Source of the DNA: Nisaea sediminum
GTDB taxonomy: Bacteria; Pseudomonadota; Alphaproteobacteria; Thalassobaculales; Thalassobaculaceae
Length of the DNA: 64,000 nt
Direction: 5' to 3'
Assembly (NCBI RefSeq): GCF_014904705.1
Contig: NZ_JACZCQ010000003.1
Coordinates: forward strand, 186,001 to 250,000
Below the pieces are notes generated by a model. That model was not told where the DNA came from. It saw only the letters and a list, made by a program, of their open reading frames with translations, and made no database searches. Shown piece by piece: positions 1-64,000 of the stretch. A program made the position numbers and the translations under genes. The first letter of the stretch is position 1, and the number at the start of each line of letters is the position of its first letter.

Positions 1-2089
1 CATCCTGCTGACCACGCCGGAGAGCCTCGCCCTCCTGCTCTCCTATACCGACGCGCCGAGAATATTCGGACGCTTGCGCACGATCGTCGTCGACGAACTG
101 CACGCCCTCGCCCCGAACAAGCGCGGCGAGTTGCTTGCCCTCGGCTTTGCCCGGCTGGCGCGGCTGGCGCCGGACGCGCGCCGTGTCGGTCTCTCGGCAA
201 CCGTCGCCTATCCGGAAGCACTGGAAGCCTATCTCTCTCCCACCGGACGCGCGGGGCAAGGCGATGTTGCAAGGGTGACCGGCGGCGGCGCGGTCGCGGC
301 GGAGGTCAGAATTCTGATCGGCCGGGGTCATTTCCCCTGGTCCGGCCATATGGGCACCTACGCGGTCGAGGACATCTACGAGCAGATCTGCGGCGCCGAG
401 ACCACGCTGGTTTTCGTCAACACGCGGGCACAGGCGGAGATCCTCTTCCAGGCGCTCTGGCGGGTGAATGAGGAGAACCTGCCGATCGCCCTGCATCACG
501 GCTCGCTCTCGGCGGAGCAACGGCGCAAGGTCGAGGCGGTGATGGCCAAGGGCGGCCTGCGTGCCGTGGTCGCCACCTCCTCGCTCGACCTCGGCATCGA
601 CTGGGCCGCCGTCGACCTTGTGATCCAGGTCGGGGCGCCGAAGGGCTCCTCCCGGCTGCTACAGCGGATCGGGCGCGCCAATCACCGGCTCGACCAGCCG
701 AGCCGCGCCATCCTGATCCCGGCCAACCGCTTCGAGGTGCTCGAGTGCCAGGCCGCGATCGACGCGGTGAAGGAGATGACGCTCGACGGGGATCTGCCGA
801 GCGAGGGCGCGCTCGACGTGCTGGCGCAGCATATCCTCGGCACCGCCTGCGCGGGACCGTTCCATCCGGACCGGCTCTATGAGGAAGTGCGGACCGCCGC
901 GCCCTACGCAGACTTGCCGCGCGAGGATTTCGACGCCGTGCTGCGCTTCGTCACCGACGGCGGCTATGCGCTCCGCACCTACGATCGCTTCCGCCGCTTG
1001 CGGCCGACCCAGGACGGACTGCTCACAGTGGTCAACGAAAGGGTCGCGCGCGCCTACCGGATGAATGTCGGCACCATCGTCGAGGCGGTGACGCTCAAGG
1101 TCAGAATGCGGCGCGGACGCTTCCTCGGCGAGATCGAGGAATATTTCGTCCAGGGCCTGACGCCGGGCGATACCTTCCTCTTCGCCGGTCAACTCCTGAC
1201 CTTCGAGGGCGTGCGCGAGACTGTGGTCGAGGTCAGCCCCGGCGGCGACGGAGAACCTGAAGTGCCAGCTTATATGGGCGGACGCCTGCCTTTCACCACG
1301 CATCTTTCCGACCGGGTGCGCAGCATGCTGGAAGACGACCGCGACTGGCCGACCCTGCCTGCGCCCGTCGAAGACTGGCTCCGCATGCAGCAATGGCGCT
1401 CGGTCATGCCGAAGCGCGACCGCCTGCTGATCGAGATCTTCCCTCGCTCGGGCAAATTCTATCTCGTCGCCTACTGTTTCGCCGGACGCAACGCGCACCA
1501 GACTCTCGGCATGCTGCTGACACGGCGCATGGAGCGGGCCGGGCTCGATCCGCTAGGCTTCGTCGCGAGCGACTACGTGATCGCAGTCTGGGGCCTGAAG
1601 GAACCGCGCCGGGAGGACGTCGAGGCGCTGTTCGACCAGGACATGCTCGGCGACGATCTCGAGGAGTGGATGGCGGAATCGACGCTGCTGAAACGCACCT
1701 TCCGCAATGTTGCGGTTATCGCGGGACTGATCGAACGCAAGCTGCCGGGGCACGAAAAAACCGGGCGCCAGGTCACCTTCAGCGCCGATCTGATCTACGA
1801 CGTCCTCAGAAGCCACGAGCCGGATCACGTGCTGCTGAAAGCGACACGCGCCGATGCGGCGCGCGGCCTCACCGACATCCGCCGACTGGCCGACCTTCTG
1901 GTTCAGGTTCAGGGAAAGATCGATGTCCGCAGCCTTGATCGGGTCTCGCCGCTGGCGGTCCCGATCCTGCTGGAAATCGGTAGGGAACAAGTCCATGGCG
2001 GAGCCATGGATACGCTGCTCGAGGAAGCCGAAGCGGAACTGGTCGCGGAAGCCACCGGCGGCGACATGCAGGCGGGATTGCCGATATGA
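1..2089 (+). CDS. lhr: Ligase-associated Lhr-type DEXH helicase (5' truncated by window edge)
   Basis: ATP-dependent superfamily 2 nucleic-acid helicase of the Lhr family, in the group encoded beside ATP-dependent DNA ligase and thought to act in DNA repair. The reading frame is already open at base 2 (reads ILLTTPESL), so the N-terminus with the Walker A motif lies outside the window. Visible motifs are TTPESL (Ib region), VDELHAL (DEXH box II), LSATV (III), VFVNTRAQAE (IV), SSLDLGID (V) and QRIGRANHR (VI), followed by the winged-helix and DEAD-associated C-terminal region. About 695 codons are present; the family is usually 800 or more residues. The stop overlaps the next start by 4 nt (ATGA). 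PdeM, another member of the ligase-associated set, lies 1.6 kb downstream. Confidence 0.92.
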   Translation, partial: ILLTTPESLALLLSYTDAPRIFGRLRTIVVDELHALAPNKRGELLALGFARLARLAPDARRVGLSATVAYPEALEAYLSPTGRAGQGDVARVTGGGAVAAEVRILIGRGHFPWSGHMGTYAVEDIYEQICGAETTLVFVNTRAQAEILFQALWRVNEENLPIALHHGSLSAEQRRKVEAVMAKGGLRAVVATSSLDLGIDWAAVDLVIQVGAPKGSSRLLQRIGRANHRLDQPSRAILIPANRFEVLECQAAIDAVKEMTLDGDLPSEGALDVLAQHILGTACAGPFHPDRLYEEVRTAAPYADLPREDFDAVLRFVTDGGYALRTYDRFRRLRPTQDGLLTVVNERVARAYRMNVGTIVEAVTLKVRMRRGRFLGEIEEYFVQGLTPGDTFLFAGQLLTFEGVRETVVEVSPGGDGEPEVPAYMGGRLPFTTHLSDRVRSMLEDDRDWPTLPAPVEDWLRMQQWRSVMPKRDRLLIEIFPRSGKFYLVAYCFAGRNAHQTLGMLLTRRMERAGLDPLGFVASDYVIAVWGLKEPRREDVEALFDQDMLGDDLEEWMAESTLLKRTFRNVAVIAGLIERKLPGHEKTGRQVTFSADLIYDVLRSHEPDHVLLKATRADAARGLTDIRRLADLLVQVQGKIDVRSLDRVSPLAVPILLEIGREQVHGGAMDTLLEEAEAELVAEATGGDMQAGLPI

Positions 2090-2865
2090 ACGGGCTTCGA
2101 CCGCTGGACGCATTTACGCCTGAGATGGTCGGCACGCTGCGGCAGCGAATCGGTGCTGACCCGGCCTGCTCGCTCTATCTGGAAACCGCGCTCGACGCGA
2201 CGCGGACAGGCGCCCGCAACCGCTTCGCTCATCTTTCGGACAGCGGCGGCGTGATCCTCGCGATCTCGTTCGACGGACTCGATGTTGTATCGACCCTCGG
2301 TCCGCTCGACGAGGCGGATTACCGGCTCCTGGCCACCAGCGGACGCAAGGAGCTCCAGCTTGCGCCGGCCCATGCTAGGCACCTGCGTGAACAGCTTGCC
2401 GGCCGCCGGTTCAGGGAACGCGACGCTCATTTCTACATCCGCCCGCAAACCGCCGCACTGCCGGAGCATCCCGCAAACGTGCGCCGCCTCGGCCCGGAGA
2501 ACGAGGTCGAGGTCGCCGCCTTCATGCAGGCTCACAATCGGGAAACGGTATTCTCTAACTGGATGCTGTCGGGATATTTCTGCGCGGCGTTCGAAGCCGG
2601 CGAAATCGTTGCAACGGCAGGAACCGTGATCACCCATCGCGCAAGCGGCCGCGCGAATATCGGCAATCTGCTGACGGCTCCTGGAAAGCGCGGGCGCGGT
2701 TTTGCCCGTGCCGCGCTTTCGGCCCTGATCCGGACCCTCCAGGAGAACGGGATTCCGGATCTCTCGCTGGTCACGACGGCGGAAAATCGGGCGGCGCGGG
2801 CGCTTGCAGAGTCGCTCGGCTTCAAGAGCCTCGAGCGCCGCGTTCAGTTCGATGTGGAGGAATAG
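2086..2865 (+). CDS. GNAT family N-acetyltransferase
   Basis: Predicted acyl-CoA-dependent N-acetyltransferase of 259 residues. The C-terminal half looks like a GNAT fold: GNLLTAPGKRGRGFARAAL resembles the acetyl-CoA pyrophosphate loop (R/Q-x-x-G-x-G/A), and LVTTAENRAARALAESLGF is the usual beta5-alpha4 segment ending in the GF motif. The N-terminal half (about residues 1-120) is a less conserved GNAT-like region. The start overlaps the lhr stop by 4 nt, so it is translationally coupled to the helicase. Its substrate is unknown. The position between lhr and pdeM suggests it is a later insertion into a DNA-repair operon, not a repair factor itself, but that is inference. Confidence 0.8.
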   Translation: MNGLRPLDAFTPEMVGTLRQRIGADPACSLYLETALDATRTGARNRFAHLSDSGGVILAISFDGLDVVSTLGPLDEADYRLLATSGRKELQLAPAHARHLREQLAGRRFRERDAHFYIRPQTAALPEHPANVRRLGPENEVEVAAFMQAHNRETVFSNWMLSGYFCAAFEAGEIVATAGTVITHRASGRANIGNLLTAPGKRGRGFARAALSALIRTLQENGIPDLSLVTTAENRAARALAESLGFKSLERRVQFDVEE

Positions 2866-2895
2866 GGCCCGTAAACAAGGCAGCCACGCGGCGTG

Positions 2896-3075
2896 CTAGT
2901 TGACGACAACCTTGGTGGCATCGCCATACATCTCGGAGATGATGAAGCGGGCGTGATCGATCATTTTCGGAGTCTCTTCTCCGTCGATAGAGAACACTTT
3001 CTCATCTCCCGCTCGGGAGAAAGAGACGTAGTTCTGAAGTCCGTAATTGGTCAGGAAGGTCGTTTCGAAGTTCAT
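2896..3075 (-). CDS. Small uncharacterised protein, 59 aa
   Basis: Small ORF not recognised as any named family. The start is chosen at ATG 3075 because AAGGTG lies about 6 nt upstream; the frame is open further upstream but without an RBS. The protein starts MNFETTFLTNYGLQ and ends ATKVVVN, is soluble and mildly acidic, and has no Cys motif or membrane segment. Its 5' untranslated DNA contains a GC hairpin with a GAAA loop on the opposite strand (3104-3119). It could be a stress-related small protein given the neighbouring cold-shock gene, but nothing in the sequence shows a function. Confidence 0.45.
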   Translation of the reverse strand: MNFETTFLTNYGLQNYVSFSRAGDEKVFSIDGEETPKMIDHARFIISEMYGDATKVVVN

Positions 3076-3103
3076 AGTCACCTTGATAAATATTGATGCG
3101 GCA

Positions 3104-3119
3104 CGGCCGGAAACGGCCG
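3104..3119. other. Perfect 6-bp hairpin with tetraloop
   Basis: CGGCCG-GAAA-CGGCCG. On the plus strand this gives a stem with a GNRA-type loop. On the minus strand it lies just upstream of the 59-aa ORF and could affect its 5' untranslated region. No T-run follows on either strand, so it is not a clear terminator. Confidence 0.4.
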
Positions 3120-3151
3120 AACGCACGGAACTTAGTCCATATTTGCAAATC

Positions 3152-3182
3152 GGATCGGGGCGATCCGTGACCGCCCCGATCC
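3152..3182 (-). terminator. Probable intrinsic terminator of cspA
   Basis: Inverted repeat with 11-bp arms (3152-3162 and 3172-3182, GGATCGGGGCG and its complement) and a 9-nt loop, 18 bp beyond the cspA stop. On the minus strand the stem is followed by GATTTGC, only a weak T tract. It may work for the gene on its left as well. Confidence 0.65.
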
Positions 3183-3199
3183 TCTCTTGATGCGAACTG

Positions 3200-3409
3200 T
3201 CAGCTCACCATCTTCAGGTTTTCGGCAGACATCTTGCCGTTCTGGCCCGGGACCAGATCGAAAGAGACGCGCTGGCCTTCATCGAGGCTGGCAATGCCGG
3301 AGCGCTCAAGTGCGGTGATATGCACGAACGCATCGTTCGAGCCATCTTCCGGCTCAATGAAGCCATAACCCTTGGTGGAGTTGAACCATTTAACAGTACC
3401 GTTAGCCAT
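3200..3409 (-). CDS. cspA: Cold-shock domain protein (CspA family)
   Basis: Single OB-fold RNA/DNA-binding protein of 69 residues, the normal length for bacterial Csp. RNP1 (KGYGFI) and RNP2 (DAFVHI) are both present, as is the WFN entry motif. It acts as an RNA chaperone in the cytoplasm. The start is placed at ATG 3409 because AAAGGA lies 7 nt upstream and the protein then begins MANGTVKWFN like its relatives. A 250-bp leader region lies upstream, which is typical for temperature-responsive csp genes; I could not assign a promoter with confidence. An intrinsic terminator follows. Confidence 0.95.
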   Translation of the reverse strand: MANGTVKWFNSTKGYGFIEPEDGSNDAFVHITALERSGIASLDEGQRVSFDLVPGQNGKMSAENLKMVS

Positions 3410-3662
3410 GATTTTTCCTTTCACGACATAATAAATCGGCCGACGGCACATTGCTGTCAGCCAGTGAAAACGCCCAAAATGTCGAGAAGAGAACTTGGTC
3501 GAACGCCCGGAGGCGAAAACAGTCTTTTAACAGCGACTTCTAAACGTGCCTGAACATTTAGGACTAAATCCAGAAAATGCAAGGGAATTATTTTCAGACC
3601 GTCAAATAAACCTGCCCGTCAATGGTCTTGACCATGCTCCATCGATCCGCCTAAGCAGCGCA

Positions 3663-4334
3663 ATGAACAGCGAACAGCTCCTGATCAACGGCGTCCCGCT
3701 CGTCGCCGACCATAGCGGCATCCTCTATTGGCCGGAGCAATCCCTGCTCGTCGTCTCTGACCTGCATCTGGAGAAAGCGTCGAGCTACGCCGCCCGCGGC
3801 ATTCCTCTGCCACCCTACGACACTGGCAACACCCTGAAGCGCCTTGCCCGCGTCTGTGAGATCTATCGGCCGGAGCGAGTGATCTGTCTCGGCGACAATT
3901 TCCATGACAGCAACGGACCGGAGCGGATGGCGGAGACCGACCGTCAGACGATGATCGCCCTTACCCGCGGGCGAGACTGGTGCTGGATCACCGGCAACCA
4001 CGACCCGGATCTGGCCGATGAGCTGCCCGGTCGGCGGAGCGCCTTGGAAACCCTCGGCGCCCTAACCTTTCGCCACGAAAGCATCCCCGGAAGTGCCGGA
4101 GAGATCAGCGGCCACTTTCATCCGTCCGCGCGGGTGAAAACTCGCCAGCGCCATCTCTCCGGGCGCTGCTTCGCCCATAACGGATCGTGCCTGATCATGC
4201 CCGCTTTCGGCGCGCTCACCGGTGGCCTCAGCGTACGCGACCCGGCCATCGGCGCCATTCTCGGCCCCTCGTTCGAGATCCTCTTTCTCGGCCCGCGACG
4301 GGTCTACCGGTTCCCGAGCGCCGCCGCCGCGTAA
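3663..4334 (+). CDS. pdeM: Ligase-associated DNA damage response endonuclease PdeM (metallophosphoesterase)
   Basis: Calcineurin-like metallophosphoesterase of 223 residues. The metal-binding motifs appear in order: SDLHLEK (D-x-H), GDNFHD (G-D-x-x), GNHDPD (G-N-H-D) and GHFHPSA (G-H-x-H). The C-terminal segment GSCLIMPAFGALTGGL is characteristic of the PdeM group, which is encoded next to ATP-dependent ligase and Lhr helicase. ATG 3663 is preferred because the conserved protein begins just after it, although the frame opens earlier at 3546. It is separated from lhr by three genes, which is unusual. An ECF-type promoter for the photolyase operon begins 8 bp after its stop. Confidence 0.87.
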   Translation: MNSEQLLINGVPLVADHSGILYWPEQSLLVVSDLHLEKASSYAARGIPLPPYDTGNTLKRLARVCEIYRPERVICLGDNFHDSNGPERMAETDRQTMIALTRGRDWCWITGNHDPDLADELPGRRSALETLGALTFRHESIPGSAGEISGHFHPSARVKTRQRHLSGRCFAHNGSCLIMPAFGALTGGLSVRDPAIGAILGPSFEILFLGPRRVYRFPSAAAA

Positions 4335-4341
4335 GTCAAAG

Positions 4342-4371
4342 TGATCCGCCCGCCACCGTCTGCCGTATCGG
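4342..4371 (+). promoter_or_regulatory. ECF (RpoE/ChrR, ECF11-like) promoter of the photolyase operon
   Basis: TGATCC (-35, 4342-4347), an 18-nt spacer, then TATCGG (4366-4371) preceded by CCG. This fits the known alphaproteobacterial RpoE pattern TGATCC-N17/18-TA, used for the singlet-oxygen response of Rhodobacter. The predicted start of transcription is about 4378, 20 bp before the TTG start of the photolyase. The same layout (TGATCC-N18, with CCGTA at the -10) occurs in front of the convergent operon at 13299-13328. Confidence 0.75.
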
Positions 4372-4397
4372 CTCAGCATGAATTAACGGGTGGCATT

Positions 4398-5855
4398 TTG
4401 TCCGAAAAACCAATCCTCGTCTGGTTCCGTCAGGATCTGCGGCTGAGCGACAATCCGGCTCTGACGGCCGCTGTAGACTCCGGCGCGCCGGTTCTCCCTG
4501 TCTACATTCTGGACGATAAAACGCCGGGCAAATGGGCGCCGGGCGGCGCATCGCGCTGGTGGCTGCATCACAGCCTTGCCGCCCTGGCCGAAAGACTGGA
4601 AAAGCGCGGCGGCGCACTCCATCTCGTCCGATCACGAGACGCAACCGAAACGATCCGTGACCTCGCGCGGAAATCCGATGCAGCGGCGGTGTACTGGAAT
4701 CGCTGCTACGAGCCGTTCGCCATCGCGCGCGATACGAAGCTGAAACAGGCCCTGAAGACCGATGGGATCGACACCGAGAGCTTCAATGCCTCTCTTCTGT
4801 TCGAACCCTGGGAAGTGAAGACCAAGTCCGGCACGGCGCCGAAGGTCTTCTCGCCCTATTGGCGCGCCCTACGTGCACTCGGAGATCCGCCAGCACCGCA
4901 CCCCGCGCCCGACGAAATACGTGGCGCCGATTTTGCTCCGAAAAGCGACAGGCTCGAAGATTGGAACCTGCTGCCGACAAAGCCCGACTGGGCGGCCGGG
5001 TTCAATAGTCACTGGAAGCCCGGCGAGGCCTCCGCGCAATCCCGGCTCGACTGGTTCCTCGAAACCGCGCTGGACGATTATACGGACGGCCGCAATTTCC
5101 CAGCGAAGCCCTCCGTTTCGCGTCTTTCCCCGCATCTCCATTTCGGCGAGATCGGGCCGAGGCAGATCTGGCACCGCACCCTCGCCTTTTGCCATGCCGA
5201 GGGCCGCAATCCCTTTTCGGGATCGGCGGAGCATTTCCTGAAGGAACTGGTCTGGCGCGAATTTTCCCATTCGCTGCTCTACCACAATCCGGATCTTCCC
5301 GAGGCATGCCTCAAGCCCGAGTTCGAGAACTTCCCCTGGGAGAAATCGGACAAAGCGCTCCGGGCATGGCAGCGCGGGCAGACCGGCATTCCCATCGTCG
5401 ATGCGGGGATGCGCGAACTCTGGCAGACCGGCTACATGCACAACCGGGTGCGGATGATCTGCGCCTCCTTCCTGATCAAGCACCTGATGGTGGACTGGCG
5501 AGCGGGAGAGGCGTGGTTCTGGAACACCCTGCTGGACGCCGATCTCGCGAACAATGCGGCTTCCTGGCAATGGGTGGCCGGCTCGGGAGCGGATGCCGCA
5601 CCCTATTTTCGTATCTTCAACCCGGTCCTGCAGGGCGAGAAGTTCGATCCGGACGGCGTCTATACCCGCCGCTGGGTGCCGGAGCTGGCGAACGTGCCCG
5701 ACCGCTACCTGCAGAAGCCCTGGGAGGCGCCCGGCAACCTGGCGCCTGCCTATCCTGCCCCGATCGTCGATCTCGCCGCCGGTCGCGAGCGTGCCCTCGC
5801 CGCTTACAAGGATCTGGGCAATGCAGAACCCGAAAAGTCGGTCGCGTGGGGTTAG
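4398..5855 (+). CDS. phrB: Deoxyribodipyrimidine photolyase (cryptochrome/photolyase family, class I)
   Basis: Light-dependent FAD enzyme that splits cyclobutane pyrimidine dimers. It begins PILVWFRQDLRLSDNPAL, the photolyase N-terminal signature; the antenna Rossmann domain covers about residues 1-130 and the FAD-binding helical domain about 190-470. Visible C-terminal signatures are LKELVWREF, GIPIVDAGMREL, TGYMHNRVRM and WQWVAGSGADA, including tryptophans of the electron-transfer chain. TTG 4398 is chosen because GGGTGG precedes it and because the ECF promoter would initiate near 4378; the GTG at 4341 would lie upstream of that. 485 residues is the normal length. It is the first gene of a stress operon shared with lipid-modifying enzymes. 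Confidence 0.93.
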   Translation: MSEKPILVWFRQDLRLSDNPALTAAVDSGAPVLPVYILDDKTPGKWAPGGASRWWLHHSLAALAERLEKRGGALHLVRSRDATETIRDLARKSDAAAVYWNRCYEPFAIARDTKLKQALKTDGIDTESFNASLLFEPWEVKTKSGTAPKVFSPYWRALRALGDPPAPHPAPDEIRGADFAPKSDRLEDWNLLPTKPDWAAGFNSHWKPGEASAQSRLDWFLETALDDYTDGRNFPAKPSVSRLSPHLHFGEIGPRQIWHRTLAFCHAEGRNPFSGSAEHFLKELVWREFSHSLLYHNPDLPEACLKPEFENFPWEKSDKALRAWQRGQTGIPIVDAGMRELWQTGYMHNRVRMICASFLIKHLMVDWRAGEAWFWNTLLDADLANNAASWQWVAGSGADAAPYFRIFNPVLQGEKFDPDGVYTRRWVPELANVPDRYLQKPWEAPGNLAPAYPAPIVDLAAGRERALAAYKDLGNAEPEKSVAWG

Positions 5856-5919
5856 CCACAGCGAAATGCTGCACCGACTGCACAATTCAGAATAGAGTTT
5901 CTTCCGGGGGAGTGACTGG

Positions 5920-7266
5920 ATGCGAATAGCTGTTGTCGGAAGCGGGATCGCCGGACTTGGCACCGCATGGCTCTTGTCGTCGCGCTATCAGGTGACCGTC
6001 TACGAAGCAAATGACCGGCTCGGCGGACACAGCAATTCGGTAATTGTCGATTATGACGGCGCGGCCGTCCCCGTAGATACCGGCTTCATCGTCTACAACG
6101 AGGCGACCTACCCGAACCTGATCGGAATGTTCGACTGGCTCGGTGTGAAGACCAAGCCGAGCGACATGTCCTTCAGCGTCTCGGTCGGCGATGGCGCGCT
6201 CGAATACGAGGGCTCGCTCCGGGGCCTGGTCGCCCAGCCGGCCAATCTGTTGAAGCCCGGATATTACCGGATGCTGGCCGATGTCGCCCGGTTCTTCGCA
6301 GCGGCTCCGCGCCTTCTCGACGAGCCGCACGACCCGGACATCACCCTCGGCGCCTTCCTGAAGTGCGAAGGCTACGGCGACGGTTTCCTCTACGACCACC
6401 TACTGCCGATGGCAGCGGCGATCTGGTCCTGCCCGGTCGAGACGATGCTTGCCTTCCCGGCCCGCAGCTTCGTGCGCTTCTTCGTCAATCACGGCCTGCT
6501 GAAACATGTGAACCGGCCTCAGTGGTTCACCGTCGATGGCGGTTCGCGCAACTATGTCCGCCGTCTGGCCGACGAGATCGAACAGCGCGGCGGGCAGATC
6601 CGCACAGGGCATCCGGTACACCGGGTCCGCCGCCTCGACACGGGCGCCATGGTGACGGAACCGGATGGCTCGGAAACCTTCTACGACCAGATCGTGATCG
6701 GCGCCCACGGCGACGAGGCACTGTCGATGCTGGGGGACGCGGACGACGCGGAACGCAACCTGCTCGGCTGCTTTACCTATCAGGACAATGTCGCCGTACT
6801 GCACCGCGACCGCAGCCTGATGCCGAAAAGGCGCGCGGCCTGGGCCTCCTGGAACTATCTCGCGGAAGGCCGGCGGGACATGGACCGCGCGGTCGCCCTC
6901 ACCTACTGGATGAACCGGCTGCAGGGGATCGACGAGCGGCTTCCGCTGTTCGTGACCATGAACCCGCTCCGCGAACCGGATCCCGCGCTCGAATTCGCGC
7001 GCTTCAACTACACCCATCCGGTCTTCGACAGTGCTGCCGTGCGTGCCCAAACCGGTCTCGGAGCCATACAGGGAAACCGCAATACCTGGTTCTGCGGCAG
7101 CTATTGCGGCTACGGTTTCCACGAGGACGGCCTCAAGGCCGGGATCGCCGTTGCGCGCAGCCTCGGGATCACGGTTCCCTGGAACACCACGGTAGAGCCC
7201 GCGCGCCAGGATTGGCTGGCGCGGCAGAACTCCGAGGCGGCCGCCCTTGCCACGGGAGACGATTGA
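5920..7266 (+). CDS. FAD-dependent oxidoreductase, COG2907 (amine oxidase-like)
   Basis: Flavoprotein of 448 residues with the dinucleotide fold at the N-terminus (VGSGIAGLG, acidic end EANDRLGGHS), a central substrate domain and the C-terminal FAD segment NTWFCGSYCGYGFHEDGLKAG. This family is almost always encoded with DUF1365 and a cyclopropane-fatty-acid-synthase-like methyltransferase, as here. In Rhodobacter the equivalent genes belong to the RpoE singlet-oxygen regulon and are tied to unsaturated/furan fatty acid chemistry, so oxidation or desaturation of a modified acyl chain is the best inference. RBS GGGGGAG precedes ATG 5920. Confidence 0.85.
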   Translation: MRIAVVGSGIAGLGTAWLLSSRYQVTVYEANDRLGGHSNSVIVDYDGAAVPVDTGFIVYNEATYPNLIGMFDWLGVKTKPSDMSFSVSVGDGALEYEGSLRGLVAQPANLLKPGYYRMLADVARFFAAAPRLLDEPHDPDITLGAFLKCEGYGDGFLYDHLLPMAAAIWSCPVETMLAFPARSFVRFFVNHGLLKHVNRPQWFTVDGGSRNYVRRLADEIEQRGGQIRTGHPVHRVRRLDTGAMVTEPDGSETFYDQIVIGAHGDEALSMLGDADDAERNLLGCFTYQDNVAVLHRDRSLMPKRRAAWASWNYLAEGRRDMDRAVALTYWMNRLQGIDERLPLFVTMNPLREPDPALEFARFNYTHPVFDSAAVRAQTGLGAIQGNRNTWFCGSYCGYGFHEDGLKAGIAVARSLGITVPWNTTVEPARQDWLARQNSEAAALATGDD

Positions 7267-7267
7267 G

Positions 7268-8092
7268 ATGGACGGCGGGGCCGAAAGGATCGCCCCAACG
7301 TCCTGCCTCTATCGCGGGGCGGTCATGCATGCGCGCCTGCTGCCTTTCCGGCATCGCTTCGTCTACCGCGTGTTCTCGATGCTGGTGGATCTCGACGAAC
7401 TCGACGGACTTTCCGGCGAGCTGCGGTTCTTCTCGCGCAACCGCTTCAACCTGTTCTCCTATTTCGACAGGGACCACGGCAGCCGCGACGGCACGCCGGT
7501 GGCGGACTGGGTCCACGACCAGCTCCAGGCCGCAGGCCTCGAATTAGATGAAGGTCGCATCACAACACATTGTTTTCCAAGAATTCTCGGTTTCGTCTTC
7601 AATCCCCTGACGATCTATTTCTGCCATCGTCGGGACGGGCGCCTGCTGGCCGTGCTTTACGAGGTGAAGAACACGTTCGGACAGCAGCATTGCTACCTGA
7701 TCCCGGTCGAAGACGGGCACGAGCCGGGGAACGCGATCCTGCAAAGCTGCGACAAGGGCTTCTACGTCTCGCCATTCATCGGGATGCAGTCGACATACCG
7801 CTTCCGCCTGAAGGATCCCGGGGAAAAACTCTCGATCCTGATCCGTCAGGAAACGCCGGCGGGTGAAACCCTGGTCGCGACCCATACAGGACGCCGTGAA
7901 GAACTCTCCGACGGCACGATCCTCAGGATGGCGGCCCTCTATCCGCTGCTCACCGTCAAGGTCGTTGCCGGCATCCACTGGGAGGCCCTGAAGCTCTGGA
8001 TCAAGGGCGCGGTCTTCCACGAGCGGCCGGCGGAACCGGATCGCGCGGTAACCGTCATCGGCAAGTCATCCACCGGTCGGCGAGCAGCGTAA
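7268..8092 (+). CDS. DUF1365 family protein
   Basis: Conserved protein of 274 residues, family DUF1365 (COG3496). Typical segments are YRGAVMHARLLPFRHRFVYRVF near the N-terminus, then FNLFSYFDRDHGSRDG, FPRILGFVFNPLTIYFC and YEVKNTFGQQHCY. The biochemical role is unproven. It almost always sits between the COG2907 flavoprotein and the CFA-like methyltransferase, so it probably works on the same lipid substrate. ATG 7268 begins 2 bp after the preceding stop, with GGGAG inside the end of that gene. There is no signal peptide; an aromatic-rich region may touch the membrane. Confidence 0.85.
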   Translation: MDGGAERIAPTSCLYRGAVMHARLLPFRHRFVYRVFSMLVDLDELDGLSGELRFFSRNRFNLFSYFDRDHGSRDGTPVADWVHDQLQAAGLELDEGRITTHCFPRILGFVFNPLTIYFCHRRDGRLLAVLYEVKNTFGQQHCYLIPVEDGHEPGNAILQSCDKGFYVSPFIGMQSTYRFRLKDPGEKLSILIRQETPAGETLVATHTGRREELSDGTILRMAALYPLLTVKVVAGIHWEALKLWIKGAVFHERPAEPDRAVTVIGKSSTGRRAA

Positions 8093-8122
8093 GCAAGAAG
8101 ATTGAGAATGGGGCGAGCTGGA

Positions 8123-9364
8123 ATGACTGATCACAAGACGGCCGACTATCCGCTTCCGGTGACCGGCCTGAGACCGAAACGGACCGACATGCTGATGCCG
8201 TGGACCCGGGCCCTGCTCATCATGCTGAGAGCAGTGCGGATCGGCACGCTGACCGTGCATGCACCCAACGGCGAGAGCTATCGCTTCGAGGGCAGCGATA
8301 GTGGGCCACGTGCGGAAGTCAGGCTTTCCTCCGACGATGTGAGCCGCAAACTCCTGCTCGGCGGCGACGTCCGCTTCGGCGAGGCCTACATGGAGGGCGG
8401 CTGGGATACCCCTGATCTCCCCGCCCTGATCGAATTCGGCGCGCAGAACCAGCGCGCGCTGTCCCGTGCCATCGACGGCACCCGCATCGGACGTATCTTC
8501 AAATCGCTGCAGCATTTCGCGAACCGCAACACGAAGCGCGGCAGCCGGCGCAACATCGCGCACCATTACGACATCGGAAACGCCTTCTACGGCAAATGGC
8601 TCGATCCGAGCATGACCTATTCCGCAGCGGTGTTCGAGCCGGGCGAGGACGAGCTGGAACCGGCGCAACGGCGCAAGTACCGGCGGATCGCGAACATGCT
8701 GCGCCTCGAACCCGGCCAGACCGTGCTGGAGATCGGTTGCGGCTGGGGTGGTTTCGCCTCGGTCGCGGCGCGGGAATACGGCGCGCGGGTCGTCGGCCTC
8801 ACGCTTTCCGAGGAACAGCACGACTACGCCATCGAACGGGCAAAACGCGAGGGCATCGCGGACAAGGTCTCGATCCAGCTTTGCGACTACCGCGACGTGG
8901 ACGGACGTTTCGACCATATCGCCTCGATCGAGATGTTCGAGGCGGTCGGAGAGAAATACTGGCCGACCTTCTTCGATCAGGTCCGGGCGCGTCTGACCGA
9001 TACCGGTCACGCCGCGATGCAGATCATCACCATCGACGACGAGGGCTTCGAGACCTATCGGCGAAACCCGGACTTCATCCAGAAATACATCTTCCCCGGC
9101 GGCATGCTGCCGTCGGTCGGCAAACTGACCGAGCATTTCCATGCCTCGGGACTTGAATGCTTCGCCAATGACGGCTTCGGCAGCCACTACGCACGCACTC
9201 TCGCAATATGGCGGGAGCGCTTCCACGCGCGGTGGCACGAGATCGCCCCGCTCGGCTTCGACGAACGCTTCCGGCGGATGTGGGACTATTACCTCTGCTA
9301 CTGCGAGGGCGGCTTCCGTGCCGGACATATCGATGTCCGGCAGATCGCGCTGAAGCACGCGTGA
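8123..9364 (+). CDS. Cyclopropane-fatty-acyl-phospholipid synthase family methyltransferase
   Basis: SAM-dependent methyltransferase acting on unsaturated acyl chains of membrane phospholipids. Visible are the substrate-domain signature HHYDIGNAFYGKWLD, SAM motif I LEIGCGWGGFA, the SIEMFEAVG segment with catalytic-site residues, and the C-terminal YCEGGFRAGHIDV. 413 residues is the normal length. It may be a true cyclopropane synthase (cfa) or a related methylase of the furan-fatty-acid pathway; sequence alone cannot decide, but the COG2907/DUF1365 neighbours favour a specialised stress-induced lipid modification. ATG 8123 has GGGGCGAG upstream; ATG 8108 is an alternative. Confidence 0.88.
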   Translation: MTDHKTADYPLPVTGLRPKRTDMLMPWTRALLIMLRAVRIGTLTVHAPNGESYRFEGSDSGPRAEVRLSSDDVSRKLLLGGDVRFGEAYMEGGWDTPDLPALIEFGAQNQRALSRAIDGTRIGRIFKSLQHFANRNTKRGSRRNIAHHYDIGNAFYGKWLDPSMTYSAAVFEPGEDELEPAQRRKYRRIANMLRLEPGQTVLEIGCGWGGFASVAAREYGARVVGLTLSEEQHDYAIERAKREGIADKVSIQLCDYRDVDGRFDHIASIEMFEAVGEKYWPTFFDQVRARLTDTGHAAMQIITIDDEGFETYRRNPDFIQKYIFPGGMLPSVGKLTEHFHASGLECFANDGFGSHYARTLAIWRERFHARWHEIAPLGFDERFRRMWDYYLCYCEGGFRAGHIDVRQIALKHA

Positions 9365-9368
9365 GGGC

Positions 9369-10736
9369 ATGACGGCAGAAACCGCCGCTTTGCCCTTCTC
9401 GCGGCTAAAGCTCCTCGCCTACGGGTTTCCTGGGCTGCCCCTTGCCGCGCTCGGCGTCCCGCTCTTCATTTTCCTGCCGTCTTTCTACGCGCAGGACCGG
9501 GGTCTCAGCCTCGCTGCGGTCGGGCTCGTCCTGCTCGCGGCCAGGCTCTGGGATGCGGTCACGGATCCGGTCATCGGTTTGCTGAGCGACAGGATCGCGA
9601 CCCGGTTCGGGCGGCGCAAACCCTGGCTTCTCGCCGGCACTCCGCTCACCTGCCTTGCCGTCTACATGCTCTTCGTTCCGCCGGAAGGCGCCGGCGCGCT
9701 TCATCTCTTCGCCTGGAGCGCGGCACTCTATCTCGGCTGGACCATGGTACAGCTGCCCTACACGACCTGGGGCGCCGAGCTTTCCGGCGACTATCACGAG
9801 CGTTCCCGCATCACCGCCTTCCGCGAAACAATGGTGGTGTTTGGAACCTTGCTCGCATCGGCCATGCCGGCTGCGATCGCGGCCGCCGGCGGCGAAAACA
9901 GTCTGGATGAGGTTCTCACGGCGCTCGCTATTTTCCTGATCCTCGCCTTGCCGCTCTCGGTCATGCTTGCGGCAGGACTGGTCGCGGAAACGCCTCGCCC
10001 GACGCCTGTACGGAAGATGGGGGATCGCTGGCGCGCCGGTGCGGCCCTGCTCGTCCGCAACAAGCCCTTTCTGCGCCTAATCCTCGCCTATCTGCTGAAC
10101 GGGCTGGCCAACGGACTGGCGGCGACCCTGTTCGTGCTGTTCGTCCAGAAGGGTCTCGCGTTGCCGGATGCCGTCGACACCCTGCTACTGACCTATTTCC
10201 TGCTCGGCATCGCGGGCGTCCCGCTCTGGCTGTTCGTCAGCCATAGGCTCGGAAAGCACCGCACATGGATCCTCGCCATGCTCCTGAACAGTGCGATCTT
10301 CGCCACCGTGCCCCTGCTCGGACCCGGCGACTATTTCGGCTTTCTCGCCATCTGCATCGGCACCGGCCTCTGCCTCGGCGCCGACCTCGTTCTGCCGCCC
10401 TCGATGCAGGCCGACGTGGTCGATGTCGATACCGCCGAGGGCGGCGGTGCGCGCACCGGGCTGTATTTCGCGCTCTGGGGCATGGCGACAAAACTCGCGC
10501 TGGCGCTCGCTGTCGGCATCGCCTTTCCGGTGCTGGAGCTGGCCGGTTTCGATGCCACGGGCGCGAACGATGCCGGCGCACTTCTGACGCTCTCCCTGCT
10601 CTATGGCGCCGCGCCGGTGGTCCTGAAGCTCGCCGCCATCGCGATCATGCGCGGCTTTCCGGTCACCGCCGAAAAACAAGCCGAGCTGCGCCGGAAAATC
10701 GACCTGAAATTCGCAGAAACCAGACCCGGGAGCTGA
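9369..10736 (+). CDS. MFS transporter of the GPH/MelB type (COG2211)
   Basis: Twelve-helix major facilitator of 455 residues. The segment DAVTDPVIGLLSDR followed by RFGRRKPWLLAG is the signature of the glycoside-pentoside-hexuronide:cation symporter group. A MelB-like MFS is a regular member of this lipid/photolyase operon, as also reported for the Rhodobacter RpoE regulon, so its substrate may be a lipid or lipid-derived molecule and not a sugar; that is inference. It starts 4 bp after the methyltransferase stop and is followed 3 bp later by the DUF3833 gene. Confidence 0.85.
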   Translation: MTAETAALPFSRLKLLAYGFPGLPLAALGVPLFIFLPSFYAQDRGLSLAAVGLVLLAARLWDAVTDPVIGLLSDRIATRFGRRKPWLLAGTPLTCLAVYMLFVPPEGAGALHLFAWSAALYLGWTMVQLPYTTWGAELSGDYHERSRITAFRETMVVFGTLLASAMPAAIAAAGGENSLDEVLTALAIFLILALPLSVMLAAGLVAETPRPTPVRKMGDRWRAGAALLVRNKPFLRLILAYLLNGLANGLAATLFVLFVQKGLALPDAVDTLLLTYFLLGIAGVPLWLFVSHRLGKHRTWILAMLLNSAIFATVPLLGPGDYFGFLAICIGTGLCLGADLVLPPSMQADVVDVDTAEGGGARTGLYFALWGMATKLALALAVGIAFPVLELAGFDATGANDAGALLTLSLLYGAAPVVLKLAAIAIMRGFPVTAEKQAELRRKIDLKFAETRPGS

Positions 10737-10739
10737 TCC

Positions 10740-11312
10740 ATGACCCGCCGTCTTCCGTACATTCTAGTGGTTCTCCTGACCCTCGGAGCCTGCTCGAACA
10801 TGCAGATCGAAGATTTCGCCGGAACCGGACCGGAACTGAAACCCGAAGAGTATTTCGCGGGCCAGACCAAGGCCTGGGGAATCTTCGAGGACCGGTTCGG
10901 CAACCTGAAACGGGAGTTCCTCGTCGACATCAAGGGCGACTGGGACGGGACCACGCTGACGCTAACCGAGGATTTCGACTATAGCGACGGCGAAAAGGAG
11001 CAGCGTATCTGGCACATCACGAAGTCCGGAGACGGGCTCTATGAAGGCCGCGCCGACGACGTGGTCGGTGTCGCCAAAGGCGTTGCCAGAGGCAAAGCCC
11101 TCAACTGGTCCTACGATCTGATGCTCAAGGTCGGGGACAACACGATCAAGGTGCGGTTCGACGACTGGATGTTCCTGCAGCCCGGCGGGGTAATGATCAA
11201 CAAGGCCGAAGTCTCGAAATTCGGCATCACCATCGGCACCGTCACCCTGTTCTTCGCCAAGGATGCGGTCAATCGCACGGGATCATTCGGCGGGCGTAAA
11301 TCGGCGGCCTAG
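10740..11312 (+). CDS. DUF3833 family lipoprotein
   Basis: Predicted lipoprotein of 190 residues. The N-terminal signal peptide ends in a lipobox (LTLGAC; Cys19), so the mature protein should be lipid-anchored, probably in the outer membrane. The body matches DUF3833: YFAGQTKAWGIFEDRFG, then a beta-rich barrel-like part with GDWDGTTLTL and DDWMFLQPGGVMIN. This family recurs with COG2907, DUF1365 and CFA-like genes. It is the last gene of the plus-strand operon, and its 3' end overlaps the end of the convergent NTF2-like gene by 30 bp. Confidence 0.85.
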   Translation: MTRRLPYILVVLLTLGACSNMQIEDFAGTGPELKPEEYFAGQTKAWGIFEDRFGNLKREFLVDIKGDWDGTTLTLTEDFDYSDGEKEQRIWHITKSGDGLYEGRADDVVGVAKGVARGKALNWSYDLMLKVGDNTIKVRFDDWMFLQPGGVMINKAEVSKFGITIGTVTLFFAKDAVNRTGSFGGRKSAA

Positions 11313-11723
11313 CCAGCGGAGCACCGGTCCCAGGACGGGCATGAGCCCGAATACCTGCGAGGCGGCGTCCCAGTGGTCGATGTGGCTGGAGACGAGGCCG
11401 TCGTCGTCGAACGTCACCTCGCTCAGGCCGATGATCTCGATCTCACGGTCCCCGGCCGCTTTCACCCGTCCGGTCATGCGCCATTTGAGATAGCAGGCCG
11501 TTTCCCCGGCGACCTGATCCAGCACTTCGAAAGCCGGATCCTCCATCGCCTCGAACATGTGCTCAAAAATCGCAACGACCTTTGCGCGCCCGCTGACGTC
11601 GCTGAACGGGTCCTTGAAACGGACGTTCTCTGCAAGCAACGCGGCGAGCGCCCCAAGGCTCTGTTCCGTCAGCGTCTCGTAGCAACGCGCATAGGCCGCC
11701 AGCCGATCCTCTGTGCTTCTCAC
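11283..11723 (-). CDS. Nuclear transport factor 2 (SnoaL-like) family protein
   Basis: Small alpha+beta barrel protein of 146 residues in the NTF2/SnoaL superfamily: N-terminal helix RLAAYARCYETLT, then LLAENVRFKDPFSDVSGRAKV, and a beta sheet ending with SSHIDHWDAASQVF. Members bind hydrophobic ligands or act as isomerases or hydrolases. It overlaps the SDR gene by 4 nt (ATGA) and is the last gene of the minus-strand operon headed by the second ECF-type promoter. Companion NTF2/SDR genes are common in the COG2907/CFA clusters of other proteobacteria. Its substrate is unknown. Confidence 0.82.
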   Translation of the reverse strand: MRSTEDRLAAYARCYETLTEQSLGALAALLAENVRFKDPFSDVSGRAKVVAIFEHMFEAMEDPAFEVLDQVAGETACYLKWRMTGRVKAAGDREIEIIGLSEVTFDDDGLVSSHIDHWDAASQVFGLMPVLGPVLRWLGRRFTPAE

Positions 11724-12469
11724 TTCCCCGTACCCCGCTTCACCAGCCTGAAATAAAGACCGTATGGCAGCGCGTTCAACAGCTTGAGAATAATCGCGAA
11801 ACGGCGCGGAAAGGTGATCTCGAAGCGGTCCGACTGCAGGCCCTTGTAAAACGCCTCGGCGGCGTCCTCCGGCTCCATCAGGAACGGCATTGGAAACGGG
11901 TTTTTATCCGTCAGCGGCGTGCGGACGAAGCCGGGACAAACGAGCTGCGTCTTCACGCCATAGCGGTCGAGATCGAATTTCAGCGCCGCCGCCATGTTGT
12001 TGAGCGCGGCTTTGGTGGCTCCGTAAGCAGCCGCCGTCGGCAGCCCGCCATAGCCCGCGACGGAGGACACAATGGCGATGTGACCCTTGCGAGCAGAGAT
12101 GAAGCCGGGCACCACCGCCGCAAGACAGTTCACCACCCCCATCAGGTTGACCTCGACCAGGGTGCGGAAAGGCCTCGTGTCGAAACCCTCGATCTCGACC
12201 GGCATATGCGTTCCCGCCGCCAGGACGGCCATCTCAAGAGCCCCTCTCTCTTCCCTGATGCGCGCTACGGTCTCCGCCGCTGCGGCCTCGTCCGTCACGT
12301 CAAGCGGATAACCGAAGAAACGTCCCGGGTACTGATTTTCAAGTTCCGCCAGCGCCTCTGCGGACCGCGCCGAACCGGCGACGGTCCAGCCGTCGCGCAT
12401 CATCCGCTCGGCAAGCGCCAGACCGATCCCGGAACTGGCGCCGGTTATCCAGACACAGCCCGCGCTCAT
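11720..12469 (-). CDS. Short-chain dehydrogenase/reductase (SDR)
   Basis: Classical SDR oxidoreductase of 249 residues. The cofactor motif TGASSGIG is at the N-terminus, NNMAAALKF and the catalytic YGATK (Y-x-x-x-K) follow a SSVAGYGGLP serine segment, and VCPGFVRTPLTDK is the usual post-catalytic segment. Arg at the end of the second beta strand (SARSAEAL) suggests NADP(H). Overlaps of 4 nt on both sides place it inside a three-gene operon. An SDR is a standing member of the RpoE-linked lipid cluster in Rhodobacter, so a lipid aldehyde or ketone substrate is plausible but unproven. Confidence 0.88.
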   Translation of the reverse strand: MSAGCVWITGASSGIGLALAERMMRDGWTVAGSARSAEALAELENQYPGRFFGYPLDVTDEAAAAETVARIREERGALEMAVLAAGTHMPVEIEGFDTRPFRTLVEVNLMGVVNCLAAVVPGFISARKGHIAIVSSVAGYGGLPTAAAYGATKAALNNMAAALKFDLDRYGVKTQLVCPGFVRTPLTDKNPFPMPFLMEPEDAAEAFYKGLQSDRFEITFPRRFAIILKLLNALPYGLYFRLVKRGTGK

Positions 12470-13242
12470 TCGAGGTCCTCGAGCACGACCCGGACGGTCT
12501 CGGAACCGGCGTTCTTCACCGCGTCCAGCTCGATAAAGCGATCCCGGTCCCCCGTGCGCGGCGCGACGCGGACATATTCGAATGCGGCACCGTCATGCAC
12601 GAAGGTCATTTTCACCCACTCGCCGTTCCGGCCGTACCAGATGTCGAGGTCCAGCTCGCCGCGCATCTGGTAATGCAGGGCTTCGATTTCCCTGCCTTCC
12701 GCAAGGATGGTCTCCTCTCCGACCTCGGTCATGGTGATGTTGCGCAACCGCCCATATTGCAGATCAATCAGCTTGGTCGCGTCCGTCAGGGCGAAATTCC
12801 AGTAAGTGGACGGAACCGACTCGTCGGGTGGAGCCACGTGCTCACCCTCGCGTCCGGAAAAGCGAAACCCATCCCGGTCAGACCTGCCGTCGACGATAAA
12901 GACCTCACCGTCGTCATTGACCACCCCGCGGGCGCGCACGAGCTTGGTGCCGTCCCACTCGTCCTGCGCTCGGAGAGCGTAGTAGTAGAGTGTAAACGGT
13001 CCTATTCGAAAATCGAATAATGTCTGTGTATCAACAAGATATTTTCCATTTTTAATGTCGAATCTCAACATGACGATACCAAGCGGATCGCCCTCGCGAT
13101 AGACTTTGAACTTGATCAGCCCGTCCTCCGCCCAGCCCTTCGGAACGAGACTGGACGCCGTGACGGCGTTCGGCAGCAGGAGGCCCGCAAGGAGCAGCGC
13201 CGGTGCGATCAACGCCAGGAAGCGGGCGCAAAACGGTTTCAT
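12466..13242 (-). CDS. DUF6134 family secreted protein
   Basis: Exported protein of 258 residues. ATG 13242 is chosen: GGGA lies 8 nt upstream and the protein then opens with a signal peptide (MKPFCARF, a Leu/Ala-rich core, cleavage near VTA-SS). The mature part is beta-rich, with FKVYREGDPLGIVMLRF and YYALRAQDEWDG, matching DUF6134, a family of periplasmic beta-barrel-like proteins of unknown function. It heads the minus-strand operon and is preceded by an ECF-type promoter. Periplasmic lipid binding would fit the operon but is inference. Confidence 0.75.
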   Translation of the reverse strand: MKPFCARFLALIAPALLLAGLLLPNAVTASSLVPKGWAEDGLIKFKVYREGDPLGIVMLRFDIKNGKYLVDTQTLFDFRIGPFTLYYYALRAQDEWDGTKLVRARGVVNDDGEVFIVDGRSDRDGFRFSGREGEHVAPPDESVPSTYWNFALTDATKLIDLQYGRLRNITMTEVGEETILAEGREIEALHYQMRGELDLDIWYGRNGEWVKMTFVHDGAAFEYVRVAPRTGDRDRFIELDAVKNAGSETVRVVLEDLE

Positions 13243-13298
13243 GTCTCTATCCCAGCATGCGGAGGCCGGATGGGGTTGCATCCGAACCAGCCTTTCCT

Positions 13299-13328
13299 GC
13301 GTTACGGCGCCAGCAGGGAACCGGATCA
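13299..13328 (-). promoter_or_regulatory. ECF (RpoE/ChrR, ECF11-like) promoter of the DUF6134-SDR-NTF2 operon
   Basis: Read on the minus strand: TGATCC (13328-13323), an 18-nt spacer, then TAACGC (13304-13299) preceded by CCG. Spacing and the CCGTA core are the same as in the photolyase promoter at 4342-4371. Predicted transcription start is near 13292, about 50 bp before ATG 13242. Confidence 0.72.
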
Positions 13329-13337
13329 TCCCGATCC

Positions 13338-13375
13338 TTGGATCGTGATTATGAAACATTATACTATTGGACCAG
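13338..13375 (+). promoter_or_regulatory. Sigma-70 promoter of zur with overlapping candidate Zur box
   Basis: TTGGAT (13338-13343), 16-nt spacer, TATACT (13360-13365); transcription would start near 13372, 35 bp before the GTG of zur. The AT-rich stretch 13353-13375 partly resembles a Zur box half-site (TATAATGTTTC on the minus strand against the TATAACATTTC type) and covers the -10, which would allow zinc-dependent autorepression. The match is imperfect in the other half-site. Confidence 0.4.
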
Positions 13376-13406
13376 AGACACTTCGACTGCGACGGATGCC
13401 ACACAG

Positions 13407-13919
13407 GTGCACAAGCCCGACCAAAGCTTTCCGAGCCCGGACCACGATCACGGCCAATGCCTCGACGACGCACTAAGCGCGGCCGAGCGGCTTTGCGCCG
13501 AACGCGGGGCCCGCATCACGCCGGCCCGCCGCCGCGTCCTTGAACTGGTCTGGCAGCGCCATGCGCCCGTCGGCGCTTACGACATCTTGTCCGAAATGCA
13601 AAAGGATGCGGACCGGGACGGCAAGGCGAGTGCGAAGATCGCCCCTCCGACCGTCTACCGGGCGCTCGAGTTCCTGATGGAACAGGGCCTGGTGCACAAG
13701 GTCGAGTCGCAGAACGCCTATATCGGCTGCAGCCACCCGGAGGCAGGACACGATTGCGGTTTCCTGATCTGCCGGGAATGCGGCGCCGCTCTCGAGGTCG
13801 AGGACGCGGAATTGAGCACTCTCCTCGCTTCGCTGGCCCGCCGGCACGGTTTCAAGGCGGAGGAAAGCACGGTCGAGATCAAAGGCCTCTGCCCTTCCTG
13901 CAAGTCGGCTGCGGCCTGA
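13407..13919 (+). CDS. zur: Zinc uptake regulator Zur (Fur family)
   Basis: Zinc-sensing repressor of the Fur family, 170 residues. A winged-helix DNA-binding domain comes first (TPARRRVLELVW, PTVYRALEFLMEQGLVHKVE), followed by a dimerisation domain with two CxxC zinc sites (CRECGAA and CPSC near the C-terminus) and the sensory segment SHPEAGHDCGFLIC. The N-terminus carries DHDHGQC as in alphaproteobacterial Zur. GTG 13407 is chosen because the homologous region begins just after it; the frame is open far upstream without a good RBS. znuC starts 4 bp after the stop, so the two are co-transcribed. Confidence 0.9.
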   Translation: MHKPDQSFPSPDHDHGQCLDDALSAAERLCAERGARITPARRRVLELVWQRHAPVGAYDILSEMQKDADRDGKASAKIAPPTVYRALEFLMEQGLVHKVESQNAYIGCSHPEAGHDCGFLICRECGAALEVEDAELSTLLASLARRHGFKAEESTVEIKGLCPSCKSAAA

Positions 13920-13923
13920 CATC

Positions 13924-14706
13924 ATGCTGGACAGGACATCGCCGCTTCTCGACGTCGCAAATCTCAGCATCGATCATAACGGACGGGCGGTTCTGCAGGA
14001 CGTCACCTTCGCCCTCGGACGGGGCGAAATCATCAGCGTGATCGGCCCGAACGGCGGCGGCAAGACCACGCTGCTGCGCGCCATCCTCGGCCTCGTGCGC
14101 CCAGGCAGCGGCAGCGTCAAGCTCGCCGCCGGCACGAGCATCGGTTACGTGCCGCAGAAGCTCGCGATCGATGCGACGATGCCGCTCACCCCGCGCCGCT
14201 TCCTGACACTCGGCATGAGAGGCGTGCGCGGCCGTGTCGCCGAGGTCGCGGAACGGATCGGGATCACCCACCTGCTCGACCGTCAGCTCGCCGCCCTCTC
14301 CGGTGGCGAGACCCAGCGGGTGCTGCTCGCCCGCGCAATCCTGAAAAAACCGTCCCTCCTGGTGCTCGACGAGCCGACCCAAGGCATGGATGTCGCCGCA
14401 CAGTCAGAGCTGTTCAGGCTGATCGAGGCGATCCGCGAGGAAACCGGCGCCGCCATCATTCTGGTCTCACACGATCTGCATCTCGTGATGCGCGGCACCG
14501 ACCGGGTGCTCTGCCTGAACGGCCATATTTGCTGCACCGGCCATCCGGCCGAGGTCGAGCGCGATCCGAGTTTCCGCTCTCTCTTCGGACGCTTGGACGA
14601 AGCGGCCGTCGTGCCCTATCGTCACGACCACGACCACACGCACGACGGCGCCTGCGACCATACCCACGACCATGGACATGGTCACGGGCACCATCACCAC
14701 CACTAG
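13924..14706 (+). CDS. znuC: Zinc ABC transporter ATP-binding protein ZnuC
   Basis: ATPase component of the high-affinity zinc importer, 260 residues. Walker A GPNGGGKTT, Q-loop VPQKL, signature LSGGETQR, Walker B LLVLDEPT and H-loop SHDLH are all intact. The last 30 residues form a histidine-rich tail (many HDH and HGH repeats) that should bind or sense zinc. It is co-transcribed with zur. The membrane permease ZnuB and the binding protein ZnuA, normally adjacent, are not in this window, so ZnuC must pair with subunits encoded elsewhere or on a divergent locus. Confidence 0.92.
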   Translation: MLDRTSPLLDVANLSIDHNGRAVLQDVTFALGRGEIISVIGPNGGGKTTLLRAILGLVRPGSGSVKLAAGTSIGYVPQKLAIDATMPLTPRRFLTLGMRGVRGRVAEVAERIGITHLLDRQLAALSGGETQRVLLARAILKKPSLLVLDEPTQGMDVAAQSELFRLIEAIREETGAAIILVSHDLHLVMRGTDRVLCLNGHICCTGHPAEVERDPSFRSLFGRLDEAAVVPYRHDHDHTHDGACDHTHDHGHGHGHHHHH

Positions 14707-14732
14707 CCATAAACGCCAGAACGGGCGAGATC

Positions 14733-15830
14733 ATGACCGACACGACCAGCGAACCGGACCGTCTTCCGGTCTCCATCCTCACCGGCTTCCTCGGTAGCGG
14801 GAAAACCACCCTGCTCTCGAAACTGATGCGCCATCCGGAGATGGACCGCATCGCCGTCATCGTGAACGAGTTCGGCGAGGTCGGGCTCGACGACGCGCTG
14901 GTAATGGAGTCGAACGAGGACGTGGTGCTGCTCAACAGCGGCTGCCTCTGCTGCACCGTGCGCGGCGATCTGGTCGACACGCTGAAGCGGCTGTTCAAGG
15001 ATCGTGCGAAAGGCCTCATCCCGGACTTCGACCGCATCGTGGTCGAGACCACCGGCCTCGCCGATCCGGCGCCGATCCTGCACACGATGATGGCCGATCC
15101 TTTCCTGGTTACGCGGTTCCGCCTCGACGGCGTGATCACGGTTGTCGACGCACACCATGCGATGGAGCAATTCGACAAACAGTTCGAGAGCGTGAAGCAG
15201 GCCGCCGTCGCCGACCGCATCGTGCTAACCAAGACAGACGTCACCGACGCAGAGCAGGTTGCCAAGGTCGAAGCACGCCTCGCCGAGCTCAATCCGGCGG
15301 CTCCGGTTATCAGGGCCGTGCAGGGCGACGTGCCCCCGTCCGTGCTCTTCAACGCCGGACTCTACAATCCGAAGACCAAGAGCACAGACGTCTCCCAGTG
15401 GCTCCGCGAGGAGGCCTACAGGGCGACCGAAGGCCATGTGCATCATCACGACCATCATCATGACCACGGGCACGATCATGACCATGGGCACCGTCATCAC
15501 GATGTCAGCCGGCACGACGATCACATCCACTCCTTCGTGCTCTATTTCGACGAGCCGCTGGAATGGAACCGGATCGCCGGCGCGCTCGACATGATGGCGC
15601 AGACCCACGGCGCCAACATCCTGCGCATCAAGGGCCTGCTGAACCTGAAGGAGCTCGAGGACGAGCCGGTCGTGGTTCATGCCGTCCAGCACATGTTCCA
15701 TCCTCCGGCCAAGATCGAGAAATGGCCGAACGAGGACCGCCGCTCCCGCCTCGTCTTCATCGTCCGCGACCTCGACAAGAAGACAATCGAGAGCGTGATG
15801 AACTCCTATCTCGCGCTCGAATTCGCATGA
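14733..15830 (+). CDS. COG0523 family GTPase (CobW/ZNG1-like zinc metallochaperone)
   Basis: G3E-family GTPase of 365 residues. GFLGSGKTTLL (P-loop), the metal-binding CLCC motif (SGCLCCTVRG), ETTGLADP (Walker B region) and LTKTDV (base specificity) are present, followed by a histidine-rich linker around residues 229-258 and a C-terminal CobW_C domain with HMFHPPAKIEKWP. Members deliver zinc or cobalt to client enzymes under metal limitation. Its place behind zur-znuC strongly suggests zinc allocation. ATG 14733 follows the znuC stop by 26 bp; the stop overlaps the next gene by 4 nt. Confidence 0.9.
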   Translation: MTDTTSEPDRLPVSILTGFLGSGKTTLLSKLMRHPEMDRIAVIVNEFGEVGLDDALVMESNEDVVLLNSGCLCCTVRGDLVDTLKRLFKDRAKGLIPDFDRIVVETTGLADPAPILHTMMADPFLVTRFRLDGVITVVDAHHAMEQFDKQFESVKQAAVADRIVLTKTDVTDAEQVAKVEARLAELNPAAPVIRAVQGDVPPSVLFNAGLYNPKTKSTDVSQWLREEAYRATEGHVHHHDHHHDHGHDHDHGHRHHDVSRHDDHIHSFVLYFDEPLEWNRIAGALDMMAQTHGANILRIKGLLNLKELEDEPVVVHAVQHMFHPPAKIEKWPNEDRRSRLVFIVRDLDKKTIESVMNSYLALEFA

Positions 15831-16957
15831 GCCATTCCTTCAAAGCCGCGGTTCTGAGGGCGCCAAACCCGGCGCGGCCCTACGCCGAGCACAAGCCGCT
15901 CTCGCTAGAGACCGTCAGCGTTCCCGCGCCAGGCGAAGGCGAGGTTCTGGTGAAGATCGCAGCGGCGAGCCTTTGCCGCTCGGATCTCTCGGTCATCAAT
16001 GGTGTCCGTGCCTGGCCGATGCCGATCGTTCCGGGACACGAGGCGAGCGGAACCGTTGTCGAAATCGGGCCCGGAGTTAGCTCGGTCGGTGCGGGCGATC
16101 CCGTGGTGCTGGTCTACCAGCCGCAATGCGGCGCCTGCCCCGCCTGCCTCGACGGCGAGGCCCATCTCTGCGGACCGGGTCTGGCGGCGAACCGCAAGGG
16201 CGAACTGCTCTCCGGCGGACCGCGTCTCTCGCTCGGCGGCGCATCGGTGCATCACCATATGGGCCTCTCCGCCTTTGCCGAATATGCGCTGGTTTCCGAG
16301 AAATCCGTCGTGAGGGTCCCTAAAGACCTGCCGCTCGACATCGCCGCGCTCTTCGGCTGCGCCGTCATGTGCGGAGCGGGAACCGTTCTGAATACCGGCG
16401 CGATCAGGGCAGGCGATACGGTCGTCATCGCGGGCGCGGGAGGCGTCGGTCTCAGCGCCCTCCTCGGAGCGCGCGCGGCCGGGGCTTCCCGGATCATCGC
16501 CGTCGATCCGGACCCGGCCAAGCTGGAACATGCGAAACGCCTCGGTGCGAGCGACGTGATCGCCTCCGGGGACCGGAGCGCAGCCGCGGAGGTACTTGAG
16601 CTTACGTCCGGCGGCGTCGATATCGCTTTCGAGACCGCCGGAAAGCTCGGCGCCTTCGAGATCGCCTATGACAGCGCCCGGCGCGGCGGCACCGTCGTCT
16701 CGGTCGGCCTGGTCGATCCGAAGACGCCGTTCCAGCTCGACGTCGCGGCGCTCGTGACCGGCGCCAAGACCGTCAAGGGCTCCTATGTCGGCAGCTGCAA
16801 TCCGCGCACGGACATCCCGCGCTTCATCGCCATGCACCAGCGCGGACTTCTCCCGGTCGAGGAACTGATCACCCACCGGATGCCGCTCTCCGAGGTCAAC
16901 ACGGCGCTCGACCGCATGGAAGATGGCACCGCGATCCGGCAGATCCTGACGCCCTGA
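15827..16957 (+). CDS. Zinc-binding alcohol dehydrogenase family protein (MDR)
   Basis: Medium-chain dehydrogenase of 376 residues. The catalytic zinc ligands are recognisable (ASLCRSDLSV Cys, PGHEASG His-Glu), the structural zinc lobe has four cysteines in QCGACPACLDGEAHLC, and the Rossmann motif is AGAGGVGLS with acidic DPDPAK indicating NAD(H). It oxidises an alcohol or reduces an aldehyde; the substrate is unknown. ATGA overlap with the zinc GTPase makes it a candidate client of that chaperone or a Zur-regulated enzyme, which is inference from context. Confidence 0.88.
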   Translation: MSHSFKAAVLRAPNPARPYAEHKPLSLETVSVPAPGEGEVLVKIAAASLCRSDLSVINGVRAWPMPIVPGHEASGTVVEIGPGVSSVGAGDPVVLVYQPQCGACPACLDGEAHLCGPGLAANRKGELLSGGPRLSLGGASVHHHMGLSAFAEYALVSEKSVVRVPKDLPLDIAALFGCAVMCGAGTVLNTGAIRAGDTVVIAGAGGVGLSALLGARAAGASRIIAVDPDPAKLEHAKRLGASDVIASGDRSAAAEVLELTSGGVDIAFETAGKLGAFEIAYDSARRGGTVVSVGLVDPKTPFQLDVAALVTGAKTVKGSYVGSCNPRTDIPRFIAMHQRGLLPVEELITHRMPLSEVNTALDRMEDGTAIRQILTP

Positions 16958-16970
16958 GACGTGCTGTCTG

Positions 16971-17867
16971 TCAGCCGGCTTTTCCGGAAAGCTCCAGAAC
17001 GAGATAGAGCAGCCCGGGCATGGTCAGGAAACCAAGGACGGTAGAGACGATGACGCAGCCCGCGATGGTCTCCGGTTCCCGGTTGTAGCGGACAGCGAAC
17101 AGATAGGGAAAGATCGCCACCGGCATGCTGGACATCAGGATCACGACGCCGGTTTCCATGTCGCTGGTCCCGAGCAGCCACGCCGCGAGCACGCCTGCGC
17201 CGAAGCCGACCACCAGCCGCAATAACGCGACGCCGAGGCTGTCCAGCAGGTTGGAAAGCCGCAACTTGGCGAGCGATACGCCGAGCGTCATGAGCAGCAG
17301 CGGAATGCACATGCCGCCCATCAGGTCAGCGGTGTCGATAAGCCATTTCGGCACGTCGATCCCGCCGAAGATGCAGACCAGCGCGGCCGCGACCGAATAG
17401 ATGATCGGGTTGCGGGTGAGCGAGCCGACACCGAATTTTCCGGAAGCGATCCCGTTGCCGACAGTGAACATGGTGACGGCCTGCACGGCGAAATAAGAAA
17501 TCCCCAGCGCCAGACCTTCCTGACCGAAAGCGAAGAGGCAGAGCGGCAGGCCGATATTGCCGACATTCGGAAACATCAGGGCCGGCAGGAAGGCGCGCTG
17601 CGATTTCCGCCAGAGAAAGAGTGCCGGCACGATCACGGCCACCGTTACCGCGACAACCAAGGCACTGCCCGCACCGATCCGCAGCAGCGAGTCGATCGAG
17701 AGTTCCAGACCGACCAGGGTTCCGAAGACCAGGCAAGGCGTACCGATCAGAGTCACCATGGAGGTCACGGACTCGTTGTCGAACGGCAGCTTCAACCGTG
17801 CCCACAGGATGCCGAAGGCCGAGCAGATGAAAACCGGGGCGATGATCGCGAACAGTTGGTAGAGCAT
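16971..17867 (-). CDS. AEC family transporter (auxin efflux carrier-like permease)
   Basis: Integral membrane transporter of 298 residues with about ten hydrophobic helices in two five-helix repeats. The N-terminus reads APVFICSAFGILWAR and the second repeat contains LLLMTLGVSLAKLRL, both typical of the AEC family. Family members move dicarboxylates or other organic anions; the substrate here is unknown. It is a single gene, convergent with the dehydrogenase at 16957 (13-bp gap). Its start lies 48 bp downstream of the neighbouring minus-strand gene's stop, so read-through from that gene is possible. Confidence 0.85.
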   Translation of the reverse strand: MLYQLFAIIAPVFICSAFGILWARLKLPFDNESVTSMVTLIGTPCLVFGTLVGLELSIDSLLRIGAGSALVVAVTVAVIVPALFLWRKSQRAFLPALMFPNVGNIGLPLCLFAFGQEGLALGISYFAVQAVTMFTVGNGIASGKFGVGSLTRNPIIYSVAAALVCIFGGIDVPKWLIDTADLMGGMCIPLLLMTLGVSLAKLRLSNLLDSLGVALLRLVVGFGAGVLAAWLLGTSDMETGVVILMSSMPVAIFPYLFAVRYNREPETIAGCVIVSTVLGFLTMPGLLYLVLELSGKAG

Positions 17868-17914
17868 GCGGACGGATCCGGGAAATGCGGGCAGCGCGCT
17901 AGATAAACCAGCCG

Positions 17915-19174
17915 TCAGGCACGGTCCAGAAATCCTTTTCGCGCGAGAACGGAGGGTACCGGCACGCCGAAGCCGTGCGCGTGGGCGTAGAAATCGTGAT
18001 TGTCCTTCTGCATGACCGGATCAGACATCAGCCGTTGCTCATACGCCAGGCCCAGAGTCCGGAAGCTGTGGAGCGCGTCCGTATCCGGGACGCCCTCCGT
18101 CCCGTCACGGTCGCGGGCGATCATGATCCGGGCCGCCTCCTCCAGTTCCTCTTCGCCGTTTTCCCGGATCTCGACGCCCATTTCCGCGAAGACCTCGCCG
18201 CTCCCCACCGCCGGGAGCCCCCGATCCAGGATCTCCTCGTAGGACAACCGCGTACCGTCGCCGGACGAAACGTAATCCTTGAAAAGCAGCAGGTCGTTCT
18301 TCAGCGGCAGACGCAGGAGCTCGTAGACGAGATTGACCGTCGCCGCCGGGCGTCCGAAGGCCCGGACGAGCGCTTCCGGCCCGGAGGCCTGGTTGAAGGC
18401 AAAGGCGCAGCGGGCGGAGAGGAAGATGTCCAGTGCCTGGCTGTAACCGGGATGCCGCGGCACATCGACGGCCTCGCGCGGCACACCGCTCATGGGGATG
18501 CCGTTGCTGTCGCCGAGGCGGAAGACCCAGTAGCCGGCCTCGGTGAAGCGGCGGATCGCCTGCGTGTAAGTGCGGATATCGGCGCATCGAAACGCGTGGT
18601 GCGCCTTTTCCGGCAGATAGCTCATATCCCTGGTATGCAACATGACGAAGGGCGCCCCCTCCGGCATACCGGCCGCGGCGACAAATTCCTCGCCGCGCTC
18701 CCGGATCCCGTCCGGAAGCTCGTAATGACGGATCTCGCCTCCCGCCACGGCATGACGCCCGAAGTCCCGGACGACGCGCTGCGGCGAAGCGAGGCAAAGA
18801 TGAAAAAGCTTCAGGTCGAGGATACCGCCGTCGAGAAACCCGAGCAGCGGCAGGATCGGATCGGAGGTCGGAACGTGAACGAACTCGGGTCCTGGACATT
18901 GCAGGATGAAGGGATTGTAGCCGGCGCCGCTTCCCTCCCCGGTCACCAGAAGGATACGGTCGTAATGCGGACCGTAGAGAGTCTTCACGAAGAACGGCTC
19001 CATCGCCGTGTGCCCGATGCGGTCGACCTGCGCCAGGATATAGACCAGCGTGCGCCGTCCCTCTTCAAGGTGAGGCAAAACCGTCTGGAAGAGCCGCTGC
19101 ATCGTCTCCTGCTTGCCGAACTCGGCGCGCAGGTTTTCCAGCAGCCTCGCATCGTCTTCCGGAAACGTCGTCAT
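17915..19174 (-). CDS. TIGR04372-like putative glycosyltransferase
   Basis: Soluble protein of 419 residues resembling the TIGR04372 family of putative surface-carbohydrate glycosyltransferases. Seen in sequence: FVMLHTRDMSYLPEKAHH, IRTYTQAIRRFTEAGYWVFRLGDSNGIPM, and a C-terminal segment SARCAFAFNQASGPEALVRAFGRP that looks like a nucleotide-sugar-binding GT-B domain. ATG 19174 is chosen because GGGGAGAG lies about 9 nt upstream; the open frame continues to 19231. No cell-surface polysaccharide genes flank it. The family assignment comes from remembered motifs and is moderately sure. Confidence 0.62.
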   Translation of the reverse strand: MTTFPEDDARLLENLRAEFGKQETMQRLFQTVLPHLEEGRRTLVYILAQVDRIGHTAMEPFFVKTLYGPHYDRILLVTGEGSGAGYNPFILQCPGPEFVHVPTSDPILPLLGFLDGGILDLKLFHLCLASPQRVVRDFGRHAVAGGEIRHYELPDGIRERGEEFVAAAGMPEGAPFVMLHTRDMSYLPEKAHHAFRCADIRTYTQAIRRFTEAGYWVFRLGDSNGIPMSGVPREAVDVPRHPGYSQALDIFLSARCAFAFNQASGPEALVRAFGRPAATVNLVYELLRLPLKNDLLLFKDYVSSGDGTRLSYEEILDRGLPAVGSGEVFAEMGVEIRENGEEELEEAARIMIARDRDGTEGVPDTDALHSFRTLGLAYEQRLMSDPVMQKDNHDFYAHAHGFGVPVPSVLARKGFLDRA

Positions 19175-19314
19175 GTCCGCTCTCTCCCCGGGCGAAGCGG
19201 TACCATGATACGGGTCGGCAGGGAATGGCACCCGTTCAGGCGCACGCCGTTGCGCACTCTCCGGCTTTGTGGCATTCCGCTCTGGCTTACACGCGACAGG
19301 GAGGAGCGAGGCGC

Positions 19315-19929
19315 ATGTTTTTCGAGCCGGGCAAGCACAAGGAACACGGTTTCACCTTCGATCCGTTCAAGGCCACGATTTCGCCGCGGCCGATCGGCTG
19401 GATCTCGACTCTGGACGAGAACGGTGTGACCAACCTCGCGCCCTACAGCTTCTTCAATGCGGTCTCCTGGGCCCCGCCCTGCGTGATCTTCTCCAGTGGC
19501 TCGCGGCCGGACGGCTCGCCGAAGGACAGCCAGCTGAATGCCGAGAAGACCGGCGAATTCGTCTGCAACATCGTCGGCGCCGCGCAGGCGAAACAGATGA
19601 ACGAAACGGCGATCCACTTCCCGCACGGCACCGACGAGATGCAGCACGCCGGTCTCGAAGGCCTGCCCTCCCAGTACGTGAAGCCGCTCCGCGTGAAGGA
19701 CGCGCCGGTGCATCTCGAATGCAAGTACCTGCGCACCATCGAACTGCCGACGGAAAGCGCGACCGCGCGCAACTGCATCGTGCTCGGACAGGTGGTCGGC
19801 ATCCATATCGACGAGAAATACGTCGCCGACGGCCGTCTCGACGTCACCAAGTACCAGCCGGTCGGCCGTCTCGGATACATGGACTATTGCGCCGTTTCCA
19901 AAGTCTTCGAGATGAACCGGCCGGACTGA
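19315..19929 (+). CDS. Flavin reductase family protein (FMN-binding split barrel)
   Basis: FMN-binding protein of 204 residues in the flavin reductase/DIM6-NTAB group. SPRPIGWISTLDENGVTNLAPYSFFNAVSWAPP is the conserved barrel start, and GEFVCNIVG and YQPVGRLGYMDYC follow at the expected positions. Such proteins supply reduced flavin to monooxygenases or bind FMN in redox enzymes. ATG 19315 is preceded by GGGAGGAG. It stands alone and is divergent from the glycosyltransferase-like gene (140 bp apart); no partner oxygenase is visible nearby. Confidence 0.85.
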   Translation: MFFEPGKHKEHGFTFDPFKATISPRPIGWISTLDENGVTNLAPYSFFNAVSWAPPCVIFSSGSRPDGSPKDSQLNAEKTGEFVCNIVGAAQAKQMNETAIHFPHGTDEMQHAGLEGLPSQYVKPLRVKDAPVHLECKYLRTIELPTESATARNCIVLGQVVGIHIDEKYVADGRLDVTKYQPVGRLGYMDYCAVSKVFEMNRPD

Positions 19930-20053
19930 CCGTCCCGGTCGCTCAGCGGCCGCGAGGGATGACTTCACATTGACCGCTTCTCACGCGTCGACCTGATACC
20001 GCGACCGGCAGCCGCCGTCGCGGTCGGGGACGATGCGGAGACGGAGCAGTCGC

Positions 20054-22222
20054 GTGAGGAAAATCTCGGTCGATCACAAACGCAATCTCGACAGTGCGGT
20101 CACGGGCCAGCTTCTGAAGATCACATCGATCCGGAACGAGCTCGAGAGCTACACGACCGCCTTCATCAAGGCGTTCAATGCGGACAATGTGCCCCTCTTC
20201 CCGGCACCCGCGAAACAGGTCACGCTCGCGAAACTGACCTCGCTCAGCGTCAAGGGCGGCCTCGGGATCGAGAATCTCGAAGCCCAGGCGACAAACCAGC
20301 CCCCGAACAGGCTGGTCTGGAACAATTATGCGGGTGACGCGGACTTCAATCTGCTGATCGAAAAAGAGGCCTATCCGCCCGGCCTCACCACCGGCGCGGT
20401 GATGGCCTCCGTCGGCCAGCGCATCAAGATGCTGCTCGCCGAGACGATCGGTACGACGCGCTTCGCCAACCTCACCCAGATCCTCTCGAACCAGACCCTG
20501 CAGGCCCCGCTCTATCTCTGCAATCAGGTCGAGGCGCTCGCTCATCTCGTCGACTTTCTCTCGCAGGACCTGACACCACCGATCGACGGCGCGAACTTCC
20601 CGGTGAACGCCGACGCCCTGACCATCGCCAAATGCCTGTCCGGGCTCGAACCGGCGCTTTCAGGGATCCGCGGCCCCGATATCCAGCGCGCCTTCCAGGC
20701 GATCACGGCGAGTTCCGGCAACCAGCTTCTGGTCTATCGCGACCGCGAGGAAAAGCTGTTCTTCGTGTCCGACGTCGGGCGGGTGAAGTCCGAATGGTTC
20801 GACGTGGATTACAGCTTCTTCCCCTATGCCCCCGGCCGCATGGACGGCCTCGGCTTCGAGGTGACCGAACTGGCGATCGCGCAGCAGCGTGCACGCGAGG
20901 TGAACCGCACCAAGCTGCCTTACGACATCTTCAAGGTCGTGACCTCGGACTTCACCTACACCGAGTCCGAACGCACGATGAAGGAGCTCGGCCCGTTCGA
21001 CGATTTTCTCTATACGGCCGAATTCGAGACCCGCGAGCAGAAGCGCCCGAAATCGCCCTATAACCTCTCGCTTTACGCCAACAACCTGATCGACGATTTC
21101 GACCTGATCCGCACGGCCTTGAGGTTTCCGGGCATCTCGGTCAGCCAGCCGAAGGATATCGCCAAGGACGATTACCGGGCCGATGTCGGACACGGCGCGG
21201 CGAAATGCGAATTCGTCGACGTCGCCATCCCGCGCATCGCCTCGCCCGAATGGTTCTACCTGCAAGACCGGGTCTATTACGACAAAATCCCGGCGAACCC
21301 GCAGCCCAATCAGGCCTACGTCAAGGTCTGCAACTGGGAATACCAGTGCGAGGAGAACCTCAACCTGCTGATCGAGCTTGCCGCGGGGCAGAGTCACAGC
21401 GCACACAAGTCCGGCAAGCGGATCGACCGGCTGATCACGGCCTGGAACCATTGCAACATGGCCACGGTCTTCCCGCGTTCGGGCGGCAACGCAAAGCTGC
21501 CGAACGACGTCTCGTTCGAGGCGCCGGCTCTTCTCGTTTCCAACTTCGCCGACGACTACGAACGGCTTTACGGCTTCCACCCCCTTCCCGACGAGTTCTA
21601 CGTCCAGGTATTCGAACCGCTCTTCCTGTTCCACCAGGCGCTCGCGGCCTGTCAGATCAAGCCGAACGACACGACGAGAAAAGCCGTCGTCACCGCGGCC
21701 GGCGTGCTCGGCCAGACCGGCCTCTCCAAGATGGCTTGCGGCGCCCAGAACGCCGAAGCGCCGATCGTGTCGGGCCTCCGGACGCTTGTGGATGCGGAGC
21801 AGCTCTCATGCGACTGGGCTCTGGCCGCACTGCTGACACTGAAGGCGAGCCGGATCGGCGACAGGATATGGTTTCCCATCAGCATGAAAGCGGAAGTGAA
21901 GGATGCCAATGCCGTCAACAACGCCAATCTGGGGCTGCCACAGGCGAATGACTGCGACATCATTTTCGCCACGCGCACCGGCGGCCTGCCGAGCCAGTGG
22001 CTCACCCTGACCCTCATCCCTCAAGGCGTCGACGGCACGACCCCGATCGATTTCACCGGCCCGCTCGTGCGCGCGAACCAGCGGCTGATCAACAAGGTGC
22101 GGGAGAACCTGCTGCATTCGAACAACCAGATGCTGCGCATCGCCTACGGGCAGATCCTGAATGTCCTGCTCAGGGCAAACGCCGACAGCTATCTCGACAA
22201 CATCATCCCACTCGACGGCTGA
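20054..22222 (+). CDS. Large uncharacterised protein, 722 aa
   Basis: I do not recognise a family. The protein is soluble, without signal peptide, membrane helices, Walker motifs or repeats. Early part: VTGQLLKITSIRNELESYTTAF and AFNADNVPLFPAP. Middle: an aromatic-rich segment (VKSEWFDVDYSFFPYAPGRMDGLGFEVTEL). Late part: FHPLPDEFYVQVFEPLFLFHQAL and a C-terminal helical end LIPQGVDGTTPIDFTGP. Base composition matches the neighbours, so it appears native. GTG 20054 is preferred (ACGGAG 7 nt upstream); ATG 20033 is possible. It stands alone between flavin reductase and the convergent SCO1 operon. A structural or secreted-effector role is possible, but nothing demonstrates it. Confidence 0.7.
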   Translation: MRKISVDHKRNLDSAVTGQLLKITSIRNELESYTTAFIKAFNADNVPLFPAPAKQVTLAKLTSLSVKGGLGIENLEAQATNQPPNRLVWNNYAGDADFNLLIEKEAYPPGLTTGAVMASVGQRIKMLLAETIGTTRFANLTQILSNQTLQAPLYLCNQVEALAHLVDFLSQDLTPPIDGANFPVNADALTIAKCLSGLEPALSGIRGPDIQRAFQAITASSGNQLLVYRDREEKLFFVSDVGRVKSEWFDVDYSFFPYAPGRMDGLGFEVTELAIAQQRAREVNRTKLPYDIFKVVTSDFTYTESERTMKELGPFDDFLYTAEFETREQKRPKSPYNLSLYANNLIDDFDLIRTALRFPGISVSQPKDIAKDDYRADVGHGAAKCEFVDVAIPRIASPEWFYLQDRVYYDKIPANPQPNQAYVKVCNWEYQCEENLNLLIELAAGQSHSAHKSGKRIDRLITAWNHCNMATVFPRSGGNAKLPNDVSFEAPALLVSNFADDYERLYGFHPLPDEFYVQVFEPLFLFHQALAACQIKPNDTTRKAVVTAAGVLGQTGLSKMACGAQNAEAPIVSGLRTLVDAEQLSCDWALAALLTLKASRIGDRIWFPISMKAEVKDANAVNNANLGLPQANDCDIIFATRTGGLPSQWLTLTLIPQGVDGTTPIDFTGPLVRANQRLINKVRENLLHSNNQMLRIAYGQILNVLLRANADSYLDNIIPLDG

Positions 22223-22229
22223 CGCGGCA

Positions 22230-22802
22230 TCACCCAGAGAGATATTTGCGCAGCACCTCGGCCATCCTCTCCGGCGTCGTGCCGCGCGGGAACATGGTGA
22301 CGAAGCGGCCGTCGGGCCCCATCAGGTAGGTCAGGGTCGAATGGTCGACGAGGTAATCGGCCTCCGCCGCCCCGTCGAGCCGGAACTTCCGGCGATGGAC
22401 GCGGTAGGCTTTCGCAGCCGCGGCGACTTCCGCCTCTGTTCCCGTCAGGCCCATCAGGGCCGGATGGAACGCATCGGTGAAGGCGCCAAGCGTCTCCCAC
22501 CTGTCGCGTTCGGGGTCGACGGAGATCAGCAAAGGCTGAACCCGTTCCACCAACGGCCCGAGACTGTCCAGCGCCTGCCCCATGACGGCAAGGTCGGTCG
22601 GGCAAATGTCCGGACAATAGGAATAGCCGAAATAGACCAGCATGAACTTTCCGGTATAGCTCTCCGGCCCCACCCTCGCGCCGGTCTCGTCGGTCAGCGA
22701 GAACGGGCCGCCGAACAGCGATGGCAGATCCGCACCGCGCGCCGCTGGCGCACCGGACAGCAGGATCAGAGCGAGAACTATGCCGTGGAATAGCCGCCTC
22801 AC
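22230..22802 (-). CDS. SCO1/SenC family copper metallochaperone
   Basis: Periplasmic thioredoxin-fold protein of 190 residues. GTG 22802 gives a signal peptide (VRRLFHGIVLALILL, cleavage after ARGA). The copper-binding CxxxC is in YFGYSYCPDICPTDL and the conserved histidine in YLVDHSTLTYLMGPDG. SCO proteins deliver copper to the CuA site of cytochrome c oxidase or control thiol redox state. It is last in a three-gene operon of exported proteins, starting 10 bp after the preceding stop, which suggests those two also work in metal or redox handling. The 3' end is convergent with the 722-aa gene, 7 bp apart. Confidence 0.93.
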   Translation of the reverse strand: MRRLFHGIVLALILLSGAPAARGADLPSLFGGPFSLTDETGARVGPESYTGKFMLVYFGYSYCPDICPTDLAVMGQALDSLGPLVERVQPLLISVDPERDRWETLGAFTDAFHPALMGLTGTEAEVAAAAKAYRVHRRKFRLDGAAEADYLVDHSTLTYLMGPDGRFVTMFPRGTTPERMAEVLRKYLSG

Positions 22803-22812
22803 GGCAGCCCCC

Positions 22813-23340
22813 CTACTCGGCCGCCGGCGGCGGAACCAGATCCGGCCGCCCGACCTTGCCATAGGTGCCGATGACATCTTTCGTCTGAGGGTCGCGGCGG
22901 AACCAGCGCTTCGCGTCCGTGGCGCCGTTACGCTTCTTCCAGTCCTTCGCGAAGGCGGTCGCCTGGATCCAGTCCTCCGCGCCCGGCTTGCGGTGCTTCT
23001 GCAGCATGTAGATGACCATCGAGGGGTGGGTGATGATCAGTCCGTCGACCTCGACCCGTCCGCCGCAATAGGGCAGCAGATCGAGGGTCGCTCCGGCAAA
23101 AAGCGTGTTGCTCTTCACCGCCATCAGCAGCCGCCCGTCGTCCCGCAGAAGGCCGAGCTGGCGCTTGCCGCCGCCGCAATTCTCCGGACAGTCGCCGCTC
23201 AGTTCGCAGAGCATGTCGACGACACGCGCCTCGAACTGCGCCGTCATCTCGCCGTCGATGCCCCATTTCTGCGCCGCGTGCGAAGGTGCGGAAACGGCGA
23301 GGACGAACGGCAGGAGCAGCAACAGAAAGTGCCGGGCCAT
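22813..23340 (-). CDS. Uncharacterised exported Cys-containing protein
   Basis: Exported protein of 175 residues; signal peptide MARHFLLLLLPFVLAVSAPSHA. The mature part contains LCELSGDCPENCGGGKRQLG with three or four cysteines in a compact cluster and a further PYCGGRVEVDGLI. VYVIY-type segments and YMLQKHRKPG follow. Family not recognised. Clustered cysteines and its position between another exported Cys protein and SCO1 suggest metal binding or thiol redox work in the periplasm; this is inference. Start ATG 23340 lies 2 bp after the stop of the upstream gene. Confidence 0.7.
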   Translation of the reverse strand: MARHFLLLLLPFVLAVSAPSHAAQKWGIDGEMTAQFEARVVDMLCELSGDCPENCGGGKRQLGLLRDDGRLLMAVKSNTLFAGATLDLLPYCGGRVEVDGLIITHPSMVIYMLQKHRKPGAEDWIQATAFAKDWKKRNGATDAKRWFRRDPQTKDVIGTYGKVGRPDLVPPPAAE

Positions 23341-23342
23341 GC

Positions 23343-23774
23343 TCACATCCCCCACGGCTGGATGCCGAACTTCTCGTGCGTGAGATCGACCACGCCCTGG
23401 TCGTCCGCCACCTGCGTCACCAGCAGGTAATTCACCCCGTCCCGCCGGATCAGGTCGCCGTCGACCGTGACCTTGTGGCTCTGGATTTTCACCATGGAGG
23501 GGTTGGAAACGCTCCGCGTGTCGGCCTCGACCCGGAGCACGACATAGAGCGTGCCGTCCTCGGCCCGGATGCTGACCGGGATGCCGCCGACCGCGCACCA
23601 GACCGCGCACTGATAATGTGCAGAGCCGCGCGCATACATGATCTCGGTGACGTAGCACCAGGTATCGATCAGCTCGCCCTCGACGCGGATCCGTTCGACC
23701 GGCTCGGCGCGCGCACTCTGCAGAGACGCGGCGAGGAAGAGAACGGCAAGGGCAATACGGGCGAACCTCGGCAT
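23343..23774 (-). CDS. Uncharacterised exported protein with H-x3-C-x3-C motif
   Basis: Exported protein of 143 residues; signal peptide MPRFARIALAVLFLAASLQSARA. The mature N-terminus has ELIDTWCYVTEIM followed by GSAHYQCAVWCAVGGIPV. This layout of one Cys, then H-x3-C-x3-C and G-x-P, resembles small periplasmic proteins of unknown function seen near copper or respiratory genes. The rest is beta-rich (VSIRAEDGTLYVVLRV). First gene of the SCO1 operon. I infer metal or heme handling; there is no direct evidence. Confidence 0.72.
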   Translation of the reverse strand: MPRFARIALAVLFLAASLQSARAEPVERIRVEGELIDTWCYVTEIMYARGSAHYQCAVWCAVGGIPVSIRAEDGTLYVVLRVEADTRSVSNPSMVKIQSHKVTVDGDLIRRDGVNYLLVTQVADDQGVVDLTHEKFGIQPWGM

Positions 23775-23904
23775 GTGGACTCCGGACCTCGAGCGGCCCG
23801 CCCGGGAGACCGGGCGGGTCATTGATCTATTGTGCCGAGACTATAGCGCCAAGTCCGCTTCACCCCAGGTGACGAGAACGTGAGGGAGGGGAACCGGAAC
23901 CGCC

Positions 23905-24852
23905 CTACTCCGCCGCGTCGGCGAGTTCCGGCGGCAGCTCGACGCCGGTCTGACTGGCGATGATGCCGTAATGCTCGATCCGGCGGTGCTTGGCGTAGTT
24001 GAACACCGTCTCCTTGCCCATCTTCGCGAGATCAAGATCGGCCGAATAGGTGATCAGCTCGTCATCGACCGAGGAGACCTGGGAGACGATCTCGCCCGAA
24101 GGCTGGATGATGCAGGACCCGCCGATCAGCATGCAGCCGTCCTCCATGCCCGCCTTGGCGACGCCGACGACGAAGCAGGAATTCATGTAGGCATTGGCCT
24201 GCATGGTCAGATGGTTGTGGAACATGCGGAGATGGTTCGGCTCGAAGGCCGAGGTGTTCACGTCCGGCGTGTTGTAGCCGAGCACGATCAGCTCGGCGCC
24301 TTTCAGGCTCATCACCCTATAGGTCTCCGGCCAGCGGCGGTCGTTGCAGATCGCCATGCCGATGATGCCGCCCTGCTGGCGCCAGACCCCGAAGCCGAGA
24401 TCGCCCGGCTCGAAATAGCGCTTCTCGAGATGCTGCCAGGGGCGCTTCGGATCGAATTCCGAGTGCCCCGGCAGATGCACCTTGCGGTACTTCCCGGTGA
24501 TCTTGCCGGTCTCGTCGACCAGGATCGCGGTGTTGTAGCGGTGCCCGTCCGGCGTCAGCTCGGCATAGCCGAGATAGAAACCAATGCCGCGCTTGGAGGC
24601 CTCCTCAAAGAGCGGCCGCGTCTCCGGCCCGGGCATCTCGCGCTCGAAATGGTGATCCATCTTCGAGATATCTTCCTCGTAGTAGCGCGGGAAGAAGGTC
24701 GTCAGTGCGAGCTCCGGGAAGACGACGAAATTGCAGCCGCGGTCGCCCGCCTGTTTCAGCAGCTCGATCATACGCTTGACGGCGCTGGCGCGGGACTCCT
24801 CCGGCGCGATCGGGCCGAGCTGGGCGGCGCCGATGGTCAGGATGCGGGACAT
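23905..24852 (-). CDS. N-carbamoyl amino acid hydrolase (nitrilase superfamily)
   Basis: Carbon-nitrogen hydrolase of 315 residues. The Glu-Lys-Cys triad is visible: FPELAL (Glu), YRKVHLPG (Lys) and GMAICNDRRWPE (Cys), the last being characteristic of D-carbamoylases and related ureidopropionases. It hydrolyses N-carbamoyl amino acids or N-carbamoyl-beta-alanine to the amine, CO2 and ammonia. RBS AGAGGAG precedes ATG 24852. It follows dihydropyrimidinase by 37 bp, so together they perform the last two steps of reductive pyrimidine or hydantoin breakdown. Confidence 0.9.
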   Translation of the reverse strand: MSRILTIGAAQLGPIAPEESRASAVKRMIELLKQAGDRGCNFVVFPELALTTFFPRYYEEDISKMDHHFEREMPGPETRPLFEEASKRGIGFYLGYAELTPDGHRYNTAILVDETGKITGKYRKVHLPGHSEFDPKRPWQHLEKRYFEPGDLGFGVWRQQGGIIGMAICNDRRWPETYRVMSLKGAELIVLGYNTPDVNTSAFEPNHLRMFHNHLTMQANAYMNSCFVVGVAKAGMEDGCMLIGGSCIIQPSGEIVSQVSSVDDELITYSADLDLAKMGKETVFNYAKHRRIEHYGIIASQTGVELPPELADAAE

Positions 24853-24889
24853 CAAAGTGCTCCTCTGTTCGAAACTTATTCTGAACTGA

Positions 24890-26347
24890 CTATTCCATAA
24901 CCTTTCCGGCGACCGGATCAAACGGTGTCGGGAACTCCCCGCGCGGCTTGATGTAGTCGTACGGTTCCCGCGCAAGGAAGCGGCCGAATCCCGCCTCGCA
25001 CATGTCCTTGCCGTCCTGCCAGAGCACCGAGCCGCGGGCGATGGTCGCCGCCGGCCAGCCGGTGACTTCCATGCCCTCGTAGGGCGTGTAGTCGGTCGCG
25101 TGGTGCAGGATGTCCTGGGTGATCGTGGTCTTCTTCTCCGCGTCCCAGACCACGATATCGGCATCGGCGCCGACCGCGATCGCACCTTTCTGCGGATGCA
25201 GGCCGAAGAGCTTCGCCGCGTTGGTCGAGGTCACGGCGACGAAGTCCTGGAGGCTCAGACGGCCCTTCACCACGCCCTCGTGGAAGACGATCGGCATGCG
25301 GGTCTCGAGACCCGGCACGCCGTTGGCGATGCGGCTGAAGGGCGCGTTGTCACCGGCCCAGAACTTGCCGTCCGGATCGTTGATGTTGTAGGGCGCGTGG
25401 TCCGAGGTGACGTTGCCGAGCGTGCCGGACCTGACATAGTCCCAGAGCGCTTCCTGCTCCGCCTCGGTGCGCGGCGCGGGCGAGCAGAGATACTTCGCCC
25501 CTTCCCGCGCGTCGCGGTCGAGATCCTTCTCGGTCAGGACGAAATATTGCGGGCAGGTCTCGGCGAAGACCTTGAGGCCGCGCTGCTGCGCCCGGCGGAT
25601 TTCCTCCGCCGCCTCGCCGCAGGTGACGTGGAAGATCTGGATCGGCTGGTCCATCAGTTCGGCCAGCGCGATCATCCGGTAGGTCGCCTCGCGCTCGACC
25701 AGCGCCGGCTTGCACCAGGAATGATACTTGGTGCCGTTCAGACCCGCCTCGAGCAGCTTCTCGGTCATGAACATGATCGCGTCGTGGTTCTCGGCATGGA
25801 CGCAGACCAGCGCCTGGTTGCGCCGGGCGACCTCGAGGATGCGCAGGATCTGCCCGTCATCGACCCGATTGCTGGCATAGGTCATGAAGAGCTTGATCGA
25901 ACGGTGGCCCTCGCCGATCAGCTTCGGCAAATCCTCGCCGACCACCGCGTCGTTCGGATCGTTGATGACGATGTGGAAGCTGTAGTCGATGCAGGCGCTC
26001 TTCGCCCGCTCGTGATAGGCGGCGACGCCGTCGGCGAGGCCGACGCCCTTCTGCTGCGGCGCAAAGCAGATCACCGAGGTGGTGCCGCCGCAGGCCGCCG
26101 GGCGGGGCGCGCTCTCGAAAGTCTCCGCGTTGCGCCCGCCGGGGCTGGAGGGCTGGTCGATATGGCAATGGCTGTCGACGCCGCCCGGCATCACCAGACG
26201 GCCGGAGGCGTCCACTTCCTTGGCACCGGCCCCGAGCTTCTCGCCGAGGGCGACGATGCGCCCGGCCTTCACGCCGATATCGCCCTTCACGATGTCCGAG
26301 GCGTTGACGACGGTGCCGCCGCGGACGACCAGATCATATTCGCTCAT
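24890..26347 (-). CDS. hydA: Dihydropyrimidinase/hydantoinase
   Basis: Cyclic amidohydrolase of 485 residues that opens dihydropyrimidines or 5-substituted hydantoins to N-carbamoyl products. Metal-site motifs are GVDSHCHIDQP (HxH), IKLFMTYASN (the lysine normally carboxylated), HAENHDA, HVTCGEAAEEI and TSDHAPYN (Asp). The normal family length is about 460-490. It lies between two other amidohydrolase-type genes and the N-carbamoyl hydrolase in one minus-strand operon. No dihydropyrimidine dehydrogenase (preAT-like) gene is visible here. Confidence 0.92.
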   Translation of the reverse strand: MSEYDLVVRGGTVVNASDIVKGDIGVKAGRIVALGEKLGAGAKEVDASGRLVMPGGVDSHCHIDQPSSPGGRNAETFESAPRPAACGGTTSVICFAPQQKGVGLADGVAAYHERAKSACIDYSFHIVINDPNDAVVGEDLPKLIGEGHRSIKLFMTYASNRVDDGQILRILEVARRNQALVCVHAENHDAIMFMTEKLLEAGLNGTKYHSWCKPALVEREATYRMIALAELMDQPIQIFHVTCGEAAEEIRRAQQRGLKVFAETCPQYFVLTEKDLDRDAREGAKYLCSPAPRTEAEQEALWDYVRSGTLGNVTSDHAPYNINDPDGKFWAGDNAPFSRIANGVPGLETRMPIVFHEGVVKGRLSLQDFVAVTSTNAAKLFGLHPQKGAIAVGADADIVVWDAEKKTTITQDILHHATDYTPYEGMEVTGWPAATIARGSVLWQDGKDMCEAGFGRFLAREPYDYIKPRGEFPTPFDPVAGKVME

Positions 26348-26358
26348 GTGCCCGCTCC

Positions 26359-27810
26359 TCAGTGCGCGTCAGGATAGCTCATCGGCGACAGCGTCTCGAT
26401 CGGGCGCTGGGCCCAGTCGCGCTGGCGCACGGTCGACATGGTGATCTTCTGGTACTCGGTCATCTTCGCCGCCGCTTCCGCGACGTCGATGGTGACGACC
26501 TCTCCGTTATCGACGACGCGCTTTCCGTCGACATAGACATGTTTCACCGCGCGGTCACCGGCGGAATAGAGCAGGCTGCGCAGCGGATCGCGCACCGGCT
26601 GCATGTAGGCATGGTCGAGGTCGACCATCACGAGGTCCGCCTTGCAGCCGACCTCGAGCCGGCCGATATCGTCGCGGCCGAGGGTCTTGGCGCCGCCGAT
26701 CGTCCCGGCGTCGAAGATCTCCTCGGTCGTCGCGTTGTTGTAGTCGCCCGACATGATGCGGCCGACGATCATCGCGACTTCGAGCTCGTGAATGAAATTG
26801 TGCGGGAAGGTGTCGGTGCCGAGGCCGAGCGGGATGCCCGCTTTCACGTAGCGGCCGACATGGTTGAGCGCGATGCCGCGGCGCCAGAAAACGGTCGGGC
26901 AATGCGCGACATTGGCGCCGGACTTCACCAGCAGATTGAAGTCGTCCGCCTGCGGCCAGTGCAGCCAGGGATGGTCATTGAGGAAGATGCAATGGCCGAT
27001 GATCGTGGTCTCGTCGAGCACGCCGAGACTGTCGAGCCATTCGAGCGGCGTCAGACCGTGGCGATGGGTCATCTCGTTGAACTCGACCACGCTCTGCGCC
27101 GCATGGATCTGCATCTTGATGCCGCGCCGCTTCGCTTCCTCGTGCGAGGCCTTGATCAGCTCGGGCGTGCAGGTATCGATCTGCGACGGGCCCATCATGC
27201 CGGAGATCCGGCCGGACGGATGCCTGTCCGCTTCCTCGATGATCTCGATGGCGCGCTCCATCGCCTTCTCGCCCGCCTTCGTGTCCCAGTCATAGACCAC
27301 CGAATGGCCGTTCTTGGTCGACCAGACGGCGTCCCGGTACATCGGGCAGAGCACGGCGCGGATGCCGGTCTCGGCCACGTCCTCGACCCAGGTATCGCGG
27401 GCGCCGGAGAGATCGGCGAAGGTGGTGACGCCGCTCTTCAGCATCTCGTGGATGGCGTAGCGGGTCGTATAGGGCGCAGCCTCCGGGAGAATGCGGAAGA
27501 CCGGCATGTATTCGTAAAGACCGCTCTGGCCGAGCTTCGGACTACCCAGTTCTTCGTTCAGCCCCTTGTTGCCGGGTTCCGAGGTCGGGTGGTTGTGGAT
27601 CGAGACGAAGCCCGGCATCACCATCATCCGGCTGCCGTCGACGGTTTCGTCCGCCGTGCCTTCGAAACCGGGGCCGACATGGATCAGCGTGCCGTCCCGG
27701 AAGGCGACGTCGGCATCGTGGAAGAAGCGGTGCCCGGCCGAGCCGCCGTTCTCTCCGGCCTGCCAACCGATGACCCAGGCCGCGTTCTTGATCAATGTGG
27801 TCTTCGACAT
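26359..27810 (-). CDS. Amidohydrolase, 8-oxoguanine deaminase/AtzA-like
   Basis: Metal-dependent aminohydrolase of 483 residues in the ATZ/TRZ/8-oxoguanine deaminase branch. Visible metal ligands are GFVSIHNHPTSEP (HxH, here HNH), QIHAAQSVVEF (His), IIGHCIFLND (His) and GLGTDTFPHN (Asp). The substrate cannot be read from sequence; in the context of hydantoinase and carbamoylase it probably deaminates or dechlorinates a nitrogen heterocycle such as a purine or pyrimidine base. The start is ATG 27810. It is followed 11 bp later by the hydantoinase gene. Confidence 0.85.
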   Translation of the reverse strand: MSKTTLIKNAAWVIGWQAGENGGSAGHRFFHDADVAFRDGTLIHVGPGFEGTADETVDGSRMMVMPGFVSIHNHPTSEPGNKGLNEELGSPKLGQSGLYEYMPVFRILPEAAPYTTRYAIHEMLKSGVTTFADLSGARDTWVEDVAETGIRAVLCPMYRDAVWSTKNGHSVVYDWDTKAGEKAMERAIEIIEEADRHPSGRISGMMGPSQIDTCTPELIKASHEEAKRRGIKMQIHAAQSVVEFNEMTHRHGLTPLEWLDSLGVLDETTIIGHCIFLNDHPWLHWPQADDFNLLVKSGANVAHCPTVFWRRGIALNHVGRYVKAGIPLGLGTDTFPHNFIHELEVAMIVGRIMSGDYNNATTEEIFDAGTIGGAKTLGRDDIGRLEVGCKADLVMVDLDHAYMQPVRDPLRSLLYSAGDRAVKHVYVDGKRVVDNGEVVTIDVAEAAAKMTEYQKITMSTVRQRDWAQRPIETLSPMSYPDAH

Positions 27811-27860
27811 GTCCTTGCTCTCTCTGTTCCGGGCCGGCTTCCGGCTCCGCTGTCCTTGAT

Positions 27861-29489
27861 TCAGGCCGCCTCGCCCAGGCGGTCGTGCATGATGTCCCCG
27901 CCGACGATGGTGAGATCGGCGTTGGCCTCGAGGATCTCTTCCGGCTCGATCGAGAAGAGATCGCGGTCGAATACGGTGACGTCGCCGAGCTGTCCCGGCG
28001 CCAGCGTCCCCTTGATGTCCTCCTCGAAGGAGCCGTAGGCACCGCAATAACTGTAGCAATGCAGCGCCTCTTCAAGGCTGACCCGCTCGTCCGCGCCGAG
28101 CACCGTGCCGCGCTTGGTCTTGCGGGTGATCATCGAATAGATGTTCTGGAACGGATTGGTCGAGGAGACCGGCGCATCCGAACTCGCCGAGGGATGGACG
28201 CCCGCGTCGAGGAAGGAGCGCAGCGGATAGGCCTTGGCCGCGAGCTCCTCCCCCAGCACGTCGACATAGAGATCGCCGAACTCGTACATGAAGATCGCCT
28301 GCGGGGCCGGCAGCACGCCGATCCGCTTCATGCGGGCGAGCTGCTCCGGTGACAGGAAGCCGCAATGCTCGATCCGGTGCCGGCGGTTGCCCTGGCTCTC
28401 GACATCGTTGCCGATCGCCAGCTCGTAGGCGGTCAGGATCTGCTCGATCGCGCGGTCGCCGATGGCATGAGCCGCCACCTGGTAGCCGCGGTCGTGATAG
28501 TCCTTCACATAGTCGAAGAGCTGCCGGTCCTCGTAGATCATGATCCCGAGATTTTCCGGCTCGTTCAGATAGGGTTTGAACATCGCCGCGGTCTTGCCGC
28601 CAGCGCTGCCGTCCGTGAAGAGCTTCATCGGACCGACGCGGAGCCACTCGTCCCCGTCCCCGGTCATCAGGCCGAGATCAATCGCCCGGTCGGGCCAGCC
28701 GCTAGCACCGGCAAGCGGCATCAGATGCATGCGCAGACCGAAGCCGCCCTGGCGTTTCAGTTGCTGATAGGCGAGCCACTCGTCATAACCCTGGCGCAGC
28801 CCGACGCCCGGATCGGTGACGCTGGTAAAACCTAGGGAAAGATTGTGCCGTTGGCCGGCACGCACGCCCTCGGCCAGCGCGTCGATCGTGTGATCGCTCA
28901 GCACGGCGGTGATCTTCTCCTGCGCCCGCTCCTGCAGCAGACCGGTCAGTTTGCCGTTCTGGTTCTCGATATGGCCGCCCTCGGGCTGCGGCGTGGACTC
29001 GTCGATCCCGGCGAGGGTCAGCGCGGCACTGTTGGCGACGCCCATATGGCCGCAGGTCCGCTTCACATAGACCGGGTTGTTCGGCGCGACCTGGTCCAGT
29101 TCCTCCCGGAACGGATGACGCTTGGCATCGAGCTCGAAATGATCGTAGCCGCGGCCGAAGATCCACTCTCCGGGTTTCGCCTTGTCCGCGCGCGCCTTGA
29201 TCTTGGCGAGCAGCGCCTGGAGCTGCGTGTCTTTCTTGCAATCCACTTCGGAGAGGCCGAGACCGACCATGAGCAGATGCTGGTGTGCGTCGTTCAATCC
29301 CGGGGCCGCGAGACGGCCGTTCAGATCAACGACCCTAGTTCCATCGCCGACCAACCCGTCCAGCTCGGCATCGGAACCGTGCGCGATAACCTTGCCGCCC
29401 CAGATCGCCACCGATTCGGCAAATCCGGCACCGCGGCCGAGAAACACATTGCCCCCGCGCAATACCAGATCCGCCTTCGCCGTAACCAT
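27861..29489 (-). CDS. Amidohydrolase family protein (YtcJ/AepA-like)
   Basis: Predicted metal-dependent hydrolase of 542 residues of the YtcJ-like group (amidohydrolase_3). Typical elements are the N-terminal composite beta domain with VVDLNGRLAAPGLNDAHQH (HxH), YVKRTCGHMGVANSAAL, YQVAAHAIGDRAIEQ and HCGFLSPEQLARM. The C-terminal end is LTIVGGDIMHDRL. Substrates of this branch are mostly unknown amides or cyclic ureas. It is first in the minus-strand catabolic operon, so it may act first on a larger substrate. Confidence 0.87.
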   Translation of the reverse strand: MVTAKADLVLRGGNVFLGRGAGFAESVAIWGGKVIAHGSDAELDGLVGDGTRVVDLNGRLAAPGLNDAHQHLLMVGLGLSEVDCKKDTQLQALLAKIKARADKAKPGEWIFGRGYDHFELDAKRHPFREELDQVAPNNPVYVKRTCGHMGVANSAALTLAGIDESTPQPEGGHIENQNGKLTGLLQERAQEKITAVLSDHTIDALAEGVRAGQRHNLSLGFTSVTDPGVGLRQGYDEWLAYQQLKRQGGFGLRMHLMPLAGASGWPDRAIDLGLMTGDGDEWLRVGPMKLFTDGSAGGKTAAMFKPYLNEPENLGIMIYEDRQLFDYVKDYHDRGYQVAAHAIGDRAIEQILTAYELAIGNDVESQGNRRHRIEHCGFLSPEQLARMKRIGVLPAPQAIFMYEFGDLYVDVLGEELAAKAYPLRSFLDAGVHPSASSDAPVSSTNPFQNIYSMITRKTKRGTVLGADERVSLEEALHCYSYCGAYGSFEEDIKGTLAPGQLGDVTVFDRDLFSIEPEEILEANADLTIVGGDIMHDRLGEAA

Positions 29490-29647
29490 ATCGCAATGTC
29501 CTTTCGGTGATGGCCAGCCGAAACCGCAAGGACTGCGCGGCGGGCCTCAGGTGAGAGCCCAAGAGTGCGGCTGCGAAAGAGCTCTGTCAACGGCTCGCCC
29601 CGTGCCGTTTCATCCATTCACCGGTGCAACATCATCTAGGGGTCGAG

Positions 29648-29676
29648 TTGACACTAAAGCCAAGATATTGGATATT
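29648..29676 (+). promoter_or_regulatory. Sigma-70 promoter of the SPOR lipoprotein gene
   Basis: TTGACA (29648-29653), exactly 17 nt, then GATATT (29671-29676, 4 of 6 matches to the -10). The predicted start is near 29683, 47 bp before ATG 29730. The rest of the 240-bp divergent gap to the amidohydrolase holds no other recognisable element. Confidence 0.6.
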
Positions 29677-29729
29677 TTTCCGGCTATTGACCCGGGGTAC
29701 GGCGCCCCTTTCAGGCGACGAAAAACACG

Positions 29730-30965
29730 ATGCGGCTACTTTCCCGACGTCTTCTTCCCCTGGCCCTGATCGGCGTGCTTTCCGCATGCTCGTTCGAGAT
29801 CCCCGACTTCGGCATTTTCAGCGCCGACGAGGCCCTGCCGGCGAAGGAACCGCTCGCCCAGCTGCCTCCGGCGCCGAAGCCGCTCTATCAACCTGGAGAC
29901 ACCTACGTTTTCAACGATGACGGCACTGTCGTGCAGGAACAGGTCGTCGGCGTCACCCCCGACCGCGTGACCTGGACGAACGATTCCGGGCTGATCTGGA
30001 CGACCACGAACGAACTCGTCACGCCGCAACTGTCCTGGTCCTCGCATCCGGAACTCGGACGCGGCCGGCAGACCGTGATCGGCAATCCGGGAACCCTCTT
30101 CCCGCTGCAGGAAGGCAATATCGTCGCCTTCGGCATCCGCGGGAACAGCGAGAAGGTGCCGACGGGTTGGGAAGACGAGCTGCGCTGCGTGGTCGCCGGA
30201 CAGGAAGACGTCACGGTTCCCGCCGGAACCTTCACCACCTTCCGGATCGACTGCAAGCGGAAGGATGTCGAAACCAGCCTCTATTACGCGCCCGTGGCCC
30301 AGAACTATGTGCTGCGCGAGCGGATCTTTTCGAACTCGCGTTCCCGCAAGGAACTGATGTCCGTCAACCTCGCGGACAACCGGACGGCCAGCATGCCGGT
30401 GACGGTCGAGCAGCCGACGCACAAGACCGACGTCGTCAATCCGAAGATCGCAGCAGCCGAGAAGATGCAGTCCGAAGCATCGATGGCCAAAACGGGAACC
30501 GACGACAGGATGGCCAAGGCCGAGGAGCATGGAGAGAGCATGCCTGCCATGGACGATACCCGTCTGGTAATGCTCATCTCCCGCCTCGAATCCGTCGTCT
30601 CCAAGCTGGAATCCATGACGGAAGACAAGGTGATGGCGCCGAAAGAGGCCTCCGGCGGAGAGAAGATGGAAAAACCCGAGACCGGCATGACCGCGCCGAG
30701 CGCGACCGGGAAATGGGGCATCCACCTCGAATCCTATCGTACCCAGAGCGGTGCCCGGCGCGGCTGGTCGGCCCTGCAGAAGCGCTACCCGGACGATCTC
30801 GGCGCGCTTGAGCTGAAGACCATCGAGTTCGATGCGGGCGACGGGCGCGGGACCTTCGTGCGTCTCGTCGGCGCGGCCTTCGAGACCCGAGCCGATGCGG
30901 GCAAGGCCTGCAGCGCTCTCAAGGCAAAACGTCAGTTCTGCCAGGCGGTGCGCATCGCGCGCTGA
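29730..30965 (+). CDS. SPOR domain lipoprotein
   Basis: Lipoprotein of 411 residues. The signal peptide ends in a lipobox (VLSAC, Cys20). Residues about 60-230 form a beta-rich domain with DVTVPAGTFTTFRIDC; about 230-325 is a Met/Glu/Lys-rich low-complexity linker; the C-terminal 75 residues (WGIHLESYRTQSGARRGW to CSALKAKRQFC) are a SPOR domain, which binds denuded peptidoglycan glycans at septa. It is likely envelope-localised and involved in cell-wall or division processes. Preceded by a good sigma-70 promoter. Confidence 0.8.
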   Translation: MRLLSRRLLPLALIGVLSACSFEIPDFGIFSADEALPAKEPLAQLPPAPKPLYQPGDTYVFNDDGTVVQEQVVGVTPDRVTWTNDSGLIWTTTNELVTPQLSWSSHPELGRGRQTVIGNPGTLFPLQEGNIVAFGIRGNSEKVPTGWEDELRCVVAGQEDVTVPAGTFTTFRIDCKRKDVETSLYYAPVAQNYVLRERIFSNSRSRKELMSVNLADNRTASMPVTVEQPTHKTDVVNPKIAAAEKMQSEASMAKTGTDDRMAKAEEHGESMPAMDDTRLVMLISRLESVVSKLESMTEDKVMAPKEASGGEKMEKPETGMTAPSATGKWGIHLESYRTQSGARRGWSALQKRYPDDLGALELKTIEFDAGDGRGTFVRLVGAAFETRADAGKACSALKAKRQFCQAVRIAR

Positions 30966-31065
30966 CGCGAAGGCTTTCTTCTCGCAACGACGTTTGCCAA
31001 CGCTCCGGGTACCGGCTAAGGAACGCGTGCGCCGACCGCGCTGCCCTTTTCAGGAAACATTCGTC

Positions 31066-31995
31066 ATGAGCGATACTCGCGCGCCCGTAACCGCCGGGGA
31101 TGGCGGCCTCAGCAATCCGGCGCTCGGTATCGGCCTCAGTGTCGTTGCGATCGCGATGTTCGCCACGATGGATGCGCTGGCGAAGTTCACGTCCGAGACG
31201 ATCCGCGTCGAAATGGTGATCTGGGGCCGTTATTTCTTCCATTTCCTCGCCATGGTACTGATCCTTCCGGTCCTCGGAGTCCGGCGCGCCCTCAGGACAA
31301 ACCAGACAAGCAAGGTGGCGATCCGAGGCCTTCTGCTGCTCGGCTCCACCTTCTGTTTCTTCACCGCGATTTCCCAGATCCCGCTCGCCGAAGCCAACGC
31401 GATCGGTTTCGTCGCGCCGCTGATCACCGTCGCTCTCTCCGCCTTCTTCCTGCGCGAGACGGTCGGCGTCCGGCGCTGGTCCGCCGTCGCCATCGGGTTC
31501 GGCGGCATGCTGGTGGTGCTCCGACCCGGCTTCCAGGAAGTCCACTGGGCTTATTTCCTGGTCCTGACGATGGCGACCATGTTCAGCGTCTTCGCCCTCC
31601 TGACGCGCGCGCTGAACCGCACCGAGGATCCGGTCGCCATGCTGTTTCATACCGCGCTGATCGGTACCGCCGGCGCCTGTCTGCTGGCCTTCTTCTACTG
31701 GGAAACGCCGACCCTGACGGAATGGCTTCTGCTGATGGTTATCGGGGTCATTGGCGGGGTTTCCCACCAAATCCTGATCTATGCCTACCGCTACGCGAGC
31801 GCCTCGATCCTCGCACCGTTCCAGTACACGATCATCGTCTGGTCGACATTCTACGGTTTCTTCCTGTTCGCGGATGTTCCGGACCTATGGACATTCCTCG
31901 GCGCCGGAGTGATTGTCGCCGCCGGTCTCTATGTCTGGGTGCGGGAGCGGCAGGTGAAGAAACAGCCGCCGACGCCGACCCCGATCAGACGCTGA
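31066..31995 (+). CDS. DMT family transporter (EamA), first of a tandem pair
   Basis: Ten-helix drug/metabolite transporter of 309 residues with two EamA repeats (first repeat begins GLSVVAIAMFATMDALAKF; the second contains SHQILIYAYRYASASILAPFQY). Substrate unknown; family members export amino acids or related metabolites. ATG 31066 has AGGAAA about 10 nt upstream. A paralogue follows after 28 bp in the same operon; the shared segment ILAPFQY near the C-terminus shows the relation. Confidence 0.88.
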   Translation: MSDTRAPVTAGDGGLSNPALGIGLSVVAIAMFATMDALAKFTSETIRVEMVIWGRYFFHFLAMVLILPVLGVRRALRTNQTSKVAIRGLLLLGSTFCFFTAISQIPLAEANAIGFVAPLITVALSAFFLRETVGVRRWSAVAIGFGGMLVVLRPGFQEVHWAYFLVLTMATMFSVFALLTRALNRTEDPVAMLFHTALIGTAGACLLAFFYWETPTLTEWLLLMVIGVIGGVSHQILIYAYRYASASILAPFQYTIIVWSTFYGFFLFADVPDLWTFLGAGVIVAAGLYVWVRERQVKKQPPTPTPIRR

Positions 31996-32023
31996 CCTCC
32001 CCTCTTCCGGAACGGAAACGACC

Positions 32024-32932
32024 ATGACCGGCGTGAGCGACCATCGTCCCGCCCTTGCGATCTGCCTGATCATCGCCGGCTTCACCTGCTTCTCGACCAT
32101 GGACATGCTGGTCAAGAGAAGCGGCGCCATGCTGCCGGTCGAACAGGTGACCTTCTTCCGCTACGCGGTGCATTTCGCCGTGCTTCTGGCGCTGACGCCG
32201 TTTCTCGGCCTGAAGACCATGCTGGGTGGACGACGGTTCGGCTTCCTCGCGCTCCGGGGCGGCTTCATGTTCGTCTCCACGATCCTCTTCTTCACCGCGA
32301 TCACGCAGCTTCCGCTGGCCGAGGCGGCGGCGATCACCTTCATGGCGCCGATCATCACCGTCGGGCTCTCCGTGCTATTCCTGAAGGAGCAGGTCGGCAT
32401 CAGGCGCTGGAGCGCTGTCGCGGTCGGCTTCGGGGGAATTCTGGTCATTCTCAGACCCGGCCTGCAGGAGCTCTCCCCCGCGCATTTCATGGTGCTGGCG
32501 ACCGCCTTCTTCTTCTCGGTGTTCACACTGATGACGCGCCATGCCGGCACCGGAACACCGATCGCCGCGACCACCTTCCTGACCGGACTGACCGGGTTCG
32601 TCGGCTCGGCCTTTCTGCTGCCCGGGACCGGCCCTCTCCCGTCCGCCGAAAGCTGGCCGGTGCTTGCTGTCATCGGGTTGCTGGCGCTCTCGGCGGAGTG
32701 CCTGCTGATCCTCGGATATCGCTACGCCTTCGCGTCGCTGCTCGCGCCGTTTCAGTATGTGCAGATGCTCTGGGCGACTTTCTTCGGCTGGCTCGTCTTC
32801 GACACGCTTCCGGATCTCTGGACCTGTGCCGGCGCCGTTCTCGTGATCGGCGCCGGGCTTTATATCTGGCTCCGGGAAAGCCGGATCAGGCAGGATCCGC
32901 CGCTGGCTGCCGACGCCAGCGGACCGAGGTGA
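32024..32932 (+). CDS. DMT family transporter (EamA), second of a tandem pair
   Basis: Ten-helix EamA-type transporter of 302 residues, similar in layout to its upstream neighbour (LPLAEAAAITFMAPIITVGLS; GYRYAFASLLAPFQYVQ). Probably the product of a tandem duplication. Its last 47 bp overlap the end of the convergent MFS gene, so both C-terminal tails are encoded by the same DNA on opposite strands. Confidence 0.88.
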   Translation: MTGVSDHRPALAICLIIAGFTCFSTMDMLVKRSGAMLPVEQVTFFRYAVHFAVLLALTPFLGLKTMLGGRRFGFLALRGGFMFVSTILFFTAITQLPLAEAAAITFMAPIITVGLSVLFLKEQVGIRRWSAVAVGFGGILVILRPGLQELSPAHFMVLATAFFFSVFTLMTRHAGTGTPIAATTFLTGLTGFVGSAFLLPGTGPLPSAESWPVLAVIGLLALSAECLLILGYRYAFASLLAPFQYVQMLWATFFGWLVFDTLPDLWTCAGAVLVIGAGLYIWLRESRIRQDPPLAADASGPR

Positions 32933-34127
32933 AGACCGTGAACATCGACAGGATCATGAACCCGGCGATGGCGTAGAACACCAGTTCCGGAGCGAACTCG
33001 TCGAGGACGAAGCCGAAGATCATCGGCGAGATGATGCCACCGATGCTGAAGCCGGTCGTCACGAAGCCGAAGACCTTGCCGTACTGCCCGTCCGGCGTGA
33101 CCGAGCGGACAATCATGTCGCGCGACGGCATGATCATGCCGTGCATGATGCCCTGGGCCGTCAACGAGGCGAGCAGCAACGGCTCCGGCAGATCGACCGT
33201 CGCCACCATGGCGATCATCACTGCGGTCGTGAAGAAACAGATCGCGGCGACCACATTGTGATTGGAGGTCTTGTCGGCGAGGTAGCCGCCGAACAGGATG
33301 CCGATCGTGGTGCCGACGAGATACCCCGTCAGCGCGCCGGTCGCGATCGGGATCTCGGTGCCGTGCACGAGATTGAGCGCGGAGACCAGGAAGTTGTTCA
33401 GGCCGCCCGAGCCGAGCGCCGTCATGGTGTAGAAGCCGAGACACATCAGGATGGGAAACGAGAACAGAAGGGTGCGGCTGGACGCCGATGCTGCTGCCGG
33501 TTTCGCCGCGCTCTCTTCGGACTTCCGCTTGGTATGAAGGCTCCGGGCCGAAACCAGCAAGGCCGCCGCTGTCACCAATCCGGCGATGCCGCAGACAACA
33601 AGCGCGGAGCGCCAGCCCATCATCTCGCTGAGGAAAATGATCAGGGGCGGCGCCACCGCGAACCCGGCGAACCCGGCGAAGGTGTGCAGACTGAACGCGC
33701 GCCCCATCCGCGGCCCTGAAACCGAGGCGGAGAGGATCGCATAATCGGCCGGGTGATAGACCCCGTTCGCGACGCCGGCGACGGCCATCAGCGCCAGGAG
33801 CCCCCAGTACGTGTCGCCGAAGCCGATGAGAAGAAAGGCCAGCGCCTCGAGCGCCAGCCCGCCGATCAGGATCCAGCGGGCGCCGAACCGGTCGACGAGA
33901 TAACCGAACGGAAGCTGTGTGCTCGCCGTCGCGGCGCTGAAGATCGTCATGATCAGGCCGAGTTCGAGGAAGCTGACGCCGAACTGCTCTCGCAATACCG
34001 GAAACAGCGGCGGCAACAGCAGGATATAGAAATGGCTGAAGAAATGCGCGACGCCGATCAGGCTGATGACCTTGACGTCGGAGAAGGCTCCCCCGGCGGA
34101 CGGGACGGCTTGCGTATCGGCGGTCAT
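32886..34127 (-). CDS. MFS transporter
   Basis: Twelve-helix major facilitator of 413 residues. LVDRFGARWILIGG is the loop 2-3 signature; VNGVYHPADYAILSASV-type segments resemble fosmidomycin/Fsr-like or aromatic efflux permeases. The substrate is unknown. ATG 34127 is preferred (AGGAC 8 nt upstream); a GTG at 34142 lacks an RBS. The 3' end overlaps the DMT gene. Confidence 0.85.
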   Translation of the reverse strand: MTADTQAVPSAGGAFSDVKVISLIGVAHFFSHFYILLLPPLFPVLREQFGVSFLELGLIMTIFSAATASTQLPFGYLVDRFGARWILIGGLALEALAFLLIGFGDTYWGLLALMAVAGVANGVYHPADYAILSASVSGPRMGRAFSLHTFAGFAGFAVAPPLIIFLSEMMGWRSALVVCGIAGLVTAAALLVSARSLHTKRKSEESAAKPAAASASSRTLLFSFPILMCLGFYTMTALGSGGLNNFLVSALNLVHGTEIPIATGALTGYLVGTTIGILFGGYLADKTSNHNVVAAICFFTTAVMIAMVATVDLPEPLLLASLTAQGIMHGMIMPSRDMIVRSVTPDGQYGKVFGFVTTGFSIGGIISPMIFGFVLDEFAPELVFYAIAGFMILSMFTVFTSVRWRRQPAADPA

Positions 34128-34220
34128 CGGATGTCCTGGCACAAAAATCAGGAAAGTCGGACCGCAAAACTGGAACGCACGGAGAGAGAGGTCAAGCCCG
34201 GCCTCTCTCCCGATGCGGGA

Positions 34221-34637
34221 TTACTGTTGTGCCGCGAGCCACCAGCGGGAGATGCGATTGCCTTTGTCGTCGGTGCTTTCGAACTCGTTGTTCTCAAGCA
34301 GACGAACACGAAGGCACCGCTCCTTCTCGCTGTCGAACGGCGTCAGGCAATAATGTTCCTTTGTCGGGCGCACGGTACCGGTTTCGTAAAACTCCTCGAA
34401 GCCGTTCTGCGCCGGCACATGCAGCGAGTAGACCTTGCGCTTCTCGAGCTTGAAGTAGAAGACCCGGTTCCCGTTGGTCAGCCAGCCGGAAATCAGCCGT
34501 CCGTCGGCAAGGGCGAGGAATCCCGGTCCGGTCATTCCACGCGGATCGTATGCGCCGGCGGGTTGCGGTGCCGCCGACAGGAAAACGGTCGCGACGGCAA
34601 CGGCCAGCACGGACTTGGCGAAAACCTTGAGATCCAC
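34221..34637 (-). CDS. Uncharacterised secreted protein
   Basis: Exported protein of 138 residues. GTG 34637 with GGAG 8 nt upstream gives a signal peptide cleaved after QPAGA; the longer frame to 34721 has no RBS. The mature protein includes RNGFEEFYETGTVRPTK and HYCLTPFDSEKERCLRVR with two cysteines likely to form a disulphide. Family not recognised. It is divergent from the membrane protein at 34742, with a 104-bp gap holding no clear promoter. Confidence 0.6.
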   Translation of the reverse strand: MDLKVFAKSVLAVAVATVFLSAAPQPAGAYDPRGMTGPGFLALADGRLISGWLTNGNRVFYFKLEKRKVYSLHVPAQNGFEEFYETGTVRPTKEHYCLTPFDSEKERCLRVRLLENNEFESTDDKGNRISRWWLAAQQ

Positions 34638-34741
34638 AGGAAAATCTCCATTTTTATTGTGCGGATTCTTCTTGAAATCACGGTAACAGAATCGCATCAA
34701 CATCTGAACAAATTCTTTCAATCACTTGGTTTTCATGCATT

Positions 34742-35107
34742 TTGTCCAAAATGACGAAACAATCACAAGCAAAACCGTTGATTTCCGGTGTGATTTGGCC
34801 GGCTTTCATCGCCGTTTCCATTCTATGGATCGGTGCATTTGCCTGGCTGTTTCTCGATCGATGGTCTGAGGACCTCGCACCCGTCGAGCGAACCTACATG
34901 CTCCAGGAACAAACCTGCAAGGCCGCCTACAGGGAAACGGAGGCACGCGACCGCTGCATCCTGATCATGGAGCTCGATCGCTTCCAGAGCCGCAGCATCA
35001 TGATCGCCAACCGTGTCCTTGCCTGCGCGAGCCTTCCCTTGATCGGTTTCGGCATTCTCGTCTATCTGGGACGCCGCCGAACCGGCAGGAAGGGACAGAG
35101 GACGTGA
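34742..35107 (+). CDS. Uncharacterised small membrane protein with two helices
   Basis: Protein of up to 121 residues with membrane segments near residues 14-36 and 88-107 and a charged middle part holding two cysteines (QTCKAAY, RCILIMEL). TTG 34742 or ATG 34751 may be the start. Family not recognised. Its stop overlaps the next start by 4 nt (GTGA), so it is coupled to the HD hydrolase. Confidence 0.6.
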   Translation: MSKMTKQSQAKPLISGVIWPAFIAVSILWIGAFAWLFLDRWSEDLAPVERTYMLQEQTCKAAYRETEARDRCILIMELDRFQSRSIMIANRVLACASLPLIGFGILVYLGRRRTGRKGQRT

Positions 35108-35709
35108 CGCACGCGAAAACCGCCACCGGAGCGAGGGCATGGCAGCGCATGCTCAGCGGCCGCAGGCTCGACCTGCTCGACCCTTCCCCGCTCGACGTGG
35201 AGATCGAGGATATCGCGCACGGTCTCTCCCGGGTGGCGCGCTGGAACGGACAGACCGAGGGCCGCTGGCCCTATTCCGTCGCCGAACATTCGATCCTGGT
35301 CGAGAAACTGGTTCACAGGCTAGATCCCGACCTGGCGCTGAAATGGCGCCTGGCGACCTTGCTGCACGATGCCCCGGAATATGTCGTCGGCGACATGATC
35401 ACCCCGTTCAAGGCAGTCATCGGCCCGGACTATAAAGAGGTCGAGAAGCGGCTCGAGGGCGCCGTGCATGTGAGGTTCGGCCTACCGGCGAAACTGCCCG
35501 CGGAGATCACCTCAAAGATCAAGCGCGCGGACAGGATCGCGGCTTACCTCGAAGCAACGCAACTCGCCGGATTCTCGAAACCCGAAGCGGATAAAATATT
35601 CGGAAAGCCGAAAACGGGCATGGACGTGATCATCGAGCCGATGTCGCCGACAGCGGCGAAACAGGCTTATCTCAAGCGATTTCGGATTCTGGGTGGATCG
35701 TCGCGCTGA
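35104..35709 (+). CDS. HD domain phosphohydrolase (YfbR-like)
   Basis: HD-superfamily hydrolase of 201 residues. VAEHSILV (His), TLLHDAPEY (HD pair), GDMITPFK and KRADRIAAYLEA (final Asp) are the metal-site motifs, matching the 5'-deoxynucleotidase YfbR group or related HD proteins. It likely dephosphorylates deoxynucleoside monophosphates; the substrate is inference. Starts on GTG 35104 overlapping the membrane protein gene. Confidence 0.82.
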   Translation: MTHAKTATGARAWQRMLSGRRLDLLDPSPLDVEIEDIAHGLSRVARWNGQTEGRWPYSVAEHSILVEKLVHRLDPDLALKWRLATLLHDAPEYVVGDMITPFKAVIGPDYKEVEKRLEGAVHVRFGLPAKLPAEITSKIKRADRIAAYLEATQLAGFSKPEADKIFGKPKTGMDVIIEPMSPTAAKQAYLKRFRILGGSSR

Positions 35710-35835
35710 AATCGACCGCCGGTATCAGCCGACATACGCCCGGGTGACACAACTGGATTCCCGGTTCCCGATCCTGCAATATCCGAAACTTAGACAGGGT
35801 GGCATAGATATTGTCGGTTCACCCGGGAGCGCGGA

Positions 35836-37026
35836 ATGTTGGCGGAGAGCAGAGGTGGTGGTGCGCAGGATAAAAGGCGCAAGCTTTCGCCGATCCTGGA
35901 CCAAATCATTTATGGACCGCCGAGCGTTACCTGGAACGTCCTCGGCATCACGCTCGATCAGGAACACGGACAGAAATTCTTCGAGATCCCGAGCCTCAAC
36001 CGCGTCATCATTTTCAAGTACCCGAACTTCAAGGTCGAGGTCTCCGACAAGACCAAGATCGACTTCAGCGGCAAGGACGCCGCCCTCTCCGACGAGCGTC
36101 CGGTCGAGACCGCCATCTACATCCCGAACAACGAGGAATTCCCGCAGGACGGCGGCTATGCGGTCTATCTGCGTCAGAAGGATTCCGAGGAGCTGCTGCA
36201 GCGCTATGTCGGAATCGCGCACGGCGATATGACCGAGGCAATGACCCGCGACTTCAGACGCCTGTCTCTGATAGACGACCTGCCGTCGCTCGATCCCTTC
36301 CTACTGAAGGCCGCCCTCGAACGCGAAAAGCTCTCCTATAACCCCGCCTATCTGCAGATGAAGGAGGGCGAGGAAGAGAACATAAAATCAGTGATCCGCG
36401 ACAAGGTGCGCCCGATCGTCAACAAGGCCCTCGGAGCGGACGAGACTGACAGCGCAAAGACAAAGCGTTTCATCGACGCGATCTGGGATCCGACGATCCC
36501 GGAAGCCGCCCTCTTCATCGAGGCTTTCAAGATCGACAACAAGGAAGTCGCGAACGTCTTCAGCGCCTGGAAGGGCGTCTCCTTCTATCAGTACCAGTTC
36601 GAGGAAAACAAACCGCAGATCGCCGAAGTCATCGGATGGATAAAATCCGAGCACTCGCTGCCAATAGATCACCGGGAGCACCGAGCTTTTCTCGAACAGC
36701 AAAAAATGTTCAAAGAGCGTGTACTGAAAAAGATTCTGAACGTGGTCGGGAACATTAACCAGATATTCAAGGATTTCGAATCATGCTACCGGAAGTTTAT
36801 TGAAGAAGGGGACCCGGTCGCATTTCGGAACTTCCTGATCACATCGCACTACCGGTACTGGTTGCTTGGCTATTGCTGCACCTCATTGATGCACACCCGG
36901 AATATCTTCGACCGGGCGCGGAGCGAAAGCGTCAGGGGCGCGCTGAGGTTCGACCAGCTGAACGACATGCTCGCGAACATGGATGCAACCGTGAGCAGCA
37001 AGGCGGGCGGTGCTAAGGATTTGTGA
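35836..37026 (+). CDS. Uncharacterised protein A of a three-gene cluster, 396 aa
   Basis: Soluble protein of unknown family. ATG 35836 has GGGAGCGCGGA upstream. The N-terminal half is mixed alpha/beta (VTWNVLGITLDQEHGQKFF, RVIIFKYPNFKVEV, QDGGYAVYLRQ); the C-terminal half is helical (FKERVLKKILNVVGNINQIF, LITSHYRYWLLGYCC). No catalytic motif or signal peptide is visible. The next two genes are also unknown, run in the same direction, and have similar composition, so the three may act together. The gap to gene B is 135 bp. Confidence 0.7.
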   Translation: MLAESRGGGAQDKRRKLSPILDQIIYGPPSVTWNVLGITLDQEHGQKFFEIPSLNRVIIFKYPNFKVEVSDKTKIDFSGKDAALSDERPVETAIYIPNNEEFPQDGGYAVYLRQKDSEELLQRYVGIAHGDMTEAMTRDFRRLSLIDDLPSLDPFLLKAALEREKLSYNPAYLQMKEGEEENIKSVIRDKVRPIVNKALGADETDSAKTKRFIDAIWDPTIPEAALFIEAFKIDNKEVANVFSAWKGVSFYQYQFEENKPQIAEVIGWIKSEHSLPIDHREHRAFLEQQKMFKERVLKKILNVVGNINQIFKDFESCYRKFIEEGDPVAFRNFLITSHYRYWLLGYCCTSLMHTRNIFDRARSESVRGALRFDQLNDMLANMDATVSSKAGGAKDL

Positions 37027-37161
37027 TTTTCCGAATCTCCTTGCCGCAAACCGTTAACATTCTGAAATTCCGTTGAAAACGCGATATTTTTCCGGCCAAA
37101 TGCGGGCTGAAGAGACATTGGTCGCGCGAACGGCAGAACTGGGCAGACGGACCCCGAAAGT

Positions 37162-38280
37162 ATGGCGAACCAATCAACCACAGCGACCCATTTCTGGCCC
37201 GCGAGCTTCGCCGAGCGGGGCGTGGCGGTCCCGTTCACCACGCCGAGCGTGGCCATGGCGCGTGTGCGGAACGGCGAGCGCGGACGCCTCGAGATGGTTA
37301 TTTCAGGGCTCTCCGGCGGCCGTGGGGTCTATGTCATCGGCTGGAACGGCGTCCCGGAGACCTTCAAGCTGACGGTCTATGACCGCGTGCTGCACGAGAA
37401 CATCGGCGATATAGAGACCGTCACACCCGATGCGGTGCGGGACGCGGTAATCCGCGCCTCGGTCACCGGTCTCGCCGGCGAGGATGCCGCGGCGGCCGCT
37501 TACCAGGCGTGCACCCGCTCCACGGAAGATCAGCTGCGTATCAGCCTCGCCCTCACCGGCCATGTGGTGAAGGCGGTGCTCGACACCGACCTCGATCTCA
37601 GCCTGGCGGCCCTCAGCCTTCCGGCGGGACAGCAGAAGGTGCAAGGCCTGCTTGGCCGCATTTCCCGGATGCTGAACGTCGCCCCCGATACGCTGTCCCA
37701 GGCGATGACCGAATGGGGCGACCTTCTGGAACTGCTCGGCGTCCCGCGGCATCAACCGGCCGGACGTTTGCGGAAGATCTTCGCGGACGCGGACCATTTC
37801 CGCAGCTCCTTCAAGGACTGGATGCGGACCAGCGAGTTGCCGGAGGACCATCCGGCCGGCCTGGTGATAGAGGTCCTCGAGGAAACCTACCTCTATTGGC
37901 AGGCCGCGTTCGACGATATCGACGCCTTCGCGAACAATCCTGCCGGAACGCTGCAGAACTGGCCGCGCCACAAGCTGGATCTCGAGCGGCTCAGCGCGCG
38001 TGTTCCCTGGCTCGAAGACGGCTGGCCGGTGATCTTCGCGATCTGGGAAAATGCCCTCCGCGCGGGCCGGGAGGAGCAACTGTCGGCAGTATCGACTATC
38101 CTGTCCGGACTGCCCCTGCTCCCGCGCGATGAAGTGGACAAGGACAGCCACGCCCGATGGCTGGATTTCGCGAAACGTCTCGGGCTGGCGGCATCCCGCA
38201 ACGAGGTGCGCGGACAGAGCAATATCGACCTGCAGAGCATGCTCAGGCAGGAAAAGGTCCTGGCAAGGAGCTTCGGATAA
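37162..38280 (+). CDS. Uncharacterised protein B of a three-gene cluster, 372 aa
   Basis: Unknown family, soluble. N-terminal beta-rich domain about residues 15-80 (FAERGVAVPFTTPSVAMARVR, GLSGGRGVYVIGWNGVPE), then a long helical region with LLGRISRMLNVAPDTLSQAM and WGDLLELLGVP. It ends four bases before the ATG of gene C, so the two are co-transcribed. No enzymatic motif seen. A start at ATG 37162 follows GGACCCCGAAAGT, a weak RBS. Confidence 0.7.
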   Translation: MANQSTTATHFWPASFAERGVAVPFTTPSVAMARVRNGERGRLEMVISGLSGGRGVYVIGWNGVPETFKLTVYDRVLHENIGDIETVTPDAVRDAVIRASVTGLAGEDAAAAAYQACTRSTEDQLRISLALTGHVVKAVLDTDLDLSLAALSLPAGQQKVQGLLGRISRMLNVAPDTLSQAMTEWGDLLELLGVPRHQPAGRLRKIFADADHFRSSFKDWMRTSELPEDHPAGLVIEVLEETYLYWQAAFDDIDAFANNPAGTLQNWPRHKLDLERLSARVPWLEDGWPVIFAIWENALRAGREEQLSAVSTILSGLPLLPRDEVDKDSHARWLDFAKRLGLAASRNEVRGQSNIDLQSMLRQEKVLARSFG

Positions 38281-38284
38281 GCGA

Positions 38285-39682
38285 ATGAGTTCAGATTCGG
38301 ACCGCACCCCGATCAATCTCGGCGATCTCGAAGGACAACTCTTCCGGATTCCCGAGGCCGATCTCACAAATCTCGTGGCCGAGCTCGAGAAACGCGCGCT
38401 CGACCGCAAGAAGGCGCCGGCCGTCGCCCAGGTCATGGCGAAGCTGCGCCCCCGGCTCGCCATTATGAAACCGGAACGGCAGGCGACCCTGGTCCGGTTC
38501 TTCGCCGAACCGTTCGCCGATCTGCTCTATACCTCCGGAGAGCCGCGCAAGGCGGTCGGACGGATCCCGCGCAGCACCATCGTCCCCTGCTACAAGCTGT
38601 TCCTCGAACATGCGGATCCCTCCCGGGTTCAGCGCTATCAGGACGATCTCGAGGAGATCGAGAAGGACAACGATACCGCGCTGATCGAACTCGGCACCGG
38701 TTTCTGGCGCTATGCCGCCGGCCGGCTTCGCGAGGTTCTCGCCGCGGCGGAGCGCGACAAGACCAGGAAACGGGCCCTGATCGAGAGTCTTGGCGATGAA
38801 ACCGTTTTTGCGGCGCTGATCGAAATGGTCGGCGTCCTCGAGGTCGCCGTGCCGGTGATGGAGCTGCGCAAGGCGCTGCCGTCGGCCGGCCTCAGCCAGG
38901 TGACGAACGTGCATCTGGAACATATCTGCACGGCGCTCAACACCGTGCACCGCCAGCGTCCGGCCAATACCCAGTTCGTCGTCTTCGTCATCCTCGCGCG
39001 GCTGCATAACCCGTCGATGATCGTCGAGATCATGCAGCGCGCCCAGGAAGCCGGAACGGTGGCCGACGTGTCCGGGATCACCGAGATCGCGAACCAGGCC
39101 ATCGTCAGCCAGACCGAGGAGAAGATCCGCGGCCTGGAGGAGAAAATCCACAACTCGACCAGCGGCCAGGACCTGGCACTGCAGACGGAAAAATTCGTCA
39201 AGGACATCCTCGGTGCCGCCCGCGCCGTCAGCGGCTCCGGCTCGCGCATGCAAAACCGGCAGGTGCAGCGCACCAAGAGCGAGATGGCGGATCTGGTCCG
39301 CCGCGAGATGCTGGAGGCCGTGGACGGACAGGTCGCGTCCAGCCTTTCGTCCCTCGGCGATCCGGACAACGGCAGCGACCCGGTCGAAGCGCAAAAGGCC
39401 GTCGAGGACCGGATCGTTTCGCTGATGATCACCGACCGCTTCGCCGAGGAGCTTGGCCTCGAGCGCGACGTGAATAAGCGGCTTGCGGAGCTGGAGCACA
39501 ATATCGGCGCGCAGACCGAGGCCCTGCTGAGCAAGATCCGGAGCCGGAATTCCTCGGCACTCGATCCGGGCGACGCACAGCGTCAGCTCTACACCCAGGT
39601 CCGCATGACGGAACTCCTGCTCGGCCCGGAAAAGGCCAATCAGCTCCGGCTTGAAGGCCTCAAGCTCCTGCAGGAGGCCTGA
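38285..39682 (+). CDS. Uncharacterised protein C of a three-gene cluster, 465 aa
   Basis: Unknown family, soluble and mostly helical. Residues 20-230 are a helical domain (RPRLAIMKPERQATLVRFF, YKLFLEHADPSRVQRYQ); residues 280-320 and 330-440 predict coiled coil (KIRGLEEKIHNSTSG, LAELEHNIGAQTEALL). Starts 4 bp after gene B. Similar proteins could form a structural or motility-associated assembly, but nothing shows it. Native codon use. Confidence 0.7.
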   Translation: MSSDSDRTPINLGDLEGQLFRIPEADLTNLVAELEKRALDRKKAPAVAQVMAKLRPRLAIMKPERQATLVRFFAEPFADLLYTSGEPRKAVGRIPRSTIVPCYKLFLEHADPSRVQRYQDDLEEIEKDNDTALIELGTGFWRYAAGRLREVLAAAERDKTRKRALIESLGDETVFAALIEMVGVLEVAVPVMELRKALPSAGLSQVTNVHLEHICTALNTVHRQRPANTQFVVFVILARLHNPSMIVEIMQRAQEAGTVADVSGITEIANQAIVSQTEEKIRGLEEKIHNSTSGQDLALQTEKFVKDILGAARAVSGSGSRMQNRQVQRTKSEMADLVRREMLEAVDGQVASSLSSLGDPDNGSDPVEAQKAVEDRIVSLMITDRFAEELGLERDVNKRLAELEHNIGAQTEALLSKIRSRNSSALDPGDAQRQLYTQVRMTELLLGPEKANQLRLEGLKLLQEA

Positions 39683-39694
39683 GGCCCGGGCCCG

Positions 39695-40927
39695 CTATTC
39701 CGCCGGCGCGGGCTGCCGCTCGATGGCGTGCTCGCGGATCGGCCAGTGCACCAGACCGGCGAAGACCGAGAGCGCGATCGAGATGTACCAGATCCCGTTA
39801 TAGGAGCCGGTCTCGTCGAAGATCCGCCCGCCGAGCCAGACGCCGAGGAACGAGCCGATCTGGTGGCTGAAGAAGACGATGCCGAACAGCATGCTCATGT
39901 AGCGCATCCCGAAGATCTGCCCGACCAGCCCCGAGGTCAGCGGCACGGTGCTGAGCCAGAGCAGGCCCATGGCGCCGGCGAAGGCATAGATCATCAGCTC
40001 GCTCGGCGGCATCAGCAGCATGACGACGATGACCACGCCGCGGCCGAAATAGAGCATGCTGAGCAGGTACTTCCGCGAGAACTTGCCCCCAAGCACGCCG
40101 GCGCTGTAGGAGCCGATGACGTTGAAGAGGCCGACCAGCGCCAGCGCGTTGGCGCCGACGGCGGCGGTGAGGCCGAGATCGGTCGCGTAGGCCGGCATGT
40201 GCACGGCGATGAAGGCGACCTGGAAGCCGCAGACGAAGAAGCCACCGGTCAGCAGCCAGTAGCTCTTGTAGCTCAAGGCCTCCTTCAGCGCCTGGCCGAC
40301 GCTCTGGTCCGCCGGCACCGGATTGCTCTTGGTCCCGGGAATGGTCCAGAAGGCGAAGGCGAGCGGGATCATCACCAGCGAGCCGAGGCCCATATAAAGC
40401 GCCGCCGTCTTCCAGCCGAAAGCGGTGACGAGGCCACCCGCAACCGGAACCAGGAGGAACTGGCCGAGCGAGCCCGAGGCCCCGACGACACCGAGCGCCC
40501 AGGAGCGCCGCTCGGGCGGGAACAGCTGGCCGACGGCGCTGAGAATGATGCCGAAGGAGGTGCCGGAGAGACCGGCGCCGACCAGCGCGCCCGCGCTCAG
40601 ATGCAGCATGCCGGCGGAGGAGGAATAGGCGATCAGCACGGTGCCCGCGGCATAGACCAGCGCGCCGCCGCAGATCGCCCGGAACGGTCCGTAGCGGTCC
40701 GAAATGGCGCCCGCGAAGGGCTGGGTCGCGCCCCAGATCAGGTTCTGGATGGCGAGCGAGAAGGCAAAGACCTCGCGCCCGACACCGAGCTCGGCGGTGA
40801 TCGGCGGCAGGAAGATGCCGAACCCGGAGCGGATGCCGAACGAGAGCGCGCCGATGATCCCGCCGCAGAACAGCGCGATATAGGCAAGCCGCATGTTGTA
40901 GTCCCGGCCGTCGCTTGCACCTGACAT
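39695..40927 (-). CDS. MFS transporter (OFA/ACS-like)
   Basis: Twelve-helix major facilitator of 410 residues. Visible are GFGIFLPPITAELGVGREVF, a feature of oxalate/formate antiporter-like carriers, SDRYGPFRAICGGALVYA (loop 2-3), and GRIFDETGSYNGIWYI near the end. The substrate is unknown, likely an organic anion. Convergent with gene C (12 bp) and divergent from ilvE (207-bp gap, no clear promoter recognised). Confidence 0.87.
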   Translation of the reverse strand: MSGASDGRDYNMRLAYIALFCGGIIGALSFGIRSGFGIFLPPITAELGVGREVFAFSLAIQNLIWGATQPFAGAISDRYGPFRAICGGALVYAAGTVLIAYSSSAGMLHLSAGALVGAGLSGTSFGIILSAVGQLFPPERRSWALGVVGASGSLGQFLLVPVAGGLVTAFGWKTAALYMGLGSLVMIPLAFAFWTIPGTKSNPVPADQSVGQALKEALSYKSYWLLTGGFFVCGFQVAFIAVHMPAYATDLGLTAAVGANALALVGLFNVIGSYSAGVLGGKFSRKYLLSMLYFGRGVVIVVMLLMPPSELMIYAFAGAMGLLWLSTVPLTSGLVGQIFGMRYMSMLFGIVFFSHQIGSFLGVWLGGRIFDETGSYNGIWYISIALSVFAGLVHWPIREHAIERQPAPAE

Positions 40928-41134
40928 TCCGTCTCGTCCTTCTTTTCAGGGGTGCCGGAGAGGCGCTTGTAGCTGGTCCGGCAACGCTCTAGGCTCGGAA
41001 TATGGCACCGGGCGGCTTGGCCGACAAACGCCGGATTGTCATCAGAACAATTCAGGGGGTCAGACTACCAATGGGCGTGCGGCGCCCGCCGGCAGCCCGA
41101 CCCCACCCAACGGACAGAGGAAAGGGACGCGGCA

Positions 41135-42076
41135 ATGTCGACGCCGAAATATGCCGTCATCGACGGCGAGATCGTGGAATGGGACAACGCGACGGTGCAT
41201 GTCGCCTCGGCGGCCTTCAAGTTCGGCACCACCGTGTTCGAGGGTCTGCGCGCCTACTGGAACGAGCAGGACGAGGATTTCCACCTCTTCCGCATGGAAG
41301 AACATATGGAGCGGCTCGACTTCTCGCAGCGCTTCATGCGCTTCGACGGCGCGATCTCGGCGGATCTCGTGACCGAGAAGACGCTGGAGCTGATCCGCGC
41401 CAACAAGTTCGCCGGCACCAACCTGCACATCATGACCTCCTGCTATGTCGCCGGCATGGGCGGCCCCGGCGCCTGCGGCCCGGTCGGCCTCGCCATCACC
41501 GCGCTGGAACGCCCGCGCTCGGAGAACGTGCTGAAGGGTATCAGCGCCCAGGTCAGCTCCTGGATGCGGGTGCCGGACAACGCCATGCCGATGCGCGTGA
41601 AGTGCAACGCCAACTACAATAACGGCCGCCTCGCCACCGTGCAGGCGACCGCCGACGGCTACGACACCGCGATCTTCCTCAACAGCCGCGGCAAGGTCTC
41701 CGAGGGCCCGGGCATGTGCTTCTTCATGGTGCGCGGCGGCCAGGTCATCACCCCCGATACCTCGAACGACATTCTGGAAAGCATCACCCGCGACACCGTC
41801 CTGCAGCTCGCCCGCGAGGCCGGCTACGAGACCGTCGAGCGGTCCGTCGACCGCAGCGAGCTCGCCGCCGCCGACGAGGCCTTCTTCTGCGGCACCGCCT
41901 GGGAGGTCACGCCGATCCTCTCGATCGACCGCCTGCCGCTCGGCACCGGGACCATCGGCCCGGTGACCAAGAAGCTGCAGCAGAGCTATATCGATGTCTG
42001 CGAGGGCCGGACCACGGATCACGCCGAATGGCGGATGCCGGTCTACAAGGGCGCGGCCGCCAAGGCGGCGGAGTAA
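41135..42076 (+). CDS. ilvE: Branched-chain amino acid aminotransferase (class IV PLP)
   Basis: PLP enzyme of 313 residues interconverting branched-chain 2-oxo acids and amino acids. FKFGTTVFEGLRAYW is the N-terminal signature, MRVKCNANY contains the Schiff-base lysine, and EAGYETVERSVDRSEL with FCGTAWEVTPI follow as usual. In the phosphate-binding segment KVSEGPGMCFFMV the usual Asn after EGxG is replaced, a variant also seen in some BCAT-like groups. ATG 41135 has AGGAAAGGGA upstream. A terminator-like hairpin follows at 42095. Confidence 0.88.
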   Translation: MSTPKYAVIDGEIVEWDNATVHVASAAFKFGTTVFEGLRAYWNEQDEDFHLFRMEEHMERLDFSQRFMRFDGAISADLVTEKTLELIRANKFAGTNLHIMTSCYVAGMGGPGACGPVGLAITALERPRSENVLKGISAQVSSWMRVPDNAMPMRVKCNANYNNGRLATVQATADGYDTAIFLNSRGKVSEGPGMCFFMVRGGQVITPDTSNDILESITRDTVLQLAREAGYETVERSVDRSELAAADEAFFCGTAWEVTPILSIDRLPLGTGTIGPVTKKLQQSYIDVCEGRTTDHAEWRMPVYKGAAAKAAE

Positions 42077-42094
42077 CCGCCCTCACCTTTCGTA

Positions 42095-42122
42095 CGCCGC
42101 GCCGGGACGTCTTGGCGCGGCG
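42095..42122 (+). terminator. Terminator-like hairpin after ilvE
   Basis: Perfect 9-bp stem, CGCCGCGCC (42095-42103) and GGCGCGGCG (42114-42122), with a 10-nt loop. No strong T-run follows on the plus strand. It lies between ilvE and tRNA-Leu. Confidence 0.5.
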
Positions 42123-42160
42123 GCGAAGTTCCTGTAGCTAGAGGTGCTTAACGCCCGGTC

Positions 42161-42245
42161 GGCCCCGTGGCGGAACTGGTAGACGCACGCGACTTAAAAT
42201 CGCGAGTCTTCGGACGTGAGGGTTCGAGTCCCTCCGGGGCCACCA
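42161..42245 (+). tRNA. tRNA-Leu (anticodon UAA), CCA encoded
   Basis: 85-nt gene with all tRNA elements: acceptor stem GGCCCCG/CGGGGCC, anticodon stem CGCGA/TCGCG around the loop CTTAAAA (anticodon TAA at 42195-42197), a long class II variable arm, T arm GGTTCGAGTCC, and the encoded 3' CCA. An AT-rich insert starts directly behind it, consistent with use of the tRNA 3' end as an integration site. Confidence 0.95.
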
Positions 42246-42445
42246 GTGCTGCAATGAACCCTCAATGTTCCTTGATTTTCATAAATTTCCGTTCAATCTC
42301 TAATACATGACGGATAAATTTGAATCTGTGAAACTTGGCGTCTTTTTAGACAGATCGGACTCACGCTAGCGCGTGCAAGAAAATCAACACTCAAGAGAGA
42401 CACTGACTTCGAGTAGCCCCGAAACCCAAATAGCGTATTAATGTA
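42246..42445. other. AT-rich non-coding leader of the tRNA-linked insert
   Basis: About 200 bp between tRNA-Leu and the AT-rich ORF, markedly richer in A and T than the flanks. It holds a short perfect palindrome CACGC-TAGC-GCGTG (about 42372-42385). I see no direct repeat of the tRNA 3' end here. Confidence 0.5.
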
Positions 42446-43306
42446 TTGAGACTTATCTTGTCAGAACGGCCGGAAAATTTAGAAAAAATAACCCTCAAGT
42501 GGATGTGGGAACATATTTCCTTAAAAGGTTGGGGGGTAATTTTCTCATTATTCATCACAACCTTTGCAATGGGATCGGCCTTCACGGAGATCGAGTCGAT
42601 ATCGAAGATGTTTGATAATTTGACGCAAAACGACATAGCGCAATCAAATACAATAAAGATAGAAAAGTATGAAAATGAATTAATAAAATTAAAAAGTAAG
42701 AATGAAAAACTTAGCGATTCCATCGACGATTTATCTAAAAATAACACACGAAACCAAAGCATAATCGAACAACAAGAAAAGATAATTTCATCCTTAAAAA
42801 AGGATCTCACAGAAAGCAAAATAGAAATCAACAATAAAACAAAAGAAATCGAAAAAATTGCAAAAATAACGTCCGAAAAAGAAAACGAATACAAAAACAC
42901 AATAAAATCTCAGTTAAAAACAATAAAATCTTTAGAAAACGATATAATCACAAGCGCAATAAAAAATCAAGAAACTATAAAATCAACGAACATCATGCCT
43001 CCAAAATTAATTAAAACACCCCAAATCACAGCCAAACAAATTCAATCTGCGGTAGATAGAATGAATTCATTCGATGTGGATGATTTTCTAATTTACAACA
43101 TACCAAAACTTGAAAATGGAATAGAGTGCAATGATCTTGCTTCTATGCTTTCAAACGCTATGGAAACCGACTCCGCTAAAGTTGTTACAAGAGTTTCTAA
43201 GTACATTCGACGACCTCTTAGTCATGACTGCATTGATCAACTTTCAGCAACCATGATGTCAACTGACGTATCGAAGGCTATTACCGTTCTATTAGAGAAC
43301 AATTGA
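42446..43306 (+). CDS. AT-rich membrane-anchored coiled-coil protein (acquired)
   Basis: Protein of up to 286 residues. One membrane helix near residues 27-45 (GWGVIFSLFITTFAMG), then a long Lys/Glu-rich coiled coil (about 65-185), then a small C-terminal globular part (about 200-286) ending VSKAITVLLENN with a possible cysteine-containing helix. Codon use is heavily A-ending, unlike the GC-rich surroundings, so it was acquired recently. TTG 42446 and ATG 42503 are both possible starts. I do not recognise a family. Membrane anchor plus coiled coil is compatible with a phage-defence or envelope sensor function, which is speculation. Confidence 0.6.
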   Translation: MRLILSERPENLEKITLKWMWEHISLKGWGVIFSLFITTFAMGSAFTEIESISKMFDNLTQNDIAQSNTIKIEKYENELIKLKSKNEKLSDSIDDLSKNNTRNQSIIEQQEKIISSLKKDLTESKIEINNKTKEIEKIAKITSEKENEYKNTIKSQLKTIKSLENDIITSAIKNQETIKSTNIMPPKLIKTPQITAKQIQSAVDRMNSFDVDDFLIYNIPKLENGIECNDLASMLSNAMETDSAKVVTRVSKYIRRPLSHDCIDQLSATMMSTDVSKAITVLLENN

Positions 43307-43379
43307 TCCGCTTTAATTCCTCAAACTGAGAAGAATGAATTATAAACGCGATGTCATCCCCCCTCCAGATTATCTGCCA

Positions 43380-43937
43380 TTATCTGGCAACCTGACGGAG
43401 AAAATAATTGGCCCCATCGCAGCTCGTTATCAGGACGCCTTCGCCAAAATAATCGAACCCCTTCCCGTCTAGCCTATCGCTGCCGAGGCAAAAGAAAATC
43501 GCATCCTCTTCCGCAACCTCTGGCCGGTCCGCCTCGGCGCATTTCAGCTCCAGCATCAGTCTTTCGGGATAGAAATCCGGCGCCTTGCGGAGGCCGGCGG
43601 TCTTCAGATCGTTCGAAAACAGGAAGCGCTCGCCGAAAAATCCGGCGACGTTGTCGACCAGTTCCGCCTCGTAGCGGTCGACGCGACAGCGATAGCCGAA
43701 CAGGTCCATATGAGCGTTGCCGATCTCAATCCGGCGCCCGACGAACTTTCCGACCTCTTCCGGGCCGACGGCGCTGATGCCCGCGAAATCGATTTCCGCG
43801 ATTTCCCAGAGTCCGTGGATCTCCGGCGGCACGAAGGCGAGAGGCTTGTCCTCGTCCGCCAGTGTGGGCAGCGTCCGGATCAGGCACAGCAGAATGACGA
43901 GTCCCACCAGCGCGGGGCGTTCGATGAAACGTTTCAT
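43380..43937 (-). CDS. Uncharacterised secreted protein
   Basis: Exported protein of 185 residues; the signal peptide MKRFIERPALVGLVILLC ends near TLADE. The mature region has PPEIHGLWEIAEIDF, GRRIEIGNAHMDLFGYRCRVDRYEAEL and a Cys-containing C-terminal half (LELKCAEADR, AIFFCLGSDR, LITSCDGANYFL), suggesting disulphides. Beta-rich, lipocalin-like layout. Family not recognised. It marks the return to normal base composition behind the tRNA-linked insert. Confidence 0.65.
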   Translation of the reverse strand: MKRFIERPALVGLVILLCLIRTLPTLADEDKPLAFVPPEIHGLWEIAEIDFAGISAVGPEEVGKFVGRRIEIGNAHMDLFGYRCRVDRYEAELVDNVAGFFGERFLFSNDLKTAGLRKAPDFYPERLMLELKCAEADRPEVAEEDAIFFCLGSDRLDGKGFDYFGEGVLITSCDGANYFLRQVAR

Positions 43938-43980
43938 GCCCACATGATAGCGGCCAGATAACGCCGGGAGAAAGATGGCC

Positions 43981-44376
43981 TTATTTCGGGTCCTTCTCCT
44001 CGTCTTCCTCGGACTCGTCCAGCACCTCAAGGATCGCGTCCACCGCCTCTTCCGCGCCGAGCGCCTTGCGGCGGGCGATGGCGTGGATCTCCTTCATCAG
44101 CGCGCGATAGGTCTCTTCCGCATTCGCTTCCGGCACCTCGGCGAGATCGCGGTCGGTGAAGCATTCGATATCGTCGCCGTCCCGGTTGTAGATCGTGATG
44201 CAGTAATCGACGGTCTCCGGGTCGTCCTCGTTCTCCTGCTCGGCGATGACGAGGGAATGGTCGTTCAGGGTGGTCTGGAAGCGGCCGCGGGTGGCGGTCT
44301 CCTCCCAGTCGACCTTGCCGTCCTCGGTCCGCTGCTTCAGGCGCGAGACCATCTCGCCCAGTTTCTCGCTGATCAT
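43981..44376 (-). CDS. Uncharacterised acidic protein
   Basis: Soluble protein of 131 residues, strongly acidic at the C-terminus (LDESEEDEEKD). Segments FQTTLNDHSLVIAEQ and DYCITIYNRDGDDIECFTDRDL suggest a small alpha/beta fold. Its ATG overlaps the stop of the membrane protein upstream by 4 nt (44373-44376), so the two are coupled. Similar small proteins occur widely without known function. Confidence 0.65.
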   Translation of the reverse strand: MISEKLGEMVSRLKQRTEDGKVDWEETATRGRFQTTLNDHSLVIAEQENEDDPETVDYCITIYNRDGDDIECFTDRDLAEVPEANAEETYRALMKEIHAIARRKALGAEEAVDAILEVLDESEEDEEKDPK

Positions 44377-44900
44377 TGCTTTGCTCCCACGGCGGTGCGG
44401 ATCTCGACCATCAGGGCGCCGAGATGTTCCGACTGTTTGGAAAGAACCTTGTTCATCTGGGCCACGTTCACGCTCTGCGCCGTCCCGCTCCCGTCGAGGA
44501 ACAGCTCGATCGTGTTCGACATGGTCGAGGAGTGCTGGAAGGCGGATTGCAGGCGCCCGATATTCTCGTATTTGCTGATCGAGTCGTTCGCCTTCAGGTC
44601 ACCGACGATATTGCGGAAGGCCCGGTGGCGGTCGAGTACCAGAGCCCATTCGCCGAGCCGGTTCAGCCGTTGGAGCTCGTCGAGGAGACGGATCGCGTCG
44701 GCAAGGCCGTCGACGATCTCGATTCCCGTGATCGCCCGGATCGCCCGTTCGGCCGCCTCCTCGGCGCGGGTCGCGGCATCGCGCGAGCGGACGACGTTCA
44801 GGATCGTCACCGCGAAACCGAAGAAAGAGATGACGAGGCCGGAAATCGAGGCCCATTCCGCCACATAGTAGCTGTCGATGAACTGGTGTATCTGCTCCAA
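44373..44900 (-). CDS. Uncharacterised single-span membrane protein
   Basis: Protein of about 175 residues with one membrane helix near residues 14-34 (ASISGLVISFFGFAVTIL) and a helical cytoplasmic part (AATRAEEAAERAIRAITG, RLLDELQRLNRLGEW). TTG 44900 is chosen with a GGAAGG-type RBS further upstream; the frame extends to 45005 but the extra residues look non-coding. Coupled to the acidic protein gene that follows. Confidence 0.55.
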   Translation of the reverse strand: MEQIHQFIDSYYVAEWASISGLVISFFGFAVTILNVVRSRDAATRAEEAAERAIRAITGIEIVDGLADAIRLLDELQRLNRLGEWALVLDRHRAFRNIVGDLKANDSISKYENIGRLQSAFQHSSTMSNTIELFLDGSGTAQSVNVAQMNKVLSKQSEHLGALMVEIRTAVGAKQ

Positions 44901-45077
44901 CGCGTCCGCCCGCCCTTCCGTTTCGCGCGATGGTGCCCGATGACGGCTTGCGCGGAGCGCCGGATCGCGGTTAGGAAAACGCGTCCGGCGCCGTGCGCAG
45001 ACCATGGCGCTGGTGACAAAACGCCCGGCGAAAGTTAAAGTTCCCTCATACAGGCACGAAAGCCGAAGGGATTTCCC

Positions 45078-45380
45078 ATGGATATCAAGAGCACGCTCGC
45101 ATCGCAGAACGTCGCGCGCACGCAGACCACGCCCGCGAAACGCACCGACGGCCCGCAGGGCCCGGCGCAGAGCCAGGGCGCCCAGGGCGCGGTTTCGGTT
45201 TCCGTCAGCGGCAATACGCGCGGCGCTTCCTCGGTCGGCGAAGGCGTCAACGACAATCTCTCGCGCGAGGACGCGCTGGCGCTCGCCGGCGCGGTCGCGG
45301 ACGAGCTCGCCAACCTGCCGAGCGGCACCGGGATCGTCAGCAACCCCGCCCTGCTCGAGGAAGCCGCGCGCGGGGTCTGA
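45078..45380 (+). CDS. Uncharacterised small protein, 100 aa
   Basis: Gln/Ala/Gly-rich low-complexity N-terminal half (KRTDGPQGPAQSQGAQGAV) and a helical C-terminal end (SREDALALAGAVADELANL, LLEEAARGV). It has no signal peptide or Cys. Composition resembles small flagellum-linked or cytoplasmic accessory proteins, but I cannot assign it. The RBS is AAGGGA about 9 nt before ATG 45078. Confidence 0.55.
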   Translation: MDIKSTLASQNVARTQTTPAKRTDGPQGPAQSQGAQGAVSVSVSGNTRGASSVGEGVNDNLSREDALALAGAVADELANLPSGTGIVSNPALLEEAARGV

Positions 45381-45418
45381 GCGACCGCGTTATTGAGCTT
45401 TTCGATCCCCAAAACGGT

Positions 45419-45501
45419 CGTCATTCCCGCGGACGCGGGGAGCCAGGGATCGTGAAGCGCGGAACGAGGTTCTCTGGGTCCCCACTCACGTGGGGATGAC
45501 G
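45419..45501. repeat. Imperfect palindromic repeat (REP/MITE-like)
   Basis: Two 30-bp inverted arms, 45419-45448 and 45472-45501, about 23 bp apart. The outer ends read CGTCATTCCC and GGGGATGACG, the type of CATTCCCGC...CCAGGG palindrome dispersed in many alphaproteobacterial genomes. Located in an intergenic gap between convergent genes. Confidence 0.6.
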
Positions 45502-45519
45502 ACAGAGTGGATGCTCTGG

Positions 45520-45547
45520 GAAACAAAAAGGGCGCCTTCTGGCGCCC
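45520..45547 (-). terminator. Intrinsic terminator of the small-protein operon
   Basis: Read on the minus strand: GGGCGCC-AGAA-GGCGCCC followed by TTTTTGTTT. Seven-bp stem, four-base loop and T-run make a classical intrinsic terminator, 36 bp after the stop of the 127-aa gene. Confidence 0.88.
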
Positions 45548-45582
45548 TCATTCGTTTGGCCGGCGGGCCATAACGATCCGGT

Positions 45583-45966
45583 TCAGACCTCCTTGCCCGC
45601 CGCCTTCTTCGCCGCATCCTCTTCCATGCGGAGCTTGACCTCCTCCATGATCTCCTCGCGCAGCGCCGCCTTTTCCTTCTGCGGCAGCATCTCGAACTGC
45701 TCGGGAGTGAGGCCCTTCTCCTTCAGAATCTGCTCGAAATAGAGCTCTTCCGGCGTCTTCATCATGTAGGCGAGGAAGGCCGCCGCCGCTGCCGAGAGCC
45801 CCTTCGTCGCCGAGGCGTCCGGCTCGGGTTCCGGTTCGATCTCGTTGCTGTAGACCCCGTTGAAGGTCTGACGGAACGCATTCGCCGTGCCGATATCCAT
45901 TGACTTCGGCTTGCCGCTGTTCAGCAGCTCGGCGGAAGCGCCCTGGTTCGTGACCGCATCAACCAC
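45583..45966 (-). CDS. Uncharacterised protein, 127 aa
   Basis: Soluble protein. Low-complexity EPEPEPDAS stretch near residues 43-52, a hydrophobic Ala-rich helix (SAAAAAFLAYMM), then a charged helical tail (EQILKEKGLTPEQFEML, EEIMEEVKLRMEED). Could be a small virulence- or flagella-linked accessory factor, but no family is recognised. Second gene after the 62-aa ORF, 12 bp apart, and followed by a clear terminator. Confidence 0.65.
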   Translation of the reverse strand: MVDAVTNQGASAELLNSGKPKSMDIGTANAFRQTFNGVYSNEIEPEPEPDASATKGLSAAAAAFLAYMMKTPEELYFEQILKEKGLTPEQFEMLPQKEKAALREEIMEEVKLRMEEDAAKKAAGKEV

Positions 45967-45978
45967 ACTGCTCTCCCT

Positions 45979-46167
45979 TCACTCCGAGCCGGAATCATTT
46001 TCCGAGCGGGCAATCTGTGCCGACAGAGCTTCGCAATAGATGCCGTTCTTGCCGATCCGGAACTCGCGCGAGAAAAGCTCGGAAAGATCGAGCTTTTTCC
46101 AGCCTTTAGTGGCCGAAGCCGGGGTTCCGGCGCCGGTATCGGGTTTTCTCAGGACATTCGTGCCCAT
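45979..46167 (-). CDS. Uncharacterised small protein, 62 aa
   Basis: Real small gene judged by a textbook RBS (AGGAGG, 9 nt before ATG 46167) and its tight spacing to the next gene. It begins MGTNVLRKPDTGAG and has KLDLSELFSREFRIGKNG with one Cys. No recognised family. First gene of the two-gene unit ended by the terminator at 45520. Confidence 0.6.
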   Translation of the reverse strand: MGTNVLRKPDTGAGTPASATKGWKKLDLSELFSREFRIGKNGIYCEALSAQIARSENDSGSE

Positions 46168-46232
46168 GGTTTCGTGCCTCCTGAAAAGTGGACGAAACCA
46201 AGGGAAAGCAAGAAGCGCGCCAGAAACCCCTA

Positions 46233-46742
46233 TCAGAAGTGAGGCCAGAGCATCCGCGAGACCGCGAGGGTCGCCATCTCGACATAGAGCAGCATGAAGG
46301 CGAGCATCATGTAGCGGTGCACGTCGCCGGTGACCCCGGATTTCTGCGCCAGGGCGGCACGGGTCAGCTCGCCCAGATGGGCGCGGATGAAAGCCTGCTT
46401 CTTCGCCTCTCCGCTCTGCCAGCTCTGCAGCATCAGGATCGTGCCGACCGTCGCGAGGCTGAAGATCCAGAGCAGGTAGAAGAGGAAGGCGATCAGACTG
46501 ACATCGCCCCAGCGCAGCCAGACCCCGACCGCGACCACGCCGACGCAAAGGGCGGAGAAATAGACCAGCGTGTGCCACTGCTGCGCCTTGGCGAAGCGAA
46601 GATTCTCGGAGGCATCGGTGTAGAGCGCGATGAATTCCTGCCGCGTCTCGGCATCGAGCTCCGGCAGCTGTTCGCGCTTCGGCGCCGGCCGTCGTGCAGG
46701 GGTTTCGTCCTGCGGTTCCGCGCTGGAGAATTGATCAGCCAT
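46233..46742 (-). CDS. Uncharacterised membrane protein with three helices
   Basis: Protein of 169 residues: soluble Pro/Arg-rich N-terminus, then a helical ETRQEFIALYTDASENLRFAK segment and three hydrophobic helices (LVYFSALCVGVVAVGVWL; LIAFLFYLLWIFSLATVGTI; MMLAFMLLYVEMATLAV). Layout resembles SLATT-like small membrane proteins, which can be effectors of other systems, but the match is only by topology. No recognised family. Confidence 0.6.
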   Translation of the reverse strand: MADQFSSAEPQDETPARRPAPKREQLPELDAETRQEFIALYTDASENLRFAKAQQWHTLVYFSALCVGVVAVGVWLRWGDVSLIAFLFYLLWIFSLATVGTILMLQSWQSGEAKKQAFIRAHLGELTRAALAQKSGVTGDVHRYMMLAFMLLYVEMATLAVSRMLWPHF

Positions 46743-46795
46743 GGGACCGGTCCTCCCGTCTGCCTGTCAGACGTCCAAGTATGCGCCCGAAAGCA

Positions 46796-47200
46796 TCACT
46801 GAATCAACTGACTAGCATCGAGCTCCGGGCAAGGCCGGAGGGTCGCCGGCTGCTCGCCTTCTCGCACCAGCGCAGGCTCGGCGCCACGCCGGATCAGGTA
46901 GGACCGCCCCGGCTCGGGCGCGGTCCAGGTATAGACCGGCGCGACCTCCAGGCGGTCTCCGGAGATCAGATAGGTAGAGGTTCCGAAGACATAGACTTTC
47001 TCACCCGAAAGCGTTCCGAGCTTGGGCAGCACCCGCGCATATTTCCCGTCCCGGAAGACCAGCACGACGGTACCGCTGCAACGGGCCTCTCCGTCCGCGC
47101 CGACGAAGCCCCAGACACCGTCGATCGTGGCCGCGCGCGCCAGCCCCGCTCCGAGCAGGAGCATCGTGAACAGGACCGGAAGCGCGGCCATCCGGCCCAT
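46796..47200 (-). CDS. Uncharacterised secreted protein, 134 aa
   Basis: Exported protein; signal peptide ends after GLARA. Mature part starts ATIDGVWGFVG and has DGEARCSGTVVLVF and LRPCPELDASQ, two Cys that may form a disulphide. Beta-rich. It starts 3 bp after the stop of enoyl-CoA hydratase on the minus strand, so it is co-transcribed with it. Family not recognised. Confidence 0.6.
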   Translation of the reverse strand: MGRMAALPVLFTMLLLGAGLARAATIDGVWGFVGADGEARCSGTVVLVFRDGKYARVLPKLGTLSGEKVYVFGTSTYLISGDRLEVAPVYTWTAPEPGRSYLIRRGAEPALVREGEQPATLRPCPELDASQLIQ

Positions 47201-47203
47201 GGC

Positions 47204-47986
47204 TCAGGCGGCGCCCTTCTTGGCCTTCTTGGCGTCAAGGAAGGCCCGCATCATCGCCTGTGGCTCGCCGGTCTCGTAGGCCGCGGCGAAAGCCTCGATC
47301 CCGGACTCGATGCCGGCTTCGAGCGGCTCTTCCTCCCAGACCTTGAGCAGCTGCTTCTGGATGCGGATCGCGACCGGTCCGGCCTCGGCGATCTCCCGCG
47401 CAGTCTGGGCGGCGATTTCCGGCAGCGACATGGATGTCACCAAACGCTCGACGAAGCCCCAGTCGCGGGCGGTGCGCGCATCGACGATCGAGCCCGTGTA
47501 GACGAGGTAGCTCGCCTTGCCCCAGCCGATCAGCCGGGGCAGCAGCGCCGCCTCGATCACCGAGGGAATGCCGACCTTGACCTCCGGCATGCCGAACTTC
47601 GCCTCGTCGCTGGCGATCCGGATATCGCAGGAGGCGGCGATTTCCATGCCCGCGCCGAGACAGTAGCCGTCGATCGCCGCGATCACCGGCACGCGGCACT
47701 CGCGGATCGCCTTCATCAGGCCGTGCAGCCGGGAGATGAAGGCTTCCGCCTTCTCCGGATCGCAGGCGGCCATCTCGTTGATGTCGGCGCCGCCGATAAA
47801 GGCTTTCTTCCCTTTCCCGCGCAGCACCAGGGCACGCAGGCTGTCATCCTCTTCCAGCTCGGAGATCGCCAGCGTCAGCGCGCCAATCCCCTCGGAATTG
47901 ACGATGTTGAGCTTCTCGGCATTGTCCCAGGTCAGCGTGACCACGCTCCCGGTGCCGACCTCCTTGCGCTCGGTCTCAACCGGCAT
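47204..47986 (-). CDS. Enoyl-CoA hydratase/isomerase family protein
   Basis: Crotonase of 260 residues. AFIGGADINEM (oxyanion-hole loop), CLGAGMEIAASCDIR and KFGMPEVKVGIPSVIEAALLPRLIG are present; the first active-site glutamate (GMEIA) is visible, and the second region differs from the classical GILPGAGGTQR form, suggesting a specialised substrate. It overlaps the CinA-like gene by 11 bp. Fatty-acid or amino-acid-derived CoA thioester metabolism is likely. Confidence 0.87.
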   Translation of the reverse strand: MPVETERKEVGTGSVVTLTWDNAEKLNIVNSEGIGALTLAISELEEDDSLRALVLRGKGKKAFIGGADINEMAACDPEKAEAFISRLHGLMKAIRECRVPVIAAIDGYCLGAGMEIAASCDIRIASDEAKFGMPEVKVGIPSVIEAALLPRLIGWGKASYLVYTGSIVDARTARDWGFVERLVTSMSLPEIAAQTAREIAEAGPVAIRIQKQLLKVWEEEPLEAGIESGIEAFAAAYETGEPQAMMRAFLDAKKAKKGAA

Positions 47987-48767
47987 TCTGCGTCTCCTCG
48001 GTGTCTTCTTCCGGCCTCGCCTCGATCGGCTCGCCGCCCTTGTCCCGGATCATTTGCCGGATCTCTTCCGCGGCCGCCTCCAGCCGCGCGACATCGGTGC
48101 CGCGCGCCACCAGCGTGGTGCCGAAATAGCCGGCGCGGAAATACGGGTAGCTGCCAATCTCGACATCGCCGTAGCGCGACTGGATCTCGCCCAGCGCCTC
48201 GGCGACCACGCCCTCACCCAGCGTACAGCTCACCGCCCGTGACAGCATCTTCGCGCCGTGCTTCAGCTTCGGTAGCAGTTCCAGCACCATCGCCTGGAAG
48301 ACGCTCGGCACGCCCGCCATGACATGGACGTTGCCGATGATGAAGCCGGGCGCGGTCGAGACCGGGTTGTCGATTAGCTCGGCGCCCTCCGGCGTCTCGG
48401 CCATCTTCTTGCGCGCCTCGTTGAACTCGCGGCCGATGGTCTTGTAATGGATCTCCATGCGCCGCATCGCCTCCGGATTGCGGATCACCGACAGGCCGAA
48501 GGCGGCGGCGATGGAGGCGCAGGTGATGTCGTCATGGGTCGGCCCGATGCCGCCCGAGGTGAAGACGTAGGTGTAGCGCGCCCTCAGCGCGTTCACGGCC
48601 TCCACGATCTCGCCCTCCTCGTCACGCACGACGCGGACTTCCGAGAGGCGGATACCGGCCTCGGTCAGCTTCTCGGCGAGGAAGCCGAGATTCTTGTCTT
48701 TGGTACGGCCGGAAAGGATTTCGTTGCCGATGATGAGAAAGGCGGAGGTGACGGTTTCGTCTGACAT
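47976..48767 (-). CDS. Competence/damage-inducible CinA N-domain protein (MoCF-binding fold)
   Basis: Protein of 263 residues with the MoaB/MogA-like domain: TSAFLIIGNEILSGRTKDKN, VVRDEEGEIVEAV and TSGGIGPTHDDITCASIA, the last being the substrate-binding signature. The C-terminal PncC-type nicotinamide-nucleotide deamidase domain of full CinA is absent. Such stand-alone proteins are ADP-ribose or nucleotide pyrophosphatase-like. Start ATG 48767; divergent from sfsA, 69 bp apart. Confidence 0.9.
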   Translation of the reverse strand: MSDETVTSAFLIIGNEILSGRTKDKNLGFLAEKLTEAGIRLSEVRVVRDEEGEIVEAVNALRARYTYVFTSGGIGPTHDDITCASIAAAFGLSVIRNPEAMRRMEIHYKTIGREFNEARKKMAETPEGAELIDNPVSTAPGFIIGNVHVMAGVPSVFQAMVLELLPKLKHGAKMLSRAVSCTLGEGVVAEALGEIQSRYGDVEIGSYPYFRAGYFGTTLVARGTDVARLEAAAEEIRQMIRDKGGEPIEARPEEDTEETQNAG

Positions 48768-48836
48768 GGCGGACCGGGATTGCTATGAGGTCTCGGGAAC
48801 TTAGAGCAAGCGAACCATGAAACAACGGACGTCCCG

Positions 48837-49553
48837 ATGCAACTTCCGACACCGCTCCACGAAGGCATCCTGATCCAGCGCTACAAGCGCTTCCTCGCGG
48901 ATGTAAGGCTCGCCGACGGAACGGAAGTGACGGCGCACTGCCCCAATCCCGGCGGCATGATCGGGCTGCAGGAGCCGGGCTCGAAGGTCTGGCTCTCGAA
49001 ATCGGACAATCCGAAGCGCAAGCTCGCCTACACCTTCGAGCTGATCGAAACCGACGGCGGCCTTGTCGGCATCAATACCGGGCACCCGAACGCCATCGTC
49101 GAGGAAGCCGTCAGAAGCGGCGCGATCGAGGAGCTCGCGGGCTACGCGGCTCTCCGCCGGGAAGTGCGCTACGGGGAGAATTCCCGCATCGACCTCTATC
49201 TCGAGGATCCGGCCAAGGGCATCTGCTATGCCGAGGTAAAAAACGTACATCTGAAACGGGACGACGGCCCCAATCCGGGCGCCGCCGAGTTTCCGGACGC
49301 GGTCACGAAGCGCGGCGCGAAGCACCTGGTCGAGCTCGGCAACGAGGTGGCGAAAGGCAACCGGGCGGTCATGGTCTATCTCGTGCAGCGGATGGATTGC
49401 GACCGGTTCTGCGTCGCCGAGGACATCGATCCGGGCTATGCCGAAGCCCTGCGCACCGCCCGCGCGGCGGGTGTCGAGGCGATCTGCTACGATTGCGATA
49501 TCACCCCGGAGGCGATCTCGGTGCGCCGTCCCCTCCCCGTCGTCTGGCCCTGA
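48837..49553 (+). CDS. sfsA: DNA/RNA nuclease SfsA
   Basis: SfsA-family protein of 238 residues: [37 protein letters not shown], and [16 protein letters not shown] match the family throughout, including the PD-(D/E)XK-like core ([16 protein letters not shown]). Reported to be a nuclease and formerly a sugar fermentation stimulation factor. Standard length. Start ATG 48837. Confidence 0.93.
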
Positions 49554-49674
49554 CGGGCGGCTCCGCGACACGGGCACGCGGCGCGGATTGACTTGACGCT
49601 GGATGCCCCGGACCGCATTTATGGCGGACACTCAAGAGACAGGGCGCGGCCCGGACCGCGCAAAATGGAACAGA

Positions 49675-50496
49675 ATGCAAGATCCTTCACTCGCCCAGGA
49701 TGAGTCTTCCCGCGCCATCAAGCTGCACGGTCCGCTCGATTTCCAGGGCATGCGGCAGGCCGGAAAGCTGGCCGCCGAAACCCTCGACTACCTGACGCCC
49801 TACGTTCAGCCCGGCGTGACCACGGAAGAGCTGGACAGGCTCTGCCACGACTTCATCCTGAAGCATGGCGCGACGCCCGCGCCGCTCGGCTACAAGGGCT
49901 TCCCGAAGTCGATCTGCACCTCGATCAACCATGTCGTCTGCCACGGCATTCCCGGTCCGAAGAAGCTCGAGAACGGCGACATTCTGAATATCGACGTGAC
50001 CGTGATCCTGAACGGCTGGCATGGCGACACCAGCCGGATGTACGGCGTCGGCGACAAGGTCAGCGTGAAGGCCCGCCGCCTGATGGACATCACCTATGAC
50101 TGCCTGATGCTCGGCATCGAGCAGGTACGGCCCGGCGCGACGCTCGGCGATGTCGGCTATGCGATCCAGAAATACGCGGAAGACCAGCGCTGCTCCGTCG
50201 TGCGCGACTTCTGCGGCCACGGCCTCGGCCGCACCTTCCATGCCCCGCCGAGCGTTCTGCATTACGGCAACAAGGGCGAAGGCACGGTGCTTCAGGAAGG
50301 CATGTTCTTCACCATCGAGCCGATGATCAACGACGGCAAGTACGCGGTGAAGATCCTGCCGGACGGGTGGACCGCGGTGACCCGCGACCGCTCGCTCTCG
50401 GCCCAGTTCGAGCATTCCATCGGCGTCACCGCCGACGGCTGCGAGATCTTCACGCTCTCGCCCAAGGGCTATACCAAGCCGCCCTACGAGATCTGA
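49675..50496 (+). CDS. map: Methionine aminopeptidase, type I
   Basis: Metalloprotease of about 274 residues that removes initiator methionine. Dinuclear metal ligands are visible in DILNIDVTV (Asp), GWHGDTSRM (Asp), DFCGHGLGR (His), FFTIEPMIN (Glu) and AQFEHSIGV (Glu). The start is uncertain: ATG 49675, ATG 49621 and ATG 49603 are in frame; the conserved protein begins around LHGPLDFQGMR, and 49675 gives the usual length. Precedes radC by 67 bp. Confidence 0.93.
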   Translation: MQDPSLAQDESSRAIKLHGPLDFQGMRQAGKLAAETLDYLTPYVQPGVTTEELDRLCHDFILKHGATPAPLGYKGFPKSICTSINHVVCHGIPGPKKLENGDILNIDVTVILNGWHGDTSRMYGVGDKVSVKARRLMDITYDCLMLGIEQVRPGATLGDVGYAIQKYAEDQRCSVVRDFCGHGLGRTFHAPPSVLHYGNKGEGTVLQEGMFFTIEPMINDGKYAVKILPDGWTAVTRDRSLSAQFEHSIGVTADGCEIFTLSPKGYTKPPYEI

Positions 50497-50563
50497 TCCC
50501 CGGAAAACCGTCCCGCCCCTCCCATGACTCCAATGCCAAGGATCCCGAGGGGAGGACGCTTCC

Positions 50564-51259
50564 GTGCCACGCGACGATCTTCTGAACCCTGATTACAATG
50601 CCGGCCACCGTCGCCGGCTCCGCGACCGTTTCCTGAAGACCGGACCGGACCGGGTGGCGGATTACGAACTTCTGGAACTGGTGCTGTTCCAGTCGCGCCC
50701 GCGCGGTGACGTGAAGCCGCTGGCGAAAATGCTGCTGGATCGCTTTGGCAGTTTCTCCGAGATCATCTCTGCCCCGGCGGAAGACCTGATGAAGGTCCGC
50801 GGAGTCGGCGAGAGCACCGCGATCGCGCTGAAGGCCGTGCGCGCCGCCGCCGTCCGGCTGATGCAGGAGCAAGTGCGCGAACGCGCCGTCGTTTCCTCCT
50901 GGGACCAGCTCATCGCCTATTGCCGGGCCGCCATGGGTTTCTCCAAGCGCGAGCAGTTCCGCGTGCTCTTCCTCGACAAGAAGAACCGGATCATCGCCGA
51001 CGAGGTGCTGCAGGAAGGCACCGTCGACCACACGCCGGTCTACCCGCGCGAGGTGGTCGCCCGCGCCCTCGATCTCGGCGCGACCGCCCTCATCCTGGTG
51101 CACAATCATCCGAGCGGGGACACAACGCCGTCGAGGGCGGATATCGAGATGACGAACCAGATCCGCCAGGCGGCCTCGGTGCTCGGCATCGTGCTGCACG
51201 ACCACATCATCGTCGGCCGCGCCGCACATACAAGCTTCAAGGCGCGGGGATTGCTCTGA
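50564..51259 (+). CDS. radC: RadC family JAB-domain protein
   Basis: UPF0758/RadC protein of 231 residues. A helix-hairpin-helix-like N-terminal part (LLELVLFQSRPRGDVKPLA, KVRGVGESTAIAL) is followed by the JAB metallo domain (LVHNHPSGDTTPS, the zinc-site motif) and the C-terminal end IIVGRAAHTSFKARG. GTG 50564 is preceded by GGGGAGG. The function is unclear; the family is often linked to mobile elements. Its last 84 bp are repeated, diverged, at 52398. Confidence 0.92.
   Translation: MPRDDLLNPDYNAGHRRRLRDRFLKTGPDRVADYELLELVLFQSRPRGDVKPLAKMLLDRFGSFSEIISAPAEDLMKVRGVGESTAIALKAVRAAAVRLMQEQVRERAVVSSWDQLIAYCRAAMGFSKREQFRVLFLDKKNRIIADEVLQEGTVDHTPVYPREVVARALDLGATALILVHNHPSGDTTPSRADIEMTNQIRQAASVLGIVLHDHIIVGRAAHTSFKARGLL
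51176..51259 (+). repeat. radC 3'-end direct repeat, copy 1 (candidate att site)
   Basis: 84 bp forming the last 27 codons and stop of radC. Matches the copy at 52398-52481 at 72 of 84 positions, in the same orientation. Only 17 bp separate this copy from the stop of the AT-rich membrane gene, so it marks the left boundary of the insert. Confidence 0.75.
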
Positions 51260-51276
51260 GTGTATGTAATCCAACC

Positions 51277-52233
51277 TTAACCGTTCGAAACGATCACCGG
51301 TGAAACGGTTTTATGTATTCTAAGAACATGTCCATCCATATTCTTGATTTTTAGATATATATAATCTTGATCGTCAAACACATACTTTGCATCCCTGAAT
51401 ACACAAGAAAAATCTGACAATCTAATTCGATTATGATTATCGCATATATTATTTAGGAAATTCGGCACCCTAAATGAATCAGATATGTAAAGAGAAACAA
51501 TCACAGGCCTCCCTCCCCCATATTCGCGCGGCAAATGAGGAAAAACCCTCTTAGCATAAGAATAAACAATAAAAACAGACGACAAAATTATAAAAAAAAC
51601 AATCATCTTTCGATAAGCATCTGCCAATTTCATTACAGAATGATCTAAATTAAAAATTTCTTTTATTTTTATGAAATTAATAAAAATCGAATATGCAAAA
51701 ATCACAGTAAATAACGTAAACAAAAGCCCCAGAAATACAAAAATTGATGCCCATATATTTTTAAAGGAATAATTTAAATCTTCAAAAATCTCACTTGGGA
51801 CAAGCGTCACAACACCAAATTCAATATAATTTGAACTCAGAATTAGCGTTAACGATACAAACGACAAACCAACAATGATTAACAAATATACCCCCAAAAC
51901 CCTAATAAAAATAACTCTCTCATCATTCTTTCCTTCAATAATTTTATGTATTTTACCTAACATCCACAAAGAGAATAAAAAAACTATAAATATAGGTATT
52001 CCAGTAATAATATTCCTTGCATCAAACGCGACAAAAATCGGGACCCCCTCTTGCACCCCATAAAATACCCAGCAAAAAAATCCGAAAACATAACAAATAC
52101 CAATAATTATTGCTGATGAATTTCTCAACCCCTGCGCTTTTGCGGCAGAAAGTAAATCATCGAAATACGTCTCCAACTTTCTTCTCCCGTAATGATTTAA
52201 AAAAAATACTGCAGCAATTAACCAGAAACCCAC
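51277..52233 (-). CDS. AT-rich polytopic membrane protein (acquired)
   Basis: Integral membrane protein of 318 residues with about six hydrophobic helices (for example GFWLIAAVFFL, SSAIIIGICYVFGFFCW, IITGIPIFIVFLFSLWML, VYLLIIVGLSFVSLTLIL, FVFLGLLFTLFTVIFAY, MIVFFIILSSVFIVY) and a C-terminal soluble domain of about 85 residues with several Cys (LNNICDN, LSDFSCVFRD). Strongly A+T-rich codon use shows foreign origin. Family not recognised. The start at GTG 52233 is uncertain. It is the only gene of the insert between the two radC 3' ends, so it is likely the cargo. Confidence 0.6.
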   Translation of the reverse strand: MGFWLIAAVFFLNHYGRRKLETYFDDLLSAAKAQGLRNSSAIIIGICYVFGFFCWVFYGVQEGVPIFVAFDARNIITGIPIFIVFLFSLWMLGKIHKIIEGKNDERVIFIRVLGVYLLIIVGLSFVSLTLILSSNYIEFGVVTLVPSEIFEDLNYSFKNIWASIFVFLGLLFTLFTVIFAYSIFINFIKIKEIFNLDHSVMKLADAYRKMIVFFIILSSVFIVYSYAKRVFPHLPREYGGGRPVIVSLYISDSFRVPNFLNNICDNHNRIRLSDFSCVFRDAKYVFDDQDYIYLKIKNMDGHVLRIHKTVSPVIVSNG

Positions 52234-52397
52234 CCCCGTCAGATTGAATTACGAACAGGAATGAAATAACTCCAAGACACTTTGATTTGGCAACTATTTT
52301 AGAGTAATCTCATGATCAAATTGCAAAGTTCCGCAAACGTCGGAAGAGATGGCCTCCAGTCGTTACATATATTGACTAATTGACCGGCAAAACCACT
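52234..52397. other. Right end of the radC-linked insert
   Basis: About 160 bp of lower-GC DNA between the membrane gene start and the second radC 3' end. It should contain the promoter of the membrane gene on the minus strand; no strong -35/-10 pair was identified. No coding potential seen. Confidence 0.45.
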
Positions 52398-52481
52398 TCC
52401 GTGCTCGGCATTGTACTGCACAACCACATCATCGTCGACCGCGCCGCCCATACCAACTTCAAGGCACGAGGACAGCTCTGA
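52398..52481 (+). pseudogene. radC 3'-end remnant (diverged duplicate, copy 2)
   Basis: 84 bp reading TSVLGIVLHNHIIVD..., equal to the C-terminal 27 residues of RadC plus stop, with conservative changes (D to N, G to D, S to N, L to Q). Homology begins and ends sharply: upstream DNA is unrelated, the stop TGA is shared. This is the sign of an element integrated in the radC 3' end that rebuilt the gene end and displaced the original one. Confidence 0.8.
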
Positions 52482-52490
52482 CTTCAGCGG

Positions 52491-53744
52491 CTATCGGGAA
52501 TCCGGCAGCCGGATGAAGCAGGCCGCAACAACACCGGCGAGACAAAAGAGCGGCAGGACCAGGAAGGCGGTCTCGAAGGCCTCCAGCGCGTAGACACGTG
52601 CGCCGTCAACCATCCGTCCTTGCCAGCCGAGATCGAGCAGATATCCGATGAAAGGCTGCAGCACGGCGCCGCTGCCGACGACGAAGCTGTTGATGATCCC
52701 GAGCGCGGCGCTGTTGGCCCAGGCAGGATTGTGCTCGCGGGCAACGGCGAAGCTCAGCACCATGGTGGCGGACCCGAAGCCCTGCAGCGCCAGCACCGCC
52801 TGTAGCAGGGGCAGCGGCATTGCCGGGAAGAGGATCACCAGCGAGATTCCGACGGTCGCCAGCAGGCCGCCCGCGACCATGAAGCGCCGCCGCTTGCCGA
52901 GCTTGTCGGAAAGCCAGCCGATCATCGGGGCGCCGATGCCCCAGCCGAAGAACATCACCGAGGCGAGTGCCGCCGCTTCCGGCTTCGACATGCCGCGCGC
53001 CTCGATCAGGAACGGCACCCCCCAGAGCCCGCCGAACGCCAGCATGGACCCGGTCATACCGACACCGAAGGTCGCGGCGAGCCAGGTCTGCCGGTTGGAG
53101 AGCGCGCGTTTCAGGCCTTCGAGGAGCGGACGCGCCGGTTCGTCATGCGCATCCACCTTGTCGCGGACGGTGAGGAACAGGCAGACCGTCAGCACCGCGC
53201 CGCCAATCGCCACGGCCCAGTTGGTGTCGCGCCAACCGACCTGCTCCACCGCGTAACCGAAGGGCGCCTGCCCAAGGATCCCGCCGAGAACGCCGAGGGC
53301 CTGAGCAAGGCCGCCCAGGAGCGCGAAGCGCCCCGGAAACCAGATCGCGGCGACGGACAGCGCGGCGACAAAGCTGCAGGCACAACCGAGCCCGATCAGG
53401 AAGCGGCCGACATAGGCCATTTCAATGCTCCCTGCGCTCGCGAAGACCATCACGCCGACGGTACAGATCGCCGCCGCGCCGGTCGCGAGCCGGCGCGCGC
53501 CGAGCCTGTCGATGGCGACGCCGACCGGGATCTGGATGCTGGCATAGACGTAGAAATAGACCGCCGAGAGATTGCCGAGGATCGCCCCGCCGACGGCGAA
53601 TTCCCGCATCAGGTCGTCGACCATGACCGACGGCGAAACCCGCAGGACGAAGGCGTAGAGAAAGAAGACCGAGGCGAAGAACCATCCGGCCAGAAGCAGT
53701 GCTTTGGCCGGGGTCGCAGGATTAGTTCCGGTCTCAGTGCTCAC
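52491..53744 (-). CDS. MFS transporter
   Basis: Twelve-helix major facilitator of 417 residues: LRVSPSVMVDDLMREFAV at the N-terminus, AIDRLGARRLATGAAA (loop 2-3), and GWGIGAPMIGWLSDKLGKRRRFM in the central loop. Resembles nitrate/organic anion carriers of the MFS; substrate unknown. Its stop lies 9 bp from the radC remnant. In strains without the insert it should follow radC directly. Confidence 0.86.
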   Translation of the reverse strand: MSTETGTNPATPAKALLLAGWFFASVFFLYAFVLRVSPSVMVDDLMREFAVGGAILGNLSAVYFYVYASIQIPVGVAIDRLGARRLATGAAAICTVGVMVFASAGSIEMAYVGRFLIGLGCACSFVAALSVAAIWFPGRFALLGGLAQALGVLGGILGQAPFGYAVEQVGWRDTNWAVAIGGAVLTVCLFLTVRDKVDAHDEPARPLLEGLKRALSNRQTWLAATFGVGMTGSMLAFGGLWGVPFLIEARGMSKPEAAALASVMFFGWGIGAPMIGWLSDKLGKRRRFMVAGGLLATVGISLVILFPAMPLPLLQAVLALQGFGSATMVLSFAVAREHNPAWANSAALGIINSFVVGSGAVLQPFIGYLLDLGWQGRMVDGARVYALEAFETAFLVLPLFCLAGVVAACFIRLPDSR

Positions 53745-53897
53745 GCGGCCTCTCCGGCGGAAACGGGAACCGTCTCAGTCGCATGCACGCCTGCGGCGGT
53801 CAATCGCCACCGACGGCAGCATTGCCTGAGTGAATTGTCATCAGTTCACGGCGGCGCCAAAGTGGGCATGGAACAACCGCCGGAACAGGGACCGGAG

Positions 53898-54854
53898 ATG
53901 ATCGAGGCACGCACCACCACACACGACGCGGAAGACGATCCGCGCAACAGGGACATCCGGATCTGGGTGAACGGTGGGATCGTGCCCCGCGACGAGGCGA
54001 AGGTCTCGGTCTACGATTCCGGTTTCCTGCTCGGCGACGGAATGTGGGAGGGGATGCGCCTGCACAAAGGCACCTGGGTCTTCTTCGACGAGCACATGGA
54101 CCGGCTCTTCGAGAGCTGCAAGGCGGTTTCCCTCGATGTCGGCATGGACCGGGCCGGTCTGCTCCGCGCGCTGAACGAGACAGCCGCTGCGAACGGCATG
54201 GAGACGGACGTGCATTGCCGCCTGATGGTGACACGCGGCGTGAAGGCGAAACCGTTCCAGCACCCTTCCCTCTCCCGCAGCGGTCCGACCATCGTCATCA
54301 TCCTCGAGCATTCGAAACCGGCCTCCGGTCTCGGCCAGCGCGGCATCCGGCTCGCCACCGTGCATCAGGTCCGCGGCCTGCCGCATTCCCAGGATCCGAA
54401 GCTGAATTCCCATTCGAAACTGAACTGCGTCATCGCCTGCCTGCAGGCGGAACAGGCCGGTGCCGACGAAGGGCTGATGCTCGACCCGCACGGCTTCGTC
54501 AACACGACGAACGCCTGCAATTTCTTCATCGTCCGGCGTGGCGAGGTCTGGACCTCGACCGGCGACTACTGCATGAACGGCGTCACCCGCGGCAAGGTGA
54601 TCGCACTCTGCCGGGCGAACAGCATTCCGGTTTTCGAGAAGAACTTCTCTCTGGTCGAATGCATGGGCGCTGAGGAAGCCTTTCTGACAGGCTCGTTCGG
54701 CGGTCTGACCCCGGTCGCGGAAATCGACGGCAAGACAGTCGGAAACGGCACGCTGCCGGGCAAAGTCACCAGCAGACTTCAGGCGTTCTACATGGCGATG
54801 ATCGAGCAACAAGTCGGTCGGAAAGCTCTACTGGACACGCATACAAAATGTTAA
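53898..54854 (+). CDS. Aminotransferase class IV (D-amino acid/branched-chain type)
   Basis: PLP-dependent class IV aminotransferase of 318 residues. VYDSGFLLGDGMWEGMRLHKG is the family start, SHSKLNCVIACLQAEQAGADEGLMLD carries the Schiff-base lysine, and NACNFFIVRRGEVWT with GVTRGKVIALC follow. Could transaminate D-amino acids or branched-chain/aromatic acids; the substrate cannot be told. ATG 53898 has ACCGGAG close upstream; ATG 53868 is an alternative. Unrelated in position to ilvE at 41135. Confidence 0.86.
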   Translation: MIEARTTTHDAEDDPRNRDIRIWVNGGIVPRDEAKVSVYDSGFLLGDGMWEGMRLHKGTWVFFDEHMDRLFESCKAVSLDVGMDRAGLLRALNETAAANGMETDVHCRLMVTRGVKAKPFQHPSLSRSGPTIVIILEHSKPASGLGQRGIRLATVHQVRGLPHSQDPKLNSHSKLNCVIACLQAEQAGADEGLMLDPHGFVNTTNACNFFIVRRGEVWTSTGDYCMNGVTRGKVIALCRANSIPVFEKNFSLVECMGAEEAFLTGSFGGLTPVAEIDGKTVGNGTLPGKVTSRLQAFYMAMIEQQVGRKALLDTHTKC

Positions 54855-54917
54855 CGAACTGCCGCCTAAGATCGTATTTCTCCAGTAAAATTGCGCCGAC
54901 CGGAAGCCTGTCCGCTG

Positions 54918-57818
54918 ATGAAAGCAAACCGCACCGCCACGGAACAGGACGTTCTCTCCTCGGTGATCGAGAATGTGAGCCAGGGCCTGAGCTATTTTGA
55001 CGAGGACCTGAAGCTCGTCGTCTGCAACCGCCGCTATCTCGACCTGCTCGGCTTCCCTCTCTGGATGGGTACCCCCGGGACGCCGATGTCGAGTTTCTTC
55101 CGCCACAACGCGGAGCGGGGCGAATACGGCCCCGGTCAGGTCGACGAGCTGGTCAAGGAACGTGTCGAGCTCGCCCGCCGGGCCGAGGCCCATAGTTTCG
55201 AACGCGTGCGTCCGGACGGCACCGTTTTGCGCATCCGCGGCGTTCCGGTCCACGGCGGTTTCGTGACCACCTATGACGACATCACCGAGCTGCGCACGTC
55301 ACAGAGAGAACTTGAAGCGACCAACGAAAGGCTCGACGACCTGGTCTGGGAAAGGACGGAGAAGCTGCAGGCCCGGGAGCAGGAACTCTCGACGAAGACC
55401 ACGGCGCTTGAGACCATCCTGGAGTCGGTTAATTACGGGATCACGCTGTTCGACAACGACCTCAGTCTCGTCGCCGCCAACAAACGCTCCCTCGAAATGC
55501 TCCACATACCGGAGGACATGGCCAGACCCGGAACCTCGTTCGAGAGTTTGATCAGGCTGATGGCGGAGCGGGGCGAGTATGGCGAAGGAGATATCGAGGA
55601 GCAGGTACGCAGCCGCGTCGACCTGGCCCGCAAATTCGAACCTCACCAGTTTGTCCGCGAGCAGACGAACGGACGCATCTTCGAAGTCACCGGCCGTCCG
55701 GTCGAGAATGGTTTCGTCACCACATATGTCGACGTAACCGAGCAGAAGCGGTTCGAAGCGCTGCTACAGGCCAACAATGCGGAGCTTTCCGAGAAGACGT
55801 CGGCACTCGAAGCCATCCTCGCAGCGCTCGATCACGGTATCGCGCTCTTCGGGAAGGACCTCCGCCTGGTCGCCGCCAACTCCCGGGCTTTCGACCTGAT
55901 GAAAGTCCCGCACGAGATGAACCGGCCGGGCGTACATTTTTCAGATTACCTGCGCCTGCAGGCCGGGCAGGGAGAATTCGGCCCAGGTGACATTGACGAG
56001 ATCGTGGACAAGCTCACCGCACTGGCGGAACGGCCCGAACGCTACCATGCGATTCGCCATCGCTCCGACGGAACGATCATCGAGGTTTCGCGCAATCCGA
56101 TTGAGATCGGCTTCGTCGCGACCTACCGCGACGTCACCGAACAGAAGCAGTTCGAAGCGCTGCTGCAGGCCAACAACGAAGAACTGACAGAGAAAACCGC
56201 GGCGCTCGAGACCATCCTGGAGACCGTCGATTACGGCATCTCCCTGTTCGACAAAGACCTGAGGCTCGTCGCCTGCAACCCGCTTTCCCTCGAGTTGATG
56301 TCCATCCCCGCGCACTTCAACAACCCGGGGCGGCATCTCTCCGATTTCCTCCGTCATCAGGCGGAGAATGGCGAGTTCGGGCCCGGCGACGTCGATGAAA
56401 TCGTCGCCGAAAGAATTGGGAAAGCCTGGACGACAGAAGGTTATTCCGCAATTTGGGAACGTCCCGACGGACGGATCATTGAATTCGTCCGCCGTCCGAT
56501 CGAGCGCGGATTCGTCACGACATACCGTGACATCACGGAGCAAAAACGCGTCGAGGCCCTGCTTCGCTCGACCAACGAGGAACTGGAAAGGCGCGTCGAG
56601 GAACGCACGGCGGAATTGAACCGGCAGCTGCGCGAGACCGAGCGCGCGGAAGCGGAAATGAGCGTGGCCAAAATCCGCGCGGAACAGGCCGATCGGGCGA
56701 AATCCGACTTCCTCGCCAGAATGAGCCATGAGATCCGGACCCCCCTGAACGGGATCATTGGGCTCAATCACATCCTGAGCGCCGCCGATCTGACGCAGGA
56801 ACAATTGGACATCGTCGCGAAGGTTCAGTCCTCGTCGAACGCCCTGCTCCGGATCGTGAACGACGTTCTGGACTTCGCGAAGATCGAAGCCGGACGGCTC
56901 GATATCGAGGACATCGCCTTCTCGCTCGGCGAAGTGCTGGACTCCGTCGGGCAGATCGCCGCACCGCGCGCCGACGAGAAGGGCCTGCGGTTTGAAATCG
57001 ATCCGGCCGGCGCGGAGGAGCGAAATTTCTTCGGAGATCCGCACCGCATCGGCCAGATCCTGATCAACTACTGCAGCAACGCGATCAAGTTCACGCAATC
57101 CGGCCTGGTGCGCCTCGCTGTGTCGGTCAAGGAAACTGGAAGCAACAGGGCATTGGTTCACTTTGCCGTACAGGACAGCGGTATCGGTATGACGCCGGAA
57201 GAGGCATCCGGAGTGTTCCAGCCTTTTCATCAGGCCGACGCGTCAACGACGCGGCGCTATGGAGGAACCGGCCTCGGGCTCGCAATCTGCCGCGAGCTCG
57301 CGGACCGCATGGGCGGCCGGGTCTGGGTCGAGAGCGAGGTTGGAGAAGGAAGCACCTTTCACGCCGAACTCCCGCTCAGAAGTGCCGAAGAAACGGCAAA
57401 CGCCGCTGTCGAAGACAAGCGCGACTGGCGTGCCGCCTGCAAGGGCCTGAGAGTGCTTCTGGTGGAAGACAACATGATCAATCGCGAGATCGCCACCGTA
57501 CTGCTTGAAGGCGCCGGTATCTCGGTCGTTCCGGCAGTTCACGGCAAGGAAGCGGTCGACATCATGCTGTCGGAAACGCCTCCGGAAATCGACGCCGTGC
57601 TGATGGATCTGCAGATGCCTGAAATGGACGGGCACGAAGCAGCAAGCCACATCCTTTCCGACACTCGCTACCGCGACCTGAAGATAATCGCTCTGACGGC
57701 GAACGCGGTTGCCGAGGAAATTGAAAAGAGCAAGTCCGTCGGAATGGTCGGGCACATCACCAAGCCGTTCGAGCCGGAAACCCTGTTCCGGAACCTCGCA
57801 CTCTGCCGCGATTCCTAA
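54918..57818 (+). CDS. Hybrid sensor histidine kinase with four tandem PAS domains and a receiver
   Basis: Soluble signalling protein of 966 residues. Four PAS_7-like sensor domains at about 15-125, 165-278, 295-410 and 428-545, separated by coiled-coil linkers; each contains an (A/E)TILExVxxGIxLFDxDL-like start and ends in GFVTTYxDITE. Then HisKA (H-box MSHEIRTPLNG, His about 604), HATPase_c (NCSNAIKF N-box region, DSGIGM, GTGLGLAI) and a C-terminal receiver (VLLVEDN, phosphoacceptor Asp about 897 in LMDLQMPEMDG). No membrane helix, so it senses a cytoplasmic signal. No output partner is adjacent. ATG 54918 is chosen; TTG 54891 is possible. Confidence 0.92.
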   Translation: MKANRTATEQDVLSSVIENVSQGLSYFDEDLKLVVCNRRYLDLLGFPLWMGTPGTPMSSFFRHNAERGEYGPGQVDELVKERVELARRAEAHSFERVRPDGTVLRIRGVPVHGGFVTTYDDITELRTSQRELEATNERLDDLVWERTEKLQAREQELSTKTTALETILESVNYGITLFDNDLSLVAANKRSLEMLHIPEDMARPGTSFESLIRLMAERGEYGEGDIEEQVRSRVDLARKFEPHQFVREQTNGRIFEVTGRPVENGFVTTYVDVTEQKRFEALLQANNAELSEKTSALEAILAALDHGIALFGKDLRLVAANSRAFDLMKVPHEMNRPGVHFSDYLRLQAGQGEFGPGDIDEIVDKLTALAERPERYHAIRHRSDGTIIEVSRNPIEIGFVATYRDVTEQKQFEALLQANNEELTEKTAALETILETVDYGISLFDKDLRLVACNPLSLELMSIPAHFNNPGRHLSDFLRHQAENGEFGPGDVDEIVAERIGKAWTTEGYSAIWERPDGRIIEFVRRPIERGFVTTYRDITEQKRVEALLRSTNEELERRVEERTAELNRQLRETERAEAEMSVAKIRAEQADRAKSDFLARMSHEIRTPLNGIIGLNHILSAADLTQEQLDIVAKVQSSSNALLRIVNDVLDFAKIEAGRLDIEDIAFSLGEVLDSVGQIAAPRADEKGLRFEIDPAGAEERNFFGDPHRIGQILINYCSNAIKFTQSGLVRLAVSVKETGSNRALVHFAVQDSGIGMTPEEASGVFQPFHQADASTTRRYGGTGLGLAICRELADRMGGRVWVESEVGEGSTFHAELPLRSAEETANAAVEDKRDWRAACKGLRVLLVEDNMINREIATVLLEGAGISVVPAVHGKEAVDIMLSETPPEIDAVLMDLQMPEMDGHEAASHILSDTRYRDLKIIALTANAVAEEIEKSKSVGMVGHITKPFEPETLFRNLALCRDS

Positions 57819-58075
57819 ACGGTGATATCGAGGATCGACCCCCGAGGCAGATCCGCACTGATTTCTTCCAGCGGGATCGCGTTCTGCCGTTGCCGTCCCT
57901 GCTGATCCGACCTCGGATCGCTGCCGCGCAGTTCCTGGACAAATCTGCTGCTTGCGGGGTCGAGGTCACGGGCACGCTGGGTCCGCCCGTCAGCCTCATT
58001 CGGCTGCGCCGGTACCTGCCTCTCGCCGGTCGGGACCGGAACCAGAGGAAAATTGTTTATCGGACCGAGTGCCAT
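57815..58075 (-). CDS. Uncharacterised small protein, 86 aa
   Basis: Polar, Arg/Gln/Asp-rich protein ending RGSILDITV, a C-terminal form that I associate with small conserved alphaproteobacterial proteins near flagellar or cell-cycle genes, without known function. Its 3' end overlaps the kinase stop by 4 bp on the opposite strand. A near-consensus sigma-70 promoter stands 83 bp upstream, so it is well expressed. Confidence 0.6.
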   Translation of the reverse strand: MALGPINNFPLVPVPTGERQVPAQPNEADGRTQRARDLDPASSRFVQELRGSDPRSDQQGRQRQNAIPLEEISADLPRGSILDITV

Positions 58076-58165
58076 TTCCAGCCCTGCTCGCTCAGGCCAG
58101 TCTCCAGCACGTATTCTGCCCGAAACCGGCGTGTTAATCCATCACGCTCAAGGTTAATCATGGCA

Positions 58166-58195
58166 TTTATATTGTATTTTAAATAAATATGTCAA
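58166..58195 (-). promoter_or_regulatory. Near-consensus sigma-70 promoter
   Basis: On the minus strand TTGACA (58195-58190), an 18-nt AT-rich spacer, and TATAAA (58171-58166). Transcription would begin near 58158 and read the 86-aa gene at 58075. This is the strongest sigma-70-type site in the window. Confidence 0.72.
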
Positions 58196-58246
58196 TTATG
58201 CCGGACAGCATATTCCGAAGAATCCCGCGACAGAGGGCCAACCGAC

Positions 58247-58486
58247 TCACTTCGCCGGCGGAAATGCTTTTTTCTTCAGTGACTTGGCGAATCCCAACGG
58301 ATCCTTCAACGGGTCATGTTCTGTTGCCGCATCCCTGGCGGATTCACTGAGATGCCGCCCCGCATTTTCCAACTTGGGACGCGCTTTCAGATAGACTTGG
58401 GCGGCCATATCTGCCGCCTTCTGCTGCACTTCCGGGTTCTGCGCGACCCGCCGTGCGGCTTCCCAGAAAAGACGTCTTACGACCAT
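58247..58486 (-). CDS. Conserved small protein, 79 aa
   Basis: Helical basic protein: VVRRLFWEAARRVAQNPEVQQKAADM, YLKARPKLENAGRHL. Small proteins with this RRLFWxAAxxxAxNPxVQ start recur in alphaproteobacteria with unknown function. The RBS AAGGAG lies 5-8 nt before ATG 58486. Located 42 bp from the end of the aldolase gene, probably a single-gene unit. Confidence 0.65.
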   Translation of the reverse strand: MVVRRLFWEAARRVAQNPEVQQKAADMAAQVYLKARPKLENAGRHLSESARDAATEHDPLKDPLGFAKSLKKKAFPPAK

Positions 58487-58528
58487 TGCTGCGCTCCTTC
58501 CTGAATATCTCGGGTCATTTCGGCCCGC

Positions 58529-59203
58529 CTAGCGCCCACCATACCCCGTCACGCCGAATTTCGCCGCCACCTTCTCGATCTCCTCGTCCGGCAGGATCGC
58601 CGGCTGACCGATCTGCAAAGCGCGCCAATACATCGCCGCCAGCGTCTCCGCCTCGACGGTGAGCGCCAGCGTGCGCTCGAGATGCGGGCCGAGGACGATC
58701 AGACCGTGATTGCCGAGCAGGCAGGCCTTGCGCCCCTCCAGCGCCGTCAGCGCATGATCGGAAAGTTCCTGGGTGCCGTAGGTCGCATAGGGCGCGCAGC
58801 GGATCGTCGGGCCGCCGAAAAGCGCGATCATGTAATGGAAGGCCGGAATCTCCCGGTGTAGGCAGGCCAGCGTGGTCGCGAACATGCCGTGAGTATGCAC
58901 GATCGCGCCCGCATCCTCGCGCGCCTTCATGATGTCGAGATGGAAGCGCCACTCGCTCGACGGTTTGTGCTTGCCCTCGACATTGCCGTCGAGATCCATG
59001 CGTACGATATCCTCGGGCGTAAGCCGGTCGTAGCGGATGCTCGATGGCGTCAGGAAGAAGCCTTCCTTCGGGTCCCCGCTCACCCGCACGCTGACATTGC
59101 CGGAAGTGCCCTGGTTCAGGCCCATCTCGTTCATCTTCAGGCAGGTATCGATCACTTCCTGCCGGAGCGCCCTCTCGGCCGCTCCCATACGCTTGGCCGC
59201 CAT
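58529..59203 (-). CDS. Class II aldolase/adducin family, Ald2-like methylthioribulose-1-phosphate aldolase candidate
   Basis: Zinc-type aldolase of 224 residues: GTSGNVSVR, SSEWRFHLDIMKAREDAGAIVHTHGMF (HxH metal ligands), and LGNHGLIVLG (third His). By sequence it resembles fuculose-phosphate aldolase. It shares one base with the mtnA stop (TGATG), so it is coupled to the isomerase that makes 5-methylthioribulose-1-phosphate. The same pair in Rhodospirillum rubrum (Ald2 with MtnA) splits that compound to dihydroxyacetone phosphate and methylthioacetaldehyde, the DHAP shunt. This assignment is inference from context; MtnB-type dehydratase is the alternative. Confidence 0.8.
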   Translation of the reverse strand: MAAKRMGAAERALRQEVIDTCLKMNEMGLNQGTSGNVSVRVSGDPKEGFFLTPSSIRYDRLTPEDIVRMDLDGNVEGKHKPSSEWRFHLDIMKAREDAGAIVHTHGMFATTLACLHREIPAFHYMIALFGGPTIRCAPYATYGTQELSDHALTALEGRKACLLGNHGLIVLGPHLERTLALTVEAETLAAMYWRALQIGQPAILPDEEIEKVAAKFGVTGYGGR

Positions 59204-60312
59204 CAGTCCTCGCCCGCTTGCCGCATTTCCGGAAACAGTTTCAACAGCCCTTCCTCGCTCGCTTCCGCGCAGCCACGTTCGGTCAGCAGACCGGTCACCA
59301 GCCGCGCCGGGGTGACGTCGAAGGCCGGGTTCGCCGCCGGACTCCGCTCCGGCGTGATGGTCACCGTCGCGACCTCGCCCGAGGGCAGTCGGCCGGTCAT
59401 TTCCGTCACCTCCCTCGAGCTGCGTTCCTCGATCGGAATGTCGCGCACGCCGTCGGAGATGGTCCAGTCGATGGTCGGCGACGGCAATCCGACATAGAAG
59501 GGCACGCCGTTGTCATGCGCCGCCAGAGCCTTCAGATAGGTGCCGATCTTGTTGCACACGTCGCCGCTGCGGGTCGTGCGATCAGTCCCGGTGATCACCA
59601 GATCGACCATGCCGTGCTGCATGTAATGGCCGCCCGCATTGTCGACGATCACCGTGTGCGGCACGCCGTGATTGCCGAGCTCCCAAGCTGTCAGGCTGGC
59701 GCCCTGGTTGCGCGGGCGCGTCTCGTCGACCCAGATATGAACGGGGATACCCGCATCGTGCGCGAGATACATCGGCGCCGTCGCCGTGCCCCAATCCACC
59801 GTCGCGAGCCAGCCGGCATTGCAGTGGGTCAGGATATTGATGGTCTCACCCGGCTTTTTCTTCGCCTGGATCTCTTTGATGACCGTGAGCCCCGCCTCGC
59901 CGATGGCGCGGTTGATGCCGACATCCTCGTCGCAGATCTCGCCAGCCAGCTTGAAGGCGGCATCGGCGCGCGCGTCCGGGGCCAGCGGCTTCAGCTTCCG
60001 CCGCGCGGCGTCGAGCGCCCAGCGCAAATTCACCGCCGTCGGCCGGGTCTCGTAAAGCCGGTCATAGGCATTGGAGAGACCGGCGTCGGAGGCATCCGCG
60101 CGCATCGCCAGCCACATGCCGTAGGCTGCCGTCGCGCCGATCAGCGGAGCGCCGCGGACCAGCATCGCCTTGATCGCATGCGCCGCGTCCTCCAGTGTTT
60201 CCAGGCGCGCGATCTCGAAACGGTGCGGCAATTTCGTCTGGTCGATGATTTCGACCGAAACGCCGTCCTTGCCCGGCCAGATCGTGCGATGCGGCTTGCC
60301 GTCGATTTTCAT
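59203..60312 (-). CDS. mtnA: S-methyl-5-thioribose-1-phosphate isomerase
   Basis: Enzyme of 369 residues converting methylthioribose-1-phosphate to methylthioribulose-1-phosphate in methylthioadenosine salvage. [39 protein letters not shown] (catalytic Cys), [37 protein letters not shown] (catalytic Asp) are all intact. ATG 60312 begins MKIDGK like relatives. Divergent from purB by 130 bp. Confidence 0.95.
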
Positions 60313-60442
60313 AAAGTGGCTCCCTCGTCCCTCTTCCGCCGATGGCGTGACTCCGGCGGACGGCGATGATAAAACCCCGCCTGCCCGAATGCCATCCCGC
60401 TTTCCGGCGCCGCCCGCATTCTGTCGAACACCGAGGACGCAC

Positions 60443-61741
<1,299 letters not shown>

Positions 61742-61873
61742 CACTCAGGCGGTTTTTACGCCCGGACCATAACGGACAGATAACGCCCTCATTAGAAGAT
61801 CCCCTCATCGCAACTCTCTGGCGCAGCCGGTCAAACTCGCCGCGCCGGAAATTTGCAGGGTGGGGGGATCGGA

Positions 61874-63532
61874 ATGAAGTCGCATGGCGGAACACCGCTA
61901 CCGGTAAGTCCGGACGGGACTTGTCGTTTCAAGCATGCCGAAGATGCAGGCAGCGGAGCGTTCAGGCATTTCCTGCGGACGCCGAATGACAACGAGATCT
62001 TTCGCATGAACGGAACCGTCCCGCGCGACGATATCCGACGTGCGGACGACCTGCTAACCCGGCTTTCTCACCACTTCCTCTTCTCAGATCATATCTGGGA
62101 TGCCTATGAGGGGAAAAAGGCGGAAGCCTGGGAAAATCCCGATATTCCCGCAGGGTACACTTACCTCCTGCAGCTTGTGGCGCACGATCTCGTGCAGGCC
62201 TCGATTGTTTTTCCCCGTATGAACCGACGGGTCGGCGAACTCAGAAACCACAGGACCTTTGCCCTGGATCTGGATACGCTTTATGGCTCCGGTCCGGCCG
62301 CATGTCCCCACGCCTACTCGACCTCGACGAAATTCGGCTTCAGGTCGCGCCTGAAGTTGAGCCGGATGCGGCAAAGCAACAAGCTCGTACCCGCCGCGAA
62401 ACCCGCATTCCGGGACATCGGCCGCGGCTATGCGCACGAGGACAACAGTTTCCCGCGCAACGGCCCGACAGAGGCTCTGCTGGCGGATCCCCGCAATGAC
62501 GATAACGCGAACATCTCTCAGCTTCTGACCGTGTTCATCTGGCTCCACAATACGGTGATCGAGAGCATCGAAGCGCAGGGAACAGTTCCCCCCGAATACT
62601 CGCAGGAGGTCGCCGAAGAGTACAGATTCGGCCAGGCACGCCAGATCGTGACGGAAACCTACCGGCGGATCGTGCGGCATGACCTGCTCCCCCGGATCCT
62701 GCATCCGGATGTGCTGCGACATTACGAGACCGACAAGAGCCCGTACCTCGAAACCGACGCCGACGAGCGCATGCCCATGGAATTTTCCCATGCGGCGTTC
62801 AGGTTCGGCCACGCCATGATCCGCCCGAGTTACAGGCTGAACACCGGGCACCCCGGTTTTTCGATCGGAGACATCCTGCGGACGAACTCCCTCCGCGAGC
62901 CCTACAGCATGCCGCTGAACGAGAAGTGGATCGTCGAATGGTCCCGCTTCTTCGAACTCGGCGATCCCAGCCTCGTCAATCTCAGCCGGCGGATCGGTCC
63001 GAGCCTTTCTTCCGGCCTCGAGGTCCCGGATGGCTTCGGATTTCCGCTCTCGGGAACGACCGAGACGCTCGCCCATCGCGATCTCTTGCGCGGAGCATCG
63101 GCGGATCTGTGGTCCGTTCCGGCCCTGATCGCCGAGATCAGGATGCGTAAGCCCGGTCTGATCGCAATGTCGCCATTGCTCTACGACGTCACCGCCATGC
63201 GAACACGACTGCACGAGTGGCTGACCGCCAACTGGAGCAGCGGCGGACAGGCATTGAGCGAGTGCCAGATCGACACGATCGCGGAAGACCCGCCGCTTTT
63301 CTTCTTCATTCTTTTCGAAGCCATGGCCGAGGCGGACGGCCGCCATCTCGGCGTCCTCGGATCAACGATTGTCGCCGAAGTCCTGCTTCGCCGCCTGGAT
63401 TCGATCGCCCCCGAAACCGGCACGGCAAGCTACCCCGCGACTGGCTTCGAAACGGTTCGGACGATGCCCGCTCTGCTGCGGACACTCGCCGAGCAATCCG
63501 GACTTTCCACTGCCTCACCAAGTTTTCTGTAA
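61874..63532 (+). CDS. Animal-type heme peroxidase family protein
   Basis: Predicted heme peroxidase of 552 residues in the animal peroxidase (peroxidase-cyclooxygenase) superfamily. Family landmarks: LLQLVAHDLVQAS (distal His region), FALDLDTLYGSGP, LADPRNDDNANISQLL followed by WLHNTV, and FRFGHAMIRPSYRLN (proximal His). The Arg of the catalytic R-x-x-E motif is kept (RNDD), with Asp for Glu. There is no signal peptide. ATG 61874 is preceded by GGGGGGATCGGA. A small gene follows directly (38-bp gap), probably co-expressed. Halide or phenol oxidation, or a defence function, is possible; the substrate is unknown. Confidence 0.82.
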   Translation: MKSHGGTPLPVSPDGTCRFKHAEDAGSGAFRHFLRTPNDNEIFRMNGTVPRDDIRRADDLLTRLSHHFLFSDHIWDAYEGKKAEAWENPDIPAGYTYLLQLVAHDLVQASIVFPRMNRRVGELRNHRTFALDLDTLYGSGPAACPHAYSTSTKFGFRSRLKLSRMRQSNKLVPAAKPAFRDIGRGYAHEDNSFPRNGPTEALLADPRNDDNANISQLLTVFIWLHNTVIESIEAQGTVPPEYSQEVAEEYRFGQARQIVTETYRRIVRHDLLPRILHPDVLRHYETDKSPYLETDADERMPMEFSHAAFRFGHAMIRPSYRLNTGHPGFSIGDILRTNSLREPYSMPLNEKWIVEWSRFFELGDPSLVNLSRRIGPSLSSGLEVPDGFGFPLSGTTETLAHRDLLRGASADLWSVPALIAEIRMRKPGLIAMSPLLYDVTAMRTRLHEWLTANWSSGGQALSECQIDTIAEDPPLFFFILFEAMAEADGRHLGVLGSTIVAEVLLRRLDSIAPETGTASYPATGFETVRTMPALLRTLAEQSGLSTASPSFL

Positions 63533-63570
63533 GTCCGGGAAAACAGGGACTCATAAACAAGGAGACAAAA

Positions 63571-63963
63571 ATGACAGACGTATTGAACAGATTCGGAATC
63601 GACGACGGCTACCATGCCAGGTTCGGCCAACTGATCAAAGACTGGGCGCGCGGGATAAAGCAGCCGCCGGCCGACCTTGACGCCTTCAAGCAGCAGCTGG
63701 AGGACGAAGGCATCAAAGCGAGTTACCCGACCGGCGCGAACGAACTCAAGACGCTGAATGTCTTCCGGGCCGATTCCTCACGTCTTGATATCCGGCTGCC
63801 GCCGACCGATTTCCTCGACGATTCCGAGAGTTTCATCGTGAAACACGGATACGTCATCCCGAAATTCTACCACGACGCGTTCGACTCCGAGCCAACCATC
63901 GACGATGTGATGGTCTTTCACGCAGCACGTATTGGGGACTACACCCTCGCGAACTGCACCTGA
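63571..63963 (+). CDS. Uncharacterised small protein next to heme peroxidase, 130 aa
   Basis: Acidic protein with the RBS AAGGAG (10 nt before ATG 63571). Segments MTDVLNRFGIDDGYHARF, PPADLDAFKQQLEDEG and, near the end, MVFHAARIGDYTLANCT with a single Cys three residues before the C-terminus. Size and Cys-near-C-terminus could suit a modified peptide precursor or a regulatory partner of the peroxidase, but no family is recognised. Last gene in the window. Confidence 0.55.
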   Translation: MTDVLNRFGIDDGYHARFGQLIKDWARGIKQPPADLDAFKQQLEDEGIKASYPTGANELKTLNVFRADSSRLDIRLPPTDFLDDSESFIVKHGYVIPKFYHDAFDSEPTIDDVMVFHAARIGDYTLANCT

Positions 63964-64000
63964 ACGACCTGAGGTCGCCTCAATCCATGGGAAATCCTGC

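Follow-up and report, generated by a model that had tools for sequence, protein, structure and literature searches.

The window, a stretch of 64,000 nucleotides from Nisaea sediminum, contains an intact radC gene whose 3′ end recurs downstream in the same orientation, with an AT-rich insert lying between the two copies. The features of the locus are given below in window coordinates.

50564..51259, plus strand: radC, intact, 231 amino acids, JAB/JAMM domain (PF04002, E = 1.8e-45); the congener G004 encodes a 98% identical protein
51176..51259, plus strand: repeat copy c1, the radC 3′ end in use, from the repeat alignment and the codon comparison with G004
51260..52397, no strand assigned: AT-rich insert of 1,138 bp, 33.3% G+C, without counterpart in the alignments with all four congeners
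51277..52233, minus strand: cargo ORF, 318 amino acids, hydrophobic, orphan
52398..52481, plus strand: repeat copy c2, the displaced radC 3′ end, a relic joined to the native right flank
52491..53744, minus strand: MFS transporter gene (PF07690), the native right neighbour, directly after radC in the congeners G002, G003 and G004

The original prediction, made from the sequence alone, had described an 84-bp repeat of the radC end with sharp homology limits, an AT-rich gene between the copies whose end lies 17 bp from the radC stop, and the absence of a visible integrase; these points were confirmed. The copies align over 84 bp with 72 of 84 bases equal at an offset of 1,222 bp, and c2 is recovered with E = 4e-25 when the 1.5 kb downstream of radC are searched. 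The match stops with the radC stop codon on its right side; on the left it breaks off sharply at 52398, the edge of c2, which corresponds to radC codon 205. The flanks of the insert have a G+C content of approximately 64%, compared with 33.3% inside, and the cargo ORF, which is the single long ORF of the insert, is convergent with radC. An Rfam scan of 50500-53800 gave no match, and the fold of 51256-51330 was no better than those of shuffled sequences.

The cargo protein has no match in Pfam, PADLOC or PDB, none among phages, plasmids and viral contigs, and a single, insignificant match in PHROGs (E = 0.049). No relatives were found in the 384 other genomes of the class Alphaproteobacteria, and the protein was not found in any of the four congeners. 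A structural model built from the one sequence predicts the first 230 residues to be mostly helical, at low confidence (mean pLDDT 54.7). The cargo appears to be one membrane-type protein without a recognised family. A tyrosine recombinase profile had no match among the window ORFs of at least 60 amino acids; it is a home-made profile, based on the integrases of the window's family and later supplemented with one from Bradyrhizobium, and may miss other kinds. PF00589 has six matches in the genome, none of which lies on the contig holding the window, and no trace of the radC-directed integrase type described below was detected in the insert.

The empty site and the two radC ends

The locus was compared with four other genomes of the genus (G001–G004). 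As predicted, empty sites exist in relatives: in three of the four congeners (G002, G003 and G004), the MFS gene comes immediately after radC, of which a single end is present. Alignment with G004 falls into two parts, the first extending from 48003 to the radC end and the second beginning at 52398 and reaching the limit of the query at 58000. The lone radC end of G004 aligns with both c1 and c2, and its spacer is like the one behind c2 and unlike the one behind c1. The empty-site alignments and the likeness of the spacers indicate that the DNA between c1 and c2 is missing from these congeners and that c2 with its right side represents the native arrangement. Insert-free relatives that also carry the second 84-bp copy had been named as evidence to the contrary; a second radC end near radC occurs in none of the four congeners. 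In the wider family, radC matches are present in 20 of 36 genomes, and a further match to the C-terminus, in addition to a complete radC, is found in the window's genome alone.

Two relatives show other arrangements at this place. G001 has a different, GC-rich insert of 1.95 kb between radC and the MFS gene (L113, ~9140-11090), with a second MFS-like ORF and a LysE-like ORF, both named by eye; no second radC end or radC relic was found in the stretch examined. In the family member G009 (L230, 14214-14646), radC is present only as fragments, which adjoin an MFS-like gene.

Codon changes relative to G004, the nearest congener, were counted in alignments without gaps. c1 is equal to G004 at 80 of 84 bases, with four synonymous and no nonsynonymous codon changes, and the rest of radC at 569 of 612 bases (43 differences), with four nonsynonymous and 38 synonymous changes. 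c2 has 10 base differences, comprising four nonsynonymous and four synonymous codon changes in 27 codons, an excess of amino-acid changes over the rest of radC (4:4 versus 4:38; Fisher p = 0.016). Judged from sequence, c2 is a relic lying outside any gene. By this measure c1 is not more foreign than the remainder of the gene; either any incoming end was donated by a close relative, or no replacement took place. Parsimony over c1, c2 and the congeners, applied to identify the incoming copy, does not decide. The proposal of integration into the radC 3′ end with restoration of the gene by an incoming end therefore stands in part: the empty sites, the position and the intact radC support it, but c1 does not present itself as the incoming copy. 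In the comparison suggested for recognising the native copy, c2 is joined to the native flank, c1 does not look foreign, and parsimony leaves the incoming copy undecided.

radC as an integration target in the class

The odd repeat in the window is tied to a wider pattern, in which integration repeatedly targets radC. Among 65 genomes examined, 15 have a radC match that breaks off at codon 182-205, with the C-terminus found 15-224 kb further downstream on that contig and strand. The left junctions were fetched from these 15 genomes and from G116 and G260, and in all 17, which are from Bradyrhizobium, a tyrosine-recombinase ORF directly follows the broken radC. The radC alignment stops at codon 182-188 in 16 of the 17 and reaches 216 in L187. 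A Pfam search with three of these integrases gave PF00589 above and Arm-DNA-bind_3 below the cut-off. A core pattern is present in 15 of the 17 left junctions, 12 of which read exactly TGCACAACCAYCC, the HNHP codons of the JAMM motif; the target in Bradyrhizobium thus coincides with the exact codons of the metal-binding motif. The pattern also occurs at the right junctions of G220, G308, G252 and G148, and the element of G220 is 16 kb long with a cytosine methylase and a Vsr endonuclease. The large Bradyrhizobium elements that interrupt radC at the JAMM motif codons lie in L174-L193, and these strains probably lack a working RadC unless another copy is present. The same broken-radC layout with a related integrase is found in G370 and G562, which belong to two other families. 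A degenerate form of the core before c2 had seemed visible by eye in the window; when the 60 bp upstream were scored, the best site had 6 of 13 matches, which is at chance level, and no core was found.

Intact elements break radC, and islets leave it whole. Among 80 radC loci retrieved by similarity, each with up to 6 kb of downstream sequence, four (L051, L052, L062 and L076) carry a radC-end copy downstream. L062 is Bradyrhizobium lablabi, in whose genus 261 of 265 genomes have a radC match. A non-random choice of 20 + 20 loci from genomes with at least two radC matches, among the matches listed, was examined more closely together with these four, giving 44 loci, of which 43 are from Bradyrhizobium and one is L051. 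They hold 63 downstream radC-end copies; none was found in three of the loci (L129, L137 and L138). The left edges of 31 of the 63 copies fall at 159-165 bp before the stop, three lie further upstream and 29 closer, and 43 of the 63 right edges are within 6 bp of the radC stop. When 62 copies were collapsed to 35 upstream groups, 12 groups begin at 159-165 bp. A second attachment class common to the window and Bradyrhizobium, with edges at 77-87 bp, was considered: this bin holds seven of the 20 short edges among the 35 groups (P = 0.0035 for the bin alone, which was chosen post hoc), and with P = 0.115 after the scan it provides no support.

The segment from radC to the first copy was compared across 34 loci: in 18 it has no more than one other locus as a match and in six it matches 9-15 others, and the 3 kb after the first copy match at least nine other loci in 26 of the 34. 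This layout fits strain-specific segments ahead of a common flank, with exceptions. In gapped counts, 21 displaced ends have 96 nonsynonymous and 196 synonymous changes with one stop, and 21 radC ends have 59 and 186 with no stops (pooled Fisher p = 0.028; the reference was the one nearest to the radC end, a choice that favours such a difference). Any relaxation of the displaced ends in Bradyrhizobium is mild, and many of them appear recent. Agreement between the radC end and the remainder of the gene has rho 0.63 for 21 loci against 12 reference loci; among themselves, the references give 0.70. Intact radC genes followed by strings of displaced ends are a record of past integrations and a pointer to accessory genes, including restriction-type ones.

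An integrase-like ORF is within reach in two of the 44 loci, L196 and L133, in the latter approximately 13 kb beyond radC. In L196, radC is intact, and about 200 bp past its stop lie the last 94 amino acids of a radC-type integrase (89% identical), the first 363 residues being missing; a radC-end copy follows at +5591. The integrase tail implies that at least one intact-radC locus descends from an integrase-bearing element, and L196 reads as a decayed element in which radC has been restored. Of the 46 intact-radC loci searched downstream (the 44 loci and L218 and L219, which are not from Bradyrhizobium), 45 gave no trace of such an integrase. Separately, pieces of approximately 40 bp holding only the core region of radC were observed in L128 (+3637 after the radC stop), L131 (+4211), L134 (+8412) and L213 (+3660), which would fit junctions between tandem elements.

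Beyond Bradyrhizobium, 385 genomes across the class were surveyed, with counts that are lower bounds at the sensitivity used. A radC C-terminus is present in 320, and 19, including the window's genome, have at least two matches. Among the 18 others, radC is broken in two (G370 and G562) and intact with a downstream copy in two (G513 and G414), G488 has a radC-end copy on another contig, and the remaining 13 seemingly hold paralogues, fragments or duplicates. The downstream copies of G513 (269 bp, 87.7%) and G414 (265 bp, 79%) both end at the stop. Other cargos at radC, for which the prediction had advised looking, do exist in other taxa: three phospholipid-type genes form the insert of G513, and a run of chemotaxis-type genes, one of which was checked in Pfam, that of G414. 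The left edges outside Bradyrhizobium lie at 63, 84, 265, 269 and ~278 bp. In L051 (6693-10392), a Rhodospirillales MAG, the 63-bp copy of the radC end lies 3.6 kb downstream and is closely followed by an Mrr-type nuclease (PDC-S02 model). In Alphaproteobacteria, mobile DNA has repeatedly docked at the radC tail.

Origin of the insert and related elements

On balance, the insert is probably a small integrated islet at the radC 3′ end, brought in by a radC-directed site-specific recombinase that we infer. Circular or donor DNA with a radC 3′ end and one cargo gene would recombine with the chromosomal radC 3′ end, and this Campbell-type exchange would yield a full radC ending in c1, the cargo, and then the displaced native end c2, which, no longer genic, would drift. 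The recombinase may have belonged to a now-decayed element or acted in trans, leaving a remnant like a CIME (cis-mobilisable element). A two-step route is suggested by L196, in which an element would first integrate and an incoming end would then repair radC through homologous recombination. Such an islet is consistent with an insert that starts at the radC stop codon and with a c2 that runs into native spacer. A site-specific recombinase is the likelier agent in view of the radC-directed integrases present in the class and of the clustering of edges in Bradyrhizobium. Several findings weigh against this reading: no integrase was found in the window or on its contig, the window edge of 84 bp is not the 164 bp of the known radC integrases, no core precedes c2, the family has no close relative of that integrase, 45 of the 46 intact-radC loci gave no trace of it, and restored loci need a further step since intact elements break radC.

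A less likely but still serious alternative is that homology alone was responsible, with a donor fragment or circle carrying a radC end and the cargo joined to radC by RecA without an integrase, either by a single crossover within the 84 bp or through one homologous arm and an illegitimate junction at 52398. The closeness of c1 to the congener, equal to that of the rest of radC, is as expected with a conspecific donor, and the left edges outside Bradyrhizobium differ between taxa. In the 21 Bradyrhizobium loci, moreover, the radC end tracks the rest of the gene nearly as it does in the references, and L196 looks as if an incoming radC end had replaced a broken junction; elsewhere, homologous recombination may have repaired a radC broken by an element. 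However, 84 bp at 86% identity offer little homology for RecA. Half of the Bradyrhizobium left edges lie within a span of 7 bp and those of three other taxa coincide at ~265-290 bp, neither of which resembles random joins, and the cargo composition is far from genomic. A scar of the known radC class with its edge at ~164 bp, from which a deletion shortened c2 by ~80 bp, is improbable: some short-edge Bradyrhizobium copies do have upstream sequence in common with copies whose edge is at 159-164 bp, but the 60 bp before c2 hold no core remnant, and the window's family has no close relative of that integrase, the nearest proteins in its 36 genomes being 26% and 31% identical to the Bradyrhizobium enzyme.

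The direct repeats flanking the insert could also be taken for the mark of a transposon or insertion sequence that entered just after the stop and copied its target. This is very improbable, as an 84-bp target copy would be unusual for transposition, no inverted match longer than 7 bp exists between the outer 80 bp of the two insert ends, and the sole long ORF lacks a transposase domain. The presence of native sequence twice would also arise from tandem duplication of native DNA, a contrary case named at the outset, or from an assembly error, and this we regard as scarcely credible; it is contradicted by the single copy in the congeners, by the unlike sequences after c1 and c2, and by the 12 base differences between the copies.

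The recombinase-borne islet is best read as CIME-like, decayed or moved in trans. CIME accretion is a named class, as set out in the available part of a review (PMC5704250). Like a CIME, the insert has no integrase or transfer genes of its own and lies between two copies of a target-gene end. These 84-bp repeats may be attachment ends, with the known core absent before c2; integrative elements targeting radC are known from the class, but none was seen in the window's own family. The insert differs in its cargo of one gene. Unlike the Bradyrhizobium radC elements, it has its edge at codon 205 rather than at the HNHP codons, and TGCACAACCAYCC is absent before c2.

According to the accessible text of PMC8627217, ICEs and IMEs integrated at radC in Mesorhizobium have the same target gene in the same bacterial class, but carry integrases and conjugation or mobilisation genes, none of which is present in the window insert; the IMEs described there (at any site) span 5.8 to 272 kb, compared with 1.1 kb here. 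The insert holds no integrase gene, and its only long ORF no relaxase or conjugation family. In Firmicutes, Tn554-like transposons occupy radC, as described for Tn6188 (PMC3788773) and the radC hotspot of S. aureus CC398 (PMC11217367). Tn6188 uses radC as a fixed target between bp 540 and 541 and disrupts it (PMC3788773). Transposons of this type have three transposase genes (tnpABC), whereas the insert is without any recombinase ORF, and the available parts of the two articles describe no long gene-end repeat of the kind that flanks it. The ssrA genomic islands of Dehalococcoides, which form series downstream of one gene (PMC3146451, in the part available), are likewise bounded by copies of the target gene's 3′ end, but rely on a serine recombinase, a 20-bp repeat and an RNA gene target. 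The window insert is best regarded as a further example of a largely known type, with a postulated recombinase.

A broader scheme, which we find unlikely and offer tentatively, is cassette docking throughout the class: units combining a radC end with cargo, most of them lacking an integrase, would enter radC, leave it whole and push older ends downstream, moved in trans by radC-directed integrases or by portable radC homology, with lineage-specific points at ~84, 164 and 267 bp and the window as a one-gene unit. If true, such exchange would be a gene-acquisition route in rhizobia and their relatives, of which there is no report among the matches listed; as far as the literature matches listed and their available text go, the Mesorhizobium article (PMC8627217) is the sole recognised report of radC integration in Alphaproteobacteria. 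In that genus, a separate observation concerns Mesorhizobium amorphae (L172, 3023-3169), which has an extra radC fragment ~910 kb from radC, corresponding to amino acids 127-175 in window numbering and ending just before the JAMM motif.
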